A stretch of 64,000 nt of DNA from an uncultured Neomegalonema sp. (lineage in GTDB: Bacteria; Pseudomonadota; Alphaproteobacteria; Rhodobacterales; Rhodobacteraceae): the NCBI GenBank assembly GCA_937990185.1, contig CALKBI010000013.1, positions 1 through 64,000 on the forward strand, written 5' to 3'. The translations under genes and the position numbers were made by a program. Below are positions 1-64,000 of this stretch, piece after piece (positions within the stretch are counted from its first letter, which is position 1; each line of letters opens with the position of its first letter). The notes beneath the pieces were generated by a model. That model did not search any database. It worked only from the letters and a program-made list of their open reading frames with translations, and had not been told where the DNA came from.

Positions 1-843
1 CAAGATCACCCTCTCACGCCGATGACGGATGCCGATATCCGGCGGTGGCTGCGGTATCAGACACAGAGTGAAGTCGGGCATGTGCCGCTTTCCGTTATCG
101 CGCAAGGACCGCAGGCTGTGCAGTCGGCGCTGGAAGATGCAGCGGCGACACTGCTGATCGCAGATGCGGTGTCCGACGATGATCTGTTGACGCTTGGCGA
201 GGCGCTCGACGGGACCAAGTTGATCACAGGTGGATCGGGTATTGCGCTGGGATTGCCTCGCAACTTCATCCGCTCTGGCACGGCGCAAGGAGGCGGTGTT
301 GCGACGACCGCAGTCCCCGGGCCAGACGCGATCCTGGCGGGATCATGCTCCGGCGCGACACTAGAACAGGTCGAGTGCCATGCGCGCGATTATCCGACGT
401 TGCCTATTGACGTATTCGAGGTGATGGAAGGGCGGACGACTGCCGCAACGTTGACCCAATTCTACCTCGAACATGTGGGGCGCGCTCCGCTCGCCTATTC
501 CTCCGGATTACCGGATCAGGTGCGCGATGTGCAGGCGCGGTTTGGGCGCGAAGCAGTCGCGAATATGCTGGACGCGCTTTTTGCCGATACCGCTCGGCTC
601 CTTGTCAGCAAAGGCTATAGGCGTATCGTCGTTGCGGGTGGTGAGACGTCCGGAGCGGTGGCGCAAGCCGTTGCCGATACGCTAGGCTCCCCTGCAATGA
701 ACATCGGTGTGGAGATTGATCCGGGCGTGCCCATGTTGACTCTGGGCGAAGATGTGCGCGTAGCGTTAGCACTGAAATCGGGTAATTTCGGTGCGCCAGA
801 CTTCTTCTCGAAGGCATTGCGTATCATGGAGGGTAGTACGTGA
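1..843 (+). CDS. otnK: 3-oxo-tetronate kinase / four-carbon acid sugar kinase family (C-terminal part; 5' end outside window)
   Basis: Frame +1 is open from base 1 (QDHPLTPMTDADIRRWLRYQ...); C-terminal nucleotide-binding motifs VAGGETSGAVAQA and LALKSGNFG are typical of the OtnK family; GTGA overlap with the aldolase-like gene. Confidence 0.85.
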   Translation, partial: QDHPLTPMTDADIRRWLRYQTQSEVGHVPLSVIAQGPQAVQSALEDAAATLLIADAVSDDDLLTLGEALDGTKLITGGSGIALGLPRNFIRSGTAQGGGVATTAVPGPDAILAGSCSGATLEQVECHARDYPTLPIDVFEVMEGRTTAATLTQFYLEHVGRAPLAYSSGLPDQVRDVQARFGREAVANMLDALFADTARLLVSKGYRRIVVAGGETSGAVAQAVADTLGSPAMNIGVEIDPGVPMLTLGEDVRVALALKSGNFGAPDFFSKALRIMEGST

Positions 844-1481
844 ACAAACACGAGATCGACCTGCGCGAACAGATGGCTGTGCACTGCGCATCGCTCTTTG
901 CGCGTGGCTTTTCGGTCGGAACGGCTGGGAATGTTTCAGCAAGGCTTGATGACGGCATCCTGATGACACCAACAAATTCGACCCTCGGGAGTATCGACCC
1001 TGAGAGGATCGCGAAGATCGATCTGTCGGGCAATCATGTCGCAGGTGATAAACCGACGAAAGAAGTCTTTCTGCATCAGGCATTCTACGAAACCCGCCCA
1101 CAGACCGGTGCTGTTGTTCATCTGCATTCGACTTGGGCGACTGCGCTTTCCTGTCTGGAGGATACCGACCCGGAAGACTGCGTCCCACCGCTGACGCCTT
1201 ATGTGGTTATGCGCGTTGGAACCGTGAAGATGTTGCCTTACCTCAAGCCGGGAGACCCCCAGACCGGTGAAATGATCCGCGCGTTAGATGGAAAATACGG
1301 AGCTGTCCTGCTTGCCAATCACGGACCCGTCGTCTCCGGCAAGGATCTGTTTTCCGCCGTCTGCGCTGCCGAGGAACTCGAAGAAACGGCAAAGCTGCTC
1401 GTCGCACTACGAGGGCAGAAGACGCGGATGTTGTCGGAAACCGATGTCGCCGAATTAAAGCAAACATTCGGTCAAATTTGA
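840..1481 (+). CDS. otnC: 3-oxo-tetronate 4-phosphate decarboxylase / class II aldolase-adducin family
   Basis: 213 aa; motifs GTAGNVSARL, VVHLHSTWATALS and LLANHGPVV of class II aldolases; GTG start overlapping the otnK stop. Confidence 0.85.
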   Translation: MNKHEIDLREQMAVHCASLFARGFSVGTAGNVSARLDDGILMTPTNSTLGSIDPERIAKIDLSGNHVAGDKPTKEVFLHQAFYETRPQTGAVVHLHSTWATALSCLEDTDPEDCVPPLTPYVVMRVGTVKMLPYLKPGDPQTGEMIRALDGKYGAVLLANHGPVVSGKDLFSAVCAAEELEETAKLLVALRGQKTRMLSETDVAELKQTFGQI

Positions 1482-1488
1482 GAACGAC

Positions 1489-1986
1489 GTGAAGACCACC
1501 TCGCTCAAAATCGAGGTAGAAACAGTCGATTTTCCCGACTTGGCTGAGATGCTGTGGGAACGCGTGACGCGCATACCCCACGTTCTGAGGCTGCTTTGCG
1601 AGAACCACTTACGGCATTGTGGAACACTATAGCCACTCCTGAATGCATTCGGCGGCGTCCGCGATGCAGATTTCGAATTCACGTTTCGACCGAACCGCCT
1701 GTTGATGCACGACACCACCTGTACGCCAGCCTTAGCAGATATTGCGGCGATGCTAGATGTCCTGTTCGAAAACGGCGTCGATCCGACCGTCCTATCGCCC
1801 ACACTGCCATTCCAAACCAACCGCAAGGACGCGGGAAAATTTTTACTCTATTCATCAACGAAAGCCATCGATTGCGCACGGAAGTATCAACGTCTACTCC
1901 ACAGGCGCTTACTCTGCGACGCAAGACTATACGGGATCGATATAGAGGCGCAGGAGGCGCAGGCTGATCGGGCGGATATTGTTTGA
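1489..1986 (+). pseudogene. Aconitase-family remnant with in-frame TAG (1630-1632) and unrecognisable 3' part
   Basis: Same frame on both sides of TAG: ...RIPHVLRLLCENHLRHCGTL*PLLNAFGGVRDADFEFTFRPNRLLMHDTTCTPALADIAAMLDVLFENGVDPTVLSPTLP..., matching the aconitase N-terminal LPYSLRVLLENLLR and FxPxRVLMQDFTGVPAVVDLAAMR motifs; homology fades after about 1830. Confidence 0.65.
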
Positions 1987-2037
1987 AGTGACAACGTTGT
2001 TGGAATAAGCCACTCTGGCCTCAGGATTGACCAAAAC

Positions 2038-3252
2038 ATGAGCGGGGGATCTATGACTAAAGTAATCATTGCTGGTACGTTCGACACTAAGGGCGCGGAG
2101 TTGCACTTCGTCCGTGATGTGTTGACCGGCGAAGGATTGGACGTTCGGCTTGTTGACCTATCTACAAGTGGAACTGAGGCTGATACTGACGTAAAGCCGC
2201 GTGACATTGCCGCGTATCATCCAGGTGGAGCGGACGCCGTATTTACAGGTGATCGTGGGACAGCTGTTGCCGCGATGACAAAGGCCTATGAACAATGGAT
2301 GTTGGCCCAAACCGGTGTTGCCGGTGTAATCTCGGCTGGGGGATCTGGTGGCACTGCCCTTGCGGCCCCGGCTATGCGAGCTTTGCCAGTAGGCGTACCT
2401 AAGGTTTTGATCTCGACAGTCGCGAGTGGCAATGTCGAGCAATATGTCGGCCCAGCGGATATCTTTATGTTGCATTCCGTAGCCGATGTGCAGGGCATAA
2501 ACTCGATCACGTGCGAAGTCCTCGGCAATGGCGCAGATGCATTAGCCGGGATGGTAAAGGGCCGCGCGAAACGCACTGCCGTGACGAATGAGAAATCCGC
2601 CATCGGCCTCACGATGTTTGGTGTCACGACACCCTGCGTGCAGCGTGTCATGAGCGCGCTGGAGTCAGACTACGATTGCCTCGTTTTCCATGCGACCGGG
2701 ACTGGCGGACGCGCCATGGAAAAGCTCATGGACAGCGGGATGCTCTCGGCGGTGATCGATCTCACCACAACGGAAATCTGCGACATGGTGGCGGGCGGCG
2801 TGTTTGCCGCGACTGAAGACCGCTTCGGAGCCTCAATTCGAGCCGGGCGACCCTATATCGGCTCGTGCGGTGCGCTCGATATGGTCAATTTCGCCGCACC
2901 GGAGACGGTCCCTGAAAAATATCGCGGACGTCTCCTTTATGAGCATAATCCACAGATTACGCTTATGCGCACAACCGCCGAGGAAAATGCGGTGATGGGA
3001 AAATGGATTGGTGCTCGCCTTAACGAGATGACGGGGCCGGTGCGGTTCTTTCTTCCTGAAGGCGGGGTATCGTTACTAGATGCGCCGGAACAAGCCTTCC
3101 ATGATCCCGCAGCAAATGAAGCGCTGTTTGGTGCGCTGGAGGATACGGTTACAGTTACTGCTGATCGCCAACTGATCCGTGTCCCTTACAATATCAACGA
3201 CCCTGACTTTGCCGACCTCATCGTCGAGACATTTCGTGGTTTTGATCTCTAA
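2038..3252 (+). CDS. Tm-1-like ATP-binding domain-containing protein (UPF0261 family)
   Basis: 404 aa; MTKVIIAGTFDTKGAELHFVRD N-terminus and HATGTGGRAME motif of UPF0261; true start possibly 2053. Confidence 0.85.
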   Translation: MSGGSMTKVIIAGTFDTKGAELHFVRDVLTGEGLDVRLVDLSTSGTEADTDVKPRDIAAYHPGGADAVFTGDRGTAVAAMTKAYEQWMLAQTGVAGVISAGGSGGTALAAPAMRALPVGVPKVLISTVASGNVEQYVGPADIFMLHSVADVQGINSITCEVLGNGADALAGMVKGRAKRTAVTNEKSAIGLTMFGVTTPCVQRVMSALESDYDCLVFHATGTGGRAMEKLMDSGMLSAVIDLTTTEICDMVAGGVFAATEDRFGASIRAGRPYIGSCGALDMVNFAAPETVPEKYRGRLLYEHNPQITLMRTTAEENAVMGKWIGARLNEMTGPVRFFLPEGGVSLLDAPEQAFHDPAANEALFGALEDTVTVTADRQLIRVPYNINDPDFADLIVETFRGFDL

Positions 3253-3272
3253 CAAATAGGATTTGCTAGTTT

Positions 3273-4100
3273 ATGTTTAGCCGAACTGAGCTTCTAGAAA
3301 AATATCAAGGCATGATTGCACGGGGCGAACCTATCATTGGCGGCGGTGCCGGAACCGGTCTTTCCGCAAAATGCGAGGAAGCCGGCGGAATTGACTTGAT
3401 CGTTATCTACAATTCCGGGCGCTATCGCATGGCCGGGCGCGGATCACTCGCTGGCCTGATGCCCTATGGCGATGCAAATGGTGTCGTGATGGAGATGGCA
3501 GGAGAAGTTCTGCCCGTCGTCAAACACACGCCCGTTCTCGCTGGAGTTTGCGCGTCCGACCCGTTTCGCCTGATGGACAAGTTTCTCGACGAGATCAAAG
3601 CGGCGGGCTTTTCCGGGATTCAGAACTTTCCCACCGTGGGCCTGATCGATGGCACCTTCCGAGCGAACCTCGAAGAAACGGGCATGTCTTATCAACTCGA
3701 AGTCGATGTCGTGAAGATGGCCCATGACAAGGATATGTTTACGACGCCTTATGTGTTCTCCGCTGAGGATGCCAAGAAGATGGCAAAGGCAGGGGCCGAT
3801 ATCATCGTTTGCCATATTGGCCTGACCACGGGCGGTAATATCGGGGCGGAGACAGGCGTGACGCTGGAGCAAGTCCCGGCTCTGGTAGATGAATGGTCGG
3901 CGGCAGCATTGGCAATCAATCCGAATGCGATCATTCTAGTTCACGGTGGTCCGGTTGCAATGCCAGAAGACGCAGATTTCGTGCTAAAGAATACGAATAC
4001 CTGCCATGGTTTCTACGGCGCGTCGTCGATGGAGCGGTTGCCAACGGAAATTGCACTCACAGAGCAGACGCGCAAATTCAAACAGATAGGGCTTAGCTAA
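3273..4100 (+). CDS. Phosphoenolpyruvate hydrolase family protein (Tm-1-like TIM barrel)
   Basis: 275 aa; [55 protein letters not shown] and [16 protein letters not shown] motifs. Confidence 0.85.
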
Positions 4101-4429
4101 CGCAAGATGCACTGGCTTTGCACCGGTAGGCGTATACTGATCGGGCCAGAGTTGTTTAGGGCAATGCATGCGCGTAGAGCGATTGTGCAGCAGTATCAAC
4201 AGCTGGCTCCCTGGCAGCAACTTTCTCGCGCACCGAAAAGTATGGCACGAAATTTCAGCCTCAATGTCAGTTAAATCATTGAGTTAGTCAGGCTCTCTGG
4301 AGCTTAAGCTGCAATTTGCCGGTTCTGGCTTCGCTATCGTGGTCCAGAATATGGGAGCACAGCGCAACATCTCAACCACTACACCTTAACATCCCTAATT
4401 TTATAAAAATCGCGAGAAAATTCTTATAT

Positions 4430-5974
4430 TTAAGGCTCTCCCGTTCCAATCGTTTCTTTGCGTCTGCTGACATACGCGTCGAGCGCTTCGGCACGATCTG
4501 GTTCTAATTCAGGTTCTTCATATTCAACCAAAGCTTGCTGCCATAATGCGGTCGCTCGTTCAGTTGCAGTTTTTGAACCCGCGAGTTCCCATGCTTCAAA
4601 ATTTTGCCAGTCTGATAGCATGGGTTGATAAAATGCAGTCTCATACCGCGCGAGCGTATGCGGTGTGCCGAAGAAATGCCCTCCCGTTTGGACATCGCTC
4701 ATCGCGTCAAATGCGAGCGTTCCCTCGTCAATGATAATTGGATCGAGGAACGACATCATGTGTTGGAGCATCTCGACATCCAGCACCAGTTTCTCCAGCG
4801 AGGCACAAAGCCCGCCCTCCAGCCACCCCGCTGCATGGTAGTGAAGATTCGCATGTCCAAGGGTGCAGCCCCAGAGCGCCATTTGAGTCTCGTAGGTCGC
4901 CTGCGCATCAACTATATTCGACGCATTCGTGGGGCTTGCGCGATACGGCAAACCGTAGCGCCTTGCGAGTTGTCCGCTGGCGATGTTGGCTTTGGTGTTC
5001 TCCGGGGTTCCAAAAGCGGGCGCGCCGGACCGCATATCGACATTGGACGTGTAAGATCCGTAGAAGACAGGCGCGCCCTTTCGCACGAGTTGTGTCAGTG
5101 CAATCCCGAATAACGCTTCTGCATTCTGCTGAGCCAAAGCCGCAGCGATCGTCACCGGAGTCATTGCGCCCATTAGTGTAAAGGGTGTTACTGCCACGGG
5201 TTGCCCATGCCGCGACATAGCCATCAACCCCTCGGCCATCGTGTCATCAAACTTGCGCGGCGAGTTTACCGAGATGATCGTCGTGACACCGGGATCATTT
5301 GCCATTTCTTCAACTGTGATGCCACGCGCTATTGCCTGCATCTCGATGGCATCTAGCGCACGGCCAGTACCGATTGCCGTTGCATGAAAGCATAGGTCAG
5401 ACAGGCGAATACTAGCGCGATAGGTATCCATATGGCGCGTGTTTGCTGGCAGTTCGACAGGGGCGCAGACCTGATTGCCGATGATGTGAATCGCGTTGAA
5501 GTGATGCGCGAGCTTTGTGAATGTCTCGTAGTCCTGCATGTTGCCGCTACGCCGGCCATTGATGCAATCATGAACGGAAGGCGGACCGGCAACAAGGCCG
5601 AACGCCATGTAATCACCTCCGAAAACTAGCCTCTTATCAGGGTTGCGCGAGGTGAGGGTAAACTCGGAAGGTGCAGTCGATATCAGGCTTTCGATTAACG
5701 CGGGGTCGAGTCGAACAATCTGTGTTGTTTCGTCGACCAATGCACCGGCGGCAGAAAATAAATCACGGGCTTCGGCGCTCATTAATTCGATGCCCAGCTC
5801 ACATAAAATACGGAGTGACGCTTGATGAATGGCTTCAACTTGATCATCTGACAGCAACCTCATTGGTGGATAAGGGTTGCGCGGCTGTTTCCAAGGGAGT
5901 TGTGGTATCACTCCAGCTGAACTTGCACGATCCCGAGGAGACCCTGTGCTACGGCGACGGCGGCGCTCGGTCAT
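4430..5974 (-). CDS. Trimethylamine methyltransferase (MttB) family protein, non-pyrrolysine
   Basis: 514 aa uninterrupted ORF; MttB-family layout (TSRNPDKRLVFGGDYMAFGLVAGPPSVHDCINGRRSGNMQDYETFTKLAHHF); overlaps upstream gene by ATGA. Confidence 0.85.
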   Translation of the reverse strand: MTERRRRRSTGSPRDRASSAGVIPQLPWKQPRNPYPPMRLLSDDQVEAIHQASLRILCELGIELMSAEARDLFSAAGALVDETTQIVRLDPALIESLISTAPSEFTLTSRNPDKRLVFGGDYMAFGLVAGPPSVHDCINGRRSGNMQDYETFTKLAHHFNAIHIIGNQVCAPVELPANTRHMDTYRASIRLSDLCFHATAIGTGRALDAIEMQAIARGITVEEMANDPGVTTIISVNSPRKFDDTMAEGLMAMSRHGQPVAVTPFTLMGAMTPVTIAAALAQQNAEALFGIALTQLVRKGAPVFYGSYTSNVDMRSGAPAFGTPENTKANIASGQLARRYGLPYRASPTNASNIVDAQATYETQMALWGCTLGHANLHYHAAGWLEGGLCASLEKLVLDVEMLQHMMSFLDPIIIDEGTLAFDAMSDVQTGGHFFGTPHTLARYETAFYQPMLSDWQNFEAWELAGSKTATERATALWQQALVEYEEPELEPDRAEALDAYVSRRKETIGTGEP

Positions 5975-6720
5975 GCAATATTCCTATTCGATAGTAATCG
6001 CCCAAAATTGGGGCCAGAGCATTCAAGCCTGAGGTGGTCCAAAGCGACGCGCATCATTGCTTGGTTCGACGTGATCACTGGCTTACCCAGATCACTTTCC
6101 AGTCGTTCGATAACCTCGACGCTTCTCATGTCAGTGCAAGACAAAACCAAAGCTTCTGCGTCTGCATGATCCGCCCGCATCGCCAAATCATAGACCGCAT
6201 CCGGCGTGAGTTCGCCTTGCCCGTAATTGCCCAACGCGACAGGGTAGTCCGCCCTTGAGACCGTTTCACAACCGCTATCGGCAAGGAACGCAATCGCCAC
6301 GTCATTCAGCGAGGCGACATAGGGCGAAGCAAAAGCGATTTTCTTAATCTTTAAAGACGCGAGAGCCGAGACCAATGCACCCGCAGCAGTAATAGTTTTC
6401 GCCCCGCTTATTGCTTCGACTTTTGCGCTCAGATCTCGGTCGAATGAGACGCCATGCGACAGGGTTGCAGAGGTACACCCGTAAAGAACCACATCCGGTT
6501 TGACACCTCCGATCAGGCGTAAAGTTTCGTCAATATCTGCAGCACCAAGACCGGCCATCTGAGCAGCATCGGGTATCTCGTCCACATCGTAATCGCCCAG
6601 CCGTGCCGAATGAACCGACACGCCGGGAGGCGAAAGCAGTATGATATCCGGTTCCAGATTGGTGTTTGTGAACGGCACTAATACGCCAATTCTTGCGATA
6701 CCTCGGGTTGGAGAGATCAT
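5971..6720 (-). CDS. Asp/Glu racemase superfamily protein (maleate isomerase / arylmalonate decarboxylase-like)
   Basis: MISPTRGIARIGVLVPFTNTNLEPD...VVLYGCTSATLSHG...LVLSCTDMRS; both catalytic-type Cys present; ATGA overlap with aminotransferase gene. Confidence 0.8.
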   Translation of the reverse strand: MISPTRGIARIGVLVPFTNTNLEPDIILLSPPGVSVHSARLGDYDVDEIPDAAQMAGLGAADIDETLRLIGGVKPDVVLYGCTSATLSHGVSFDRDLSAKVEAISGAKTITAAGALVSALASLKIKKIAFASPYVASLNDVAIAFLADSGCETVSRADYPVALGNYGQGELTPDAVYDLAMRADHADAEALVLSCTDMRSVEVIERLESDLGKPVITSNQAMMRVALDHLRLECSGPNFGRLLSNRNIA

Positions 6721-7781
6721 GTTGCTCCTCCCATAAAACTTTTGAGACACGCGGCTGCGCGCTGCATTGTCTGCTCATCCCCAATGGTTGCGCGAAGGCA
6801 ATGCGCCAAACCGTACCCCCCCATTGCGCGCATTGCGATGCCATCGGCTCGTAAAGCCTGATCCGCCGCTTGTGCGTGTTCCGCTGTGTCAAATACGAGG
6901 ATCGCAAAATTGGCAAAACTGTCTGGAACTGTAAGATTGAGCGCACGCATTTCAGTAATAAAATGATCCCGAATTTCAGTCGTCTTCCTAACTGTTTCTA
7001 GCATATATGTTTGATCCCGCATGGCCGCAGCGGTTGCCGCTTGTGAAACGTTGCTGACGTTATTCGGATTCAAGACCTTACGCATTTCAGCGGCTAGCGG
7101 GGGCGGAAACAACCCCCATCCAACGCGAAATCCGGCGCAGCCATAGGCTTTGGAAAATGTCCTGAGAACCGCTGTATTTTCTTGGTCTACCAGATCAAAA
7201 GTGCTCTCCGAGAGGGCATCGGAAAACTCGCCATACGCTTCGTCGATGACAAGCATAACGTCTTTCGATAACCCGTCTCGCAAACGCCGGAGAGCTGGAG
7301 TCTCAATACGAGTGCCGGTCGGATTCCCCGGATTGGCAACGAATACAATCTTAGTATTAGGCCGAACAGAATCTAACAGAGCATCTACATTGACGGTTAG
7401 ATCATGTTCGGGTGCCAGGTCGAACTCTGCGCCCGAAAGCTGCGTTGCTGTCCGGAAAAACAGATAAGAAAACTCGGTTGTCAGCATCCGATCACCGGCC
7501 CCAAGATAACTTGAGGCCAGCGCTCCTATCAGTTCCATCGACCCCGCACCGCATAGGATATGATCTGCTGAGATCGAATGAACTTGCGCGATTACAGATC
7601 GCAACTCCGTCCAATCTGGATCGGGATAAAGATGTGTTTCCGCCAAAGCCATTTGAACAGCTTCCGTCACTTTTGGACTCGGAGGGCGCAGACTTTCGTT
7701 TTGGGCAAGCGACGTTAATTCAGGCGCGAGGTCGGCGAGGGCATAGGGCGCGAGGGCCGCAATATGAGGAACTGGTTTCAT
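6717..7781 (-). CDS. PLP-dependent aminotransferase, histidinol-phosphate aminotransferase-like
   Basis: NPGNPTGTRI, VIDEAYGEFSD, RTFSKAYGCAGFRVGWG motifs (fold type I, HisC-like). Confidence 0.85.
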   Translation of the reverse strand: MKPVPHIAALAPYALADLAPELTSLAQNESLRPPSPKVTEAVQMALAETHLYPDPDWTELRSVIAQVHSISADHILCGAGSMELIGALASSYLGAGDRMLTTEFSYLFFRTATQLSGAEFDLAPEHDLTVNVDALLDSVRPNTKIVFVANPGNPTGTRIETPALRRLRDGLSKDVMLVIDEAYGEFSDALSESTFDLVDQENTAVLRTFSKAYGCAGFRVGWGLFPPPLAAEMRKVLNPNNVSNVSQAATAAAMRDQTYMLETVRKTTEIRDHFITEMRALNLTVPDSFANFAILVFDTAEHAQAADQALRADGIAMRAMGGYGLAHCLRATIGDEQTMQRAAACLKSFMGGAT

Positions 7782-9430
7782 TCTGCGCTCCATCCATATT
7801 GGTCGCGCGCGGCATCCGCACTCACTACACCATCGTTCACATCCCGTGAAAGGGCAATGCGGTCGCGATCTTCAGGTGAACCAAAGCCACCTCCGCCGGG
7901 TGTTTCAAAGATTAATGTCTCTCTGGCCTCAACACGAACTTCGCCCTTACTCGGCAAGTCGGGACCGTTCCCGACGCGGATACGCCCGGACATACCGGCC
8001 TGTCCTCCCGCGCGTCCTTTTGCAGGATGCTTGACACGTTCGACCGAAAGGAACAGCAGAAACGGATTGCCATTTGCGGATTCGACTTCGATCCGCTGAC
8101 CGAGACCACCCCGCATTTTTCCGGCTCCACCGCTATCGGGTCGCAATTCTCGCCGTTTGATAAGGACAGGCGCGACACTTTCGCTAATCTCGACTTGTGA
8201 ACCTAGGACGCCGCTGGGATAGGCTGTGGCCGACAGTCCATCTTTGCTTGGCCGTGCACCTGTCCCGCCATTATGAACGAACTCAATCGCGAAGGCCTCG
8301 CCGCCGTCACGAGCAACTTCAGGCGCGCTTCGCAGGGGAAGATCATACATCGCGGATGCGCCTTCTGCCGGAACACGATCCGGCAAGGCTTGATGCAGGC
8401 AACCGAACACCAAGTCAGGAGTCATCTGCCCCAACGTATGGCGCATCGCTACAGGTGCGGGCGGCTGTGCATTGAGGATACAGTCTTTCGGTCCGGTAAC
8501 GCGAAAGAGGTCGAGCGATCCTGCGTTATTGGGAATCTCCGGCCCGATAATGCACCGCATCGCAAAGACTGAATAGGCCGTCGCATAATTGAGCGGCACA
8601 TTAATGCCGTATCGCGAGCACCCCGACGTTCCCTCAAAATCGAGCGTAATGCCGGTTTCTTCAACAGTCAGTTTCGCGACAAGCTCAATCTCGCTTTCAT
8701 AGCCGTCAACCATGAGGCGGCTGCAATAAACGCCTTTCGGGACTTCGTTAATCGCCGTCAGCGTTCCCCGTCGCGATATTTCAATAATATGCTCTGCTAG
8801 AGGATCGAGGTGATCAAGGTCAAATTCGGCCATCATTCCTGAGAGGCGCTTACTACCGGTTTCGCAACATGCGATCAAAGCATAGATATCGCCTTCATTG
8901 GCAATAGGCTCGCGGGAGTTTGCCTTAACAATATCCACAAGGAGCGCGTTGATCTCGCCTGCATCGACCAGCTTACACGGTGGAATACGTAGCCCTTCAT
9001 CAAAGATATCTGTGCCTTCCGGCCCCATACCCTTGCCGCCCAAATCAACTAGATGCGATGTGCAAGATGTAAAGCCGATCACGCGGTTTTTATGATAGGC
9101 TGGCATCAGCAGCAAAAAATCATTCAAATGCCCGGATGCAATCCACGGGTCATTTGTCATGTAGATATCGCCGGGTTTCATGTCTTCAACAGGAAAGATC
9201 GCAAGTAAGGATTTGACCGCTTCGGCCATTGTGTTGATGTGACCCGGCGTTCCTGTTACCGCCTGCGCAAGCATTCGTCCTTGAAGATCAAATATACCCG
9301 CAGAGATGTCTCCGCATTCACGTACGATAGGACTGAACGCAGCGCGGATGAGCGCCTGACCTTGTTCCTCAACAACGGACAAAAGGCGGTTCCACATAAC
9401 TTGCAGTGTTGTTATATCATGTCTCATCAC
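7778..9430 (-). CDS. hyuB: Hydantoinase B / oxoprolinase family protein
   Basis: 550 aa; MRHDITTLQVMWNRLLSVVEEQGQALIRAAFSPIVRECGDISAGIFD, YMTNDPWIASGHLND typical of HyuB. Confidence 0.9.
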   Translation of the reverse strand: MMRHDITTLQVMWNRLLSVVEEQGQALIRAAFSPIVRECGDISAGIFDLQGRMLAQAVTGTPGHINTMAEAVKSLLAIFPVEDMKPGDIYMTNDPWIASGHLNDFLLLMPAYHKNRVIGFTSCTSHLVDLGGKGMGPEGTDIFDEGLRIPPCKLVDAGEINALLVDIVKANSREPIANEGDIYALIACCETGSKRLSGMMAEFDLDHLDPLAEHIIEISRRGTLTAINEVPKGVYCSRLMVDGYESEIELVAKLTVEETGITLDFEGTSGCSRYGINVPLNYATAYSVFAMRCIIGPEIPNNAGSLDLFRVTGPKDCILNAQPPAPVAMRHTLGQMTPDLVFGCLHQALPDRVPAEGASAMYDLPLRSAPEVARDGGEAFAIEFVHNGGTGARPSKDGLSATAYPSGVLGSQVEISESVAPVLIKRRELRPDSGGAGKMRGGLGQRIEVESANGNPFLLFLSVERVKHPAKGRAGGQAGMSGRIRVGNGPDLPSKGEVRVEARETLIFETPGGGGFGSPEDRDRIALSRDVNDGVVSADAARDQYGWSAE

Positions 9431-11520
9431 TGTTCCTCCTTTCGTACAAGGACAAGGTTGAGAAACCCATCGACCGATACCTCAAAATCGCTACTCACAA
9501 GCGTCGTTGTCTGCGGTTCAACGATTAGGGCAGGGCCTTTGAGGTGATCGCCGGGTTGTAGAATGCTTCGAGGGATAATCGCGGCGCTTATCTGATTGCC
9601 AGTTACATCACATTGAATCTCTCGCGTTTCGCTTGGTTCGATTGATCGACTCTGAGGCGGCTGCTCTGCCTCTGAGGATGGCTTGGAAAGAGTTGAAACC
9701 AGAACTGACCAATTCAATATCTCTATGCTCATGCCCGGCACGGGGCGAGAGAATTGAGCGCTGTATGCTTCTTCAAACATATCTTGCAAAGACGCTTTGT
9801 CGCTTTCAGTTAGAGTGCGATCAGGCAGCGTGATTTCAATTTCATGGCCTTGGCCGTGATAGCGCATGAAAGCGGTTCGCTGTACCTGCAACGCCTCGTC
9901 TGGTGCTCCACTCTGGACGACCGTTTTTGCATCCGTAACCATTGTTTCGAACAGCGCGTTAATTGCCGAAAGATTAAGAGTGTTGAGGCGGGAATAATGG
10001 CTGCGTACGAGTTCGAATGAAACCGGCGCATCCAGAAAACCGACCGCTGAGCCGACGCCCGGATCGAGCGGGATTAAGATGCGCTTGATCCCCGCTCGCC
10101 GTGCAACGCGGGTCGCATGGAGCGGACCGTTGCCACCGAAGGCTATCATTGTGCGCCCGGCAAGTTCTTTTCCTGACTCGACCGCGTGCATACGCCCGGC
10201 GCTCGCCATGTTTTCATCAACAATCTGGCTCACACCGCGCGCTGAGGCCGTCGGCGAAAGCCCCAGCGCATTTCCAATCGAATGTAACAGCGCTTTGTCT
10301 GCTGCGCCTGTATCAATGCGAAGCCGTCCCTCTGCAAAGCGGTCAGGGTCAATGTAGCCGAGCGATACGTCTGCATCCGTAACCGTTGCATCCACTCCGC
10401 CCCGTGCGAAGGCAGCAGGTCCGGGTTCCGAACCGGCACTTTGTGGACCGACAGTAATCCGATCCAGAGAATCGACCGAGGCGATAGAACCGCCTCCGGC
10501 CCCAATCTCGATCATCTCTACAACGGGAATCCGCACTGGCATTCCACTGCCTTTGATGAATCGGGCCGCACGCGCGATCTCGAAGTTCCGTGACGTTTGT
10601 GGAGCGTAGTCGTCTATCAGGCACAGTTTGGCTGTTGTCCCGCCAATATCAAAAGAAAGCACACGGTCTAGTCCGGTGTTTTGGGCAACGCGTGCGGCTA
10701 GCACTGCTCCGCCTGAAGGTCCGCTTTCGACCAATCTAATCGGTAGGCGCTGCGCAGTTTCAATTGTGGTCATGCCGCCACCGGATGTCATCATCAGGAT
10801 CGGGCATCGCAAACCTTCTTTAGCGAAGGTCTTTGCAAACTGTGCCAGATAGGTGGCCATCAAAGGTTGAATATAAGCATTCGCAACTGTGGTGCATAAC
10901 CGTTCAAATTCCCGTGCTTCGGGGCTGACGTCAGATGAAAGAGAGACAAAAATTTCGGGTCGACGTGCGGTAATTAAATCGCGCAGACGCTGTTCATGAA
11001 CCGGGTTCGCGTAAGAATGTAGCAGGCAAATTGCCAAGGCCGTCGCGCCGCTTGCATCAATCTCGGTGAGTAATCTGTCGATAGAGGTTTCGTCTAGCGG
11101 AGTCAGAATATCTCCATGGACATTCATTCGCTCGGGAACCGTGAAGCACCGCGAGCGCGGTACAATCAAGTCGGGTTTGTCGATGTTGATATCGTACTGG
11201 CTGTAGCGCCGCTCATAGGCAATCTCGAGGATATCACGAAAGCCCTCAGTGGTGATTCCGGCAACAACAGCGCCGCGCCGCTCAATCAGTGCATTTGTTG
11301 CGAGCGTGGTTCCGTGAACGAATGCCGTGACCTGCTCAATGCCAATACCTAATTCTCTCAAAACAATACGGGTTCCGTCCAGCGCGCCGCTCGTCGGGTC
11401 GGATGGTGTTGTCGGCGTTTTAGCCGTCGCACAAATTGCGCCGTTGTTATCAGCAATAGCAACATCGGTGAAAGTGCCACCGATATCGACGGCCAGCCGA
11501 TATTGATCTTGTGAAGTCAT
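9427..11520 (-). CDS. hyuA: Hydantoinase A / oxoprolinase family protein
   Basis: 697 aa; VDIGGTFTDVAI, HGTTLATNALIERRG, SFDIGGTTAKLCLI. Confidence 0.9.
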   Translation of the reverse strand: MTSQDQYRLAVDIGGTFTDVAIADNNGAICATAKTPTTPSDPTSGALDGTRIVLRELGIGIEQVTAFVHGTTLATNALIERRGAVVAGITTEGFRDILEIAYERRYSQYDINIDKPDLIVPRSRCFTVPERMNVHGDILTPLDETSIDRLLTEIDASGATALAICLLHSYANPVHEQRLRDLITARRPEIFVSLSSDVSPEAREFERLCTTVANAYIQPLMATYLAQFAKTFAKEGLRCPILMMTSGGGMTTIETAQRLPIRLVESGPSGGAVLAARVAQNTGLDRVLSFDIGGTTAKLCLIDDYAPQTSRNFEIARAARFIKGSGMPVRIPVVEMIEIGAGGGSIASVDSLDRITVGPQSAGSEPGPAAFARGGVDATVTDADVSLGYIDPDRFAEGRLRIDTGAADKALLHSIGNALGLSPTASARGVSQIVDENMASAGRMHAVESGKELAGRTMIAFGGNGPLHATRVARRAGIKRILIPLDPGVGSAVGFLDAPVSFELVRSHYSRLNTLNLSAINALFETMVTDAKTVVQSGAPDEALQVQRTAFMRYHGQGHEIEITLPDRTLTESDKASLQDMFEEAYSAQFSRPVPGMSIEILNWSVLVSTLSKPSSEAEQPPQSRSIEPSETREIQCDVTGNQISAAIIPRSILQPGDHLKGPALIVEPQTTTLVSSDFEVSVDGFLNLVLVRKEEQ

Positions 11521-11760
11521 GATGATGTCTAAGCCATTACAAGCGTGAGGTCACAGGCCGAAACCGCTATGCAGGGAATTCAGGCTACAAGATCACATCT
11601 TGTTGCACGACGCCCTCTCTGGCGGTCATGCACTTGATCGTTCAAGATATGGGTCGAAATCATCATGATGAATGGTTGTCTTTAAGAATGCGATTTGTCA
11701 ATCATTTGACACCGCTCATTTTGGCTGGGCACAGTCACTCATAAGATCGAAAGAAATTGC

Positions 11761-12696
11761 ATGGCGCTTCTACTCGATATCAGACAGCCTGAATGGATGA
11801 CGGAAGCGGCCCTCTATGATTTGCTCAAACCGTTGATGCCTGAGACGCCGATCTATTACTCGTTCGACGACTGCCCGCTTGAAGAGATCAAAATGCTCGC
11901 CGTCTCAAAATTGCATCCCGGAGTGGTCGAGCGTTTGCCAAATCTAACTTTGGTACAAAAGTTGGGTGCGGGGGTGGAAACCATCGTTGGCAATCCCGAG
12001 CTGCGAGATGGTATCCGTATAGCTCGACTTGCGCCTGATACGCCAGCGGATGAGATCGCCGAATATGCGCTTGCGTATGTTCTGCGTGCACAACGAAATA
12101 TGGCGCAGCATGAAGCATCCGCCACGATGCGAGAATGGACTCCCCTTGCACCCAAGAAAAGCAAAGAAGCGATAGTCGCGGTATTAGGCCTTGGTCATAT
12201 TGGCGGACGAACAGCCCGTCTGTTCGCGGCTCTCGGTTTTAAGACGGTCGGTTGGAGCCGGACGCTCAAATCAATTCCCGGCGTCAATTGCAGAGCGGGC
12301 CTCGACACCCTTGATGATGTTTTGGCGCAAGCGGATTATGTCATCTCGATTTTACCATCGACGCCTGAGACGGCGAATCTTTTTGATGGCGCACGCCTGA
12401 ACGCCATGAAGCCAACGGCAATGCTTATAAATGCAGGGCGTGGTGATCTGATTGTCGAGGCTGATTTGATCTCAGCACTGAATAATGAACGGCTGGGTGC
12501 AGCAGTGCTGGATGTCTTCCGGCAAGAACCTTTGCCACGAGATCATCCGTTTTGGGCGCACAAAAAGATCATGGTGACACCACATGTTTCCGGCTGGCAC
12601 ATTGATGATGGGCTTACCGTCGTGGCGGATAATTACCGGCGGCTCTTGTCTGGCAAGCCGCTCTTGAATGAAGTGAACATTTCGCGCGGGTACTGA
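11761..12696 (+). CDS. D-2-hydroxyacid dehydrogenase (glyoxylate/hydroxypyruvate reductase A-like)
   Basis: 311 aa; VLGLGHIGGRTARLFAALGF, LINAGRGDLIVEADL, VTPHVSGW motifs. Confidence 0.85.
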   Translation: MALLLDIRQPEWMTEAALYDLLKPLMPETPIYYSFDDCPLEEIKMLAVSKLHPGVVERLPNLTLVQKLGAGVETIVGNPELRDGIRIARLAPDTPADEIAEYALAYVLRAQRNMAQHEASATMREWTPLAPKKSKEAIVAVLGLGHIGGRTARLFAALGFKTVGWSRTLKSIPGVNCRAGLDTLDDVLAQADYVISILPSTPETANLFDGARLNAMKPTAMLINAGRGDLIVEADLISALNNERLGAAVLDVFRQEPLPRDHPFWAHKKIMVTPHVSGWHIDDGLTVVADNYRRLLSGKPLLNEVNISRGY

Positions 12697-12706
12697 AAGC
12701 AACTCT

Positions 12707-14080
12707 ATGACACAAATCTCGACGCTCGAAAAACCGTCCGGCGCTTTTGATCGAGTTGCCCGTTTCAACGCAGATTTGCGATTTGAGGATATCCCGGAAG
12801 ACGTAATTGAGATGGCTGCGCTCTATATGCTCGACCTGATCGGCGTGGCCGCCGCAGGAGCGCAGCTTGATGCAGGGAGAATCGCGCGCGATCATGCGGC
12901 GAAGCATTGGGCCGCCTGTCCCGAAGCGTCATCGGCCCGTCTACTGTTTGATGGGCGAGGCACTTCATTGCCGGGTTTTGGGTTCGCTATGGCGACACAA
13001 ATCGATAATCTCGATGCCCATGATGGCTGGCAACCGTCGAAAGGCCACGCCGGAGCGGCGTTATTTCCGGCCTTGGCAGCCTTCGCCCAAGCGGACGACT
13101 CATTAACAGGACGAGAGGCACTCACAGCTTTTGTGAGCGGTTACGAAATCGCCTACCGAGCGGGGGTTGCTCTTCATGCCACCGTTGAGGATTATCATAC
13201 ATCCGGTGCATGGAACTCGCTCGGTTGTGCTGCAATCGGGACAAGGCTTCGCGGCTTGAGTGATGATACATTGCGGCACGCGCTGGGCATTGCGGAATAT
13301 CACAGCCCGCGCAGCCAGATGATGCGCGAGGTCGCCAATCCGACGATGTTACATGATGGCTCAGGCTTCGGCGCGCCTGTTGGCATTCTTGCCGTGCTGC
13401 TCGCCGAAGAAGGATTTACCGGGGCGCCTGCCGCGACGGTGGAATTCGATGATGCCGTGTTTGCATGGGATAGTCTGGGGACTGAATGGGTCACGATCCA
13501 ACAATATATCAAACCCTATCCGATTTGCCGCTGGGCACATGCGGCGATTGATGCAACGCTTGCTTTACGTAAGGAGCACAACCTCTCACCGGAGATGATC
13601 GACCGCGTTGAGATCGCGACTTTTGGCTATTCCGCCGCGTTAAATTGCGATGTGCCGACGAGCACGAGCAATGCTCAATATTCCCTCGCGTGGCCGATCG
13701 CTTGCGCTCTTGTTCGCGGGCGCATTGGCGTAGAAGAAGTCATGGACTCCAGCTTTGACGATCCCAAATTGGTTTCAATGACGAAGCGCGTTTCGGCAAA
13801 TGTTGACCCTGAAATCGAAAAGACATTCCCAAATGAGCGCCTCGCTGCTGTTACCGTCACCTTGCATGGCGGGAAAGTTTTAGAGAGCGGTGTTACCCGA
13901 GCGAGTGGCGGTCCTGATCCTCAACCAAGTCAGGCAGAAGTGGTGGAGAAATTTCGGGATTTTACTGTGCCAATTCTCGGAGCGTCCCGTAGCGAGGCGA
14001 TTGTCGAGACGTGTCTCTCATTGCGTGATGAGAAAAGCCGCTTTCGCAGTCTAACTGATATTCTTACCGAGGCAATCTGA
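12707..14080 (+). CDS. MmgE/PrpD family protein
   Basis: 457 aa; LDLIGVAAAGAQ, HAGAALFPALAAFAQA, FVSGYEIAYRAG, KPYPICRWAHAAIDA. Confidence 0.85.
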   Translation: MTQISTLEKPSGAFDRVARFNADLRFEDIPEDVIEMAALYMLDLIGVAAAGAQLDAGRIARDHAAKHWAACPEASSARLLFDGRGTSLPGFGFAMATQIDNLDAHDGWQPSKGHAGAALFPALAAFAQADDSLTGREALTAFVSGYEIAYRAGVALHATVEDYHTSGAWNSLGCAAIGTRLRGLSDDTLRHALGIAEYHSPRSQMMREVANPTMLHDGSGFGAPVGILAVLLAEEGFTGAPAATVEFDDAVFAWDSLGTEWVTIQQYIKPYPICRWAHAAIDATLALRKEHNLSPEMIDRVEIATFGYSAALNCDVPTSTSNAQYSLAWPIACALVRGRIGVEEVMDSSFDDPKLVSMTKRVSANVDPEIEKTFPNERLAAVTVTLHGGKVLESGVTRASGGPDPQPSQAEVVEKFRDFTVPILGASRSEAIVETCLSLRDEKSRFRSLTDILTEAI

Positions 14081-14133
14081 GGTCGTCGGAACCAAATTTG
14101 GCACAATTTTGAGATATGTCTGGCCGTTATGGA

Positions 14134-14535
14134 TCAATTCTCACTTGGCGGTTCAGGCGGAATCGGTGCGACAGATATGCCGTCGTCTTTGAGTTCTTTG
14201 ACTTCTGTGGGGGATGCATTTCCCCTGATCGGGCGGTGCTCAAGTTCGCCTTCATGCATTTTTCGCGCTTCGGTTGGAAATGAGTTTCCAACGTCTTCAG
14301 TCTCCGCCATGATTTTTGACCGAAACGCTCTAACCTGATTGAAAAATTCCCGAGGGCCGACATCGCTTGTCTTTTTAGGCACACCCGGGGCCATCAATGA
14401 TTTTTCAACGTCCACAGAGCCACAATCCGGACAGGAGATTTGTCCAGCCGAGGCTTGTTCATCGAACGCATCGCTGCCCTTAAACCAAGCTTCAAAGCGA
14501 TGAGAGTTCGCGCATTGTAGCGTGTAGCGGATCAT
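14134..14535 (-). CDS. DUF1178 family protein
   Basis: MIRYTLQCANSHRFEAWFKGSDAFDEQASAGQISCPDCGS with C-x2-C type zinc motif. Confidence 0.85.
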   Translation of the reverse strand: MIRYTLQCANSHRFEAWFKGSDAFDEQASAGQISCPDCGSVDVEKSLMAPGVPKKTSDVGPREFFNQVRAFRSKIMAETEDVGNSFPTEARKMHEGELEHRPIRGNASPTEVKELKDDGISVAPIPPEPPSEN

Positions 14536-14652
14536 CGGTGTCTCTTTGTAACCTTTGTCAGCGGGCGATTCACTTGCGACGTGAGATACTAGATAGTGAA
14601 AATTTCTCCATCGGCAATGTACGTGATGGGAATAACCAGAGTATGGAAACGC

Positions 14653-14680
14653 AAAAGCCCTGCGCAATGGCAGGGCTTTT
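14653..14680 (-). terminator. Rho-independent terminator downstream of gcrA
   Basis: AAAAGCCCTGC-GCAATG-GCAGGGCTTTT perfect stem with T-run on the minus strand. Confidence 0.75.
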
Positions 14681-14706
14681 GACAGTATTTTAGCGGATAG
14701 CTGACG

Positions 14707-15282
14707 TTACGCGCTTCTGCCAATCGCTTGGCGATTTAAGCGTGAACGGTCCCGGTCTCGACGCGAAGACATCGGTTGATACGCCGCTGCAACATGAGAC
14801 GAACAATATGGTTTGCCGGGATCGGCAGGGTGTCCGCAGAAATAGAATTCACCTTTGCTCGGGTCACCGATTGGCCATTTACAGGTCCGCTCGTTCAGCT
14901 CAAGCAATGACAGCTTTTTCGCAGCGGCGTCGACATCGACCAAATCCACCAGAGGCTCCGAAGGAGCAGGCGGATGCGGGAAAGTTGACGTAACCACAGG
15001 CGGTTTATGTGTGGTAACCGGCTTAGGCTTTTCCTTAGCCGCTGCGGGTTCAGCCTTTTCTACGGTTTTCAGCTTTGGCTTTTTCGCTGCAGCTGGCTCT
15101 TTTTTCGCTGCCTTGGCCGTTTCTGGCTTTGCAGTTGCGCGGCTTGCAAGCCCTAGACGGTGAACTTTGCCGATCACAGCATTTCGTGTCACACCACCAA
15201 GAACTTTAGCGATTTGGCTGGCGCTTTGACCTTCGCCCCAGAGGGTTTTAAGCGTTTCGACGCGTTCGTCAGTCCAAGACAT
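14707..15282 (-). CDS. gcrA: GcrA cell cycle regulator
   Basis: MSWTDERVETLKTLWGEGQSASQIAKVLGGVTRNAVIGKVHRLGL; C-terminal CKWPIGDPSKGEFYFCGHP. Confidence 0.95.
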   Translation of the reverse strand: MSWTDERVETLKTLWGEGQSASQIAKVLGGVTRNAVIGKVHRLGLASRATAKPETAKAAKKEPAAAKKPKLKTVEKAEPAAAKEKPKPVTTHKPPVVTSTFPHPPAPSEPLVDLVDVDAAAKKLSLLELNERTCKWPIGDPSKGEFYFCGHPADPGKPYCSSHVAAAYQPMSSRRDRDRSRLNRQAIGRSA

Positions 15283-15427
15283 AGGGAACCCTCAATCATA
15301 GAATTACACCGTGGCATCATAAAGCGATGCAACAGGTTATTTATGGAACATAGAGGTAGTTTATTACATGACGTGTGCCACTTTCAAGGTATGACTGGTC
15401 CCGTTAACCTAATAAAATCAAGGAACT

Positions 15428-16258
15428 TTGTTTGTAATGTCGATGGCATCAAGCGCTGCACAGCGCACACCAATGGGGCAACGTCGCTTTGGACGCGTAA
15501 ATTGGCGCGGCATGATGACGTTGTACGTCAAGGAAGTTCATAGGTTTTTCAAGGTTTACATGCAAACGCTGGTTGCACCTGTGGCGACTGCAGGTCTGTT
15601 TATGGCGGTGTTCACTTTGGCGCTCGCAGCGCGCCGTGGGGATGTGGATGGGATGCCGTTTGCCGCGTTTCTTGCTCCCGGAATTGTGATGATGGCGGTT
15701 ATTCAGAACGCTTTCGCCAATTCCTCATCGTCAATCGTTGTCGGGAAGGTGCAGGGAAACATCATCGATGTGCTTATGCCTCCTTTGTCGCCGGGCGAAT
15801 TGACGACGGCCTATGCGCTGGGCGGCGTCACGCGGGGATTATGCGTTGCTGCACTGGCAGTTTTATTGGTGTTTCCGTTCATAGGTTTGGGGGTGGTAAA
15901 CCCGCTCTGGGCATTGTTTTTTGCTTTTATTGGTGCGTTGATACTCGCATTGATGGGTATCATGACGGGGGTGTGGGCAGAAAAGTTTGATCATACCGCT
16001 GCGGTTACGAATTTCCTTGTGACGCCATTGGCGTTTCTGTCTGGCACATTCTACAAGGTAAGTGACCTGCCTGAACCATGGTCGACCATATCTAGCTGGA
16101 ATCCGATCCACTTTCTAATCGATGGCTTTCGGTGGGGAATTTTGGGTGTTGGCGAGAGTAATCCTTGGGTGGGTGCGATTGTGTCGCTCTTAATCGCGGC
16201 ACTGCTATGGATGGTTTGCCTTTGGATGTTTCGTACAGGATATCGGCTGAAGAGCTAG
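15428..16258 (+). CDS. ABC-2 type transporter permease
   Basis: 276 aa; hydrophobic; LAPGIVMMAVIQNAFANSSSSIVVGKVQGNIIDVLMPPLSPGE, FLSGTFYKVSDLP, NPIHFLIDGFRWG. Confidence 0.85.
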   Translation: MFVMSMASSAAQRTPMGQRRFGRVNWRGMMTLYVKEVHRFFKVYMQTLVAPVATAGLFMAVFTLALAARRGDVDGMPFAAFLAPGIVMMAVIQNAFANSSSSIVVGKVQGNIIDVLMPPLSPGELTTAYALGGVTRGLCVAALAVLLVFPFIGLGVVNPLWALFFAFIGALILALMGIMTGVWAEKFDHTAAVTNFLVTPLAFLSGTFYKVSDLPEPWSTISSWNPIHFLIDGFRWGILGVGESNPWVGAIVSLLIAALLWMVCLWMFRTGYRLKS

Positions 16259-16333
16259 AAAGCGTACCAAGCCAATCGTTCAGCCTTATGAATTCTTTGG
16301 GCCTTCACGAAAACGAAGACCCAAAGAGAGGCG

Positions 16334-17167
16334 TTAGTTCACTTTCCCGGCTCGAACGAGATAGGTGGCCATTCCTTGAATGTTTAATTCGCGCCAATTG
16401 TCATAGCTGAGCCAATCCTTGTAAGCGTCCATTGTTACAGAGGCTTTTAGATCGCTAACGGATTTTCCGGCTTTCAGGCCCGCTAAAACCTCAGCGCGCA
16501 GTTCTTCCATATAAATGCGGGCATCCGCCGCGTCTGCTTTGACGCCGACATTGCCATGCGCGGGCGCGAAAATCTCAAAGTCGAGTGTTTCTACTTTGCG
16601 AACCTGTTCGATCCACGCATCAATGCTTGAACTTGGCATTGTTTGGTAAGGCAAGCGCTTGGGGGATGCGACATCTGTAATAAAGGCTACATTTTCAGGC
16701 CGGACGATGACGGCTATGAGGTCTTCGCCGTGGCCTTCGCCGAGATATGTCATCTCAAATGTTTTGCCGCCTATGGTCATTGACATTTCTTCGCTGAAGC
16801 GAACCGTTGGCGCAATGCCATCGATTGTTGCTGGGGCATTCTCCTGAGCAATAACTGTCTGCGCACCCAGTGCGCTTCCGCCGGATGCATGATCTCCGTG
16901 GCTATGGCTGTAAATGAGGTGTGTAATCGGCTTGTTCGTAATCTGGCTCAGGTTTTCCTTTAGCCAGGCCGACGCACCTTCGTTGATTGGATCTACAACC
17001 ACGACACTGTCGTTTGTAACCGTCACAAGCGAATAATGAAAATTGTTCTTAAAGCGATAAACGTCTCCGGCGACTTTTTCGATGGCGCGTTTATCTGCCG
17101 CTTGTGCTGCAGAGACGCCTATTGATGTTACAATTGCCAGAACTAGAGCGTGTATACATGTCTTCAT
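16334..17167 (-). CDS. Secreted MBL-fold metallo-hydrolase
   Basis: Signal peptide-like N-terminus; HSHGDHASGG zinc motif. Confidence 0.85.
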   Translation of the reverse strand: MKTCIHALVLAIVTSIGVSAAQAADKRAIEKVAGDVYRFKNNFHYSLVTVTNDSVVVVDPINEGASAWLKENLSQITNKPITHLIYSHSHGDHASGGSALGAQTVIAQENAPATIDGIAPTVRFSEEMSMTIGGKTFEMTYLGEGHGEDLIAVIVRPENVAFITDVASPKRLPYQTMPSSSIDAWIEQVRKVETLDFEIFAPAHGNVGVKADAADARIYMEELRAEVLAGLKAGKSVSDLKASVTMDAYKDWLSYDNWRELNIQGMATYLVRAGKVN

Positions 17168-17362
17168 GATATCCTCCCGTTGTTATTTTCTTTTATTGCT
17201 AAGGTATGCTCGGCAGCCGTAAAGCCACAGATCCGTGATTAAGGGATTGCTCTAAGGTATCTCTCTTGGATTATGATCCGGATCTTGGTGATTAAGAGCA
17301 CTCGGGGTCTTTCATTCCGCAGCGCAATATGGTGAAACGCCATCAGGATATCGGAGGCTGAG

Positions 17363-19426
17363 ATGAGCGATCTGCGCAAGCTGGTGATTGATGGGGAAGA
17401 GCATGAGCTGGACCCAAATCTGACAGTGCTTCAGGCATGTGAAGTTGCGGGCAAAGAAATCCCGCGTTTCTGCTATCACGAGCGCCTGTCAATCGCGGGT
17501 AACTGCCGCATGTGCCTTATCGAAGCTGTCGGCGCACCGAAACCGATGGCGTCTTGTGCGATGCAAGTCAAAGATTTGCGCGGTGGGCCTGAGGGACAGC
17601 CTCCTGCGATCAAAACAAACTCTCCTCTGGTCAAACAAGCCCGCGAAGGAGTGATGGAGTTTCTACTCATTAATCACCCTCTTGATTGCCCGATCTGTGA
17701 TCAGGGTGGTGAGTGTGACCTGCAAGATCAGGCTATGGCTTATGGCGCTGACTTTAGTCGCTTTAATGAAGCAAAGCGGTCGATGGACGAGATCAATCTT
17801 GGGCCACTGATCAAAACACATATGACGCGCTGCATTCAATGCACCCGCTGTGTGCGATTTGCGACGGAAATTGCTGGTGTACCCGAAATGGGCTGCACTG
17901 GGCGCGGTGAGGATGCCGAGATCGTAAGCTATCTCGATTCGGCGCTGACGTCAGAAATGCAGGGCAATGTGATTGATCTTTGCCCCGTCGGTGCGCTGAC
18001 ATCACGCCCTTATGCATTTAACGCGCGCCCATGGGAGTTGCGCAAAACCGAGACGATTGACGTCATGGACGCGCTTGGCTCGAATATCCGTATCGACGCT
18101 AAAGGCACAGAGGTCATGCGGGTCATGCCTCTCAACCATGACGGCGTGAATGAGGAATGGATCTCGGATAAGACTCGCTTTGCCTGTGATGGTTTGGCAC
18201 GGCAACGACTCGACCAACCTTATGTGCGTAAAGACGGCAAGCTCACTGCTGCGAGTTGGGATGAAGCATTTGCTGCTATCCGCGAAAAAATCACTGGAAT
18301 AGCTCCAGAAAAGGTCGCGGCGCTTGCGGGGGATTTGGTTTCAACCGAAGCGATGTTTGCGCTTAAAGCGCTCATGGACCAAATCGGGTCTGCGAATGTC
18401 GACTGTCGTCAGGATGGAGCAAAACTGCCAGCGGGTAATCGCTCGGCTTGGCTGTTTAACTCGACAATCGAAGGGATTGAAGACGCTGATGCGATTGTGC
18501 TGATTGGCACTAACCCGCGTAAAGAATCGCCAGTGCTTAACGCCCGTATCCGCAAGGCATGGCTGACCGGAACAGAAATTGGCGTAGTCGGCGAAGCGGT
18601 CGATTTAACCTACGATACGCATCACATAGGAGTAGGGGGCGGATCGCTCTCTTCGATTAAAGACAGTAGCTTCTATAAAGACGTTCTGTCTAAAGCTGAG
18701 CGTCCTTTGGTCATCCTTGGTGCTGCGGCAACTGCGCGTGATGATGGTGAAGCTGTCCTTGGTGCTGCGATGGCGTTGGCTGAAAGTCTCGGCGGTCAGT
18801 TCTCAATGCTCCATTCGGCAGCGGCTCGCGTTGGCGGTATGGAAGTCAACTGTCTTCCGGGAGAAGGCGGACGTGATACCGATGGTATCCTCGTCGGCGC
18901 TGCGAGCGGTGCGCTAGAAGTTGTCTATCTTCTCGGAGCCGACGAAATTGACATGGAGACTCTCGGTCAAGCTTTTGTGATTTATCAGGGGCATCACGGT
19001 GATGCCGGGGCGCATCGTGCTGATGTGGTTTTACCGGCGGCGGCATATACTGAGCAGACCGGCCTTTTCGTTAATACCGAAGGACGTCCGCAAATCGCTT
19101 ACCGTGCTGCGTTCCCGCCGGGCGAAGCGAAAGAAGATTGGGCAATTATCCGGGCACTCTCAGAACGCCTTGGAGAACCGTTACCTTTTGATTCTATTGA
19201 TCAACTTCGAGCCAAGCTTTTCGAGAAATTTCCACACCTGCAATCAATCAATACGATTACACCTGCTGAATGGCGGGCTGCACCTGCGGGAACTGTCGAT
19301 GAAGCTCCATTCGTCTGTCCAATTGATGACTTTTATCTAACCAATTCGATTACCCGAGCATCAGAAACGATGGCGGAATGTTCTCGGCTAGCTCAAGAGA
19401 AAACAGCTGCATTGGCTGCGGAGTGA
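17363..19426 (+). CDS. nuoG: NADH-quinone oxidoreductase subunit G
   Basis: 687 aa; Fe-S motifs [39 protein letters not shown]. Confidence 0.97.
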
Positions 19427-19612
19427 ACTACAGATCGAGTATGTAAAGCAAAATGATGTGGCGAAAGCTTGATGAGATACTTTAATTAGAGCCAGTTCAT
19501 TCGCTCGCGAAAAGATGTATTGTTGAGGTATTTGCGTTGGACGCAAAATATGCCAGGAATCCAAAACATTGATTTGTTTGTTGGTACTTAGATATCTGGC
19601 ATGGAGATTTTC

Positions 19613-19972
19613 ATGAAGAAACTCGTCATTCTCTCGATAGTGACACTCCTTGGGGGAGCATCACACGCTTCGGCAACGGCAACCGTTACTCTTGGCGACG
19701 AAACTTACAAAATGGATTCGGTTACGTGTTCGGGAGGACCAGGTTCATTTAGCGTTCAAGCCCAAGCAAGCGGTGGTACCCGCCTCTTACAATTGGGAGC
19801 ATTTGACGGCGATGTGAAGTCGGTAGGCTTTCGTGTAGATGATACGCTGGCTCAAGTTGCGGATCAAACAGGTACGTTTGATGGAAAGACGTTCAAGTTT
19901 ACGGGTGAAGCACAAGTCTTTACTGAAAACTCTTTGAACCGGCGCACATTGAGTGTTTCAGCAACCTGCTAA
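19613..19972 (+). CDS. Small secreted protein resembling mycobacterial LpqH (19 kDa antigen) domain
   Basis: Signal peptide; VTLGDETYKMDSVTCSGGPGSFSVQAQ...LGAFDGDVKSVGFR...GTFDGKTFKFTGEAQVF...LSVSATC follows the LpqH pattern (two Cys, ending in TC). Confidence 0.55.
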   Translation: MKKLVILSIVTLLGGASHASATATVTLGDETYKMDSVTCSGGPGSFSVQAQASGGTRLLQLGAFDGDVKSVGFRVDDTLAQVADQTGTFDGKTFKFTGEAQVFTENSLNRRTLSVSATC

Positions 19973-20000
19973 TATCTTCTTTTGCAGCTACATGAACTGA

Positions 20001-20029
20001 CCGCGCCATTTTGATCTTGGCGCGTTTTT
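20001..20029 (+). terminator. Rho-independent terminator after LpqH-like gene
   Basis: CGCGCCA-ttttgatct-TGGCGCG-TTTTT. Confidence 0.8.
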
Positions 20030-20042
20030 GGAGAATCTTCAT

Positions 20043-20984
20043 ATGAAGCGCGCTGATCGTGTTTCTGCCGGCTTGATCGGCGCTTATGTCGCGGATGCGG
20101 CGGCTCTTGGTTTTCATTGGCTTTATGATCCTGAGAGGATAGCCGCATTGGCGGGCGACTCGCCCACATTTCGCGAACCTAATGCAGCAGATTTTGAAGG
20201 CTTCAGAGGCGGTTTCGTTCATCCAACGAAACGTGCGGGCGATCTGTCTCAATACGGGGTGCAGCTTCGTGTTGCGATACAGTCGATGGTGGCGACAGAT
20301 GGGCGTTTCGACGTTAAGGATTTTCAAGATCGATTTGCGGCAACCTTTGGTCCTGACGGCTCATGGGACGGCTATATCGACAAGGCGACGAAAGGAACCC
20401 TCGCGAATCTCGCGATAGATCAACGTGAGCCTTCAGGCGCTGATGATGATCAGGTTCCCGCAATTGCAAGGTTTCCTGCGATTATGGCGCAGACCAAAGT
20501 ATCTGCGGAAGAAATTGATGCAGCCATCGCGATTACCAGCGCAAATGACACTGCTGCGGCATGGGGACCAATTGCTGCGTCTCTCTTGCGCGCTGCTTAT
20601 GACGGTATGACACCACGAGAAGCAGCCGTTTCTGTGTCTTCAAAGGCAGATGGTGAAATCGGCGACGCCCTTCGTAATGCGGTTCGGACGAAAGAACGCG
20701 ATACTGTTGCTTTCGCAGAAGAAGTCGGGCGGGCATGTCCTTTGCCGCAATCAATGCCTGTAATTTTTCATATATGTGCGCGTGCGGATACGTATCGCTC
20801 TGCAATTGAACGTAATATTTTATCTGGTGGCGATAATTGTGGCCGTGGGCCTGTGCTTGGCGCTGTCTTTGGTGCTGCGCACGGTATTGAAGGCAGTGGC
20901 GTCCCACAAGAATGGATTGCTAAGGTGATAGATAACGCCGATCTGACTGCTGAGATTGCCGCACTTATGAAAAAGTCGACCTAG
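20043..20984 (+). CDS. ADP-ribosylglycohydrolase family protein
   Basis: MKRADRVSAGLIGAYVADAAALGFHWLYD; GGDNCGRGPVLGAVFGAAHG C-terminal motif. Confidence 0.85.
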   Translation: MKRADRVSAGLIGAYVADAAALGFHWLYDPERIAALAGDSPTFREPNAADFEGFRGGFVHPTKRAGDLSQYGVQLRVAIQSMVATDGRFDVKDFQDRFAATFGPDGSWDGYIDKATKGTLANLAIDQREPSGADDDQVPAIARFPAIMAQTKVSAEEIDAAIAITSANDTAAAWGPIAASLLRAAYDGMTPREAAVSVSSKADGEIGDALRNAVRTKERDTVAFAEEVGRACPLPQSMPVIFHICARADTYRSAIERNILSGGDNCGRGPVLGAVFGAAHGIEGSGVPQEWIAKVIDNADLTAEIAALMKKST

Positions 20985-21097
20985 AGGCTGTAATTGAGAC
21001 TCTTTTAGGGTGGCATCCTAAAGCTAACGGGCCTAGACATTCCGAAAATATTAGAGGCTGCGCGCGTTCTCCGTGAGCGCGAAAGGGATATCTCGGC

Positions 21098-22213
21098 ATG
21101 GACGAGTTTCTGACTTTTCTGACAATCGTGGGTCAATGCCTGCTTGTTCTCGTTTGTCTGCTGATCTCACTCGCATTTTTGCTCTATATGGACCGGAAGG
21201 TTTGGGCAGCAGTACAGCTAAGGCGTGGGCCGAATGTGGTGGGGCCTTGGGGCTTGCTGCAATCGTTTGCTGATTTCCTGAAATTTGTGATGAAGGAAAT
21301 CGTGATCCCTGCGGGTGCAGACCGTACCGTCTTTTTGCTTGCCCCGATGATCACCTTTGTTTTGGCCGTGATTGCCTGGGTCGTTATCCCGTTTTCTGAA
21401 GGCTGGGTTATCTCTGACTTGAATGTCGGAATTCTCTACCTCTTCGCGATTTCATCGCTGGGTGTTTACGGGGTTATTATGGGCGGATGGGCCGCCAACT
21501 CGAAATACCCGTTTCTTGGCGGTTTGCGCTCTGCCGCGCAGATGGTCAGCTATGAAGTCTCCATCGGCTTTGTCATTGTAACTGTGCTGTTGATGGTTGG
21601 TTCATTGAACCTCAGCGACATCGTACTTGCACAATCAAGCGATTGGGGGCTGGTTGGCTGGTACTTCTGGAAGCAGCCAGTGATGTTTGTGGTGTTCTTT
21701 ATCTCGGCATTGGCTGAGACAAACCGTCCGCCGTTTGATTTGCCGGAGGCTGAGTCTGAACTCGTTGCCGGTTATCAGGTTGAATATTCCTCGACGCCGT
21801 ACCTGCTGTTTATGATCGGCGAGTACATGAACATCGTTATGATGTGTGCTCTGACGACAATCTTGTTCTTTGGTGGTTGGTTGTCTCCTATTCCCGGTCT
21901 GCCTGATGGCGCTCTTTGGTTTATCCTGAAGATCATATTCTTCTTCTTCCTGTTCTCTATGGTGAAAGCCATTGTTCCAAGATACCGCTACGACCAGTTG
22001 ATGCGGATCGGATGGAAGGTCTTCCTGCCGCTCTCACTGGCTTTCGTGGTGATCACTGCCGGTGTCATGAAGGGCTTTGACATTGATCCTTGGACAATGA
22101 CTGAAGAGGCACATGAAATGGGACGCGGAGTTGGTTTACCGCCTGAGCTAGACCTAGAGCCGGTCGTTGAGCCTGAAAAAATTGAAGCGGTTCTGCCGTC
22201 GGAGGCAAGCTGA
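21098..22213 (+). CDS. nuoH: NADH-quinone oxidoreductase subunit H
   Basis: 371 aa; [53 protein letters not shown]. Confidence 0.97.
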
Positions 22214-22704
22214 TGGGTATCCCTCTTGATAAAGCTGCTCGTTACTTCCTGCTCGCAGACTTTTTTGCGGGCTTTAAGATCGGGATGCGGTATTTCTTCA
22301 AGCCAAAGGCGACGATCAACTATCCGTTCGAGAAAGGCCCGCTGTCTCCGCGTTTTCGGGGTGAACATGCGCTGCGTCGCTATCCGAACGGCGAGGAACG
22401 CTGCATCGCGTGTAAGCTTTGCGAGGCAATTTGCCCAGCGCAGGCCATCCATATTGATGCGGAACCACGCGACGATGGCTCGCGGCGCACCACCCGTTAT
22501 GACATCGACATGACGAAGTGCATCTATTGCGGCTTTTGTCAGGAAGCTTGTCCGGTCGATGCTATTGTTGAAGGCCCGAACTTCGAATTTGCGACCGAAA
22601 CCCGCGAAGAACTCTTCTACGACAAGACGAAACTTCTCGAAAATGGCGACCGATGGGAGCGTGAGATCGCACGTAACCTCGAATTAGACGCTCCGTACAG
22701 GTGA
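22213..22704 (+). CDS. nuoI: NADH-quinone oxidoreductase subunit I
   Basis: [16 protein letters not shown] and [16 protein letters not shown] ferredoxin motifs. Confidence 0.97.
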
Positions 22705-22711
22705 GGTTCAA

Positions 22712-23311
22712 ATGATCCAAGTCCTCGCATTTTATCTTTTTGCCGTCACTGCTGTCATTGCAGGTGTCATGGTCGTATTCTCGCGAAACCCGGTTCATTC
22801 TGTGTTGTGGTTGATCTTCGCATTCTTCTCGTCCGCAGGTCTCTTTGTCATGATGGGCGCTGAGTTCCTCGCGATGCTGCTGATGATCGTCTATGTCGGT
22901 GCGGTCGCGGTGCTGTTCCTGTTTGTCGTCATGATGCTTGATGTGGACTTTGCAGAACTGCGGGGCAGGGTGGCGGAATACCTGCCAATCGGTTTGGCGA
23001 TTGGCTTGGTTATGTTGATGCAGCTCAGTTTCGGGTTCCTTGCTTGGCAAGACGTCGATGCGGCGCGACCAGCGGAGACGATGGCGCGTGGTGTTGGAAA
23101 CGCGCATCAGCTTGGTGAAGTCATCTACACGAAATATGTCTACGCGTTTCAGGCCAGCGGCTTGATCCTGCTCGTCGCTATGATCGGCGCGATTGTCCTG
23201 ACACTGCGCCATCGTGAAGGTGTGAAAAAGCAAAGCGTCATGTCACAGCTTTACCGTGATCCGAAAGAAGCCGTTGTCATGCGTGATGTGAAACCGGGAG
23301 GGAGCCTCTAA
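22712..23311 (+). CDS. nuoJ: NADH-quinone oxidoreductase subunit J
   Basis: [52 protein letters not shown]. Confidence 0.96.
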
Positions 23312-23617
23312 ATGATTGGTCTCACCCATTACCTTGGCGTTGCCGCGATGCTCTTCGTGATTGGCGTTTTTGGTATCTTTCTCAACCGCAAAAATATCAT
23401 CATCATCCTGATGTCGATTGAGCTGATGCTCCTCGCGGTCAATATCAACTTTGTCGCCTTTTCGACGCATCTTGGCGATATTGGCGGTCAGGTCTTTACG
23501 TTATTCGTTCTTACCGTTGCTGCGGCGGAAGCCGCCATCGGCCTTGCCATTCTCGTCTGTTTCCATCGCAATCGGGGTACGATTGCGGTCGAAGACGTCA
23601 ACATGATGAAGGGCTGA
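23312..23617 (+). CDS. nuoK: NADH-quinone oxidoreductase subunit K
   Basis: 101 aa; [37 protein letters not shown]. Confidence 0.97.
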
Positions 23618-23623
23618 TCTCGC

Positions 23624-25543
23624 ATGGTTTCCGCGATTGTCCTCATGCCGCTGCTCGGATGTTTGCTGGCGGGTCTTTTTGCTAAATCGCTCGGCGAGCG
23701 TATGGCACAGCTTATCCCGACAGGGCTGTTGATCGCGTCGGCAATCCTGAGCTGGATTGTCTTTGCGAATGGTAACACCGCTGATCCCGAGATTATAACG
23801 TGGTTTACGTGGTTCAGTTCGGGTGGCTTAGAAGTCGTCTGGTCTTTGCGCGTGGATACGTTGACGCGCGTGATGCTGGTGGTCGTGACGTCTGTTTCGG
23901 CTCTCGTGCATGTCTATTCGATGGGCTACATGGAGCATGATCCGTCGAAGCCCCGCTTCTTTAGCTATCTCAGCCTCTTTACCTTTGCGATGTTGATGCT
24001 GGTGACGTCGGACAACTTCGTTCAGATGTTCTTCGGTTGGGAAGGTGTTGGCGTTGCGTCTTATCTGTTGATTGGTTTCTGGCATCACAAAGACAGCGCC
24101 AATGAAGCGGCTATGAAAGCCTTCATCGTCAACCGGGTTGGTGATTTTGGTTTCGCGCTAGGTATCTTCGGTATCTTTGCTGTGTTTGGCTCGCTGAGCT
24201 TTGACACGGTATTCGAAGCACTCCCTGCGATGGCCGGTTCTACTTTCATGTTCCTCGGTTGGGAAATGGACATTCTCAACACACTCGGGATGTTGTTGTT
24301 CATCGGCGCGATGGGCAAGTCTGCACAGTTCTTGTTGCACACATGGCTTCCCGACGCGATGGAAGGCCCAACGCCTGTATCCGCACTGATCCATGCCGCG
24401 ACGATGGTGACGGCTGGTGTCTTCCTCGTTTGCCGCATGTCGCCGCTCTACGAATTGGCGGATGGAGCGAGTACCTTCATTACCTATATCGGCGCGTTCA
24501 CAGCGTTCTTCGCGGCGACGGTAGGGTTGGTTCAGAACGACATTAAGCGGATTGTTGCCTACTCAACCTGTTCGCAGCTTGGCTATATGTTCTTCGCAGC
24601 GGGCGTCGGCGCTTACGAAGCCGCGATGTTCCACCTCTTCACGCACGCTTTCTTCAAGGCTCTGTTGTTCCTTGGTTGTGGTTCAGTCATTCACGCGCTG
24701 CATGATGAGCAGGACATCCGTAAGATGGGTGGCATGTGGAGCATTATTCCGCTGACTTATTTGTTGATGGTCGTCGGGACGATGGCGCTGACGGGTGTTC
24801 CGCCGTTCGCGGGATATTTCTCAAAAGACATGGTGATTGAAGCTGCTCATGCCGCCCATACGAATGCCGGTCTGTTTGCATTCTGGGTCGGTGTCATTGT
24901 TGCGATGATGACCGCGTTCTATTCGTGGCGCTTGATTTTCCTCGTGTTCCACGGCGAGCGCAACAACACGCCTGAGGTTTACAAAGCGGCGCATGAAAGC
25001 CCGAAGATTATGCTGATCCCGATGGGCATCTTGTTCATCGGTTCAATCCTTGCCGGTATTTTCTTCAACTACATCTTTATCGGTGACGGCGCGCATGACT
25101 TCTGGGGCAATTCTATCGCCGGTGGTCAGCATATCATCCATGAAGCTCATCACTCGCCGACTTGGGTGAAGAAAGCACCGTTCTTCGCTATGCTCATTGG
25201 CTTTGGTCTGGCGCTTTGGATTTACATCGCGCGTCCCGGTATGGCGGATAAAATTCGTGAGGGTGCGGGCGTTGCTTACGACTTCCTGCTCAATAAGTGG
25301 TACATGGACGAGCTGTATAACTGGATCTTCGTCAAGCCCGCGATGTGGGTCGGTCGCTTCTTCTGGAAGAAGGGCGATGGAGCCACGATTGACGGAGCGA
25401 TCAATGGCTTATCAATGGGCGTGATCCCGACTTTGACGGGCTTCTATGGACGCCTGCAAAGTGGCTATGTCTTCCATTACGCGCTTGCGATGATTGGTGG
25501 TGTCGCCTTGATCATCGCTGTCGCTTCGACGGGAGGGCATTAA
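23624..25543 (+). CDS. nuoL: NADH-quinone oxidoreductase subunit L
   Basis: 639 aa; [44 protein letters not shown]. Confidence 0.97.
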
Positions 25544-25544
25544 G

Positions 25545-27119
25545 ATGACGGATGAAAGTTTCCTCTTAAATCTTGTTCTCTGGTTGCCTGCGGTTTGGGG
25601 CTTGGTGTTGCTCTTCATGCGCGGCGACGATGAGCCAGAGCGCAAACTGGCAAGGCGCATGTCCCTTGGCATGACGGCTTTCGTCTTTGTCCTGTCAGTT
25701 ATTGTCTTCATGGGCTTTGACTCAGATACGGCAGACTTCCAGTACGTGACAGAAGTGCCGTGGCTCGGCCCGATGGAATATAAGATCGGCGTAGACGGGA
25801 TATCGATCCTGTTCGTGATGCTGACGACGATGATTATGCCGCTTGTGATCCTTGCGAGCTGGAAAGTCGAAAAGCGGGTTCGTGAGTATTTCGCAGCGTT
25901 TCTTATTCTTGAGACGCTGATGATCGGCGTGTTCGTGTCGCTCGATCTGTTCCTGTTCTACCTGTTCTTTGAAGCGGGCCTCATTCCTATGTTCCTGATT
26001 ATCGGAATTTGGGGCGGACAGCGGCGCATCTACGCCAGCTTTAAATTCTTCCTATATACGTTACTCGGCTCCGTATTGATGCTGATTGCGATGCTCTGGC
26101 TCGTGATTGAGGCTGGTACGTCCGATATCGTCGACCTGCTGAATTATACCGTCGCATCGGAACCGATAACGGTGCTTGGGTTTGATATTGCCGGCGGTGC
26201 TCAGACGCTTTGTTGGTTAGCGTTCTTTTCCAGCTTTGCCGTCAAAATGCCGATGTGGCCGGTTCATACATGGTTGCCTGACGCACACGTTGAAGCCCCG
26301 ACAGCCGGTTCAGTGGTTCTCGCTGCAATCCTCCTAAAGCTCGGCGGTTACGGCTTTATCCGCTTTAACTTGCCGATGTTTCCGATTGCATCGCATCACT
26401 TAGCGGATTTCGTTTTCTTCCTCAGCGTTGTGGCGATCATCTACACCTCGCTTGTTGCGTTGATGCAAGAAGACATCAAAAAGCTGATTGCATATTCATC
26501 TGTCGCGCATATGGGCTTTGTGACAATGGGGATTTTTGCTGCGAACCAACAAGGTGTTGACGGCGCGATCTTCCAGATGATCTCGCACGGCTTTATCTCT
26601 GGCGCGTTGTTCCTATGCGTTGGTGTTATCTATGATCGGATGCACACGCGAGAGATCAAATTCTATGGAGGTTTGGTCACGCGAATGCCGGTATTTGCTG
26701 CGATCTTCCTGTTATTCACGATGGGCAATGTCGGACTGCCAGGGACAAGCGGTTTCGTTGGTGAGTTCCTGACGATGATGGGTGCGTTTAAGGCGAATAC
26801 ATATGCAGCCTTCTTTGCTGCTACCGGCGTTATCCTGTCCGCAGGGTATGCGCTTTGGCTTTATCGCCGTGTCGTGTTTGGAACCATCGAAAACCCGGCA
26901 TTGGAGAACATTGAAGATATGTCGAAGCGCGAAATTGGGATTATGATCCCGTTGATCGCTGCGACCTTGTTCTTTGGTATTTATGCAAATGCTGCAATCG
27001 ACGTGTTTAGCCCGTCAGTTGAGAATTTGCTGGATGGGTATTACGCCGCAGTCGGTACACCTGAATCGATTGTGATTGCAGCAGGCGAGGGCGCTCCCGC
27101 TCCCGCAAGCAGCCACTAG
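25545..27119 (+). CDS. nuoM: NADH-quinone oxidoreductase subunit M
   Basis: 524 aa; [49 protein letters not shown]. Confidence 0.97.
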
Positions 27120-27132
27120 GGGCGCGAGAGAT

Positions 27133-28572
27133 ATGGAAACACTTAATCTTCTCGCCGCTGGACCAGAGCTGATCCTAGCTGCCGGAGCCATCATCTTACT
27201 AATGTTTGGCGTGTTCACGAAGGGTGAGGGCGCAGCTGTAACAACGCTTTGGCTTGCAGTTGGGGTGCTCGTTATCGCCGGCGTTTTTGCCTATGCGCAA
27301 CCGGGCGATACGGAATACGCCTTCGGAGGTGTTTTCGTTTCGGACGGCGTGTCGCGCTTTGCCAATGTATTCATGTTCTTTGGGTCGGCGGTCGTATTGA
27401 TCCTGTCCCGTGACTACATGATCCGCGCAAAATCAATGTTATTCGAATTTCCGGTGCTGGTTCTCTTCGCCGTTCTGGGTATGGCGATGATGGTATCATC
27501 GGCTGATCTCATATCGCTTTATGTCGGTCTCGAGCTGCAATCTCTCTCGCTCTATGTCTTGGCTGCTTTCCGCCGAGACTCGACGCGCTCCACTGAGGCC
27601 GGGCTAAAATATTTTGTGCTTGGTGCGTTGTCCTCCGGCTTGTTGTTATACGGCTCATCCTTTGTTTACGGATATGCTGGCTCAACAGAATTTGTCGCCA
27701 TTGCAGAGCGTCTGAAAGATGGCGATGCAGGTGTTGGGTTCCTTATTGGTCTCGCGCTGGTAATTGCGGGTCTTGCGTTCAAGATTTCCGCTGCGCCTTT
27801 CCATATGTGGACGCCAGACGTTTACGAGGGCGCGCCAACGCCGATCACAGCATTCTTCGCAACCGTGCCAAAAGTTGCTGCGGCGGTTCTCCTGGTTCGT
27901 GTTCTTTATGGAGCCTTTGGCGAGGTTGCGGATCACTGGTGGCAAATCATTTGGTTCCTATCAGCGGCTTCGATGCTGGTGGGCGGCGTTGCGGCCATTG
28001 GCCAAACCGACATTAAGCGACTGATGGCTTACTCCTCGATTGGTCATATGGGCTTTGCAATGCTAGGCCTTGCAGCGGGTACGGCGAAAGGGGCTGAGAG
28101 CGTCTTGATCTATCTCGCGATCTATCTGGTCATGAATATCGGAGTATTTGCATTTATCCTGTCCATGCGCCGTGATGGTGTGCAGGTGACAAAAATAGAT
28201 GATCTCGCAGGCCTATGGAAAGCGGATGGCCTTTCCACCTTCTGTCTTGGCGTTTTGATGTTTTCGTTAGCGGGTATTCCGCCACTGGCTGGCTTTTGGG
28301 CGAAGTTTTACGTCTTTCAGGCGGCGGTTGATGCGGGTTTGATTTGGTTGTTGATCGTCGCTGTCGCAGGCACGGTGATCGCTTGTTTTTACTATCTTCG
28401 CATCGTCAAAATTATGGTCTTTGATGACCCGGCGGATGCGTTCGATGGCCCGATGCTGATCGAAAATCGCTTGGCTCTTTTTGGGTCAGCAGTCCTAGTG
28501 TTCGTGTTTGTTGTTGGCGGTCTTGGCGTTCCTGAAATGGCGGCAGAAGCGGCCTCCGTCTTTGCCAAGTGA
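27133..28572 (+). CDS. nuoN: NADH-quinone oxidoreductase subunit N
   Basis: METLNLLAAGPELILAAGAIILLM; LELQSLSLYVLAAFRRDS, HMWTPDVYEGAPTPITAFFATVPKVAA. Confidence 0.96.
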   Translation: METLNLLAAGPELILAAGAIILLMFGVFTKGEGAAVTTLWLAVGVLVIAGVFAYAQPGDTEYAFGGVFVSDGVSRFANVFMFFGSAVVLILSRDYMIRAKSMLFEFPVLVLFAVLGMAMMVSSADLISLYVGLELQSLSLYVLAAFRRDSTRSTEAGLKYFVLGALSSGLLLYGSSFVYGYAGSTEFVAIAERLKDGDAGVGFLIGLALVIAGLAFKISAAPFHMWTPDVYEGAPTPITAFFATVPKVAAAVLLVRVLYGAFGEVADHWWQIIWFLSAASMLVGGVAAIGQTDIKRLMAYSSIGHMGFAMLGLAAGTAKGAESVLIYLAIYLVMNIGVFAFILSMRRDGVQVTKIDDLAGLWKADGLSTFCLGVLMFSLAGIPPLAGFWAKFYVFQAAVDAGLIWLLIVAVAGTVIACFYYLRIVKIMVFDDPADAFDGPMLIENRLALFGSAVLVFVFVVGGLGVPEMAAEAASVFAK

Positions 28573-29309
28573 TTGAGAACGCAGTTTTGCCGAAGGTTGA
28601 GACACTCACAACCATCGACAGTACAAATGCCGAAGCGAAACGACGTGCGGGTTCAGGCCAACGTGGTCCGATCTGGTTACGCGCAGAAACGCAGACTGCC
28701 GGAATAGGGCGCAGCGGGCGGTCTTGGTATTCGCCTAAAGGCAATCTTTATGCGACTTTTCTGACTCCGTTTGCCGGAGAGATTCGGGATGCTGCTCTCA
28801 TGTCATTTGTCGCGTGTCTTGCGGTTGCCGAGACGCTTGATGGTTATATAGGATCAGAGGGCGCGAACCGTGTCACGTTGAAATGGCCCAATGATGCCTT
28901 GCTTGATGGTAAGAAGGTCGCCGGTGTCCTGTTAGAAGCAGGAGGAGAGCAAGACGCGCGCTGGCTAGCAGTTGGTATTGGCATCAATCTCACCGATAAA
29001 CCTGCTGACGCCCGCTGGCCGCCAATTGCGCTTGGGGAAGTGACCACTGTGCCTGCCGCTGCTGATGTTTTGACATCACTAGCGCAAAATTTTGATCAAT
29101 TACAATCGCGCTTTGAAACCGAAGGCTTTAAGCCTATCCGTAATGCTTGGCTCGCGCGCGCTGATCGCCTAGGTGAGCGGATTGAAGCGCGTCTTGCTAA
29201 GGATATACTTACAGGGATTTTTAAAGGCATCACAGAAGACGGCGCACTTTTGTTGGCGACGGATGATGGGGATAAACACGTTACCGCTGCCGATATTCAT
29301 TTTCCGTGA
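28569..29309 (+). CDS. birA: Biotin--[acetyl-CoA-carboxylase] ligase
   Basis: IDSTNAEAKR, AETQTAGIGRSGRSWYSPKGNLYATFL, LKWPNDALLDGKKVAGVLLE; GTG start overlapping nuoN stop. Confidence 0.93.
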   Translation: MIENAVLPKVETLTTIDSTNAEAKRRAGSGQRGPIWLRAETQTAGIGRSGRSWYSPKGNLYATFLTPFAGEIRDAALMSFVACLAVAETLDGYIGSEGANRVTLKWPNDALLDGKKVAGVLLEAGGEQDARWLAVGIGINLTDKPADARWPPIALGEVTTVPAAADVLTSLAQNFDQLQSRFETEGFKPIRNAWLARADRLGERIEARLAKDILTGIFKGITEDGALLLATDDGDKHVTAADIHFP

Positions 29310-29324
29310 TAGCGAGGTCTGAAC

Positions 29325-30113
29325 ATGTTGTTGGCCATTGACGTTGGTAACACCAACACCGTCTTCGCTCTTTATAAAGGGTCAGACCCTGTTGCTGACT
29401 GGCGTATTGCAACGGATACAAGACGCACGGCGGATGAGTATTTTGTTTGGCTGAATCACCTTATGACCCTCAACGATGTTGGGGCGGAGATGATCAAAGA
29501 CGTGATTATCGCCACGGTCGCCCCGCAAACCTTGTTTAATTTGAAAACCTTAGGGCGAAAGTACTTCAACTCTGAACCGCTAGTCGTCGGGGAAGAGGGA
29601 TGCGATGTTGGCATGGAAATCCGCCTCACACGCCCGTCAGAAATTGGGGCGGATCGGGTCGTGAATGCAAGGGCGGCTTTGACGCAATACGGCCCCAACC
29701 TCATCATCGTTGATTTTGGAACGGCGACGACATTCGATGTTGTTGATGCAAGTGGTGCTTATGCTGGGGGTGTCATCGCGCCGGGCGTCAATCTGTCGCT
29801 GGCGGCATTGGAAAAGGCGGCGGCAAAGCTTCCCCGTGTTGCTGTAGACCGACCCGAACAGGTTATCGGAACAGATACGATCACTGCAATGCAGTCAGGT
29901 GTGTACTATGGCTACATCGGGCTGATAGAGGGTGTATGCCAGCGCATCATTGCAGAGCATGGCCAGGATATGAGAGTGATCGCCACCGGCGGACTTTCCC
30001 CGCTTTTCGCGGCGGGTACGGACAGTATTGACGATGTAGACGACAGCTTGACCATGCGTGGTCTGGTTGAAATTCACGCTTTGAATCGCGGCAATGGCCG
30101 CTTGGAGACTTGA
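29325..30113 (+). CDS. coaX: Type III pantothenate kinase
   Basis: MLLAIDVGNTNTVFALY, IGADRVVNARAA, DFGTATTFDVV. Confidence 0.95.
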   Translation: MLLAIDVGNTNTVFALYKGSDPVADWRIATDTRRTADEYFVWLNHLMTLNDVGAEMIKDVIIATVAPQTLFNLKTLGRKYFNSEPLVVGEEGCDVGMEIRLTRPSEIGADRVVNARAALTQYGPNLIIVDFGTATTFDVVDASGAYAGGVIAPGVNLSLAALEKAAAKLPRVAVDRPEQVIGTDTITAMQSGVYYGYIGLIEGVCQRIIAEHGQDMRVIATGGLSPLFAAGTDSIDDVDDSLTMRGLVEIHALNRGNGRLET

Positions 30114-31780
30114 TGGACGCGCTTTATTACCTCCCGCTCGGCGGCGCAGATGAAATCGGTATGAACCTTTATCTCTATGGGTATGGGCCGAAAGCGGCTC
30201 CCCGTTGGATTATGGTTGATTGCGGTATTGGGTTTCCCGATGCAGCTCATGCGCCGGGGGTGGAGGTGATGACGCCAGACCCGAAATTTATCGCAGACCA
30301 AGCGGATGCGTTAGATGGGATTTTCATCACGCACGCCCATGAAGACCATATCGGAGCTGTTGCACGCCTATGGCATAAATTCAAAGCGCCAGTTTATTGC
30401 ACAAAGTTTCCGGCGGAGATCGCAAAACGAAAGTTTGATGAATTCGGTGTTAGCGCGTCGCATATCGAGATTTGTGCACAGAACGATCCCGTTACGGCTG
30501 GTCCTTTTTCAGTGTCGTTTTTCCCCATGACGCACTCAATTCCTGAAACGAGTGCTCTCATTATAGAAAGTCCGCTTGGTAAAGTGTTCCATACAGCGGA
30601 CTTCAAGATTGACGATACTCCAACTTTCGGTCCGGGAATGGACAAGGCGGCAATGAAGCGCCTTGGTGAAGAAGGATTGTTGGCTCTCGCTTGCGATTCA
30701 ACCAATGTGTTTGAACCCGGTGTTGCTGGAACAGAAAACGAAATAAAACAGCCGCTGCGTGATGTGATTGCGGAGTGTGAAGGCAAGATTGCTGCAACGA
30801 CTTTCGCGTCAAATGTTGCGCGCCTGAAAACTCTGGCAGAAGCCGCCAGAGACTCTGGCCGTGCGATTGTTATTGCCGGTCGCGCCATGCGCCGCATGAT
30901 TGATGCTGCTGTGCAGACAGGCATCCTGACAGATTTTCCTCAAACGATTTCAGAGGACGAAGCCAAAGATGTGCCGGACGACCATCTCTTCTACCTCGTG
31001 ACAGGATCACAAGGTGAGGGCCGTGCGGCGATGGCGCGCATTGCTGGTGACACGCATCCATCGGTTCATCTCTCGGCTGGCGATACGGCTATTTTCTCGT
31101 CAAAGACGATTCCGGGCAATGAGACGGAAGTCTCGCGTATCTATAACTTATTGGCGGAACGGGGCATTCGCGTCATTGACGACAGCATGGCGAATATTCA
31201 CGTCTCCGGCCATGCCTCCCGCGATGAGCTTCAAGAAGTTTATTCTCTCTTGAAACCTCAGATCGCGATCCCGATGCATGGCGAGCGGCGCCATCTTCAT
31301 GAACATGCAGTGATGGCCCCGGCATGGGGTGCTGGCAGCGCGCATGTGGTTCCAAATGGATCAATGCTGCAAATTGCACCGGGTGAGCCTAAAATCGTGG
31401 ATGAGGTGGACACAGGCCGCCTTTATGTTGATGGTAATCAGCTCATTGGCGCGATGGATGGCGTGGTGCGTGCTCGTAAGAAAATGGGCATGAACGGTCA
31501 CATCGCCATTTCGGTTATTATGGACGAGTCTGGTGATTTGATTGTTGAATCCGATGCCCGCGTCACAGGCGCACCGGAAGAGAGCGACGATTGGAAAGGC
31601 GAAGTCGAAGGCGTTATTGCCGAAGCTGTCGATACTGCGATTGAAGCCATGAAAAATAAAGACAGACGCGACGACGACAAAGTTGAAGAAATGGCGCGGC
31701 GCGCGGCGCGTAGTACAGCCTCGCGCCTTTGGGGTAAAAAACCTGAAACAGTGGTAATGCTGACCCGCCTTGACGGATGA
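30113..31780 (+). CDS. rnj: Ribonuclease J
   Basis: PLGGADEIGMNLYLYG, HAHEDHIGAV, GSQGEGRAAMARIA, HVSGHASRDE; ATGA overlap with coaX. Confidence 0.93.
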   Translation: MDALYYLPLGGADEIGMNLYLYGYGPKAAPRWIMVDCGIGFPDAAHAPGVEVMTPDPKFIADQADALDGIFITHAHEDHIGAVARLWHKFKAPVYCTKFPAEIAKRKFDEFGVSASHIEICAQNDPVTAGPFSVSFFPMTHSIPETSALIIESPLGKVFHTADFKIDDTPTFGPGMDKAAMKRLGEEGLLALACDSTNVFEPGVAGTENEIKQPLRDVIAECEGKIAATTFASNVARLKTLAEAARDSGRAIVIAGRAMRRMIDAAVQTGILTDFPQTISEDEAKDVPDDHLFYLVTGSQGEGRAAMARIAGDTHPSVHLSAGDTAIFSSKTIPGNETEVSRIYNLLAERGIRVIDDSMANIHVSGHASRDELQEVYSLLKPQIAIPMHGERRHLHEHAVMAPAWGAGSAHVVPNGSMLQIAPGEPKIVDEVDTGRLYVDGNQLIGAMDGVVRARKKMGMNGHIAISVIMDESGDLIVESDARVTGAPEESDDWKGEVEGVIAEAVDTAIEAMKNKDRRDDDKVEEMARRAARSTASRLWGKKPETVVMLTRLDG

Positions 31781-31860
31781 TAGAATATGTGCCCGCATAT
31801 AGTTCTTAGATATTGGGACTATTGCGGCGCTTATCTATGTGAGAACGGAGTGAAGAGACG

Positions 31861-32247
31861 ATGAAAAAATTATTTCTGACTATTGCAGCAATACTCACAT
31901 CGACTCCGCTCCTTGCGGCTGAAGTAAAACTGGACGGGGATAAAATTTCGGAACTCCTCAGTGGCTCGACCATTAAAGGCATTCATTTCGGTGTTGAGAC
32001 GCGCCAGTATTTTTCTGAATCTGGTCTGACGTTGTGGATCAAAAGCGATGATGAAAAACCCTCTGAAGCCCGTTACAAAATCGAGGATGATCAATATTGC
32101 TCAAGCTGGACGGGTTTGTGGAATGAAGAAAAATATGGATGTTTCGATATTGTTCATGATGAAGATCAAAACATTTACTATTTTCTGGCCGAAGATTTTC
32201 GGGCTCCATTTATCATAAGCGATAAATTTGATCTGAATTTCGACTAA
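31861..32247 (+). CDS. Hypothetical exported protein
   Basis: 128 aa ORF with clear signal peptide MKKLFLTIAAILTSTPLLAA. Confidence 0.65.
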   Translation: MKKLFLTIAAILTSTPLLAAEVKLDGDKISELLSGSTIKGIHFGVETRQYFSESGLTLWIKSDDEKPSEARYKIEDDQYCSSWTGLWNEEKYGCFDIVHDEDQNIYYFLAEDFRAPFIISDKFDLNFD

Positions 32248-32348
32248 GATCCCCCAACCTTCTTTGTGATTTCACGACCAGTTCATCACGTTCTAGAAAA
32301 CTCCCCTTGTCCGCATACGGCTTATCGGAGTAGCTTTAAGGAACGAGC

Positions 32349-32441
32349 ATGTTGCTGACTCAACCAGCCCTTCCTAATGCTCTGAGCAATCGAGCGACAG
32401 GAGCGCAGGAGAAATCAGCAAGAAGCGGCTTACAATTCTGA
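32349..32441 (+). CDS. Possible 30-codon upstream ORF / leader peptide
   Basis: TTAAGGAACGAGC-ATG with good Shine-Dalgarno; encodes MLLTQPALPNALSNRATGAQEKSARSGLQF*; overlaps the probable 5' end of the downstream permease in another frame. Confidence 0.3.
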   Translation: MLLTQPALPNALSNRATGAQEKSARSGLQF

Positions 32442-32458
32442 CCGTCGCGGCGGCAATT

Positions 32459-34354
32459 ATGCTCGTGGCGGGCCTTTCTTTGGCAAGTATATCGCCCAGT
32501 ACAGAGATCGCGTGGGTGCTCGGCATTCTCTTGCTGACAGTTTATCTTTTCACATTCGAAATCGTTCCAATCGACGTTGCGGCGATTACAATCATGGTGA
32601 TGTTGGGATTGACGAGTTTACTGGCTCCCTTGATGGGAATCCAAGATGGCTTAGTCGATATCAACAACCTCTTTGCCGGGTTTTCCTCGAATGCGGTAAT
32701 GTCGATCATCGCTGTTATGATTATCGGTGCTGGGTTGGACAAAACCGGTGCTATGAATGCAGCGGCGCGAAATATCTTACGGGTTGGTGGCACAACAGAA
32801 CGACGGATCATTCCGTTGATTTCCGGAACAGTCGGCGTGATCTCGGGCTTTATGCAAAATGTAGGCGCAGCGGCACTGTTTTTGCCGGTCGTCAATCGCA
32901 TCTCCGCCCGTGCGGAAATTCCTGTATCTCGTTTGCTGATGCCGATGGGGTTCTGCGCTATTTTGGGTGGTACGCTCACGATGGTCGGGTCGAGCCCGTT
33001 GATCTTACTTAATGATCTGATGGCAAATTCCAACGCTCAGTTGCCGCCTGAACAACAGATGGAAAGTTTTGGACTATTTTCAACCTTACCGATCGGTATC
33101 GTTTTGGTGCTCACGGGTATCGGTTATTTCATCGTCATGGGGCGGTTTGTTTTGCCAAAGAGCCGCGAGACCCAAGATAAAAGCGGCGGCTCATTTACGT
33201 ACTTCAAGGACACCTACGATCTCGACTTTGCGATCTTCGAAATCTATGTCCCGCCGGGCAGTCCTCTGGTCGGAAAAGAACTCGATGACTTTGAGACTCA
33301 AAACAGCGTTAGGACAGTTGCGCTGCTTCATGGATCACAGATGCGAATGGGCGCAGGAGACCTGCCGTTAGATCTTAAAGTACAAGCCAAAGACTATCTG
33401 GCGGTGATTGGCGTGCGCGAGTCGCTTCAAGCTTTTGCCAAACTTTATAATCTGGGCGTCAGGCCGGTCCGTAAGTTTTCTGAAGTTCTTTCGCCGTTGT
33501 ATTCCGGGCTTGCTGAAACAGTAATCCCGCCAACATCGCGATTGGTCGACGAAACTTCGCGCACATTTAAGCTACGCAGCGGTTTTGGTATTTGCTTGCT
33601 GGCCATTGTCCGCAAAGACGGAACACGTACCGTTGGTCAGGATGTGCGTAGCGTACCTTTTGAGGCTGGTGATACAGCTATTATTTATACCGATTGGGAA
33701 AGTCTCGCTCGTTTTGACCAAGCGCAAAGCCTTGCCGTTGTTACCAGTCCATACCCGAGTGAAGAAATACGCACCAACAAGATCTTTCATGCACTGACGT
33801 TCTTTTTTATTGCGCTCGCCTTGGTGCTGTTCACGGACTTGCGGCTTTCGGTGGCGCTGTTGGTTGGCGCGATTGGAATGGTTTTGTCCGGGGTTATGGA
33901 TGCAGAAGAGGCCTACCATTCGGTCAGTTGGAAAACTGTATTCTTGCTCGCAAGCCTTATCCCATTGGGTGCGGCTGTTGAGACCAGTGGTGCTGCTGCA
34001 TGGATTGCAGGGAACGTACTTGCCGCGTTAGGCGATACGTCGATCTGGATTATTCAACTCGCGCTGGCCGTCTTGGCCACGGCATTTACGCTTGTTATGT
34101 CGAATGTTGGTGCGACCGTCCTGCTCGTACCCCTTGCTGTCAACATAGCCATCGGTGCTGGAGCCGATCCGGCAGTGTTCGCATTGACTGTAGCATTGGC
34201 GACGTCCAACTCGTTCCTCATACCAACGCACCAAGTCAACGCATTGATCATGGGACCGGGAGGTTACTCCGTTCCTGATTTCTTGCGTGCAGGGGGGATC
34301 ATGACAGTGCTCTTCCTCATCGTTCTCATTTCGATGATGCAGTTGCTCTTCTAA
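32459..34354 (+). CDS. SLC13 family permease with TrkA_C domains
   Basis: 631 aa; many TM segments; central RCK_C-like regions (IYVPPGSPLVGKELDDFE...); start uncertain. Confidence 0.85.
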   Translation: MLVAGLSLASISPSTEIAWVLGILLLTVYLFTFEIVPIDVAAITIMVMLGLTSLLAPLMGIQDGLVDINNLFAGFSSNAVMSIIAVMIIGAGLDKTGAMNAAARNILRVGGTTERRIIPLISGTVGVISGFMQNVGAAALFLPVVNRISARAEIPVSRLLMPMGFCAILGGTLTMVGSSPLILLNDLMANSNAQLPPEQQMESFGLFSTLPIGIVLVLTGIGYFIVMGRFVLPKSRETQDKSGGSFTYFKDTYDLDFAIFEIYVPPGSPLVGKELDDFETQNSVRTVALLHGSQMRMGAGDLPLDLKVQAKDYLAVIGVRESLQAFAKLYNLGVRPVRKFSEVLSPLYSGLAETVIPPTSRLVDETSRTFKLRSGFGICLLAIVRKDGTRTVGQDVRSVPFEAGDTAIIYTDWESLARFDQAQSLAVVTSPYPSEEIRTNKIFHALTFFFIALALVLFTDLRLSVALLVGAIGMVLSGVMDAEEAYHSVSWKTVFLLASLIPLGAAVETSGAAAWIAGNVLAALGDTSIWIIQLALAVLATAFTLVMSNVGATVLLVPLAVNIAIGAGADPAVFALTVALATSNSFLIPTHQVNALIMGPGGYSVPDFLRAGGIMTVLFLIVLISMMQLLF

Positions 34355-34375
34355 GGTTAGCGTTCGTATGCCGCT

Positions 34376-35890
34376 CTAATGTTCCAATAGCGTATCAAGC
34401 GCGCCGGGCTTGTCGTGGATGGCGAGTTTATCGACGATGGTTTCTGAGGCTTCGTTTAACCCGATGATCTCGACCTCTGCCCCCTCGCGGCGGAATTTCA
34501 GAACGACCATATCGAGGGCTGAGACACTAGAAATGTCCCAGATATGCGCGTTGCTAACATCAATGACGACGTTATCGAGGGCTTCTTTGAAATCGAACGA
34601 AGCATTAAAGGCATCGACCGAGGCAAAGAATAACTGGCCCTCCACGCGGTAAGTACGCGTTGCCCCGTCGGGGGATGCTTCGGAAGTGATGCGGAAAATC
34701 TGAGCGATTTTCCACGCGAAAAAGATCCCGGATAAAAGAACGCCGGTAAGCACCCCGATGGCCAAATTGTGCGACAGCACTGTGGTCGCAACGGTAGCGA
34801 TCATGACGATTGAAGAGCTTTGCGGATGCTCTTTGATATCGCGAATAGATGACCAAGAGAACGTACCAATCGACACCATGATCATAATCGCAACAAGCGC
34901 GGCCATCGGGATTTGCTTAACCCACTCGCCCAAACCAACGATCAGGATCAGCAGAAAAACACCGGCTACAAATGTCGAAAGACGACCACGGCCCCCGGAC
35001 TTTACGTTGATCATCGACTGACCGATCATTGCGCACCCCGCCATGCCGCCGATGAAGCCGGTCGCAGTATTGGCGACGCCTTGGCCGATGCACTCGCGGT
35101 TCTTATCGCTGTTGGTATCCGTCAGCTCGTCAATCAGCGAAGCGGTCATGAGGCTCTCAAGCAATCCGACAACGGCAATTGCTAGGGCAATCGGGAAGAT
35201 AATCCGTAATGTCTCGAACGTCAGAGGGATGTCCGGCAACAGAAAGAATGGCAAAGTGTCGGGCAACTTACCCATGTCCTCGACGACGCGTGTCTCAAAC
35301 CCGAAGGCCATTGATAGACCGGTAATGACGACGATTGTGACCAAGGGTGAGGGGATTGATTTGGTGACATACGGAAACTGATAGATAATCGCGAGGCCCG
35401 CAGCGACGAGAATATAAGTCAACAACGTCACATCTTCAGCGCGAAAATCGAGTTCCGGGAGTTGCGCCAAGAAAATCAGGATCGCAAGCGCGTTCACAAA
35501 TCCGGTCATCACAGACCGCGAAACAAACCTCATTACCTGCGCCAGCTTAAAGTAACCCGCCGCGATCTGTAGAAGGCCCGCGAGAACCGTCGCAGCAAAA
35601 AGATACTGTAGGCCCGCTTCCGCCCCGTGATCGTCAATCAGTGGCTTCATCAAAACAGCCGTCGCTGCGGTTGCCGCAGAGATCATGCCGGGACGACCCC
35701 CGATGATCGCAGTAATAACGGCAATCGAGAACGAGGCGTAAAGGCCAACCTTGGGATCAACACCGGCGATAATCGAAAAAGCGATGGCTTCAGGAATCAG
35801 CGCCAGAGCGACAACTAACCCGGCCAAAATGTCAGCGCGAACATTTCCCAGCCAGTCGTTGCGAAGAGTATGCGGCTCGAACCAGCTCAT
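34376..35890 (-). CDS. SulP/SLC26 family anion transporter with STAS domain
   Basis: [64 protein letters not shown]-terminal STAS. Confidence 0.92.
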
Positions 35891-36020
35891 GGGCTTCTCC
35901 TGAGGGGCAGTAGATTAAACCACATCACTGCGCGATTCTTGTTAGGTGCTGCAAAAGCATCCGGCTTGTGCTCTGCATCCATTCACAAGTGTGCATCGGC
36001 GTCTTACGGCTGGTTTAGTT

Positions 36021-36053
36021 AAAAAAACCGCCCCAAAAGGGACGGCTTTTTTA
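36021..36053 (-). terminator. Rho-independent terminator after tRNA-Glu
   Basis: Minus strand: AAAAAAGCCGTCCC-TTTT-GGGGCGG-TTTTTTT. Confidence 0.7.
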
Positions 36054-36056
36054 GTT

Positions 36057-36131
36057 TGGTACGCCCTACGGGATTCGAACCCGTGTTACCGCCGTGAAAG
36101 GGCGGCGTCCTAACCACTAGACGAAGGGCGC
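36057..36131 (-). tRNA. tRNA-Glu (anticodon TTC), CCA encoded
   Basis: Minus strand GCGCCCTTCGTCTAGTGGTTAGGACGCCGCCCTTTCACGGCGGTAACACGGGTTCGAATCCCGTAGGGCGTACCA; anticodon loop CTTTCAC. Confidence 0.95.
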
Positions 36132-36303
36132 TCAGTGAGAGTTCGTATATTTAAGCCTCCGCCGGGATGCAAGAGGGAAATTGTGATCTGTCGCGATTGT
36201 ACTTTGATTACCTGAGCGGGGTTTACTTCCTCTTAACCACGTTCGTGTCTCTTAAGCTGAACGACGGTCTTAATGTTTTGGAATAGCCCCCAGGAGGCAA
36301 ATT

Positions 36304-36978
36304 ATGCGGAAAATTGCAGGGATTGCAGCAGTTTTGATCGGTTTGGCTTCTTCTGCTCAGGCGCAACAGGGTGCTGCAGGAATGATCGGCGAGACCTTGC
36401 TGGGGCATTCGAACTACAGCAATCAAATTAACTTCAGCGCTGCGTTGCAAGGCGCATCTTATGCGTCCGCCTCACAATTTGCCTTTTCGCCCGATCCACA
36501 GCTTCGCCAAGCGGTGACGCGGAATGCGTTGGCTGATATCGCGCGTAGCGATAAGCACTTGGCGGGTGCGCTGGGTTCGGACCCTTTCAAAACATTTGGT
36601 CCGGCGCTGTCTGCGCATAACATCCGCGATACCCAAATCGACGACTCGCTGGCGTTTATTATGCTGACGCTGTGGGATGCCGCGAACGCATCGACTGCCG
36701 AGACATCGCCGGGGCAAACCTCTGGTGTTAAGCGCCAAGCGCGCGCGATACTGGCCTCAATGGGCGGGCGGCCTAGAACGACATCCATGCAAGAAGCCTC
36801 AGACCAGCTTTATATATCCGCGCTGATGATTTCGATCCTTGCATCCAAAGTGATGGAAACCCGTGATCCTACCCAAGTGCAACAGCTACAAACCATGGCG
36901 CGCCGCGAGAGTTTGGCCAGCTTTGGCGTAGATTTCGCGCGGATGAACTTGGACAGCCGTGGGCTGACGCCGCGTTGA
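36304..36978 (+). CDS. Hypothetical exported protein
   Basis: 224 aa with signal peptide [21 protein letters not shown]; good RBS (aggaggcaaattATG-like). Confidence 0.75.
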
Positions 36979-37048
36979 GCGATTTACCACAACTCCGCGC
37001 TGTTTCCAACGCTTGACCCGCTTATCGGTCGGCCCCATAACCTCGCCT

Positions 37049-38848
37049 ATGACCAAGACCGAAAATATCCGCAATTTCTCGATTGTCGCCCATATCGACC
37101 ACGGGAAATCTACGCTTGCTGACCGTCTGATCCAGATGACGGGAGGGTTGTCCGAACGTGAGATGACCGAGCAGGTGCTCGATTCGATGGACATCGAGAA
37201 AGAGCGCGGCATCACCATCAAGGCACAGACCGTGCGGCTCGACTATAAGGCGGCTGATGGCGAGGAATACGTCCTCAATCTGATTGACACACCGGGGCAT
37301 GTGGATTTCGCCTATGAGGTGAGTAAATCCATGCAAGCGGTTGAAGGATCGCTCTTGGTCGTCGATGCATCGCAAGGCGTCGAGGCACAGACCCTCGCCA
37401 ATGTCTATCAGGCGATTGAGGCGGATCACGAGATCGTGCCGGTCCTCAACAAGATCGACTTGCCCGCCGCCGAACCCGAACGCATTTGTCGGCAAATCGA
37501 AGATGTCATCGGCATTGATGCCTCGGAAGCCATTCACACCAGCGCGAAGTCCGGCCTTGGCATGGAAGATGTGCTTGAGGCGATTGTCACCCGCTTGCCT
37601 GCTCCAAAAGGCGACCGCGATGCGCCGCTCAAGGCTCTGCTGGTGGATAGCTGGTATGATGCCTATCTCGGCGTTGTCGTGCTGGTGCGGATTATGGATG
37701 GTACGCTGAAAAAGGGTCAGAAGATCACCATGATGCGGGCGGGGGCGACGTACCCTGTGGACCGCGTGGGCGTCTTCACGCCGAAGATGGTACAGGTCGA
37801 AGAACTTGGCCCCGGTGAGTTGGGTTTTCTCACCGCCTCGATCAAACAAGTCCGCGACACGAATGTTGGGGATACGATCACGACCGAACGGGCCGGAGCT
37901 GATGAGCCACTGCCCGGCTATCAACCGTCTGTGCCTGTGGTCTTTTGCGGCATCTTTCCTGTTGATGCGGCGGAGTTTGAAGACCTGCGCGCGGCGGTCG
38001 ATAAGCTGGCGCTGAATGATGCGTCCTTCTCCCATGAAGTCGAGACATCGGCGGCATTGGGCTTCGGATTTCGCTGCGGGTTCCTCGGGCTGTTGCACCT
38101 TGAGATCATCACGGAACGGCTTGAGCGGGAATATGATATCTCGCTCATCACCACGGCCCCGTCAGTTGTCTACAAGATGCTGATGAAAGACGGGACCGAG
38201 ATGGAGATGCATAATCCCGCCGACATGCCCGACGTGATGAAGATCGAACATATCGAAGAACCGTGGATCAAGGCGACGATCCTTGTGCCGGATGAATATC
38301 TCGGCGATGTGCTCAAGCTCTGCCAAGAACGGCGCGGAGTGCAGGTCGACCTGACCTATGCGGGCACGCGGGCGATGGTGGTCTATAAATTGCCGCTCAA
38401 CGAAGTGGTGTTCGATTTCTATGACCGGCTGAAATCAGTGACCAAAGGTTATGCCTCGTTTGATTATTCGATAGACGGGTATGAGCCGGGCAACCTCGTA
38501 AAAATGGCGGTGCTGGTTAATGACGAGCCGGTCGATGCGCTGAGTGTGATTGTCCACCGCGACAAGGCGGAACCGCGCGGGCGCTCGATGTGCGAAAAGC
38601 TCAAAGAGCTGATCCCGCAGCATATGTTCAAAGTCCCGATTCAAGCGGCCATCGGTGGCCGGATCATCGCGCGCGAAACAATCTCAGCCCTGCGTAAAGA
38701 CGTAACAGCGAAATGTTACGGCGGGGACGTGTCGCGGAAGCGCAAGCTGCTGGACAAACAAAAAGCCGGTAAGAAGAAAATGCGCCAGTTCGGGAAAGTC
38801 GATATTCCGCAAGAAGCGTTTATTAATGCGCTAAAAATGGATTCCTGA
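37049..38848 (+). CDS. lepA: Elongation factor 4 (LepA)
   Basis: [53 protein letters not shown]-terminal [36 protein letters not shown]. Confidence 0.98.
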
Positions 38849-38952
38849 GCCTTTTGCAAAGCAAAAGGCGGCCCTAGAAGACACATGCGAAAGCGGCGCA
38901 GCGGCAAATGCATTTTTACGCCCCTTATTGCCGCAGGCAATGGGGCGAAAAA

Positions 38953-39540
38953 TCATTGAGAGCGAAGAAACAACCGACATCCCAACCCACTTCGCCCCCC
39001 GTCCGTGACCGGAGGGAGGGGATTTACCATCACCTCTAAGAACCTCTTATCCGGCGGACGCTCAACGCGCATTTGGGCAATCCGCCATGCAGTATCGAAG
39101 CTCGGCTGTGGTTCTGGGCAAAGCAAAGAGAGCGCTCCGGAAACGACCCGCCGCATCACTCGTTCAATCCGGCGCAACAACCGTTGACCTTGGCGCGGCA
39201 AATCATTGAGCAGAGTTTGCACGGTATGCAAACGCCACCGAAGGCTGCAAACAGAATCCTCCGAACCAATCTTCGCACTGTTGCTATGCGCAACATCAAT
39301 CATCTTCTGGAGATCAATTGGCGCGCCGGAGCGTTCGGCAATCAACCGCGCCTGCACAATAACCAAATACTGCGCTGCCAATTCAACGCGAGACAAAACC
39401 GAAGACAACCCCTCGCGAACCCATCTGGAAAACGCCTGAGAAACCGGTCCGGCAGACAGGAACCCAACAGCCAAAACCAACCCCGCCAAAACGCGGAGCA
39501 GCCTGTGCCGCTGTACCTCTAATGCCCGTTCCATCGTCAC
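38953..39540 (-). CDS. Hypothetical protein with N-terminal TM segment
   Basis: 195 aa ORF; LLRVLAGLVLAVGFLSAGPVS hydrophobic segment; no recognised family. Confidence 0.45.
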   Translation of the reverse strand: MTMERALEVQRHRLLRVLAGLVLAVGFLSAGPVSQAFSRWVREGLSSVLSRVELAAQYLVIVQARLIAERSGAPIDLQKMIDVAHSNSAKIGSEDSVCSLRWRLHTVQTLLNDLPRQGQRLLRRIERVMRRVVSGALSLLCPEPQPSFDTAWRIAQMRVERPPDKRFLEVMVNPLPPVTDGGRSGLGCRLFLRSQ

Positions 39541-39640
39541 GCCGTCGGTTGCCTTTTGTTAGAAAGTGATGGCGAAAAATGTGAACATAAAAAGAACAAA
39601 TGTCAAGCGGAATTTTGTAAGATGAGGACGCGCTTTTCCT

Positions 39641-39665
39641 GTCATTCCCGCGAAAGCGGGAATCT
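39641..39665. repeat. REP-like palindrome, single arm
   Basis: GTCATTCCCGCGAAAGCGGGAATCT; TTCCCGC-GAAA-GCGGGAA hairpin identical to the arms in the downstream repeats. Confidence 0.9.
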
Positions 39666-39755
39666 CAGGGCTAATGTAGGAAAGTACCTGATTTTTATGG
39701 CATGACAGAGAAATGGGCTTTCCTGGAAAGCCTGGACACTAATAGCCTTATAACC

Positions 39756-40049
39756 ATGGCCCAAAGTTACTTCGTTTATATCCTCACCAATCGCAAAGAC
39801 GGTGTGCTCTATATCGGCATCACAAATGATCTTGTCCGACGTGTCTTTCAGCATCGGGAAGGGGCCATTCCCGGGTTCACGAATAAATATAATCTCAAAC
39901 GCCTCATCTACTTTGAGGCCTTTGACGATCCCGAAAATGCAATTATGCGGGAAAAACGAATGAAGAAATGGAACCGGGAATGGAAGATCGAATTGATCGA
40001 AAATAATAACCCTGAATGGCGCGATCTCTATCCTGATATTCTTCAATAG
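39756..40049 (+). CDS. Stand-alone GIY-YIG nuclease family protein
   Basis: YFVYILTNRKDGVLYIGITNDLVRRVFQHREG...FTNKYNLKRLIYFEAFDDPENAIMREKRMKKWNREWKIELIE. Confidence 0.92.
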   Translation: MAQSYFVYILTNRKDGVLYIGITNDLVRRVFQHREGAIPGFTNKYNLKRLIYFEAFDDPENAIMREKRMKKWNREWKIELIENNNPEWRDLYPDILQ

Positions 40050-40179
40050 CATCTAGCGAATTCATAGTTTTGGTCATTCCCGCGAAAGCGGAAATCTCTT
40101 GATGTCGGGTCTGTCAGACCTGCGTAGACGAATGAGTCGTGTGATAATGTGAAGATTCCCGCTTTCGCGGGAATGACAA
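40050..40179. repeat. 130-bp repeat copy 1 (REP-like inverted pair)
   Basis: Starts CATCTAGCGAATTCATAG; bounded by GTCATTCCCGCGAAAGCGGAAATCT and AGATTCCCGCTTTCGCGGGAATGAC; about 6 mismatches to copy 2. Confidence 0.95.
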
Positions 40180-40282
40180 CATGAAGAGCAGTTCATGTTC
40201 TTGCGCGGGGTCAATGCGCGTATATTCAGAAAGCATCTAAAAATAGGAGCCGCTTTAGCGCCGCCTATGCCAACGATGGACG

Positions 40283-40412
40283 CATCTAGCGAATTCATAG
40301 TTTTGGTCATTCCCGCGAAAGCGGGAATCTCTTGATGTCGGGTCTGTCAGACCTGCGTAGATGGGTGAGTCGTGTGATAACGGGAAGATTCCCGCTTTCG
40401 CGGGAATGACAA
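40283..40412. repeat. 130-bp repeat copy 2 (REP-like inverted pair)
   Basis: Near-identical direct copy of 40050-40179 with perfect terminal inverted repeats and central GGTCTG-T-CAGACC. Confidence 0.95.
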
Positions 40413-40473
40413 GGACTGCAAATGCGGGAGCGCGACGGCGAAATTTGAACAGCGCAGCCTTCGCCGCCCAACC

Positions 40474-41157
40474 CTACTGCTTCAACGTCATAACATCGCC
40501 GGACACGCTAAAGCCGTCGAGCTGGTTCAAAAACGTCATGCCGAGCAATCCGGTTGTCAGCTCGCCGCGTTGAGAGACAGCGGCGCGGACGTCGTTGACG
40601 ACGATATCTCCGATCTTCACCGCGTTCAGGCGGATGGGCGCGACGAAGGTTGTTCCATTCGCCGTGCTAACCGGCAGGGAAAAATTCAAATCCGCATCGG
40701 TAAAGCCGATTTCCTTCCCCATTTCATAGGGCAGCACAACCGAAGACGCGCCGGTATCGACAAGGAACTCGGTCCGCACACCATTAACGAGCGCGGTCGT
40801 CTCGAACTGTCCGCTGAAATCATTGCGCCGCAAGATGACCTCGCCGCCACCGATGTTTTGCGGACTGCCGGGGATGATCTCGGCCTTCACACGGCTATAC
40901 ACTCCGCCGAGTTGATCCTTGTAAGTATACCCCACGATCAAAACGAGGAAGGCCAGCACAATCGCGACTATATTGCGAAAGGTCTTCAGCCATCCGCCCT
41001 GCGCCCTGATGCTGACCCCGCCCGCGACGAGGAACAACAGCAGCACGACATAGACAACCCGCATGACGCCATCTGTGCCATCGAAGACATCCGGCGCGCG
41101 GTTGCTTATCTCTTCGCAGCCACTCAGAAAAAGCGGCAAAATAAGAAGCTTTTTCAT
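40474..41157 (-). CDS. Retropepsin-like aspartic protease family protein (clan AA)
   Basis: ALVNGVRTEFLVDTGASSVVLPYEMGKEIGF; N-terminal lipoprotein-like/TM region. Confidence 0.85.
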   Translation of the reverse strand: MKKLLILPLFLSGCEEISNRAPDVFDGTDGVMRVVYVVLLLFLVAGGVSIRAQGGWLKTFRNIVAIVLAFLVLIVGYTYKDQLGGVYSRVKAEIIPGSPQNIGGGEVILRRNDFSGQFETTALVNGVRTEFLVDTGASSVVLPYEMGKEIGFTDADLNFSLPVSTANGTTFVAPIRLNAVKIGDIVVNDVRAAVSQRGELTTGLLGMTFLNQLDGFSVSGDVMTLKQ

Positions 41158-41423
41158 TCCGTGGTCCGTTTGGCAAAGCGGCGATTGGTCCGGCGTCCGG
41201 GGCGCATGATCGGGGCGGCTTTGGCAATGAGAGGCTCGCGTTCCGGCAATTCATCCATGATCGTGCGCCGCTCTGCGGGGTCCATGCGGGACCAGCGCGC
41301 GATTTCCTCGCCCGTCCGAAAACAGCCCATGCACAGCTTTGCACCGGGATGCAGGACGCAGACTTTCACGCAAGGCGAGTCGACCTCGTCGCGTTTCCAT
41401 ACTTCATCACCAAAATCACTCAT
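41154..41423 (-). CDS. DUF1289 domain-containing protein
   Basis: SPCVKVCVLHPGAKLCMGCFRTGEEIARWSRMDPAERR. Confidence 0.88.
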   Translation of the reverse strand: MSDFGDEVWKRDEVDSPCVKVCVLHPGAKLCMGCFRTGEEIARWSRMDPAERRTIMDELPEREPLIAKAAPIMRPGRRTNRRFAKRTTE

Positions 41424-41432
41424 GATGTAGCC

Positions 41433-41906
41433 TTACGCGCTTTCTGGAATTTCTGAAAGCCGGTCGAGTGCGCTTTGCAGGATGATCGTAGCAGCGGCAC
41501 TGTCGATGAGCGCCGCGCGTTTGTCCCGGCGCAGCCCTGCGTCCTTCATGGCTTCATCGGCGGTAAAGGTAGACAGCCGCTCGTCCCATTGCAGAACCGG
41601 CAGTTGGAAAGCGTCCTCAAGGCTGCGCGAAAAGGCTCGTACCGACTGCGCGCGGCGTCCGGCATCGCCGTTCATGTGCAAAGGCATCCCAACAACAAAC
41701 CCAACCGCTTTGCGGTTCTCGGCTATCCGGCGCAATTCTACGAGATCATCCGTCAGGCGTTTGCGGCGGATCGTTTCAAGCGGCGAGGCAAGGGTGCGTC
41801 GTTCATCACAGATGGCAACACCGATGGTTTTCGTGCCCGGATCAAGGCCGATTAGCGCGCCCGAGCGGGTGGCCGTAGCGAAATCTTCCGGCGTGACGAT
41901 CCGCAT
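41433..41906 (-). CDS. ruvX: Holliday junction resolvase RuvX (YqgF)
   Basis: LIGLDPGTKTIGVAICDERRTLASPLETI; GFVVGMPLHMNGDAGRRAQSVRAF; QWDERLSTFTADEAM. Confidence 0.93.
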   Translation of the reverse strand: MRIVTPEDFATATRSGALIGLDPGTKTIGVAICDERRTLASPLETIRRKRLTDDLVELRRIAENRKAVGFVVGMPLHMNGDAGRRAQSVRAFSRSLEDAFQLPVLQWDERLSTFTADEAMKDAGLRRDKRAALIDSAAATIILQSALDRLSEIPESA

Positions 41907-43178
41907 TCACAAGGCGCTTTCGAGCTGTGCAGTGGCGGCTTCATCGCCTTCAAAGACTTCCAACCCGCGTGTCTGTGCTGCTTTGGCATCCTCTTCGCGT
42001 TCGAGAATTCGGTAGGAGCGGATCAGCATCAACCAACCGCGCAGGTCATTCGGTTCCTCTTTGAGCCGCTGCGCCAGTCCTTCGACCATTGCGCCGATTA
42101 CGGCTTGTTGGTCTTCAGGCGACATTTCTTCTGCCGCCGCCTGCTGTTCAGCGGTCGGTCCGCGCGGAACGAGATCAGCCGGAGGGATCACGTTGATCTG
42201 TGCCGCTGCATTGCGCACGTTATCTTGCACTTGCTCGATCCAAGGCGCTCCCGGCGGCGCGGTTTCGAGCATTTTTATCCAACCCTCAATGGCCTCGCGG
42301 GTTTTGTTGCGCTGTGCGAGGGCGATACTTTTCAGGAAAATCGCTTGATGATAGTCGGGGTCTTTCGCGAGCGCTTTGTCTATGGCCACTTCCGCTTGCG
42401 GAGACATCACACCCCCCGCGGCCATATACATGGCCTCCGTCATATTCGAATAGAGGCTGGCATCCGCTGCTTCAGGGTCCAGCTCTGTGACCTTTTCAAA
42501 AGCACGCCAGCTTTCGTCAAACATTTCGAGCGACGAGAGGCTGCGCGCCAAAACATCCCAACCGCGAGGATCATTCGGGTCCGTTGCGAGGCGCGCTTTG
42601 ACCTTTTCCGTTAAGTCGATCATCTGCGCGCGGGCTTGGCTCGGCGGAGGGCTTGCGCGGTTTTGTTTCGCGTATTCAGCCTCAAGGTCTTCCTGCGATG
42701 GCCGCACCGCCGCGCGTTCACTATCAAAATTGCGTTCTGAGAGCGGCCTGTCATCAACACCCGGGCTGCCGATTGATCCATAGACGCCCAATCCAACAAC
42801 CGGAACACCAATCGCGGCGATCATGCCAAGTGTTGACCCCAATGTGCGGGGGATTGGTTTTGACCCTGCGTCAACTTCGGCTTCTTCAGCGGCGGCGAGC
42901 AGGCGGCGGGACAGCTCAATGCGCGCGGCGTCGGCTTCGGCTTCGGTTAAAACCCCGCGTGCAAGGTCGCTATCCACCTCGCGGAGCTGCGCCCGAAAAG
43001 ACTCGACATCGTGCTCCGACCGAGACGCCGGAACGCTGCGGGGCCGTAAAAACGGCAATCCGAGCGCTAAAGCACACGAAATCGCGAGTATTGCTGCAAA
43101 AACCCAGAACAGAGCCGAATCCTCCTGATTATCAGAGCAGAACTTATGGGGGCAGGGGGCTTGCGGCAAGATGCACAC
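41907..43178 (-). CDS. ccmI: c-type cytochrome biogenesis protein CcmI
   Basis: FWVFAAILAISCALALGLPFLRP; VDSDLARGVLTEAEADAARIELSRRLL; TPR region; exact start uncertain. Confidence 0.85.
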   Translation of the reverse strand: MCILPQAPCPHKFCSDNQEDSALFWVFAAILAISCALALGLPFLRPRSVPASRSEHDVESFRAQLREVDSDLARGVLTEAEADAARIELSRRLLAAAEEAEVDAGSKPIPRTLGSTLGMIAAIGVPVVGLGVYGSIGSPGVDDRPLSERNFDSERAAVRPSQEDLEAEYAKQNRASPPPSQARAQMIDLTEKVKARLATDPNDPRGWDVLARSLSSLEMFDESWRAFEKVTELDPEAADASLYSNMTEAMYMAAGGVMSPQAEVAIDKALAKDPDYHQAIFLKSIALAQRNKTREAIEGWIKMLETAPPGAPWIEQVQDNVRNAAAQINVIPPADLVPRGPTAEQQAAAEEMSPEDQQAVIGAMVEGLAQRLKEEPNDLRGWLMLIRSYRILEREEDAKAAQTRGLEVFEGDEAATAQLESAL

Positions 43179-43281
43179 TTCGGCGCATGTCGGTAAGTTG
43201 ATATTGAACGGCGTTATCGTGGAGGTCGAAATGGGCGTAACTCTGCGATAACCTGCGCACTGGCCTTACCGGAGACAAGCT

Positions 43282-44547
43282 ATGGCGGCGAAACGCAAGC
43301 CTCGTTATTCGATTTTCTCACTCGCGCGCAACTCGATGTCGCACCATCAGGGGTGGGAGAAAGCCTGGCGTTCACCGGACCCAAAGCCCGAATATGACGT
43401 CGTTATCGTCGGGGCAGGGGGCCACGGCCTCGCGACCGCTTATTATCTGGCCAAGAATCACGGCATTACCAATATTGCGGTGGTCGAGAAAGGTTGGCTC
43501 GGCGGCGGGAATACCGGACGAAATACGACGATCATCCGCTCGAATTACCTGCAAGACAGCTCGGCGGCGTTGTTCGAGTTATCGCGCAGCCTGTTTGAGA
43601 CCCTTTCGCAAGAGCTGAATTACAATATCATGTTCAGCCCGCGCGGTGTTTTGATGCTGGCGCAGACCGAGCATGAAAAGCGCGCTTGGCAACGCACCCA
43701 CCACGCCACACGGCTCAATGACATTTATACCGAATGGGCCGACACAAAGCGCGTGAAGGAAATTTGCCCGATTATCAACACCGACCCGGGTGCTCGCTTT
43801 CCGGTTCTGGGCGGACTTTGGCAGCCGCGCGGCGGCACGGCGCGGCACGATGCAGTGGCTTGGGGCTATGCCCGTGCTGCGGATGATCTCGGCGTTGATG
43901 TCATCCAGAATTGCGAAGTCCTCGGCATTGACCGCGAAGGCGGCAAAGTCACCGGCGTTCAGACCACACGCGGCGCAATCAAATGCGGCAAGCTTGGCAT
44001 TGTCGTAGCGGGCAACACGACCCGTCTGACGGATATGGCCGGTTTCCGTATGCCGCTGGAGAGCGTCCCGCTCCAAGCGCTCGTCTCCGAACCAATCAAG
44101 CCATGCCTCGATATCGTTGTCATGGCGAACACCGTCCACGGCTATATGAGTCAATCGGATAAAGGCGAGCTGGTTATCGGCGGCGGTACGGATGGGTATA
44201 ACGCCTATACCCAGCGCGGCTCATTCCAGCATGTTGAAGAGACGGTTACGGCGCTGGTCGAGACGTTCCCGATTATCTCGCGCCTCAGAATGCTGCGGCA
44301 ATGGGGCGGGATCGTAGACATCACCGGCGACCGCTCGCCGATTATCTCGAAAACCCCCGTCGATGGCGTTTTCGTCAATTGCGGATGGGGCACGGGCGGG
44401 TTCAAAGCGACCTGCGGCTCCGGCCATTGCTTTGCTGCGACCATCGCAAAAGGCGAGCCGGATGCGGTTGCCGCTCCCTTTAGCCTTGACCGGTTCTCCG
44501 AAGGCCGCATGATTGACGAAAGCGTCGCTGCGGCGGTGGCGCACTAA
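43282..44547 (+). CDS. soxB: Sarcosine oxidase subunit beta-type FAD-dependent oxidoreductase
   Basis: 421 aa; YDVVIVGAGGHGLATAYYLAKNHGITNIAVVEKGWLGGGNTGRNTTIIRSNYL. Confidence 0.88.
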   Translation: MAAKRKPRYSIFSLARNSMSHHQGWEKAWRSPDPKPEYDVVIVGAGGHGLATAYYLAKNHGITNIAVVEKGWLGGGNTGRNTTIIRSNYLQDSSAALFELSRSLFETLSQELNYNIMFSPRGVLMLAQTEHEKRAWQRTHHATRLNDIYTEWADTKRVKEICPIINTDPGARFPVLGGLWQPRGGTARHDAVAWGYARAADDLGVDVIQNCEVLGIDREGGKVTGVQTTRGAIKCGKLGIVVAGNTTRLTDMAGFRMPLESVPLQALVSEPIKPCLDIVVMANTVHGYMSQSDKGELVIGGGTDGYNAYTQRGSFQHVEETVTALVETFPIISRLRMLRQWGGIVDITGDRSPIISKTPVDGVFVNCGWGTGGFKATCGSGHCFAATIAKGEPDAVAAPFSLDRFSEGRMIDESVAAAVAH

Positions 44548-44562
44548 ACAGAGAGACGATCA

Positions 44563-45420
44563 TTGACTGACTCGGTGGCATTGCTCGGCGTCAAAGGCGG
44601 CCCTGCCATCCGAACCGGCTCCATGATGCCCACCTCGATGTTGTTAAAGCTGGCTGGCGAACAGATCGTTGTTGATTGCGGCCTCGGCGTCACACGCGGT
44701 CTTGTGGATCAGGGCTTTGCGCTTAAAGACCTCGACAAGATTTTCATCACGCATTTGCACTCCGACCATTACCTTGAGCTTGGACCGTTGATCCACACCG
44801 CATGGTGTGCGGGGTTGAAAACGCCTGTTACGATCTACGGTCCGGCGGGTTTGGCGGAGTACTGGCAAAACTTTTGCGAGTCGATGCGCTTTGATATTGA
44901 GCTGCGCCAAGAAGACGAGGGCCGTCCGACCCTTGAAACATTGATCACTGTTGAAACGATTTCCGTTCAACAGCGGGTAGACTTGGGCGAAATATCTGTA
45001 ACAGCAATGAGAACCGAGCACCCGCCGTTAAAAGACTGTTTCGCATATCGTTTTGAGAGTAAGGCCCGTTGCGTAGTCTTCGGTGCGGACACTGCGTATT
45101 TCCCGCCACTCGCCGAGTTCGCCCAAGGCGCTGATCTCCTCATTCACGAAGCGATGTTAGGTGAAGCAGTTGATGCATTGGTCGCGCGTGTCGGGAATGG
45201 CGATGATCGTTTGAAACGCCATTTGCTAAACTCACACACGATGGCCGAAGATGTCGCGGTCATCGCACGAGATGCCGGTGTGAAGGCACTTGCCATCAAT
45301 CATCTTATTCCTTCAGATGACCCCTCCTATACAGATGCGCATTGGCAAGCGGCAATCCGTTCGCACTGGACGGGACCGCTCTATATCGGTGAGGATGGTA
45401 TGGTGATCGAGCTAACCTAA
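44563..45420 (+). CDS. MBL-fold metallo-hydrolase (RNase Z-like)
   Basis: ITHLHSDHYLELGPLIHTAW; VVFGADTAY; LIHEAML. Confidence 0.85.
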   Translation: MTDSVALLGVKGGPAIRTGSMMPTSMLLKLAGEQIVVDCGLGVTRGLVDQGFALKDLDKIFITHLHSDHYLELGPLIHTAWCAGLKTPVTIYGPAGLAEYWQNFCESMRFDIELRQEDEGRPTLETLITVETISVQQRVDLGEISVTAMRTEHPPLKDCFAYRFESKARCVVFGADTAYFPPLAEFAQGADLLIHEAMLGEAVDALVARVGNGDDRLKRHLLNSHTMAEDVAVIARDAGVKALAINHLIPSDDPSYTDAHWQAAIRSHWTGPLYIGEDGMVIELT

Positions 45421-45446
45421 CGAACGACCATTGGGAGACTTCAGCG

Positions 45447-45896
45447 ATGCTAACCGAAACCGATCAGAAATTCCTGCGGCTGGCCTATCAGGAAGCCAAA
45501 GACGGGTATGACGAGGGCGGTTGCCCCATCGGGTCGGTTCTGGCCGAAGGCGACAAGTTGATCGCCCAAGGCCGTAACCAGCGGGTGCAGGGCGGCGACC
45601 CGATTGCCCACGGAGAAATGGATTGCCTACGCAAAGCAGGGCGGCAGAAATCCTATAAGAACATGACGCTCTACACATCGCTCTCGCCCTGCATGATGTG
45701 CTCAGGCACGATCATTCAATTCGGCATTCCGAGAGTCGTCATTGCCGAAAACACCAATTTCGGCGGCAACGAAGACTTCCTGCGCGAACGCGGCGTCGAA
45801 ATCATCATCGCCAACGACCAACCCTGCATCGACCTGATGCAACGCTTCATCACCGAAAAACCCGAACTCTGGGCCGAGGATATCGCTGAGGATTAA
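45447..45896 (+). CDS. Nucleoside/cytosine deaminase, yeast FCY1-like
   Basis: AHGEMDCLRKAG (HxE), TLYTSLSPCMMCSGTIIQFGIPRVVIAENTNFGG; C-terminal FITEKPELWAEDIAE. Confidence 0.85.
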   Translation: MLTETDQKFLRLAYQEAKDGYDEGGCPIGSVLAEGDKLIAQGRNQRVQGGDPIAHGEMDCLRKAGRQKSYKNMTLYTSLSPCMMCSGTIIQFGIPRVVIAENTNFGGNEDFLRERGVEIIIANDQPCIDLMQRFITEKPELWAEDIAED

Positions 45897-45972
45897 GGGG
45901 GGCTTTGGGTGGGGGTTGCGGGAGGGCGGGACGAAGGCATTTGAAGCGTCGCAAAACCGATGGCTTTTGCAA

Positions 45973-46021
45973 CGCGTGCGCCCATGTATTGCTTCGCACG
46001 CGAAAGTCAGGGCAAGCAATA
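45973..46021 (+). promoter_or_regulatory. Predicted H-type pseudoknot in 5' leader of Mrr-like gene
   Basis: S1 CGCGTGCG(45973-45980)/CGCACGCG(45995-46002); S2 TATTGCTT(45987-45994)/AAGCAATA(46014-46021); zero-nt S2/S1 junction. Confidence 0.4.
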
Positions 46022-46050
46022 GCTCAAGTGTTTCAGGCGGAGTAAAGTGA

Positions 46051-46872
46051 ATGAGCAGTAGGAGTGGCGCGGCTGTCTGGATACCCTTAGTTGTTGGGTT
46101 GCTCTTTTTTTATATTATATTTCAGTATCTTAAGGAAATTATTGTTTACTTTGGCGTAAACGAAGATCAAGCGACTACAGTGGCTATGGGCATCATTATC
46201 GGAACGTCGATATTGATATTCATCCTAAGCACATTAGCCTACGGACGCCGCTTCTCTGATGCAAAATCTCAGGCGGAGGAAGTCATTTTCGAAAATGGTC
46301 GAAACCTCGCGAAAATGTACAGCCAGAAGAAATACACTGGAAATTACGGCGAGTTGCGTCTCGAGGCTTTCGACAAAGAAATTTCATATTTCTATGAGAA
46401 TATACTCATACCAAAGTTAAATACGACCGCTGATGTTTTGGGTGATCAACGGTTTGCGTCACATTGTGAGCAATGCATTTGGAAAGCCATCGAAGATAAC
46501 GATGCCCCTATCGATCTGAACACCATTCCAGATGATCCCTTCGAGTTTGAGCATTGGACTGCAGAAGTACTGAACAAGTTTGGTTGGAATGCTCAAGCGA
46601 CCCAAGGCAGCGGCGACCAAGGTTCTGATGTTGTCGCAGAGTTAAACGGCCGTACCTGCATTATCCAATGCAAGCTCTACAAAAACGCCGTAGGGAATAA
46701 GGCGGTACAAGAGGTTGATGCAGCTAGAACGTTCTTTGACGGTGACTTCGCGGCTGTAGTGGGGAAAAGTGGCTTCACGCGATCTGCAAAACAGCTTGCA
46801 GAAAAAAACAATGTATTTTTGATAGATGTTTCTGAGTTACCCGATCTGGCCGAAAAACTAGGCTTAATATAG
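46051..46872 (+). CDS. Membrane-anchored Mrr-type restriction endonuclease-like protein
   Basis: Two N-terminal TM segments; FEHWTAEVLNKFGWNAQATQGSGDQGSDVVAELNGRTCIIQCKLYK (PD-(D/E)XK Mrr_cat: GDQGSD...QCK). Confidence 0.85.
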   Translation: MSSRSGAAVWIPLVVGLLFFYIIFQYLKEIIVYFGVNEDQATTVAMGIIIGTSILIFILSTLAYGRRFSDAKSQAEEVIFENGRNLAKMYSQKKYTGNYGELRLEAFDKEISYFYENILIPKLNTTADVLGDQRFASHCEQCIWKAIEDNDAPIDLNTIPDDPFEFEHWTAEVLNKFGWNAQATQGSGDQGSDVVAELNGRTCIIQCKLYKNAVGNKAVQEVDAARTFFDGDFAAVVGKSGFTRSAKQLAEKNNVFLIDVSELPDLAEKLGLI

Positions 46873-47246
46873 CCCAACCCCTCATGCATTATTCGTGAAT
46901 TTCTTGTTCCAAGCTGTCGGAAAACCCACCCGTTGCGAGATTGGCGGGATCGAGCGCTAGACCTTCAAAGGTACGACAATTTCACCAATCTTTTTGCAAC
47001 AGAGTTTTGCGACAGCTAACCCGTTGATCTTACTGGGGTCAGAAAACCGTTGCAAAACCCTTCCTTTTCGCAACATTGACCCAAGGTAAACCGCGCCTTT
47101 CTTGGGCTAAACTTCCCTATAGATAAGAGAAGAAATGAAGACTCCACTCGGCTTTTAGTCGTTGCAGGCTATCTCTCATCAATGACCATACAGAATGCCT
47201 CTATGCAAAAAGCTGGTCTCTATTCTGACGTGAAAGATGGATTGCG

Positions 47247-47837
47247 ATGCTCAAACCGGACAAGGTTTTAATCGAGAGATTGAAGGCGCGTTATGAGGAG
47301 GCTCAGCGTGCCTATCATACGTGGGATCATATCGAGGGTTTGCTCGGTCATTTTGAAACCCTATCCGACCACATCGCTGACAAGACCCGCATCCTATGGG
47401 CGCTTTATTGGCATGATGCGGTTTATGATCCAATGCGCAGCGACAATGAAACCGCAAGCGCCGATCTGCTCCGCGCCGAAGGAAAAGGTCACATCCCGGA
47501 TACTACGCTCGAAGAAGCGGCCATCATCATCGAAGCCACTGCCAAGCATCACTTGCCCGGCACGCTGTCAGGCGAAGCGCTCTCCGATGCGTCCTATTTT
47601 CTGGATATGGACCTCTCTATCCTCGCCGCCCGCGAAGATATTTTCGATGCCTATGAAGACAACATCCGCTTTGAATACAGTTTTGTATCAGCAGACACAT
47701 ACACCTCTGCCCGCGCAAACATCCTGAAAGGCTTTCTTGCAAGGGAGCAGCTTTATTTTACAGACATCTGCCGTGCGCGTTGGGAAGACAAAGCGCGTGC
47801 AAATATTCAGCGGTCAATCGCAAAACTCGAAGCCTAA
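47247..47837 (+). CDS. Predicted HD-superfamily metal-dependent phosphohydrolase
   Basis: RAYHTWDHIEGLL...LYWHDAVYDPMRSDNETASADLL. Confidence 0.8.
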   Translation: MLKPDKVLIERLKARYEEAQRAYHTWDHIEGLLGHFETLSDHIADKTRILWALYWHDAVYDPMRSDNETASADLLRAEGKGHIPDTTLEEAAIIIEATAKHHLPGTLSGEALSDASYFLDMDLSILAAREDIFDAYEDNIRFEYSFVSADTYTSARANILKGFLAREQLYFTDICRARWEDKARANIQRSIAKLEA

Positions 47838-48000
47838 ACGGATGATTACTGCTCACCAATTTCCCGCATAAACTCCCGCAATCTTCTGCCAAACGAAACG
47901 TCCATTAAATCTAAGCAGACGCCTAACCTTCTAAGAAACTGTAGCTTCGTGAATTCCCATTACATTAGTAAGGGCAGGCTCAGCGGGGCCATGTTCTCAA

Positions 48001-49221
48001 TCACCCGCCTCCAAACTTCCGCGCTGTCTTCGCATCGAACGGCTCTGCGCCCATTTCCAAGTGGAGCTGATCCCCTTCATAGGGATGCGCCAGCGCGACC
48101 GCTTCATCCAATTCGACGCCCAAGCCCGGCTCAGTCGGTGGAACCACATAGCCGTCTTCCCATTGCATCGGTTTCTTGAGCAGGTCGGCGTGAAAGCCCT
48201 CCCATTTTCCAATGCTTTCCAGAATAAGAAAGTTCGGTGTGCAGGCGGCAAGCTGAACATTTGCCGCGCCTTCAATAGGTCCACAATAAAGATGCGGCGC
48301 GATGGTGGCGTATTTTGTCTCGGCCATGCCCGCGATTTTCTTGGCTTCCAAAATCCCGCCAACACGCCCAAGCGCAAATTGCAGAATAGATGCCGCACCA
48401 GTCTCCAGCACCCGTGCAAATTCGTATTTCGTCGTGAGCCGTTCGCCGGTCGCGACGGGTATCGTAGTAGCGGCAGCGACCTTTGCCATTTCTTCCGGTG
48501 CATCGGGCGGGCAGGGTTCTTCGAACCAGAGCGGATCATATTTCTCAAGCCGCCGTGCCAATCGGATTGCGCCTGAGGCGGTGAATTGCCCGTGCGTGCC
48601 GAACAGCAGATCGGCGCGCGTCCCAACCGCCTCTCGGATTTTGCGGCAGAAGTCTTCGCTGCGCTCCAGCGCTTCCAAATCAGGCTGACGTCCGTCATAA
48701 ACGGTGTAAGCTCCCGCGGGATCGAATTTGACCGCTGAAAACCCTTCCTCAACCATCTCGGCGGCGCGCTGCGCGGATGCATCGGCGTCGTTATAGAAAT
48801 CTGCGGCGGCCTCGTCTGGTTTGGGATAAAGATACGTGTACGAGCGCAAGCGCTCATGCACTTTCCCGCCCAGCAATTCATAGACCGGCTTGCCGACTGC
48901 CTTGCCGACAATATCCCAGCACGCGCATTCAATCCCCGACAACACTGACCCGAGAGACAAGTCAGGTCGCAACGTATAACCGGACCCGTAAACCCGTCGC
49001 CACATGGCCTCAATATGGAAAGGGTCCATGCCCTCGACATGGCGTGCGAAGGTATCTTCGATCATCGCGGCAAAGACATGCGGGCCGAATGTCGCGCCGT
49101 AAACCTCGCCGATCCCTTCGATCCCGCAAGCGGTCTTCAGCTTCACGAAGATAAAATAGCGCCCGCCGAAACCGGGTGGCGGGTTGCCAACGACAAAGGT
49201 TTTGCACTGGGTAATTTTCAT
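48001..49221 (-). CDS. Mandelate racemase/muconate lactonizing enzyme family protein
   Basis: 406 aa enolase-superfamily; SGIECACWDIVGKAVGKPVYELLGGKVHERLRSYTY; WFEEPCPPDAPEEMAKV; ATGERLTTKYEF. Confidence 0.9.
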   Translation of the reverse strand: MKITQCKTFVVGNPPPGFGGRYFIFVKLKTACGIEGIGEVYGATFGPHVFAAMIEDTFARHVEGMDPFHIEAMWRRVYGSGYTLRPDLSLGSVLSGIECACWDIVGKAVGKPVYELLGGKVHERLRSYTYLYPKPDEAAADFYNDADASAQRAAEMVEEGFSAVKFDPAGAYTVYDGRQPDLEALERSEDFCRKIREAVGTRADLLFGTHGQFTASGAIRLARRLEKYDPLWFEEPCPPDAPEEMAKVAAATTIPVATGERLTTKYEFARVLETGAASILQFALGRVGGILEAKKIAGMAETKYATIAPHLYCGPIEGAANVQLAACTPNFLILESIGKWEGFHADLLKKPMQWEDGYVVPPTEPGLGVELDEAVALAHPYEGDQLHLEMGAEPFDAKTARKFGGG

Positions 49222-50297
49222 TCGAACATCACCACATTGCGCATGACATCGCCGCGCTTAACGCCTGCGACGGCTTCATTGATTTGCTCAAGCGGATAGC
49301 GCCCGGAAATTAGCTCATCGAGTTTTAGGCGACCATCACGGTAAAGGCTCATCAGATAGGGGATATCGACACGAATACGCGATGATCCCATTTTCGAGCC
49401 GAGAATTTTTTGACTATACGAGGCAAGATCACCCGGATCGAATTCTGTCAGCACGCCTGTCGGCGGCATCCCGACAATGACCATTGATCCTGTCGGAGCC
49501 AGCATTGCGGGGGCGCTTTCGATGGCGCGCTTTAATCCGACCGAGATAAAGACGTAATCCGCCCCGCGCCCCTTGGTTGCAGCCCGCACTTGCTCGGCGG
49601 CATCAGCGGCGTTTGCATCAACGGCATGGGTCGCACCGAAATCTTTTGCGAGCACCATTTTGTCGGCGGCAATATCCAGCCCGATAACTGTGGAGGCTCC
49701 GGCAATCGCTGCGCCTTGTACACAGTTCATGCCGACGCCGCCCAACCCGATCACGGCAACGGTAGAGCCAACATGTACCGCCGCCGTATTGGCGACTGCT
49801 CCGAACCCTGTGATCACACCGCACGCTAAAAGTGACCCGACGTCAAATCCTACATCGTCATCCAGTTTGACGATCTGCGATTGATGCACCAAGGCTTGCT
49901 GCGCAAATGCCCCAGTCCGCAATCCATGCATGAGCGTTTCGCTCCCGATGCTGAGAGGCGATTGCGCGTCCAGAGGAAAAGATGTTTCGCAGGCGACCTG
50001 AGCGCCTTGGGCGCAACAATGACACGTTCCACAAGAACGGATGAGCGTTACGACAACCCGATCGCCCGCTTTGAAATCCTGAACACCAGCCCCGACAGAT
50101 TCGACAATGCCCGCTGCCTCATGCCCGAAAACGGCGGGTAAATCCCCGCCCCATCCACCGTCGATATAGGTCAGATCACTGTGACAGATGGCACATGCCT
50201 TAATGTCGATGCGAACTTCGCCTTCACCCGGCGCGGCAATGCTTACGTCTTCGATGCTGAGCGGCGCTCCGAATGTGCGGCAAACGGCTGCTTTCAT
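49218..50297 (-). CDS. Zn-dependent alcohol dehydrogenase
   Basis: CAICHSDLTYIDGGWGGDLPAVFGHEAAGIVESVG; VAVIGLGGVGMNCVQGA; ATGA overlap with MR/MLE gene. Confidence 0.9.
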   Translation of the reverse strand: MKAAVCRTFGAPLSIEDVSIAAPGEGEVRIDIKACAICHSDLTYIDGGWGGDLPAVFGHEAAGIVESVGAGVQDFKAGDRVVVTLIRSCGTCHCCAQGAQVACETSFPLDAQSPLSIGSETLMHGLRTGAFAQQALVHQSQIVKLDDDVGFDVGSLLACGVITGFGAVANTAAVHVGSTVAVIGLGGVGMNCVQGAAIAGASTVIGLDIAADKMVLAKDFGATHAVDANAADAAEQVRAATKGRGADYVFISVGLKRAIESAPAMLAPTGSMVIVGMPPTGVLTEFDPGDLASYSQKILGSKMGSSRIRVDIPYLMSLYRDGRLKLDELISGRYPLEQINEAVAGVKRGDVMRNVVMFE

Positions 50298-50521
50298 GGT
50301 TCATCCCCAGTTAAATATCGCGGCTACGCTGCACCACATACGATGTTCTTACAAGCGTACTTTGCACGTCACATCAATGATCAAAATGTGATCGGCATGA
50401 CCCTATTGTTAACGCGATTGAAGCCATTATCTGAGACACTGATCAAAGGGGGCTACGACCTTGCAAAGCCGAATGCTTGTTGCACATGGCTTGGCACTGT
50501 TGAGATACGGGGAAGTTGGTT

Positions 50522-50878
50522 ATGAACGATTGCCGGTTTTTTTCTGAAAGTTTCAGCTCCGATGAAGCGATTACGTGGGTTGCCGATTGTGCAACGTCAT
50601 CAGGGTGGACCAGTGAAGAAGCAAAACGCCTTGCCGATTGCGTGAGCGATAGCGCCCTTGCCGTTTCCGAACGCGCGTATCGTCTCCAAGCGCGCGGTCC
50701 GGTCTTTGTAAAGCTGGATGTCAATTCAACCGAGGCGACGCTCGAACTTCACCACGAAGGTGCGATTGGCGATAAGCCTTGCGATTGCGCAGCGGCAAAA
50801 TCCGCAATCTCGCGCAAGTCCAGCGTATGGTTGGATGGACAGCTCCGCACCCACAAGCTGAGAATCGCGCGCGCGTAA
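50522..50878 (+). CDS. Hypothetical protein, weak resemblance to anti-sigma/HATPase_c_2 fold
   Basis: 118 aa ORF between convergent/divergent genes; AVSERAYRLQARGPVFVKLDVNSTEATLELHHEG pattern. Confidence 0.4.
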   Translation: MNDCRFFSESFSSDEAITWVADCATSSGWTSEEAKRLADCVSDSALAVSERAYRLQARGPVFVKLDVNSTEATLELHHEGAIGDKPCDCAAAKSAISRKSSVWLDGQLRTHKLRIARA

Positions 50879-50884
50879 CGCTTT

Positions 50885-53212
50885 TTACTCGGCGGCTTCC
50901 GCAAGGCTGGATTGCTGTAAAGCATTCCAGACCTTCGTGGGCGTCACCGGTATATCGATCTCTTCGATCCCGAAAGGGCGCAGAGCATCGAGGACCGCGA
51001 TAACAGTACAGCCCGCTGCACCGACAGTTCCGGCCTCTCCGCACCCTTTCGCGCCAAGCGGATTGGTCGTGCAAAATGTTGGCCGAAAACCCACGTCAAT
51101 CGGCGGCAAGTCATAGGCGCGGGGCATCTGATAATCCATGTACGAGCCAGTTAAAGGCTGTCCGGTTTCAGGGTCATAAATCGCGGCCTCGTGCAACGCT
51201 TCGCCGACACCTTGCGCGACACCGCCAACGATCTGCCCGGTCGCGAGCATTGGGTTTAACAGCGTTCCAAAATCATCAATCACTGTGTATTTGGTCAGCT
51301 TGCTCTCGCCTGTCTCCGGTGTAATCTCAACTTCACAGATATGGCATCCATTCGGGAATGACTTACTGCCACCATCGACCTTGGCTTCCCCCGTCAGCGT
51401 TCCACCTTCAAGCCGGGCAACGGCGGTAAAGAGCGTTGCGGTTTTATCTGTACCGACAACGCGAAACTGTCCGCCGTTTTCAGGTTCAAACTCCAAATCG
51501 ACTTCAGAGACTTCCAGTTCCTCGGCTGCGGCGGGGCGGGCGAGGCGGATGACTTCATCTGACGCGGCAAAAAAGCTCTTGCTCGCCATGATCACCGACC
51601 GCGATCCACCCGTGCCACCGGCTTGGGGTAGGCTGTCGGAATCTCCGGCAACCCATTCGATACACTCATACGGGACGCCCAGCTTGGCATGTACGAGTTG
51701 CGGAAAGGCTGTTTCATGGCCTTGGCCGGTTGATTGCGTTCCGACCTCAACGCGCACCCGATCGGGTTGCCCGTCTTTCGCAGGGAATATCTCAATCCGT
51801 GCGGTTTCTTCAGGCGCACCACCCGTACGCTCCATATAGCACACGATGCCTTGACCGAGCAGCTTGCCCCGTGCCTCGGCCTCTGCGCGCCGCGATGCAA
51901 AACCCGCAACATCTGCCCGCTCTAAGGTCGCCTCCATAATGCCGGGAAAGTCTCCACTATCGAACGGAATACCAAGCGCCGTTGTCCAAGGCATCATATC
52001 CGGTGTAGCGAGATTGCGCCGCCTGATCTCGTCTTGAGCAATGCTGAGATCAGCGCCTACCCGATCAATCAGCCGCTCCATAATATAGTTCTGCTCAGGG
52101 CGTCCCGCCCCGCGATAGGCATCTGTGGGAGTCGTATTCGTATAGACCCCCTGAACGCGGTTATGGATTGTCGGAATGTTATAAACTGTCGGTGCAAGAT
52201 CACCGCAGAAGGCCGTATGGCACGCAGGCCCGGCCCGTGATGGATAAGCGCCAAGGTTTGAAATCGAACTCAACCGCATCGCACGAATGCGGCCATCGCT
52301 ATCACACGCAGCCTCGGCATAGGTGGTCAAATCACGGCCTTGCAAATCGCTGAGAAAAGACTCCGAACGGTCGCCGGTCCACTTCACCGGACGGCCCAAA
52401 TCCTGCGCTGCTGCACAAGCCAACCCATACTCTGGGTGAAGCATCAGCTTCATCCCGAAACCGCCCCCAACATCGGGGACACGCACGCGGAGCCGCTGCG
52501 GTTCTACGCCGAGAACCCCGGCGATTTGTCCGCGCATGGCGTGCGAGCCTTGAGTGGAGACATGAATATCCCAACGGTCCTCCGCATAGGCAACATTGAT
52601 TGCCCTAGGCTCCATTGCATTCACGATGATGCGGGTATTTTCCATCCGCACTTTCGAGATATGAGCGGCGGTGGCAAAGGCGGCATCCGTTGCATCCTTG
52701 TCGCCGACTTCCCAATCATAGGCACGGTTATGAACGGCGCTTTCGTGTAACTGCGGCGCGTCTTCAGCCAAAGCTGTCTCACCATCGACAACAACGGGAA
52801 GGTCTTCGAACTCAGCCATTATGAGGTCAGAGGCATCTTTTGCTGCACGGATGCTTTCCGCCACGATAAAGGCGACGGGTTGACCAACAAAGCGAACTGT
52901 ATCTTTGGCCAGATGCGGCAAGGTTGGATACACGCCCCTTGATCCGTCGGCATTGTTAACGGGCATTTGAGTCGCCAGATCATTCAATCCGGCTATCGCA
53001 GAATCATCAGCAGTATAGATAGCGGCGACACCCGAAACCGCGCGTGCGTCCGTTACGTCAATACTCACCAACCGGGCATGGGCGTACGGTGATCTGAAAA
53101 CCATTCCGTAGAGCTGGCCGGGCAGGGTGATGTCGTCGACATAATTGCCCGCGCCCTTGAGTAACCGGGGGTCTTCGACGCGGGATACTGACTGGCCGAT
53201 TCCGAATTTCAT
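50885..53212 (-). CDS. Xanthine dehydrogenase-family molybdopterin-binding subunit (CoxL-like)
   Basis: 775 aa; GAGNYVDDITLPGQLYGMVFRSPYAHARL; VPDVGGGFGMKLMLHPEYGLACAAAQDLGRPVKW; YRGAGRPEQNYIMERLID; GAKGCGEAGTVGA. Confidence 0.92.
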   Translation of the reverse strand: MKFGIGQSVSRVEDPRLLKGAGNYVDDITLPGQLYGMVFRSPYAHARLVSIDVTDARAVSGVAAIYTADDSAIAGLNDLATQMPVNNADGSRGVYPTLPHLAKDTVRFVGQPVAFIVAESIRAAKDASDLIMAEFEDLPVVVDGETALAEDAPQLHESAVHNRAYDWEVGDKDATDAAFATAAHISKVRMENTRIIVNAMEPRAINVAYAEDRWDIHVSTQGSHAMRGQIAGVLGVEPQRLRVRVPDVGGGFGMKLMLHPEYGLACAAAQDLGRPVKWTGDRSESFLSDLQGRDLTTYAEAACDSDGRIRAMRLSSISNLGAYPSRAGPACHTAFCGDLAPTVYNIPTIHNRVQGVYTNTTPTDAYRGAGRPEQNYIMERLIDRVGADLSIAQDEIRRRNLATPDMMPWTTALGIPFDSGDFPGIMEATLERADVAGFASRRAEAEARGKLLGQGIVCYMERTGGAPEETARIEIFPAKDGQPDRVRVEVGTQSTGQGHETAFPQLVHAKLGVPYECIEWVAGDSDSLPQAGGTGGSRSVIMASKSFFAASDEVIRLARPAAAEELEVSEVDLEFEPENGGQFRVVGTDKTATLFTAVARLEGGTLTGEAKVDGGSKSFPNGCHICEVEITPETGESKLTKYTVIDDFGTLLNPMLATGQIVGGVAQGVGEALHEAAIYDPETGQPLTGSYMDYQMPRAYDLPPIDVGFRPTFCTTNPLGAKGCGEAGTVGAAGCTVIAVLDALRPFGIEEIDIPVTPTKVWNALQQSSLAEAAE

Positions 53213-53402
53213 GGAATGACTCCTGCATGAAATGAAGATTAAGCGACGGAAGCACCGCGTCTAACCGTACAAGACTAAGAGCGATACAGCCTGCATTAAA
53301 GGTGACATCGTATTTTCTATGCGTCTTAGCAGTGTCGTGGTGGTTTCACAAATCGAGGGTATCGAACTCAACGACAGTGTGAGGTAAACGAGGAGGCGGA
53401 TT

Positions 53403-54467
53403 ATGGCGATGCTCAGGCTCGCCGCAGCGGAACAAACTCCGTTGCTCTTTGATCCAGAAAAAGGTGTGGACGCGCCTGCGTTAACGCGCGCCGATGTCCG
53501 TGCCGCTGCGCCTGCCCTCCGCAAATCCAAGCCGCTCGTCGTCATGGTTCACGGTTATAAATTCGATCCTTTCGATCCGAACTGCGCCAACCCGCATGAT
53601 TTTTTGTATCATTTTGACCCTGATCGCGTTGTCTCAGATCGTTGGCAGCGTCCTTCAAGCTGGCCCGCCGGTCTTGGCTTTCGCGAACATGACCCATGGG
53701 GAGCAGATGGCCTTTGTGTTGGTTTTGCTTGGTCAAGCCGACCCAATCAGCGAATGGGAGCATTCTGCCGCGCCTATCAAGAAGCGGAAGTCGCAGGGCT
53801 GGCTTTACTAAGAACACTCGAAACTCTGGCCGAAGCCTATCCGGTGCGTGACATAGACATCTTTGTTCACAGCCTCGGCGCACGGGTTGCGTTAACCGCT
53901 CTGCGCGTTGCGGCCCGGCAAGGGCAAACCGATATCCTCGAGCGGATTGGCCGCGTGATCCTACTCGGTCCCGCCGAGCTTGCCAGCGTCGCAAGGGACA
54001 CATTGGAGGCGATGGATAAAGCCGCTCCCAATCGCAAACCGGAAATCTACAGCGTGGTTGCGCGGGAGAATGATTTCTTCGATGTGCTTGTCGAACGCTT
54101 TGCCCCAAAGATTAAAGGCGTGACACCCATCTGTGTTGGTTCGCATGGCATGGGGGAAGATTTTGATGGCTGGCTCGACCTACAACTCGACAGCCCCGCA
54201 CTGATTGAATGGCTTGCGGTTCGAGGTGTGAATATCGGCGGCGGACCACCTCGCAGAGTATGTCATTGGGGCGTCTATAATCGCCCCGGCGCATTGGATT
54301 TCTATGCGGACATTTTAAGAAACCGGCGGCAATGGTCTATTGCTTCCATGCGCGCTGCGGGCGTCCCGACCGAACAAGAACAACGCTGGGCGCGCCTCCC
54401 AATGTCGCGTTTATTCCACCGCCGCTCTAAAGATTCATCCGGCGATGCCAATGTGATGGTGAGCTAA
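53403..54467 (+). CDS. Alpha/beta hydrolase (esterase-like)
   Basis: VVMVHGYKFDP; IDIFVHSLGARVALTALR (HSLGA nucleophile elbow). Confidence 0.8.
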   Translation: MAMLRLAAAEQTPLLFDPEKGVDAPALTRADVRAAAPALRKSKPLVVMVHGYKFDPFDPNCANPHDFLYHFDPDRVVSDRWQRPSSWPAGLGFREHDPWGADGLCVGFAWSSRPNQRMGAFCRAYQEAEVAGLALLRTLETLAEAYPVRDIDIFVHSLGARVALTALRVAARQGQTDILERIGRVILLGPAELASVARDTLEAMDKAAPNRKPEIYSVVARENDFFDVLVERFAPKIKGVTPICVGSHGMGEDFDGWLDLQLDSPALIEWLAVRGVNIGGGPPRRVCHWGVYNRPGALDFYADILRNRRQWSIASMRAAGVPTEQEQRWARLPMSRLFHRRSKDSSGDANVMVS

Positions 54468-54517
54468 TCATCACCGCAAGCAATCATATCTTGGCGAAGA
54501 TCTGGACGTAGAAATAC

Positions 54518-54550
54518 AAAAAGCCGCGCTCAATCAGGGCGCGGCTTTTT
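54518..54550. terminator. Bidirectional terminator between convergent genes
   Basis: AAAAAGCCGCGC-tcaatcagg-GCGCGGCTTTTT. Confidence 0.85.
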
Positions 54551-54568
54551 CAATAAATCGTCTTAGGC

Positions 54569-56872
54569 TTAGATCGACTTAGGCAACCGGAACGTATGTT
54601 GTTCTGGTGGCAGGCAACGATCATTCCCACAGATTTGAATGGTCAGCTCTGCGGCCTCTGCACTCGGTCCGACCGTTGTATTGATCTGGGTTTTATTTTC
54701 GAGCACAGCGACGGGTTCATCTTGAAATCCGAGCGAAATCATTTTTGGATTAGGATAAGCCACATTGCTAAGCCCCGAACCATTGAGCGCGGTTGCAATT
54801 AAATCGGGGTTCAGGGGCTGGTGGGAGTTCGCATGCCAGCCCGGTGCGAAATCAAGGTGCAGAGTCAGATTGTCCCCTTGCAGGTCCAGCCGCGCGGTGG
54901 CTGTGCCTCCGCCGAGGCGACGTGTCAGACCTGTCTCTCCTTCGCGGTAAATCGCCGATGCAGTGACGGAAGAGATATTGGAGTCCGGCGATTCAACAAT
55001 CGACCCTGACAATGCACCAAGCAGATTGTCAGCCCGTTGGATATTATCAACGGCCTTGTGGTCTTCGCCGCGACGGGACAATAGCGCGAATAACTCAAGT
55101 GCTGCGGCGTTGCCGGTTGGTGTCGCGCCTTCGATCACATCGTAAGTGGACCCGAGCGGCCCCGCCGTTTGCGCCATCCGCAAAGGTGCATTCGGCGCGT
55201 CCGTAAAGCGTGCGGAAATTTGATCGCTCATTTTTTGAGCCAGTGCGAGGTAACTCTTGTCACCCGTTGTATCTGACAGCGCGACCAACGCTAGACCCAT
55301 CCAGGCATAATCCCGCAACGCGCCATCTTCGAGCGGCCCTGAAGCCCATGCACGGGCAAGGTCGCCATTGGCGGAAAACATTTGTCCGGTAATAAAATCG
55401 GATGCGCGTTTTGCTGCGGCAAGATAACGAGAATCGTTCAACGTCTCCGCACCATCGACCAAAGCGCGGATCATCAGGCCATTCCAGCCTGCAATCAGCT
55501 TGGTATCAATGATCGGAGGCGGGCGGTTCTCTCTCGCTTGGCGCATTTGTTCGAGGATCGGATCAAGCGAATTAAAGTCAGGCACGCGGTCAGGGCTGAC
55601 ATGAGCAACTGCACCGACGGGAATAGTTGGCGCTTGGTCCAAACCGATTGTTGCGCGGAACGCCTCCGCCTGCGCACCAAGGGCTGCATCAAGCTGATCA
55701 TAGGTCCAAGCGTAATACGCGCCTTCTTCGGTTTTGCCGCCGGGCGTCTTGGGACTGACGGCATCTTCAGCGGCAAAGAACGCACCTTCCGGTGCGGTCA
55801 TCTCGCGGATGACATAATCCATCGCACGGCGCGCGGCCCGCTCAAACACAGGGTCTTTCGTCAAACGGAAAGCCTGCAAGAAATTACGGGTCAGCAAGCC
55901 TTGATTATAGAGCATCTTCTCGAAATGCGGCGTCCGCCAGTTCTGATCGACGGTGTAACGGTGAAAGCCGCCCCCGACATGATCATGAATACCCCCCGCC
56001 GCGATATTACGCAGCGTGACCAGCGCAGCGCCCGCTGCGGTTCTGTCTCCGGTACGTTCATATCGGTCGAGCAAATACCGGATCATGGTTTCATTCGGAA
56101 ATTTAGGCCCTTTGCCAAACCCTCCCGCGAATGAATCATGGTCTTCCAACAGGCCAGCCGTGGCTTTCTCAAAAGTCGCCTCAGTGATGTCCTGAGCGGC
56201 GCTCCGCGATCCGGCGATTAAGCGCACAAATTCCGAAACCGAAGCGGCTTGCTCAGACATTGCTGTGCGGCCTTCAGGATTGCGCCAGTCCGTTGAGATC
56301 GAGTTCAACGTATCGAGGAATGTGTTAGGCGGCTGATAACTTGTGGAGACAATAGGTTGTCCATCGGGCATCAGGAACAGATTGTTCGGCCACCCCCCGC
56401 GTCCGGTGAGAATTTGCGTCGCGAGCATATATTGCGAGTCAATATCGGGCAGGGTTTCGCGGTCGACTTTGATCGCGACAAAATTCTCATTCACGACACG
56501 CGCGATGTCGGCATTGTCAAAACTCTCTTCTTCCATCACGTGACACCAGTGACAGGTGGCATAGCCGACAGAGAGAAAGACCTGCACACCGCGCCGCTTC
56601 GCTTCGGCGAGCGCTTCCGGTCCCCAAGGATACCAGTTGATCGGATTATGCGCGTGTTGGCGCAGATAAGGCGAGCGCTCGAAAACGAGCCTGTTCGTAT
56701 AAGTCGGCTTGCCCGAGGCATCCTTATATTGCGTTCTTGGCGGAGACACAGGCTGTGCGGCTGACATTTGCGCCAGCGCATCTGGGCTAATCTGTGCTCC
56801 GGGTAGCGGAGCTGCGTAAACGGCTGTTGAGAGGGCAAAGGTGCAAAGTGCTGAAAGGGCTATGCGGCGCAT
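54569..56872 (-). CDS. Secreted YyaL/DUF255 (thioredoxin + six-hairpin glycosidase-like) with C-terminal DsbD-alpha-like domain
   Basis: Signal peptide; [59 protein letters not shown]-terminal [15 protein letters not shown]...[19 protein letters not shown]. Confidence 0.88.
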
Positions 56873-57074
56873 GGTATTTCCTCTTACTGTCGCTAACGGG
56901 TTTAATGCCGCACCGTAAAGACTTCCAAGCGATTGCAGGGTTTCTTGCGAAAACGTGACATGCACGTGTTGTGGTTCAATATTTGTTCCTTCCGATTAAG
57001 ATGATCTAAAATAAATTTTCGTGTATAGTGCCCGGATAAACCCAAAAAGGGTAAGCAGGCTGAGGAATAACAAC

Positions 57075-58244
57075 ATGAATACAATCCGTTTTGTTAGCAC
57101 TCTCGCGTTGACTGTTGGGATTGCCGGATGCGCTAGCACTCCAAACTCCGTGCCGGTATCGACAGCGCCTGTGACCGCGAAACCCACTGAAACTGCTAAG
57201 TTAGACCTGCCGGAACGGGTTGCTAGAACGCCTAAAACTACGAAGGCGCCGGAACCTGAGCGCGTTGCTGCATTGCCCGAACCAGTGAATTTGCCTGATG
57301 CGACCATTGCGCCGGTTATTCCAACGCCTGCACCGATTGATCTTGGCGCTTACGATGCGACTCTTGAAGCGCCTGCAACGGAATATACTGAGATAGCGTC
57401 GGCCAATCAGAATTTCCTACCGCCACCTGAACCGGTTGCCTATATCGACCAGCAATTCGCAGCTGACCCGTCTTATGTCACGGCGGCGCTTCAACCCGGC
57501 GCATCGGGAGCACCGCTATTGCGGGGGCAAATGGCGCCGATTCGCGATGATCCCATCGACACAGTTGGTCAACAGCCGAGGCGCGCGACGTCATATAATG
57601 TCGCCGCGTTAAAGGCTGCGTATCGGCCTTCCGAAGCACTGACCATTCCTGCGCCTGCACCAAAAGTTCGCAATGCGCATACGTCGGAATTTGGGCGGCA
57701 ACTTTCCGACTCTGCGCTCTCGCGGTTGAACCCCAATGTGTCTTACGTCGCTTCGTATAAAAAGATTGGCTACCCGTGGGGCGATGTGTCTGAAGACACC
57801 GGCGTTTGCACCGATGTTGTGATCCGCAGCTTTCGGGGCTTGGGGATTGATCTGCAAAGCATGGTCCATGAAGACATGCTGCAAGCCTTCAACGCCTATC
57901 CGAGCAAAAAGATTTATGGCCTGACAAAAGCCGACCCGAATATTGATCACCGCCGCGTTGTGAATCTCGAAGCGTTTTTCGAGCGGGTGGGCGCTGCGAT
58001 CCCTGTCGGTTCAGATTATCAACCCGGCGACGTGATCACATGGCGTCTGAGTGGCGGCGAGCCTCATATCGGTGTTGTCGTGAACCGGCTTGATCCGAAA
58101 ACAGGAAATCCGCTGATCGTTCATAACCTTGGCGCAGGGGTTCGGGCTGAAGACCTGCTCGATTACGCGCCGCCCCATGGCGCATACCGCTTCGCCCCCG
58201 ACCAACAATCCCGCATCGCATCTTTGGCGCTTAAACGGGGATAA
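57075..58244 (+). CDS. Putative lipoprotein with DUF1287 domain
   Basis: Lipobox VGIAGCAS; YPWGDVSEDTGVCTDVVIRSFRGLGIDLQSMVHEDM...DHRRVVNLEAFFERVG...PGDVITWRLSGGEPHIGVV. Confidence 0.85.
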   Translation: MNTIRFVSTLALTVGIAGCASTPNSVPVSTAPVTAKPTETAKLDLPERVARTPKTTKAPEPERVAALPEPVNLPDATIAPVIPTPAPIDLGAYDATLEAPATEYTEIASANQNFLPPPEPVAYIDQQFAADPSYVTAALQPGASGAPLLRGQMAPIRDDPIDTVGQQPRRATSYNVAALKAAYRPSEALTIPAPAPKVRNAHTSEFGRQLSDSALSRLNPNVSYVASYKKIGYPWGDVSEDTGVCTDVVIRSFRGLGIDLQSMVHEDMLQAFNAYPSKKIYGLTKADPNIDHRRVVNLEAFFERVGAAIPVGSDYQPGDVITWRLSGGEPHIGVVVNRLDPKTGNPLIVHNLGAGVRAEDLLDYAPPHGAYRFAPDQQSRIASLALKRG

Positions 58245-58486
58245 GTTCAGCTCGAAGCGCGCTTTGTGAGACGTAGGAAATTACCTTGCCGGTGTTCCGG
58301 CGAGGCATGTCTTAATGTAAACGCACGATCAGGCGGACCGGTGGTCCCGAGCGCGATGCGGCATGAAATGCTGCTCTGTAGGCGCGGGATCTCCTTGATG
58401 CAAAATCCCAGCGCACAAATTCTGATCGTTCAATGATTGAAAAGACGCAGGATTGCGGTACGCTCTGATTTGATAAGGAGCGCAAC

Positions 58487-59128
58487 ATGTCATCTTTCGA
58501 TCCTCAGAAAATCACGGAAATCCATCGTCATTTGCACAGCCATCTGCCGCCCGAACCGGCGTTGCGCGTCAAGGCCATTGAGAGTCTTCTGGTGGAAAAG
58601 GGGCTTGTTGATCCCAAGGCCGTTGATACGTGGATTGAGGCATATACCGAAGACATCGGCCCGAAACGCGGCGCACAGATTGTTGCGCGGGCGTGGCTTG
58701 ATGCGGACTTTAAAGCGCTGTTGATGAAAGACGCCACCGCTGCGGTCAATGACATGGGCCTGCAAGGGCAGGCCACCGGCCACTTACATGCGGTCGAGAA
58801 TACCGATGCGGTCCATAACCTCGTCGTTTGCACGCTCTGTTCCTGCTATCCTTTCGGCATCCTCGGCATGGCTCCGGCGTGGTATAAGGCGGCGGAATAC
58901 CGGGCGCGCTCGGTGCGTGATCCGCGCGGCGTTCTCACAGAGTTTGGTGTCACGTTAGGTGATAAGGTCGCGGTGAAGGTTTGGGATTCCACCGCCGAGT
59001 TGCGCTACATGGTCGTGCCGCAACGCCCCGCCGGAACGGATGGTTGGGATCAGGAGGCCTTGGCCAAACTCGTCACCCGCAATTCGATGATCGGGACGGA
59101 TCGCGATCTCTCGAAGGGAGTTGCGTAA
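58487..59128 (+). CDS. nthA: Nitrile hydratase subunit alpha (cobalt type)
   Basis: VVCTLCSCYPFGILGMAPAWYKAAEYRARSVRDPRGVL; CTLCSC metal motif with Thr. Confidence 0.95.
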   Translation: MSSFDPQKITEIHRHLHSHLPPEPALRVKAIESLLVEKGLVDPKAVDTWIEAYTEDIGPKRGAQIVARAWLDADFKALLMKDATAAVNDMGLQGQATGHLHAVENTDAVHNLVVCTLCSCYPFGILGMAPAWYKAAEYRARSVRDPRGVLTEFGVTLGDKVAVKVWDSTAELRYMVVPQRPAGTDGWDQEALAKLVTRNSMIGTDRDLSKGVA

Positions 59129-59781
59129 TGGATGGCGTGCATGACCTCGGCGGCAAGCAAGGCTTTGGCCGCATTGACCGTGACCACGAGGACGACCCCT
59201 ATCACGGCGACCATGACGCCCGGGCCTATGGCCTCAGCGTTTCGCTACGCGCCGAGCGGCCTTATCCAATTGACTGGTTCCGCCATGTTCGCGAGTTAAT
59301 CGACCCGATAGATTACCTCACGCGGCCTTATTTTGACTCATGGCTGCAAACATCGCTTGCTCTTGCGATTGATCGGGGTGTGTTGGAGTTGGCTGAGGTG
59401 ACAGGGCACAAAGCTCCCGGCCCGAACACCGGTGATGCGAAACCGCTCACGCCCGAAGATGTGCGAAAGATCGTTGTCACGCCTCCAAATTTTGAACGCC
59501 CGACGGATGTCGCCCCCGGTTTCTCAGTCGGTGGTACTGTCATCACAGCGGCGCAGGGTCACAGCGGCCACACCCGCCTGCCAGCCTATGCCCGCAATAC
59601 GAAAGGCGTGATCCACGCGCATCACGGCGCGCATCCTCTCCCCGATGCGGAGGCACGCGGCGAAGACGTGATTGAGCATCTTTATACCGTCGAGTTCCGC
59701 GCGGCGGATCTATTCCCCGAAGTGACCAATAGTGACGTGATCTACCTCGATCTATGGGAGAGCTACCTTGCCGCCGCATGA
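59128..59781 (+). CDS. nthB: Nitrile hydratase subunit beta
   Basis: MDGVHDLGGKQGFGRIDRDHED N-terminus; GHTRLPAYARNTKGVIHAHHGAHPLPDAEA; ATG overlaps nthA stop. Confidence 0.95.
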   Translation: MDGVHDLGGKQGFGRIDRDHEDDPYHGDHDARAYGLSVSLRAERPYPIDWFRHVRELIDPIDYLTRPYFDSWLQTSLALAIDRGVLELAEVTGHKAPGPNTGDAKPLTPEDVRKIVVTPPNFERPTDVAPGFSVGGTVITAAQGHSGHTRLPAYARNTKGVIHAHHGAHPLPDAEARGEDVIEHLYTVEFRAADLFPEVTNSDVIYLDLWESYLAAA

Positions 59782-60118
59782 CTCTCTTGAACCGTTAGTC
59801 CGGCGCGATAACGATCCGGTTTTCGATGAGGCGTGGCAGGCGCAAGTCCTCGGGCTGGCAGATTGTCTCGTGCGTGAAGGCGTCTTCACGGCAAGCGATT
59901 GGGCGGAAACCCTTGGCGTCACTGTCCGCGAACAAGAAGACACCACCGAAGGATATTACCGCGCCGTGCTCTCCGCCTTGGAGCGCTTGCTCGATCAAGG
60001 TGCTGTGCCGGGTGTTGAGATAGAGGCACGCCGCGACGCATGGGCGCGGGCATACGAGGCGACGCCGCACGGCGAGCCGGTAGAATTACAAGCGGGCGCA
60101 TTGGAGAACGCAAAGTGA
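59768..60118 (+). CDS. Nitrile hydratase accessory/activator protein
   Basis: DPVFDEAWQAQVLGLADCLVREGVFTASDWAETLG...YYRAVLSALERLL pattern. Confidence 0.85.
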   Translation: MPPHDSLEPLVRRDNDPVFDEAWQAQVLGLADCLVREGVFTASDWAETLGVTVREQEDTTEGYYRAVLSALERLLDQGAVPGVEIEARRDAWARAYEATPHGEPVELQAGALENAK

Positions 60119-60495
60119 GTTACGACGATCAAAATATCTTCGCAAAAATTCTACGCGGAGAAATCCCGAACGACACCGTCTACGAAGACGACCACGTTCT
60201 CGCGTTCCGCGATATTCAACCGCAAGCCCCGACCCACGTTCTGGTCATTCCAAAAGGCGCTTATGTCTCGTTTGATGATTTCGCTGAGAACGGCTCCGAC
60301 GAAGAATTCGCGGCCTATGTCCGTGCCATCGGCAAAGTCGCGCGGCAAGAGCGGGTTGCGCCTGTTGCGGGCGGCAACGGTTTTCGCATGATTTCGAATG
60401 CTGGCGAAGATGGTGTGCAGGAAGTCCCGCACTTACACATGCATATCCTCGGCGGTCGTCGTATTGGCCGCATGATCCAACCCCCGAGAGAGTAA
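60115..60495 (+). CDS. HIT family (histidine triad) protein
   Basis: GTG start; IFAKILRGEIPNDTVYEDDHVLAFRDIQPQAPTHVLVIPK; HLHMHILGGR. Confidence 0.95.
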   Translation: MSYDDQNIFAKILRGEIPNDTVYEDDHVLAFRDIQPQAPTHVLVIPKGAYVSFDDFAENGSDEEFAAYVRAIGKVARQERVAPVAGGNGFRMISNAGEDGVQEVPHLHMHILGGRRIGRMIQPPRE

Positions 60496-60497
60496 GC

Positions 60498-60914
60498 ATG
60501 GCTTGGTCAATTCATCATGTAAATCTGCAAGCGCGTGATGTGCGAAAAACAGCGGCGTTCTATGCGGCCATCATGGGCATGGAAGAAAAAGCGTGGGAGT
60601 TCCCTCAAGCGCGCGGGTATATTCCCGGCGACCCGGACAAACTCGCATTGTTAGCCGATGGGCGCGACAGCCATAGCGGGCTGCATCTGATTGCCCCGGA
60701 CGAAGACTTTGCCCGCAAGAACGGCCTAAGCCATAACCCCTCGGTTGGCGGTCATGTCGCCTTTGAAGTGGATGACCTCGACGCTGTGATGACGCGCCTA
60801 ACCGCTGCCGGCATCCGCTATTCGGACGCCGGTACATTCGCGATACCGGGTATGCGCCATATCTATGTCGAAGACCCCGAGGGCAATTTGATCGAGATCA
60901 ACGCGCGGGTATAA
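60498..60914 (+). CDS. VOC family (glyoxalase-like) protein
   Basis: HHVNLQARDVRKTAAFYAAIMGMEEK; GHVAFEVDDLDAVMTRLTAAGI; YVEDPEGNLIEI. Confidence 0.9.
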   Translation: MAWSIHHVNLQARDVRKTAAFYAAIMGMEEKAWEFPQARGYIPGDPDKLALLADGRDSHSGLHLIAPDEDFARKNGLSHNPSVGGHVAFEVDDLDAVMTRLTAAGIRYSDAGTFAIPGMRHIYVEDPEGNLIEINARV

Positions 60915-60919
60915 TCTGC

Positions 60920-61429
60920 TTAATAGATATGCCGGATATTATCCGTCCAAAATCGCTCAAGCGTATGCATAGAGCGTTCTAATTGCTCTAAATCGTCCAT
61001 GCTCATAAGATCATTGTCAGCGATTGTATTCACATGACGCTGCCAAAGATCGGCAACGATCTGACGTATCTTGCGGCCTTCATCCGTCAATTTAAGGCGC
61101 ACAGCGCGGCGGTCGACAGAGCAACGTTCGCTTTCGATATAACCACTCTCAATGAGTTTCTTCAGATTATAAGAAACGTTCGACCCTTGATAATATCCGC
61201 GAGATTTCAACTCGCCTGCGGTGACCTCTTTGTCGCCGACGTTGAACAACAACAGGGCTTGAACGCTTGTAATGTCCAGAATGCGAAGCCGCTCGAATTC
61301 GTCCTTAACAACATCCAAAAGCAACCTGTGCAGCCGCTCAATATATGAAAGCGTCAGCAGATATTTCTGTAACAGGCTTTGGGGAGCAATCTCGCCATTG
61401 CTGATTTTTTCTTCGGTTATGGTGTTCAT
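60920..61429 (-). CDS. MarR-family winged-helix regulator, LdtR-like
   Basis: IERLHRLLLDVVKDEFERLRILDITSVQALLLFNVGDKEVTAGELKSRGYYQGSNVSYNLKKLIESGYI. Confidence 0.85.
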   Translation of the reverse strand: MNTITEEKISNGEIAPQSLLQKYLLTLSYIERLHRLLLDVVKDEFERLRILDITSVQALLLFNVGDKEVTAGELKSRGYYQGSNVSYNLKKLIESGYIESERCSVDRRAVRLKLTDEGRKIRQIVADLWQRHVNTIADNDLMSMDDLEQLERSMHTLERFWTDNIRHIY

Positions 61430-61758
61430 TGCGTCACCTCTTGAATGAGGCGCAGCGCGCTGGAAAGGGGTCGTATCATCTGCTCAGTCCTTATTGATTG
61501 CTTGATCTCCTCCCTTCTTCTCAAGCAACGAGCCAACATCGATTGCAATATGTGGGTGTATTTTAAAATATTGAAGTAATTGATTTACTTGGAATTTCAG
61601 AGAGTCTTTAATCAAACCTCTACAGCTCGAAACCTCTGTGAAAAATTGCAAAACGCAAAAGACTTGGCAATCTGACAATCAGAAAACAAATTGCAGTGTA
61701 CAAATTTCAGATATGCAAAGCGGACGAATAATGGGAGCGGCTTTATCCGCTCTCGCCG

Positions 61759-63105
61759 TCAAGCAATCCAAGCATCCCACGAGATTTTAGCCCGCTCGGT
61801 GTAAGCCCGCGCCCGCTCGCGTTTTCCTTTACGCCCCTTGCGGATTTCTTCCGTCAGAGGCGGGAACAACCCGAAGTTCGCATTCATCGGCTGGAACAAA
61901 GCCGCTTCCGCGCCTTTGGTGATGTGGTTGAGCAATGCGCCGTGCGATGTGTCACGCGGCGGCGGAGTCGTGGTTTCCCCTTTGGCATCAGCGGCGGCAA
62001 ACCGCCCCGCCAGCAATCCCATCGCAGCAGATTCCACATATCCCTCAACGCCGGTAATCTGACCGGCAAACCGCAAGCGCGGATCGGCTTTTAATCGCAT
62101 GGTTTCGTCAAGCAATGTCGGGCTGTTGAGAAAAGTATTGCGGTGTATCCCGCCAAGGCGTGCAAATTCCGCATTCTCTAGTCCGGGTATTGTCCGCAAC
62201 ACCTCGACCTGCGCGCCGTGCTTCATCTTGGTTTGAAAACCGACCAGATTGAGCAACGTGCCCAAAGCATTCTCTTGGCGGAGCTGCACAATCGCATGGG
62301 CTTTGACCGTTGGGTTATGTGGATTGGTCAAGCCGACGGGCTTCATCGGTCCCCAGCGCAGAGTCTCACGCCCGCGTTCTGCCATCACTTCAATCGGCAG
62401 ACAGCCTTCAAAATAGGGCGTGTCTTTTTCCCAGTCTTTAAATTCCGTTTTCGGGGCTTCGATGAGTGCAGTGATAAACGCCTCATACTGCTCCTCATCC
62501 ATCGGACAGTTGAGATAGGCTTTCTGCTCGGCTTCGGTTTCGCCCTTGTCATAGCGCGATTGAAACCATGCTTTGCTGAGATCGACACTTTCGGCATGAA
62601 TAATCGGGGCAATTGCATCGAAAAATGCGAGGCTTTCCGTGCCGGTCAATTCGCCTATGGCTTTCGCCAGCGGTTCCGACGTTAACGGCCCCGTCGCGAC
62701 GATCACGTTGCTCCACTCAGCGGGAGGCAGGCCGGTGATTTCTTCACGTTCGATGGTGACAAGAGGGTCGGCTTCCAACGTTTCGGTAACTGCTGCTGAA
62801 AAGGCATCGCGATCCAATGCCAGTGCGCCGCCTGCGGGCAGGGCGGTTTTATCCGCCATTCCGATGATCAATGATCCGGCGCGGCGCATCTCTTCATGCA
62901 GCAACCCGACCGCATTTGTTTCATGATCATCCGAGCGGAACGAGTTCGAGCAAACCAGCTCGGCAAGGCCATCGGTTTGGTGCGCGTGAGTCTCGCGAAC
63001 GGGCCGCATTTCGTGAAGCACAACAGGAATGCCAGCGCGCGAAACCTGCCAAGCCGCTTCGCAACCGGCCATCCCGCCGCCGATAATATGGATTGGATTT
63101 GTCAT
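61759..63105 (-). CDS. trmFO: Methylenetetrahydrofolate-tRNA-(uracil-5-)-methyltransferase
   Basis: [56 protein letters not shown]. Confidence 0.97.
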
Positions 63106-63219
63106 GCCGGATCGTTACTGCAAAATCGACGTTTGATCACGACTTTCTTTATATTTCACGTTGAGGCCGAAATGTCCTTACCCCGTCGTTTGATAGGGTA
63201 AGGACAAATTTCCCTGCAC

Positions 63220-63999
63220 CTAGAAGTTCAGCGAAATATCCCTATGGCCTGAGCTGCACGCGGCAACATAAAGCGCCTGTTCGCGTGGGAGCCTTGGCTG
63301 TTTACGCAGGCCAATGGTATCTTTGATTGCCTCGCGATAGGTGATCAATTCCGGCAACAGCTCTGCCTTAGCCTTTGTCCGCCATTCTAGGTCTTCCTCA
63401 TAGGCACTCGTTGCTTCGTCGAGGAAGCCAACGACTTTCTCAGGCTTGCCCTTTTTGCTTTTGATCTCTCGGCGGGCTTTAGCGAGCAATTTCTTAATCT
63501 CTGACGTGCCTTCGATTTCACCAACCGAGCGCTCAATACCTTTCAGAAACTCAATCGCTTCTTCTTTTTCAAGACCTTCAACCTGATCTTTGACACCGCT
63601 GAGTGTGTCGCCAAACGCGGCCAGCGCTTCTTGATCAGAGATAGTCGCAATTGCTTCGGCAACAGGTTCATAAGCCTTATCCATTGCACGGCGATATGTA
63701 TTTCGCGCTTTGCTCTCGGCATCGGTTAGCTTGCTGAACGTATTGTATGTCTCATCCCATTCCGCCGGGATAGAGGCGCGCAATTCTTCATGTTCGATCT
63801 TCAGCTCCGCCGCCCGCTCCAGAGCCTCGGTTTCGCGATCACTGCCGGTATCGGCGCGTCTAGCCCTCGTTTCAAGCTCTTCGATGATGTGATCAAGCTC
63901 GAGGATTTTGGCTTCCGTAGCGCGAACGCTGCGGTGTAGCGGACGGTAAATGTCGGCATTATCGACCACCGCTTGTGACGTTGTGTCGATGTCATCCAT
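63220..63999 (-). CDS. Hypothetical coiled-coil protein (may extend past window edge)
   Basis: Charged, helical 259 aa ORF reaching the end of the window. Confidence 0.5.
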   Translation of the reverse strand: MDDIDTTSQAVVDNADIYRPLHRSVRATEAKILELDHIIEELETRARRADTGSDRETEALERAAELKIEHEELRASIPAEWDETYNTFSKLTDAESKARNTYRRAMDKAYEPVAEAIATISDQEALAAFGDTLSGVKDQVEGLEKEEAIEFLKGIERSVGEIEGTSEIKKLLAKARREIKSKKGKPEKVVGFLDEATSAYEEDLEWRTKAKAELLPELITYREAIKDTIGLRKQPRLPREQALYVAACSSGHRDISLNF

Positions 64000-64000
64000 C

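Follow-up and report, generated by a model that had tools for sequence, protein, structure and literature searches.

A run of five overlapping reverse-strand genes, found in a 64,000-nucleotide stretch of an uncultured Neomegalonema sp. contig (hereafter the window), may constitute a two-module catabolic operon, in which a core devoted to opening a lactam-type ring is joined to an accessory demethylation step performed by a member of the MttB superfamily. We hold this proposal with about even confidence. The genes encode HyuA, HyuB, a HisC-like aminotransferase, a EutA-like racemase or isomerase and MttB, and we take the set to be a variant of the known Hyu/caprolactamase-type catabolism. The sequence-only reading that preceded this work could not match these genes to a named pathway, and none named in the papers searched fits them either.

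Both the open reading frame list and the sequence show five contiguous, overlapping genes on one strand, and the earlier view that they form a single apparent transcriptional and translational unit is supported. That reading also described all four junctions as ATGA overlaps, which is correct for HyuB/HisC (7778..7781), HisC/EutA (6717..6720) and EutA/MttB (5971..5974), but not for HyuA/HyuB (9427..9430), where the shared letters are GTGA if HyuB starts at a GTG. Should translation start at the next ATG, the overlap is reduced to only 1 nt (TGATG), and this ATG is better spaced from the upstream AGGAGG than the GTG is. Among relatives, 4-nt overlaps recur at 69 of 75 HyuA/HyuB junctions, 73 of 75 HyuB/HisC junctions and 75 of 79 HisC/EutA junctions, more than expected by chance; the EutA/MttB overlap is seen in this genome only. 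Scans for promoters and terminators gave chance-level results only. No transporter gene lies within the operon, which weighs against the two-module proposal.

Synteny divides the operon into a conserved four-gene core and MttB. HyuA, HyuB, the HisC-like gene and the EutA-like gene are all present, with their order conserved, in 66 of 68 well-flanked relatives, mostly Rhodobacterales, and the carriers comprise dozens of mostly marine alphaproteobacteria, including Ruegeria, Leisingera and Roseovarius. MttB, on the other hand, is separable: a protein of the same clade lies near the core at 13 of the 68 loci (about one-fifth; 11 of these 13 also with PrpD), and the remaining 55 have no close MttB nearby. 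Thus, the five-gene operon first envisaged holds as a conserved unit for its core but not for MttB, and synteny, whose absence from all relatives was to count against the idea, is present for the core and absent for the exact five-gene arrangement, which occurs in this genome only among those examined. In three relatives of the same genus that have the core, MttB sits on a different contig, beside genes for GNAT, NnrU, MobA/MobB and other unrelated proteins, and these neighbours therefore give no further clue to the pathway.

This separability bears directly on the strongest alternative, namely that MttB is only a passenger and that the core serves an unmethylated compound of lactam or hydantoin-like type. 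In that case MttB, a demethylase of quaternary amines in general, would have landed downstream of the core and become co-expressed with it without sharing its substrate. The uniqueness of the five-gene arrangement, the stand-alone MttB genes of the same-genus relatives and the wide occurrence of core and MttB without one another all favor such a scenario. MttB genes without the core are found in S. meliloti and Shinella, where they lie beside betaine transporters, as well as in G132 and G199. However, it is one particular MttB clade, and not the four other full-length MttB paralogues, that adjoins the core, and it does so in several arrangements: as an operon here, convergently in Roseobacters, and together with PrpD and a 2-hydroxyacid dehydrogenase in a further family (G212). 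Moreover, within the genus MttB occurs in 4/4 genomes with the core versus 2/10 without it (Fisher p about 0.015). We therefore regard the passenger scenario as possible, although doubtful. The MttB genes near the core are often accompanied by an MmgE/PrpD protein, a 2-hydroxyacid dehydrogenase and either a sarcosine oxidase or a dimethylglycine-dehydrogenase-like protein, and in other genomes the neighbours of MttB include SoxABDG, DMGDH-like proteins, an OpuABC-type betaine transporter and a GlxA-type regulator.

The MttB protein itself (4430..5974, reverse strand; 514 aa) belongs to the non-pyrrolysine branch of the superfamily, as it matches PF06253 over its full length (661.9 bits) and its frame is open, with no in-frame UAG. 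Like the MtgB-MtgC-MtgD system of Ruegeria pomeroyi, in which glycine betaine demethylation is linked to a split methionine synthase (PMC12478193), this genome combines a non-pyrrolysine MttB-family protein with free-standing corrinoid and pterin-binding proteins; unlike in that system, MttB is here linked to ring-opening genes. The corrinoid protein gene is absent from the operon itself because the MtgC/MtgD pair is encoded elsewhere in the genome: a free-standing B12-binding corrinoid protein (a 238-aa open frame with a DIHDIG motif) on contig C49 and a second pterin-binding protein, an MtgD-like methyltransferase, on contig C18. Both the corrinoid protein and the methyl acceptor of a corrinoid-dependent demethylase system are thus present at the genome level, and by their sequences they appear to match the shared MtgC/MtgD system of R. 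pomeroyi. An orthologue clade and a pocket signature could also be defined for the operon MttB. In D. hafniense MtgB, docking predicted five residues that contact glycine betaine (PMC6855144); these docking-based positions (Y94, N199, R309, H345 and F/Y353) correspond to A, S, R, H and G in the operon MttB, so that only the arginine and the histidine, two of the five, are kept. The five residues found here are almost constant across the close clade.

The HyuA subunit (9427..11520, reverse strand; 697 aa; PF05378, PF01968 and PF19278) is of the ATP-dependent hydantoinase/oxoprolinase/caprolactamase alpha type, and HyuB (7778..9430, reverse strand; PF02538, 478 bits; 550 aa from the GTG or 549 aa from the ATG) is the metal-binding hydrolase beta-type subunit. 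Adjacent HyuA and HyuB domains and the ATP motifs DxGGT, DxGGT and GxxPGP mark the pair as a HyuAB amidohydrolase; the motifs (DIGGTFTD, D[IMV]GGT and GxxPGP) are retained in HyuA orthologues, and HyuB residues D41, H101, D104 and H126, which correspond to the four metal ligands of CapB (Asp-His-Asp-His), are invariant in 77/77 sequences. Since carboxylases of the acetone/acetophenone type belong to the same superfamily, and acetophenone carboxylase does match (236 bits in the PDB, 267.7 bits in NCBIfam), HyuAB could be conceived of as an ATP-dependent carboxylase instead of a ring hydrolase. We consider this unlikely, as N-methylhydantoinase (7hk5; the best PDB match of HyuA, at 391 bits) and caprolactamase (CapA, its top NCBIfam match, at 434.4 bits) score much better, and the operon has no additional carboxylase subunits.

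Among the closest described systems is the degradation of caprolactam in Pseudomonas jessenii, which employs the caprolactamase CapAB, the aminotransferase PjAT and a 6-oxohexanoate dehydrogenase (PMC6061476, PMC8453981). Both systems couple an ATP-dependent ring opener of the HyuAB type, alike in its motifs and metal site (PMC8453981), to a PLP aminotransferase, and an aldehyde dehydrogenase lies close to the core in some relatives (about ten loci). However, HyuA (434.4 bits) and HyuB (194.9 bits) fall well short of the CapA and CapB equivalog cut-offs of 1000 bits, the aminotransferase is HisC-like rather than a class III omega enzyme, and EutA-like, MttB, PrpD and 2-hydroxyacid dehydrogenase proteins are additional here.

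Hydantoin-utilisation operons encode the hydantoinase HyuAB, the carbamoylase HyuC and the racemase HyuE. Compared with this gene content, the operon likewise unites HyuA and HyuB with a protein of the Asp/Glu-racemase superfamily, but the racemase-like protein comes from the maleate isomerase/EutA/AMDase branch and a PLP aminotransferase replaces the carbamoylase; no N-carbamoyl-amino-acid amidohydrolase (HyuC) is found among the five operon genes and the two divergent genes beside them. A creatinine or N-methylhydantoin route, with HyuAB yielding N-carbamoylsarcosine and Sox oxidising the sarcosine, would agree with the top PDB match, with the Sox genes close to MttB in several relatives and with the isochorismatase-family and M24 genes that flank the S. 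meliloti MttB. Nonetheless, the operon includes no carbamoylsarcosine amidase, and such a route would leave HisC, EutA, PrpD and the 2-hydroxyacid dehydrogenase without a role and MttB superfluous, which makes it very improbable.

The HisC-like protein (6717..7781, reverse strand; 354 aa; PF00155) is a fold-type I PLP aminotransferase in which Y52, N153, D180, Y183, K211, R219, R318 and R330 are invariant in 79/79 sequences. Going by the corresponding positions in E. coli HisC, we take K211 to be the PLP lysine and R318 and R330 the substrate arginines. The protein scores 244.8 bits against TIGR01141, below the cut-off of 276.55, and a better HisC (318.5 bits) is encoded elsewhere in the genome. 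A HisC-like enzyme beside a hydantoin-type ring opener would, on chemical reasoning, be consistent with catabolism of hercynine or ergothioneine, where MttB and Sox/DMGDH would demethylate a trimethyl-histidine derivative, HisC would transaminate the imidazole amino acid and HyuAB would open a (thio)hydantoin ring. This can scarcely be credited, as HisC-like enzymes accept many anionic amino acids and no urocanase-like, ergothionase or desulfhydrase genes were noticed among the annotated neighbours.

The EutA-like protein (5971..6720, reverse strand; 249 aa; PF17645), first taken for an Asp/Glu racemase, lies nearest to EutA, maleate isomerase and arylmalonate decarboxylase; this and the sub-threshold HisC score qualify family names that the profile matches otherwise support. 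With EutA of (hydroxy)ectoine utilisation and maleate cis-trans isomerase (2xec, E=2e-20) it shares the fold family and the conserved Asn, Tyr and two cysteines, marks of the superfamily represented here by N19, Y134, C82 and C195. We presume that C82 and C195 are the catalytic cysteines and likewise assign catalytic roles to N19 and Y134. Among orthologues, C82 is conserved in 80/81 and C195, Y134 and N165 each in 81/81. Unlike EutA, it reaches 93.6 bits against TIGR02990, where the cut-off is 318, and its operon has no other ectoine genes. In one family of 16 genomes, 14 have a EutA homologue, mostly without HyuAB and HisC neighbours, and the only one with a close MttB has no EutA, a pattern that speaks against the two-module proposal; in family f34, EutA neighbours DUF2889, shikimate kinase/DHQ synthase and cobaltochelatase genes, which offer no pathway clue. 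Two divergent genes on the forward strand encode recurrent partners of the core: a D-2-hydroxyacid dehydrogenase (11761..12696; PF02826), found near it at 33 of 68 loci in two different subfamilies, and an MmgE/PrpD protein (12707..14080; PF03972 and PF19305), found at 34 of 68.

In the two-module proposal, HyuA and HyuB would drive the ATP-dependent activation and hydrolysis of a cyclic amide. This would be a lactam and not a hydantoin, since the aminotransferase occupies the place of the carbamoylase of hydantoin operons. The EutA-like two-cysteine enzyme would racemise or isomerise the substrate or its ring-opened product, the HisC-like enzyme would transaminate the amino acid freed by ring opening, and the 2-hydroxyacid dehydrogenase and PrpD protein would probably process downstream products. 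MttB would demethylate the substrate, or a precursor of it, at a quaternary nitrogen and hand the methyl group to the corrinoid protein and on to a folate methyltransferase, of the MtgC/MtgD type. Any further methyls would be taken off by enzymes resembling sarcosine oxidase or dimethylglycine dehydrogenase, and in some lineages B12-dependent N-demethylation would in this way feed the core. Gene content, overlaps, synteny, the intact catalytic residues and the presence of the corrinoid and pterin partners are direct observations, whereas we infer every substrate, the order of the steps and the action of MttB and core on one compound, which may be an N-methylated cyclic amide or betaine. The earlier suggestion of quaternary-nitrogen demethylation plus ring-opening chemistry seems plausible.

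The literature searched yielded no paper joining a hydantoinase, MttB, a racemase, PrpD and sarcosine oxidase, and none describing a homarine operon that might explain the gene set; in an sRNA paper on R. pomeroyi, hydantoinase and HisC are at separate loci, unlike here. We tentatively suggest that marine alphaproteobacteria may share an undescribed, widespread pathway coupling B12-dependent betaine-type demethylation to ATP-dependent cyclic-amide opening, isomerisation and transamination.

Much of the dissolved organic nitrogen that phytoplankton produce is turned over by Ruegeria, Leisingera, Roseovarius and related bacteria. If the pathway is real, they would possess a route dedicated to some N-methylated cyclic compound, an osmolyte or an alkaloid, whose breakdown in this manner is not known. 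With its four defined genes and the partner enzymes that recur beside them, the core provides a concrete handle for identifying the compound, and finding it would put to the test whether glycine betaine is the sole substrate of the shared MtgC/MtgD corrinoid system.

The five ORFs at 4430-11520 all lie on the minus strand with gap-free read-through: HyuA (9427-11520), HyuB (7778-9430), a HisC-like aminotransferase (6717-7781), a EutA-like racemase (5971-6720) and MttB, a non-pyrrolysine MttB-superfamily N-demethylase (4430-5974). The sequence-only reading had placed an ATGA overlap at every junction, which is nearly right, but not exactly: three of the four carry it, whereas the HyuA/HyuB junction (...AGGAGGAACAGTGATGAG...) depends on the HyuB start codon: GTG 9430 makes it GTGA, while ATG 9427, the start better spaced from AGGAGG, leaves a 1-nt overlap. 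Within 1-4100, the contig end falls inside a 3-oxo-tetronate kinase-like gene; next come genes for a class II aldolase, a UPF0261 (Tm-1-like) protein and a PEP-hydrolase-like TIM barrel.

The conserved unit comprises four genes and not five. In three genomes of the same genus (G004, G010 and G011), HyuA-HyuB-HisC-EutA (72-88% identity) stands without an adjoining MttB, the view in G010 being limited by a contig that stops ~580 bases past EutA. A species-level scan (one genome per species), in which loci were picked by the EutA-like protein and are thus biased towards its gene, gave 80 loci; in the well-flanked set of 68 (at least 5 kb on each side), all four core genes occur in 66, and a close MttB within ~10 kb is absent from 55. 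Among the genomes examined, relatives keep the synteny of the proposed operon for its four-gene core but not for the exact five-gene set. Four-nucleotide overlaps (ATGA, GTGA or TTGA) are kept at 69 of 75 HyuA/HyuB, 73 of 75 HyuB/HisC and 75 of 79 HisC/EutA junctions. Catalytic residues are essentially invariant across orthologues, including the four HyuB metal ligands mapped from caprolactamase (77/77; PMC8453981), the HyuA ATP-motif residues (nearly all orthologues), eight HisC-like positions (79/79) and the two EutA-like cysteines (80/81 and 81/81). Among same-genus relatives, three successive mandelate-racemase/MLE-family genes lie upstream of HyuA at L019 15899-19208, and two creatinase/prolidase-like M24 genes with a threonine-dehydratase-like PLP gene lie downstream of the core at L020 10520-14092.

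EutA alone is no marker of the pathway, since in another alphaproteobacterial family neither HyuAB nor HisC lies beside it in most EutA-carrying genomes. That family has a EutA homologue (49-54% identity) in 14 of 16 genomes and a close MttB in one, itself without a EutA homologue; more distant MttB relatives exist there (~57% in G297). Profile searches gave only weak EutA matches in several genomes of the MttB clade. Together with the 55 loci that lack a close MttB, these distributions speak against a strict functional link between MttB and the core. A HisC-less HyuA-HyuB-EutA arrangement occurs at L206, L211 and in the archaeon Haloarcula litorea (L149 8343-12717), where HyuA, HyuB and the racemase gene have 4-nt overlaps. 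In the same alphaproteobacterial family, at L212 9173-10559 and its equivalents in L205-L214, the EutA homologue is paired with DUF2889, with aroK/aroB on one side and cobS/cobT on the other. A Pseudohalocynthiibacter plasmid cluster (L148 9607-17012) combines UbiD, UbiX, a glutamate-cyclase-domain protein, a distant EutA-like racemase, an ABC transporter and a HisC-like aminotransferase (28% to that of the window).

MttB behaves as a separable module. Its orthologue in G004, G010 and G011 (78-79% identity) sits among unrelated genes on a different contig from the core, and the closest MttB (85%) belongs to G009, a genome with just a weak EutA profile match; the EutA/MttB overlap thus appears private to the window's genome. 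Nevertheless, the MttB-core link is non-random. Within the genus, this MttB is present in 4/4 core-carrying and 2/10 core-less genomes (Fisher p ~0.015, computed by hand on drafts of 68-99% completeness). Of the 68 loci, 13 have close to the core an MttB that reaches 60% identity or more, 11 of them along with PrpD (MmgE/PrpD protein), and in G212, from a different family, PrpD-2HADH-MttB (2HADH, D-2-hydroxyacid dehydrogenase) faces HyuA-HyuB-HisC-EutA on a single 27-kb contig. The window and core-linked MttBs share one supported clade of 28 (98/94), split between a genus subclade holding the window and another with Roseobacter and G212 sequences, so the linkage was gained, or lost, more than once. 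The window's 3.5-Mb genome encodes four more full-length MttB-superfamily paralogues (27-46% identity to the window's MttB; contigs C6, C34, C25 and C41, L028-L031), one beside SoxA/SoxG and DMGDH-like genes.

MttB neighbourhoods in other genomes point to quaternary-ammonium catabolism, given the heterotetrameric sarcosine oxidase (Sox), DMGDH-like FAD/GcvT protein, 2HADH, PrpD and LysR, and, in Sinorhizobium/Shinella, a GlxA-type regulator and glycine-betaine-type ABC transporter. A 67% orthologue on Sinorhizobium meliloti pSymA and in Shinella (L113, L116 and L117) also lies with LysR, M24 peptidase, isochorismatase-family, mandelate-racemase-family and Ldh-family genes, likely a quaternary-amine locus. 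Glycine betaine is not the obvious substrate, since three of the five MtgB residues placed in contact with it by docking rather than crystallography (PMC6855144) differ in the window MttB, being nearly constant across its close clade. In R. pomeroyi, MtgB works with MtgC (corrinoid) and MtgD (pterin), two shared proteins that make methionine as well (PMC12478193). The window's genome encodes a free-standing B12-binding protein (DIHDIG motif) and, besides the presumed FolP, a second, MetH-type pterin-binding protein, so the corrinoid partner need not sit in the operon.

Pfam and NCBIfam assign the five proteins to HyuA, HyuB, class I/II aminotransferase, AMDase/Asp-Glu racemase and MTTB. The HisC cut-off is 276.55 bits; the aminotransferase falls short of it with 244.8, whereas another gene of the genome reaches 318.5, so the aminotransferase is probably a paralogue with a different role. 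For the racemase-like protein, the closest PDB entry is a maleate isomerase (2xec, E=2e-20) and the nearest NCBIfam model is EutA, at 93.6 bits against a cut-off of 318. HyuA and HyuB both come closest to N-methylhydantoinase among PDB structures and to caprolactamase among NCBIfam models, in the latter case below the cut-offs. For the substrate, the step order and the coupling of MttB to the core, we infer the following: HyuA would use ATP to activate a cyclic amide in its lactim form, which HyuB would hydrolyze at its metal site, as proposed for caprolactamase (PMC8453981); the EutA-like protein would fix stereochemistry or geometry, the HisC-like enzyme would take off the amino group, and 2HADH and PrpD would catalyze later steps. 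MttB and Sox/DMGDH, where present, would deliver the substrate out of an N-methylated precursor. No carbamoylase is present, which favours a lactam over a hydantoin as the HyuAB substrate. In about ten loci an aldehyde dehydrogenase lies close to the core (in Leisingera directly upstream of HyuA), which matches the logic of caprolactam degradation (PMC6061476). The five-gene arrangement is lineage-specific, and the core is a real, conserved catabolic unit, apparently uncharacterised so far, in which known kinds of enzymes are newly combined.
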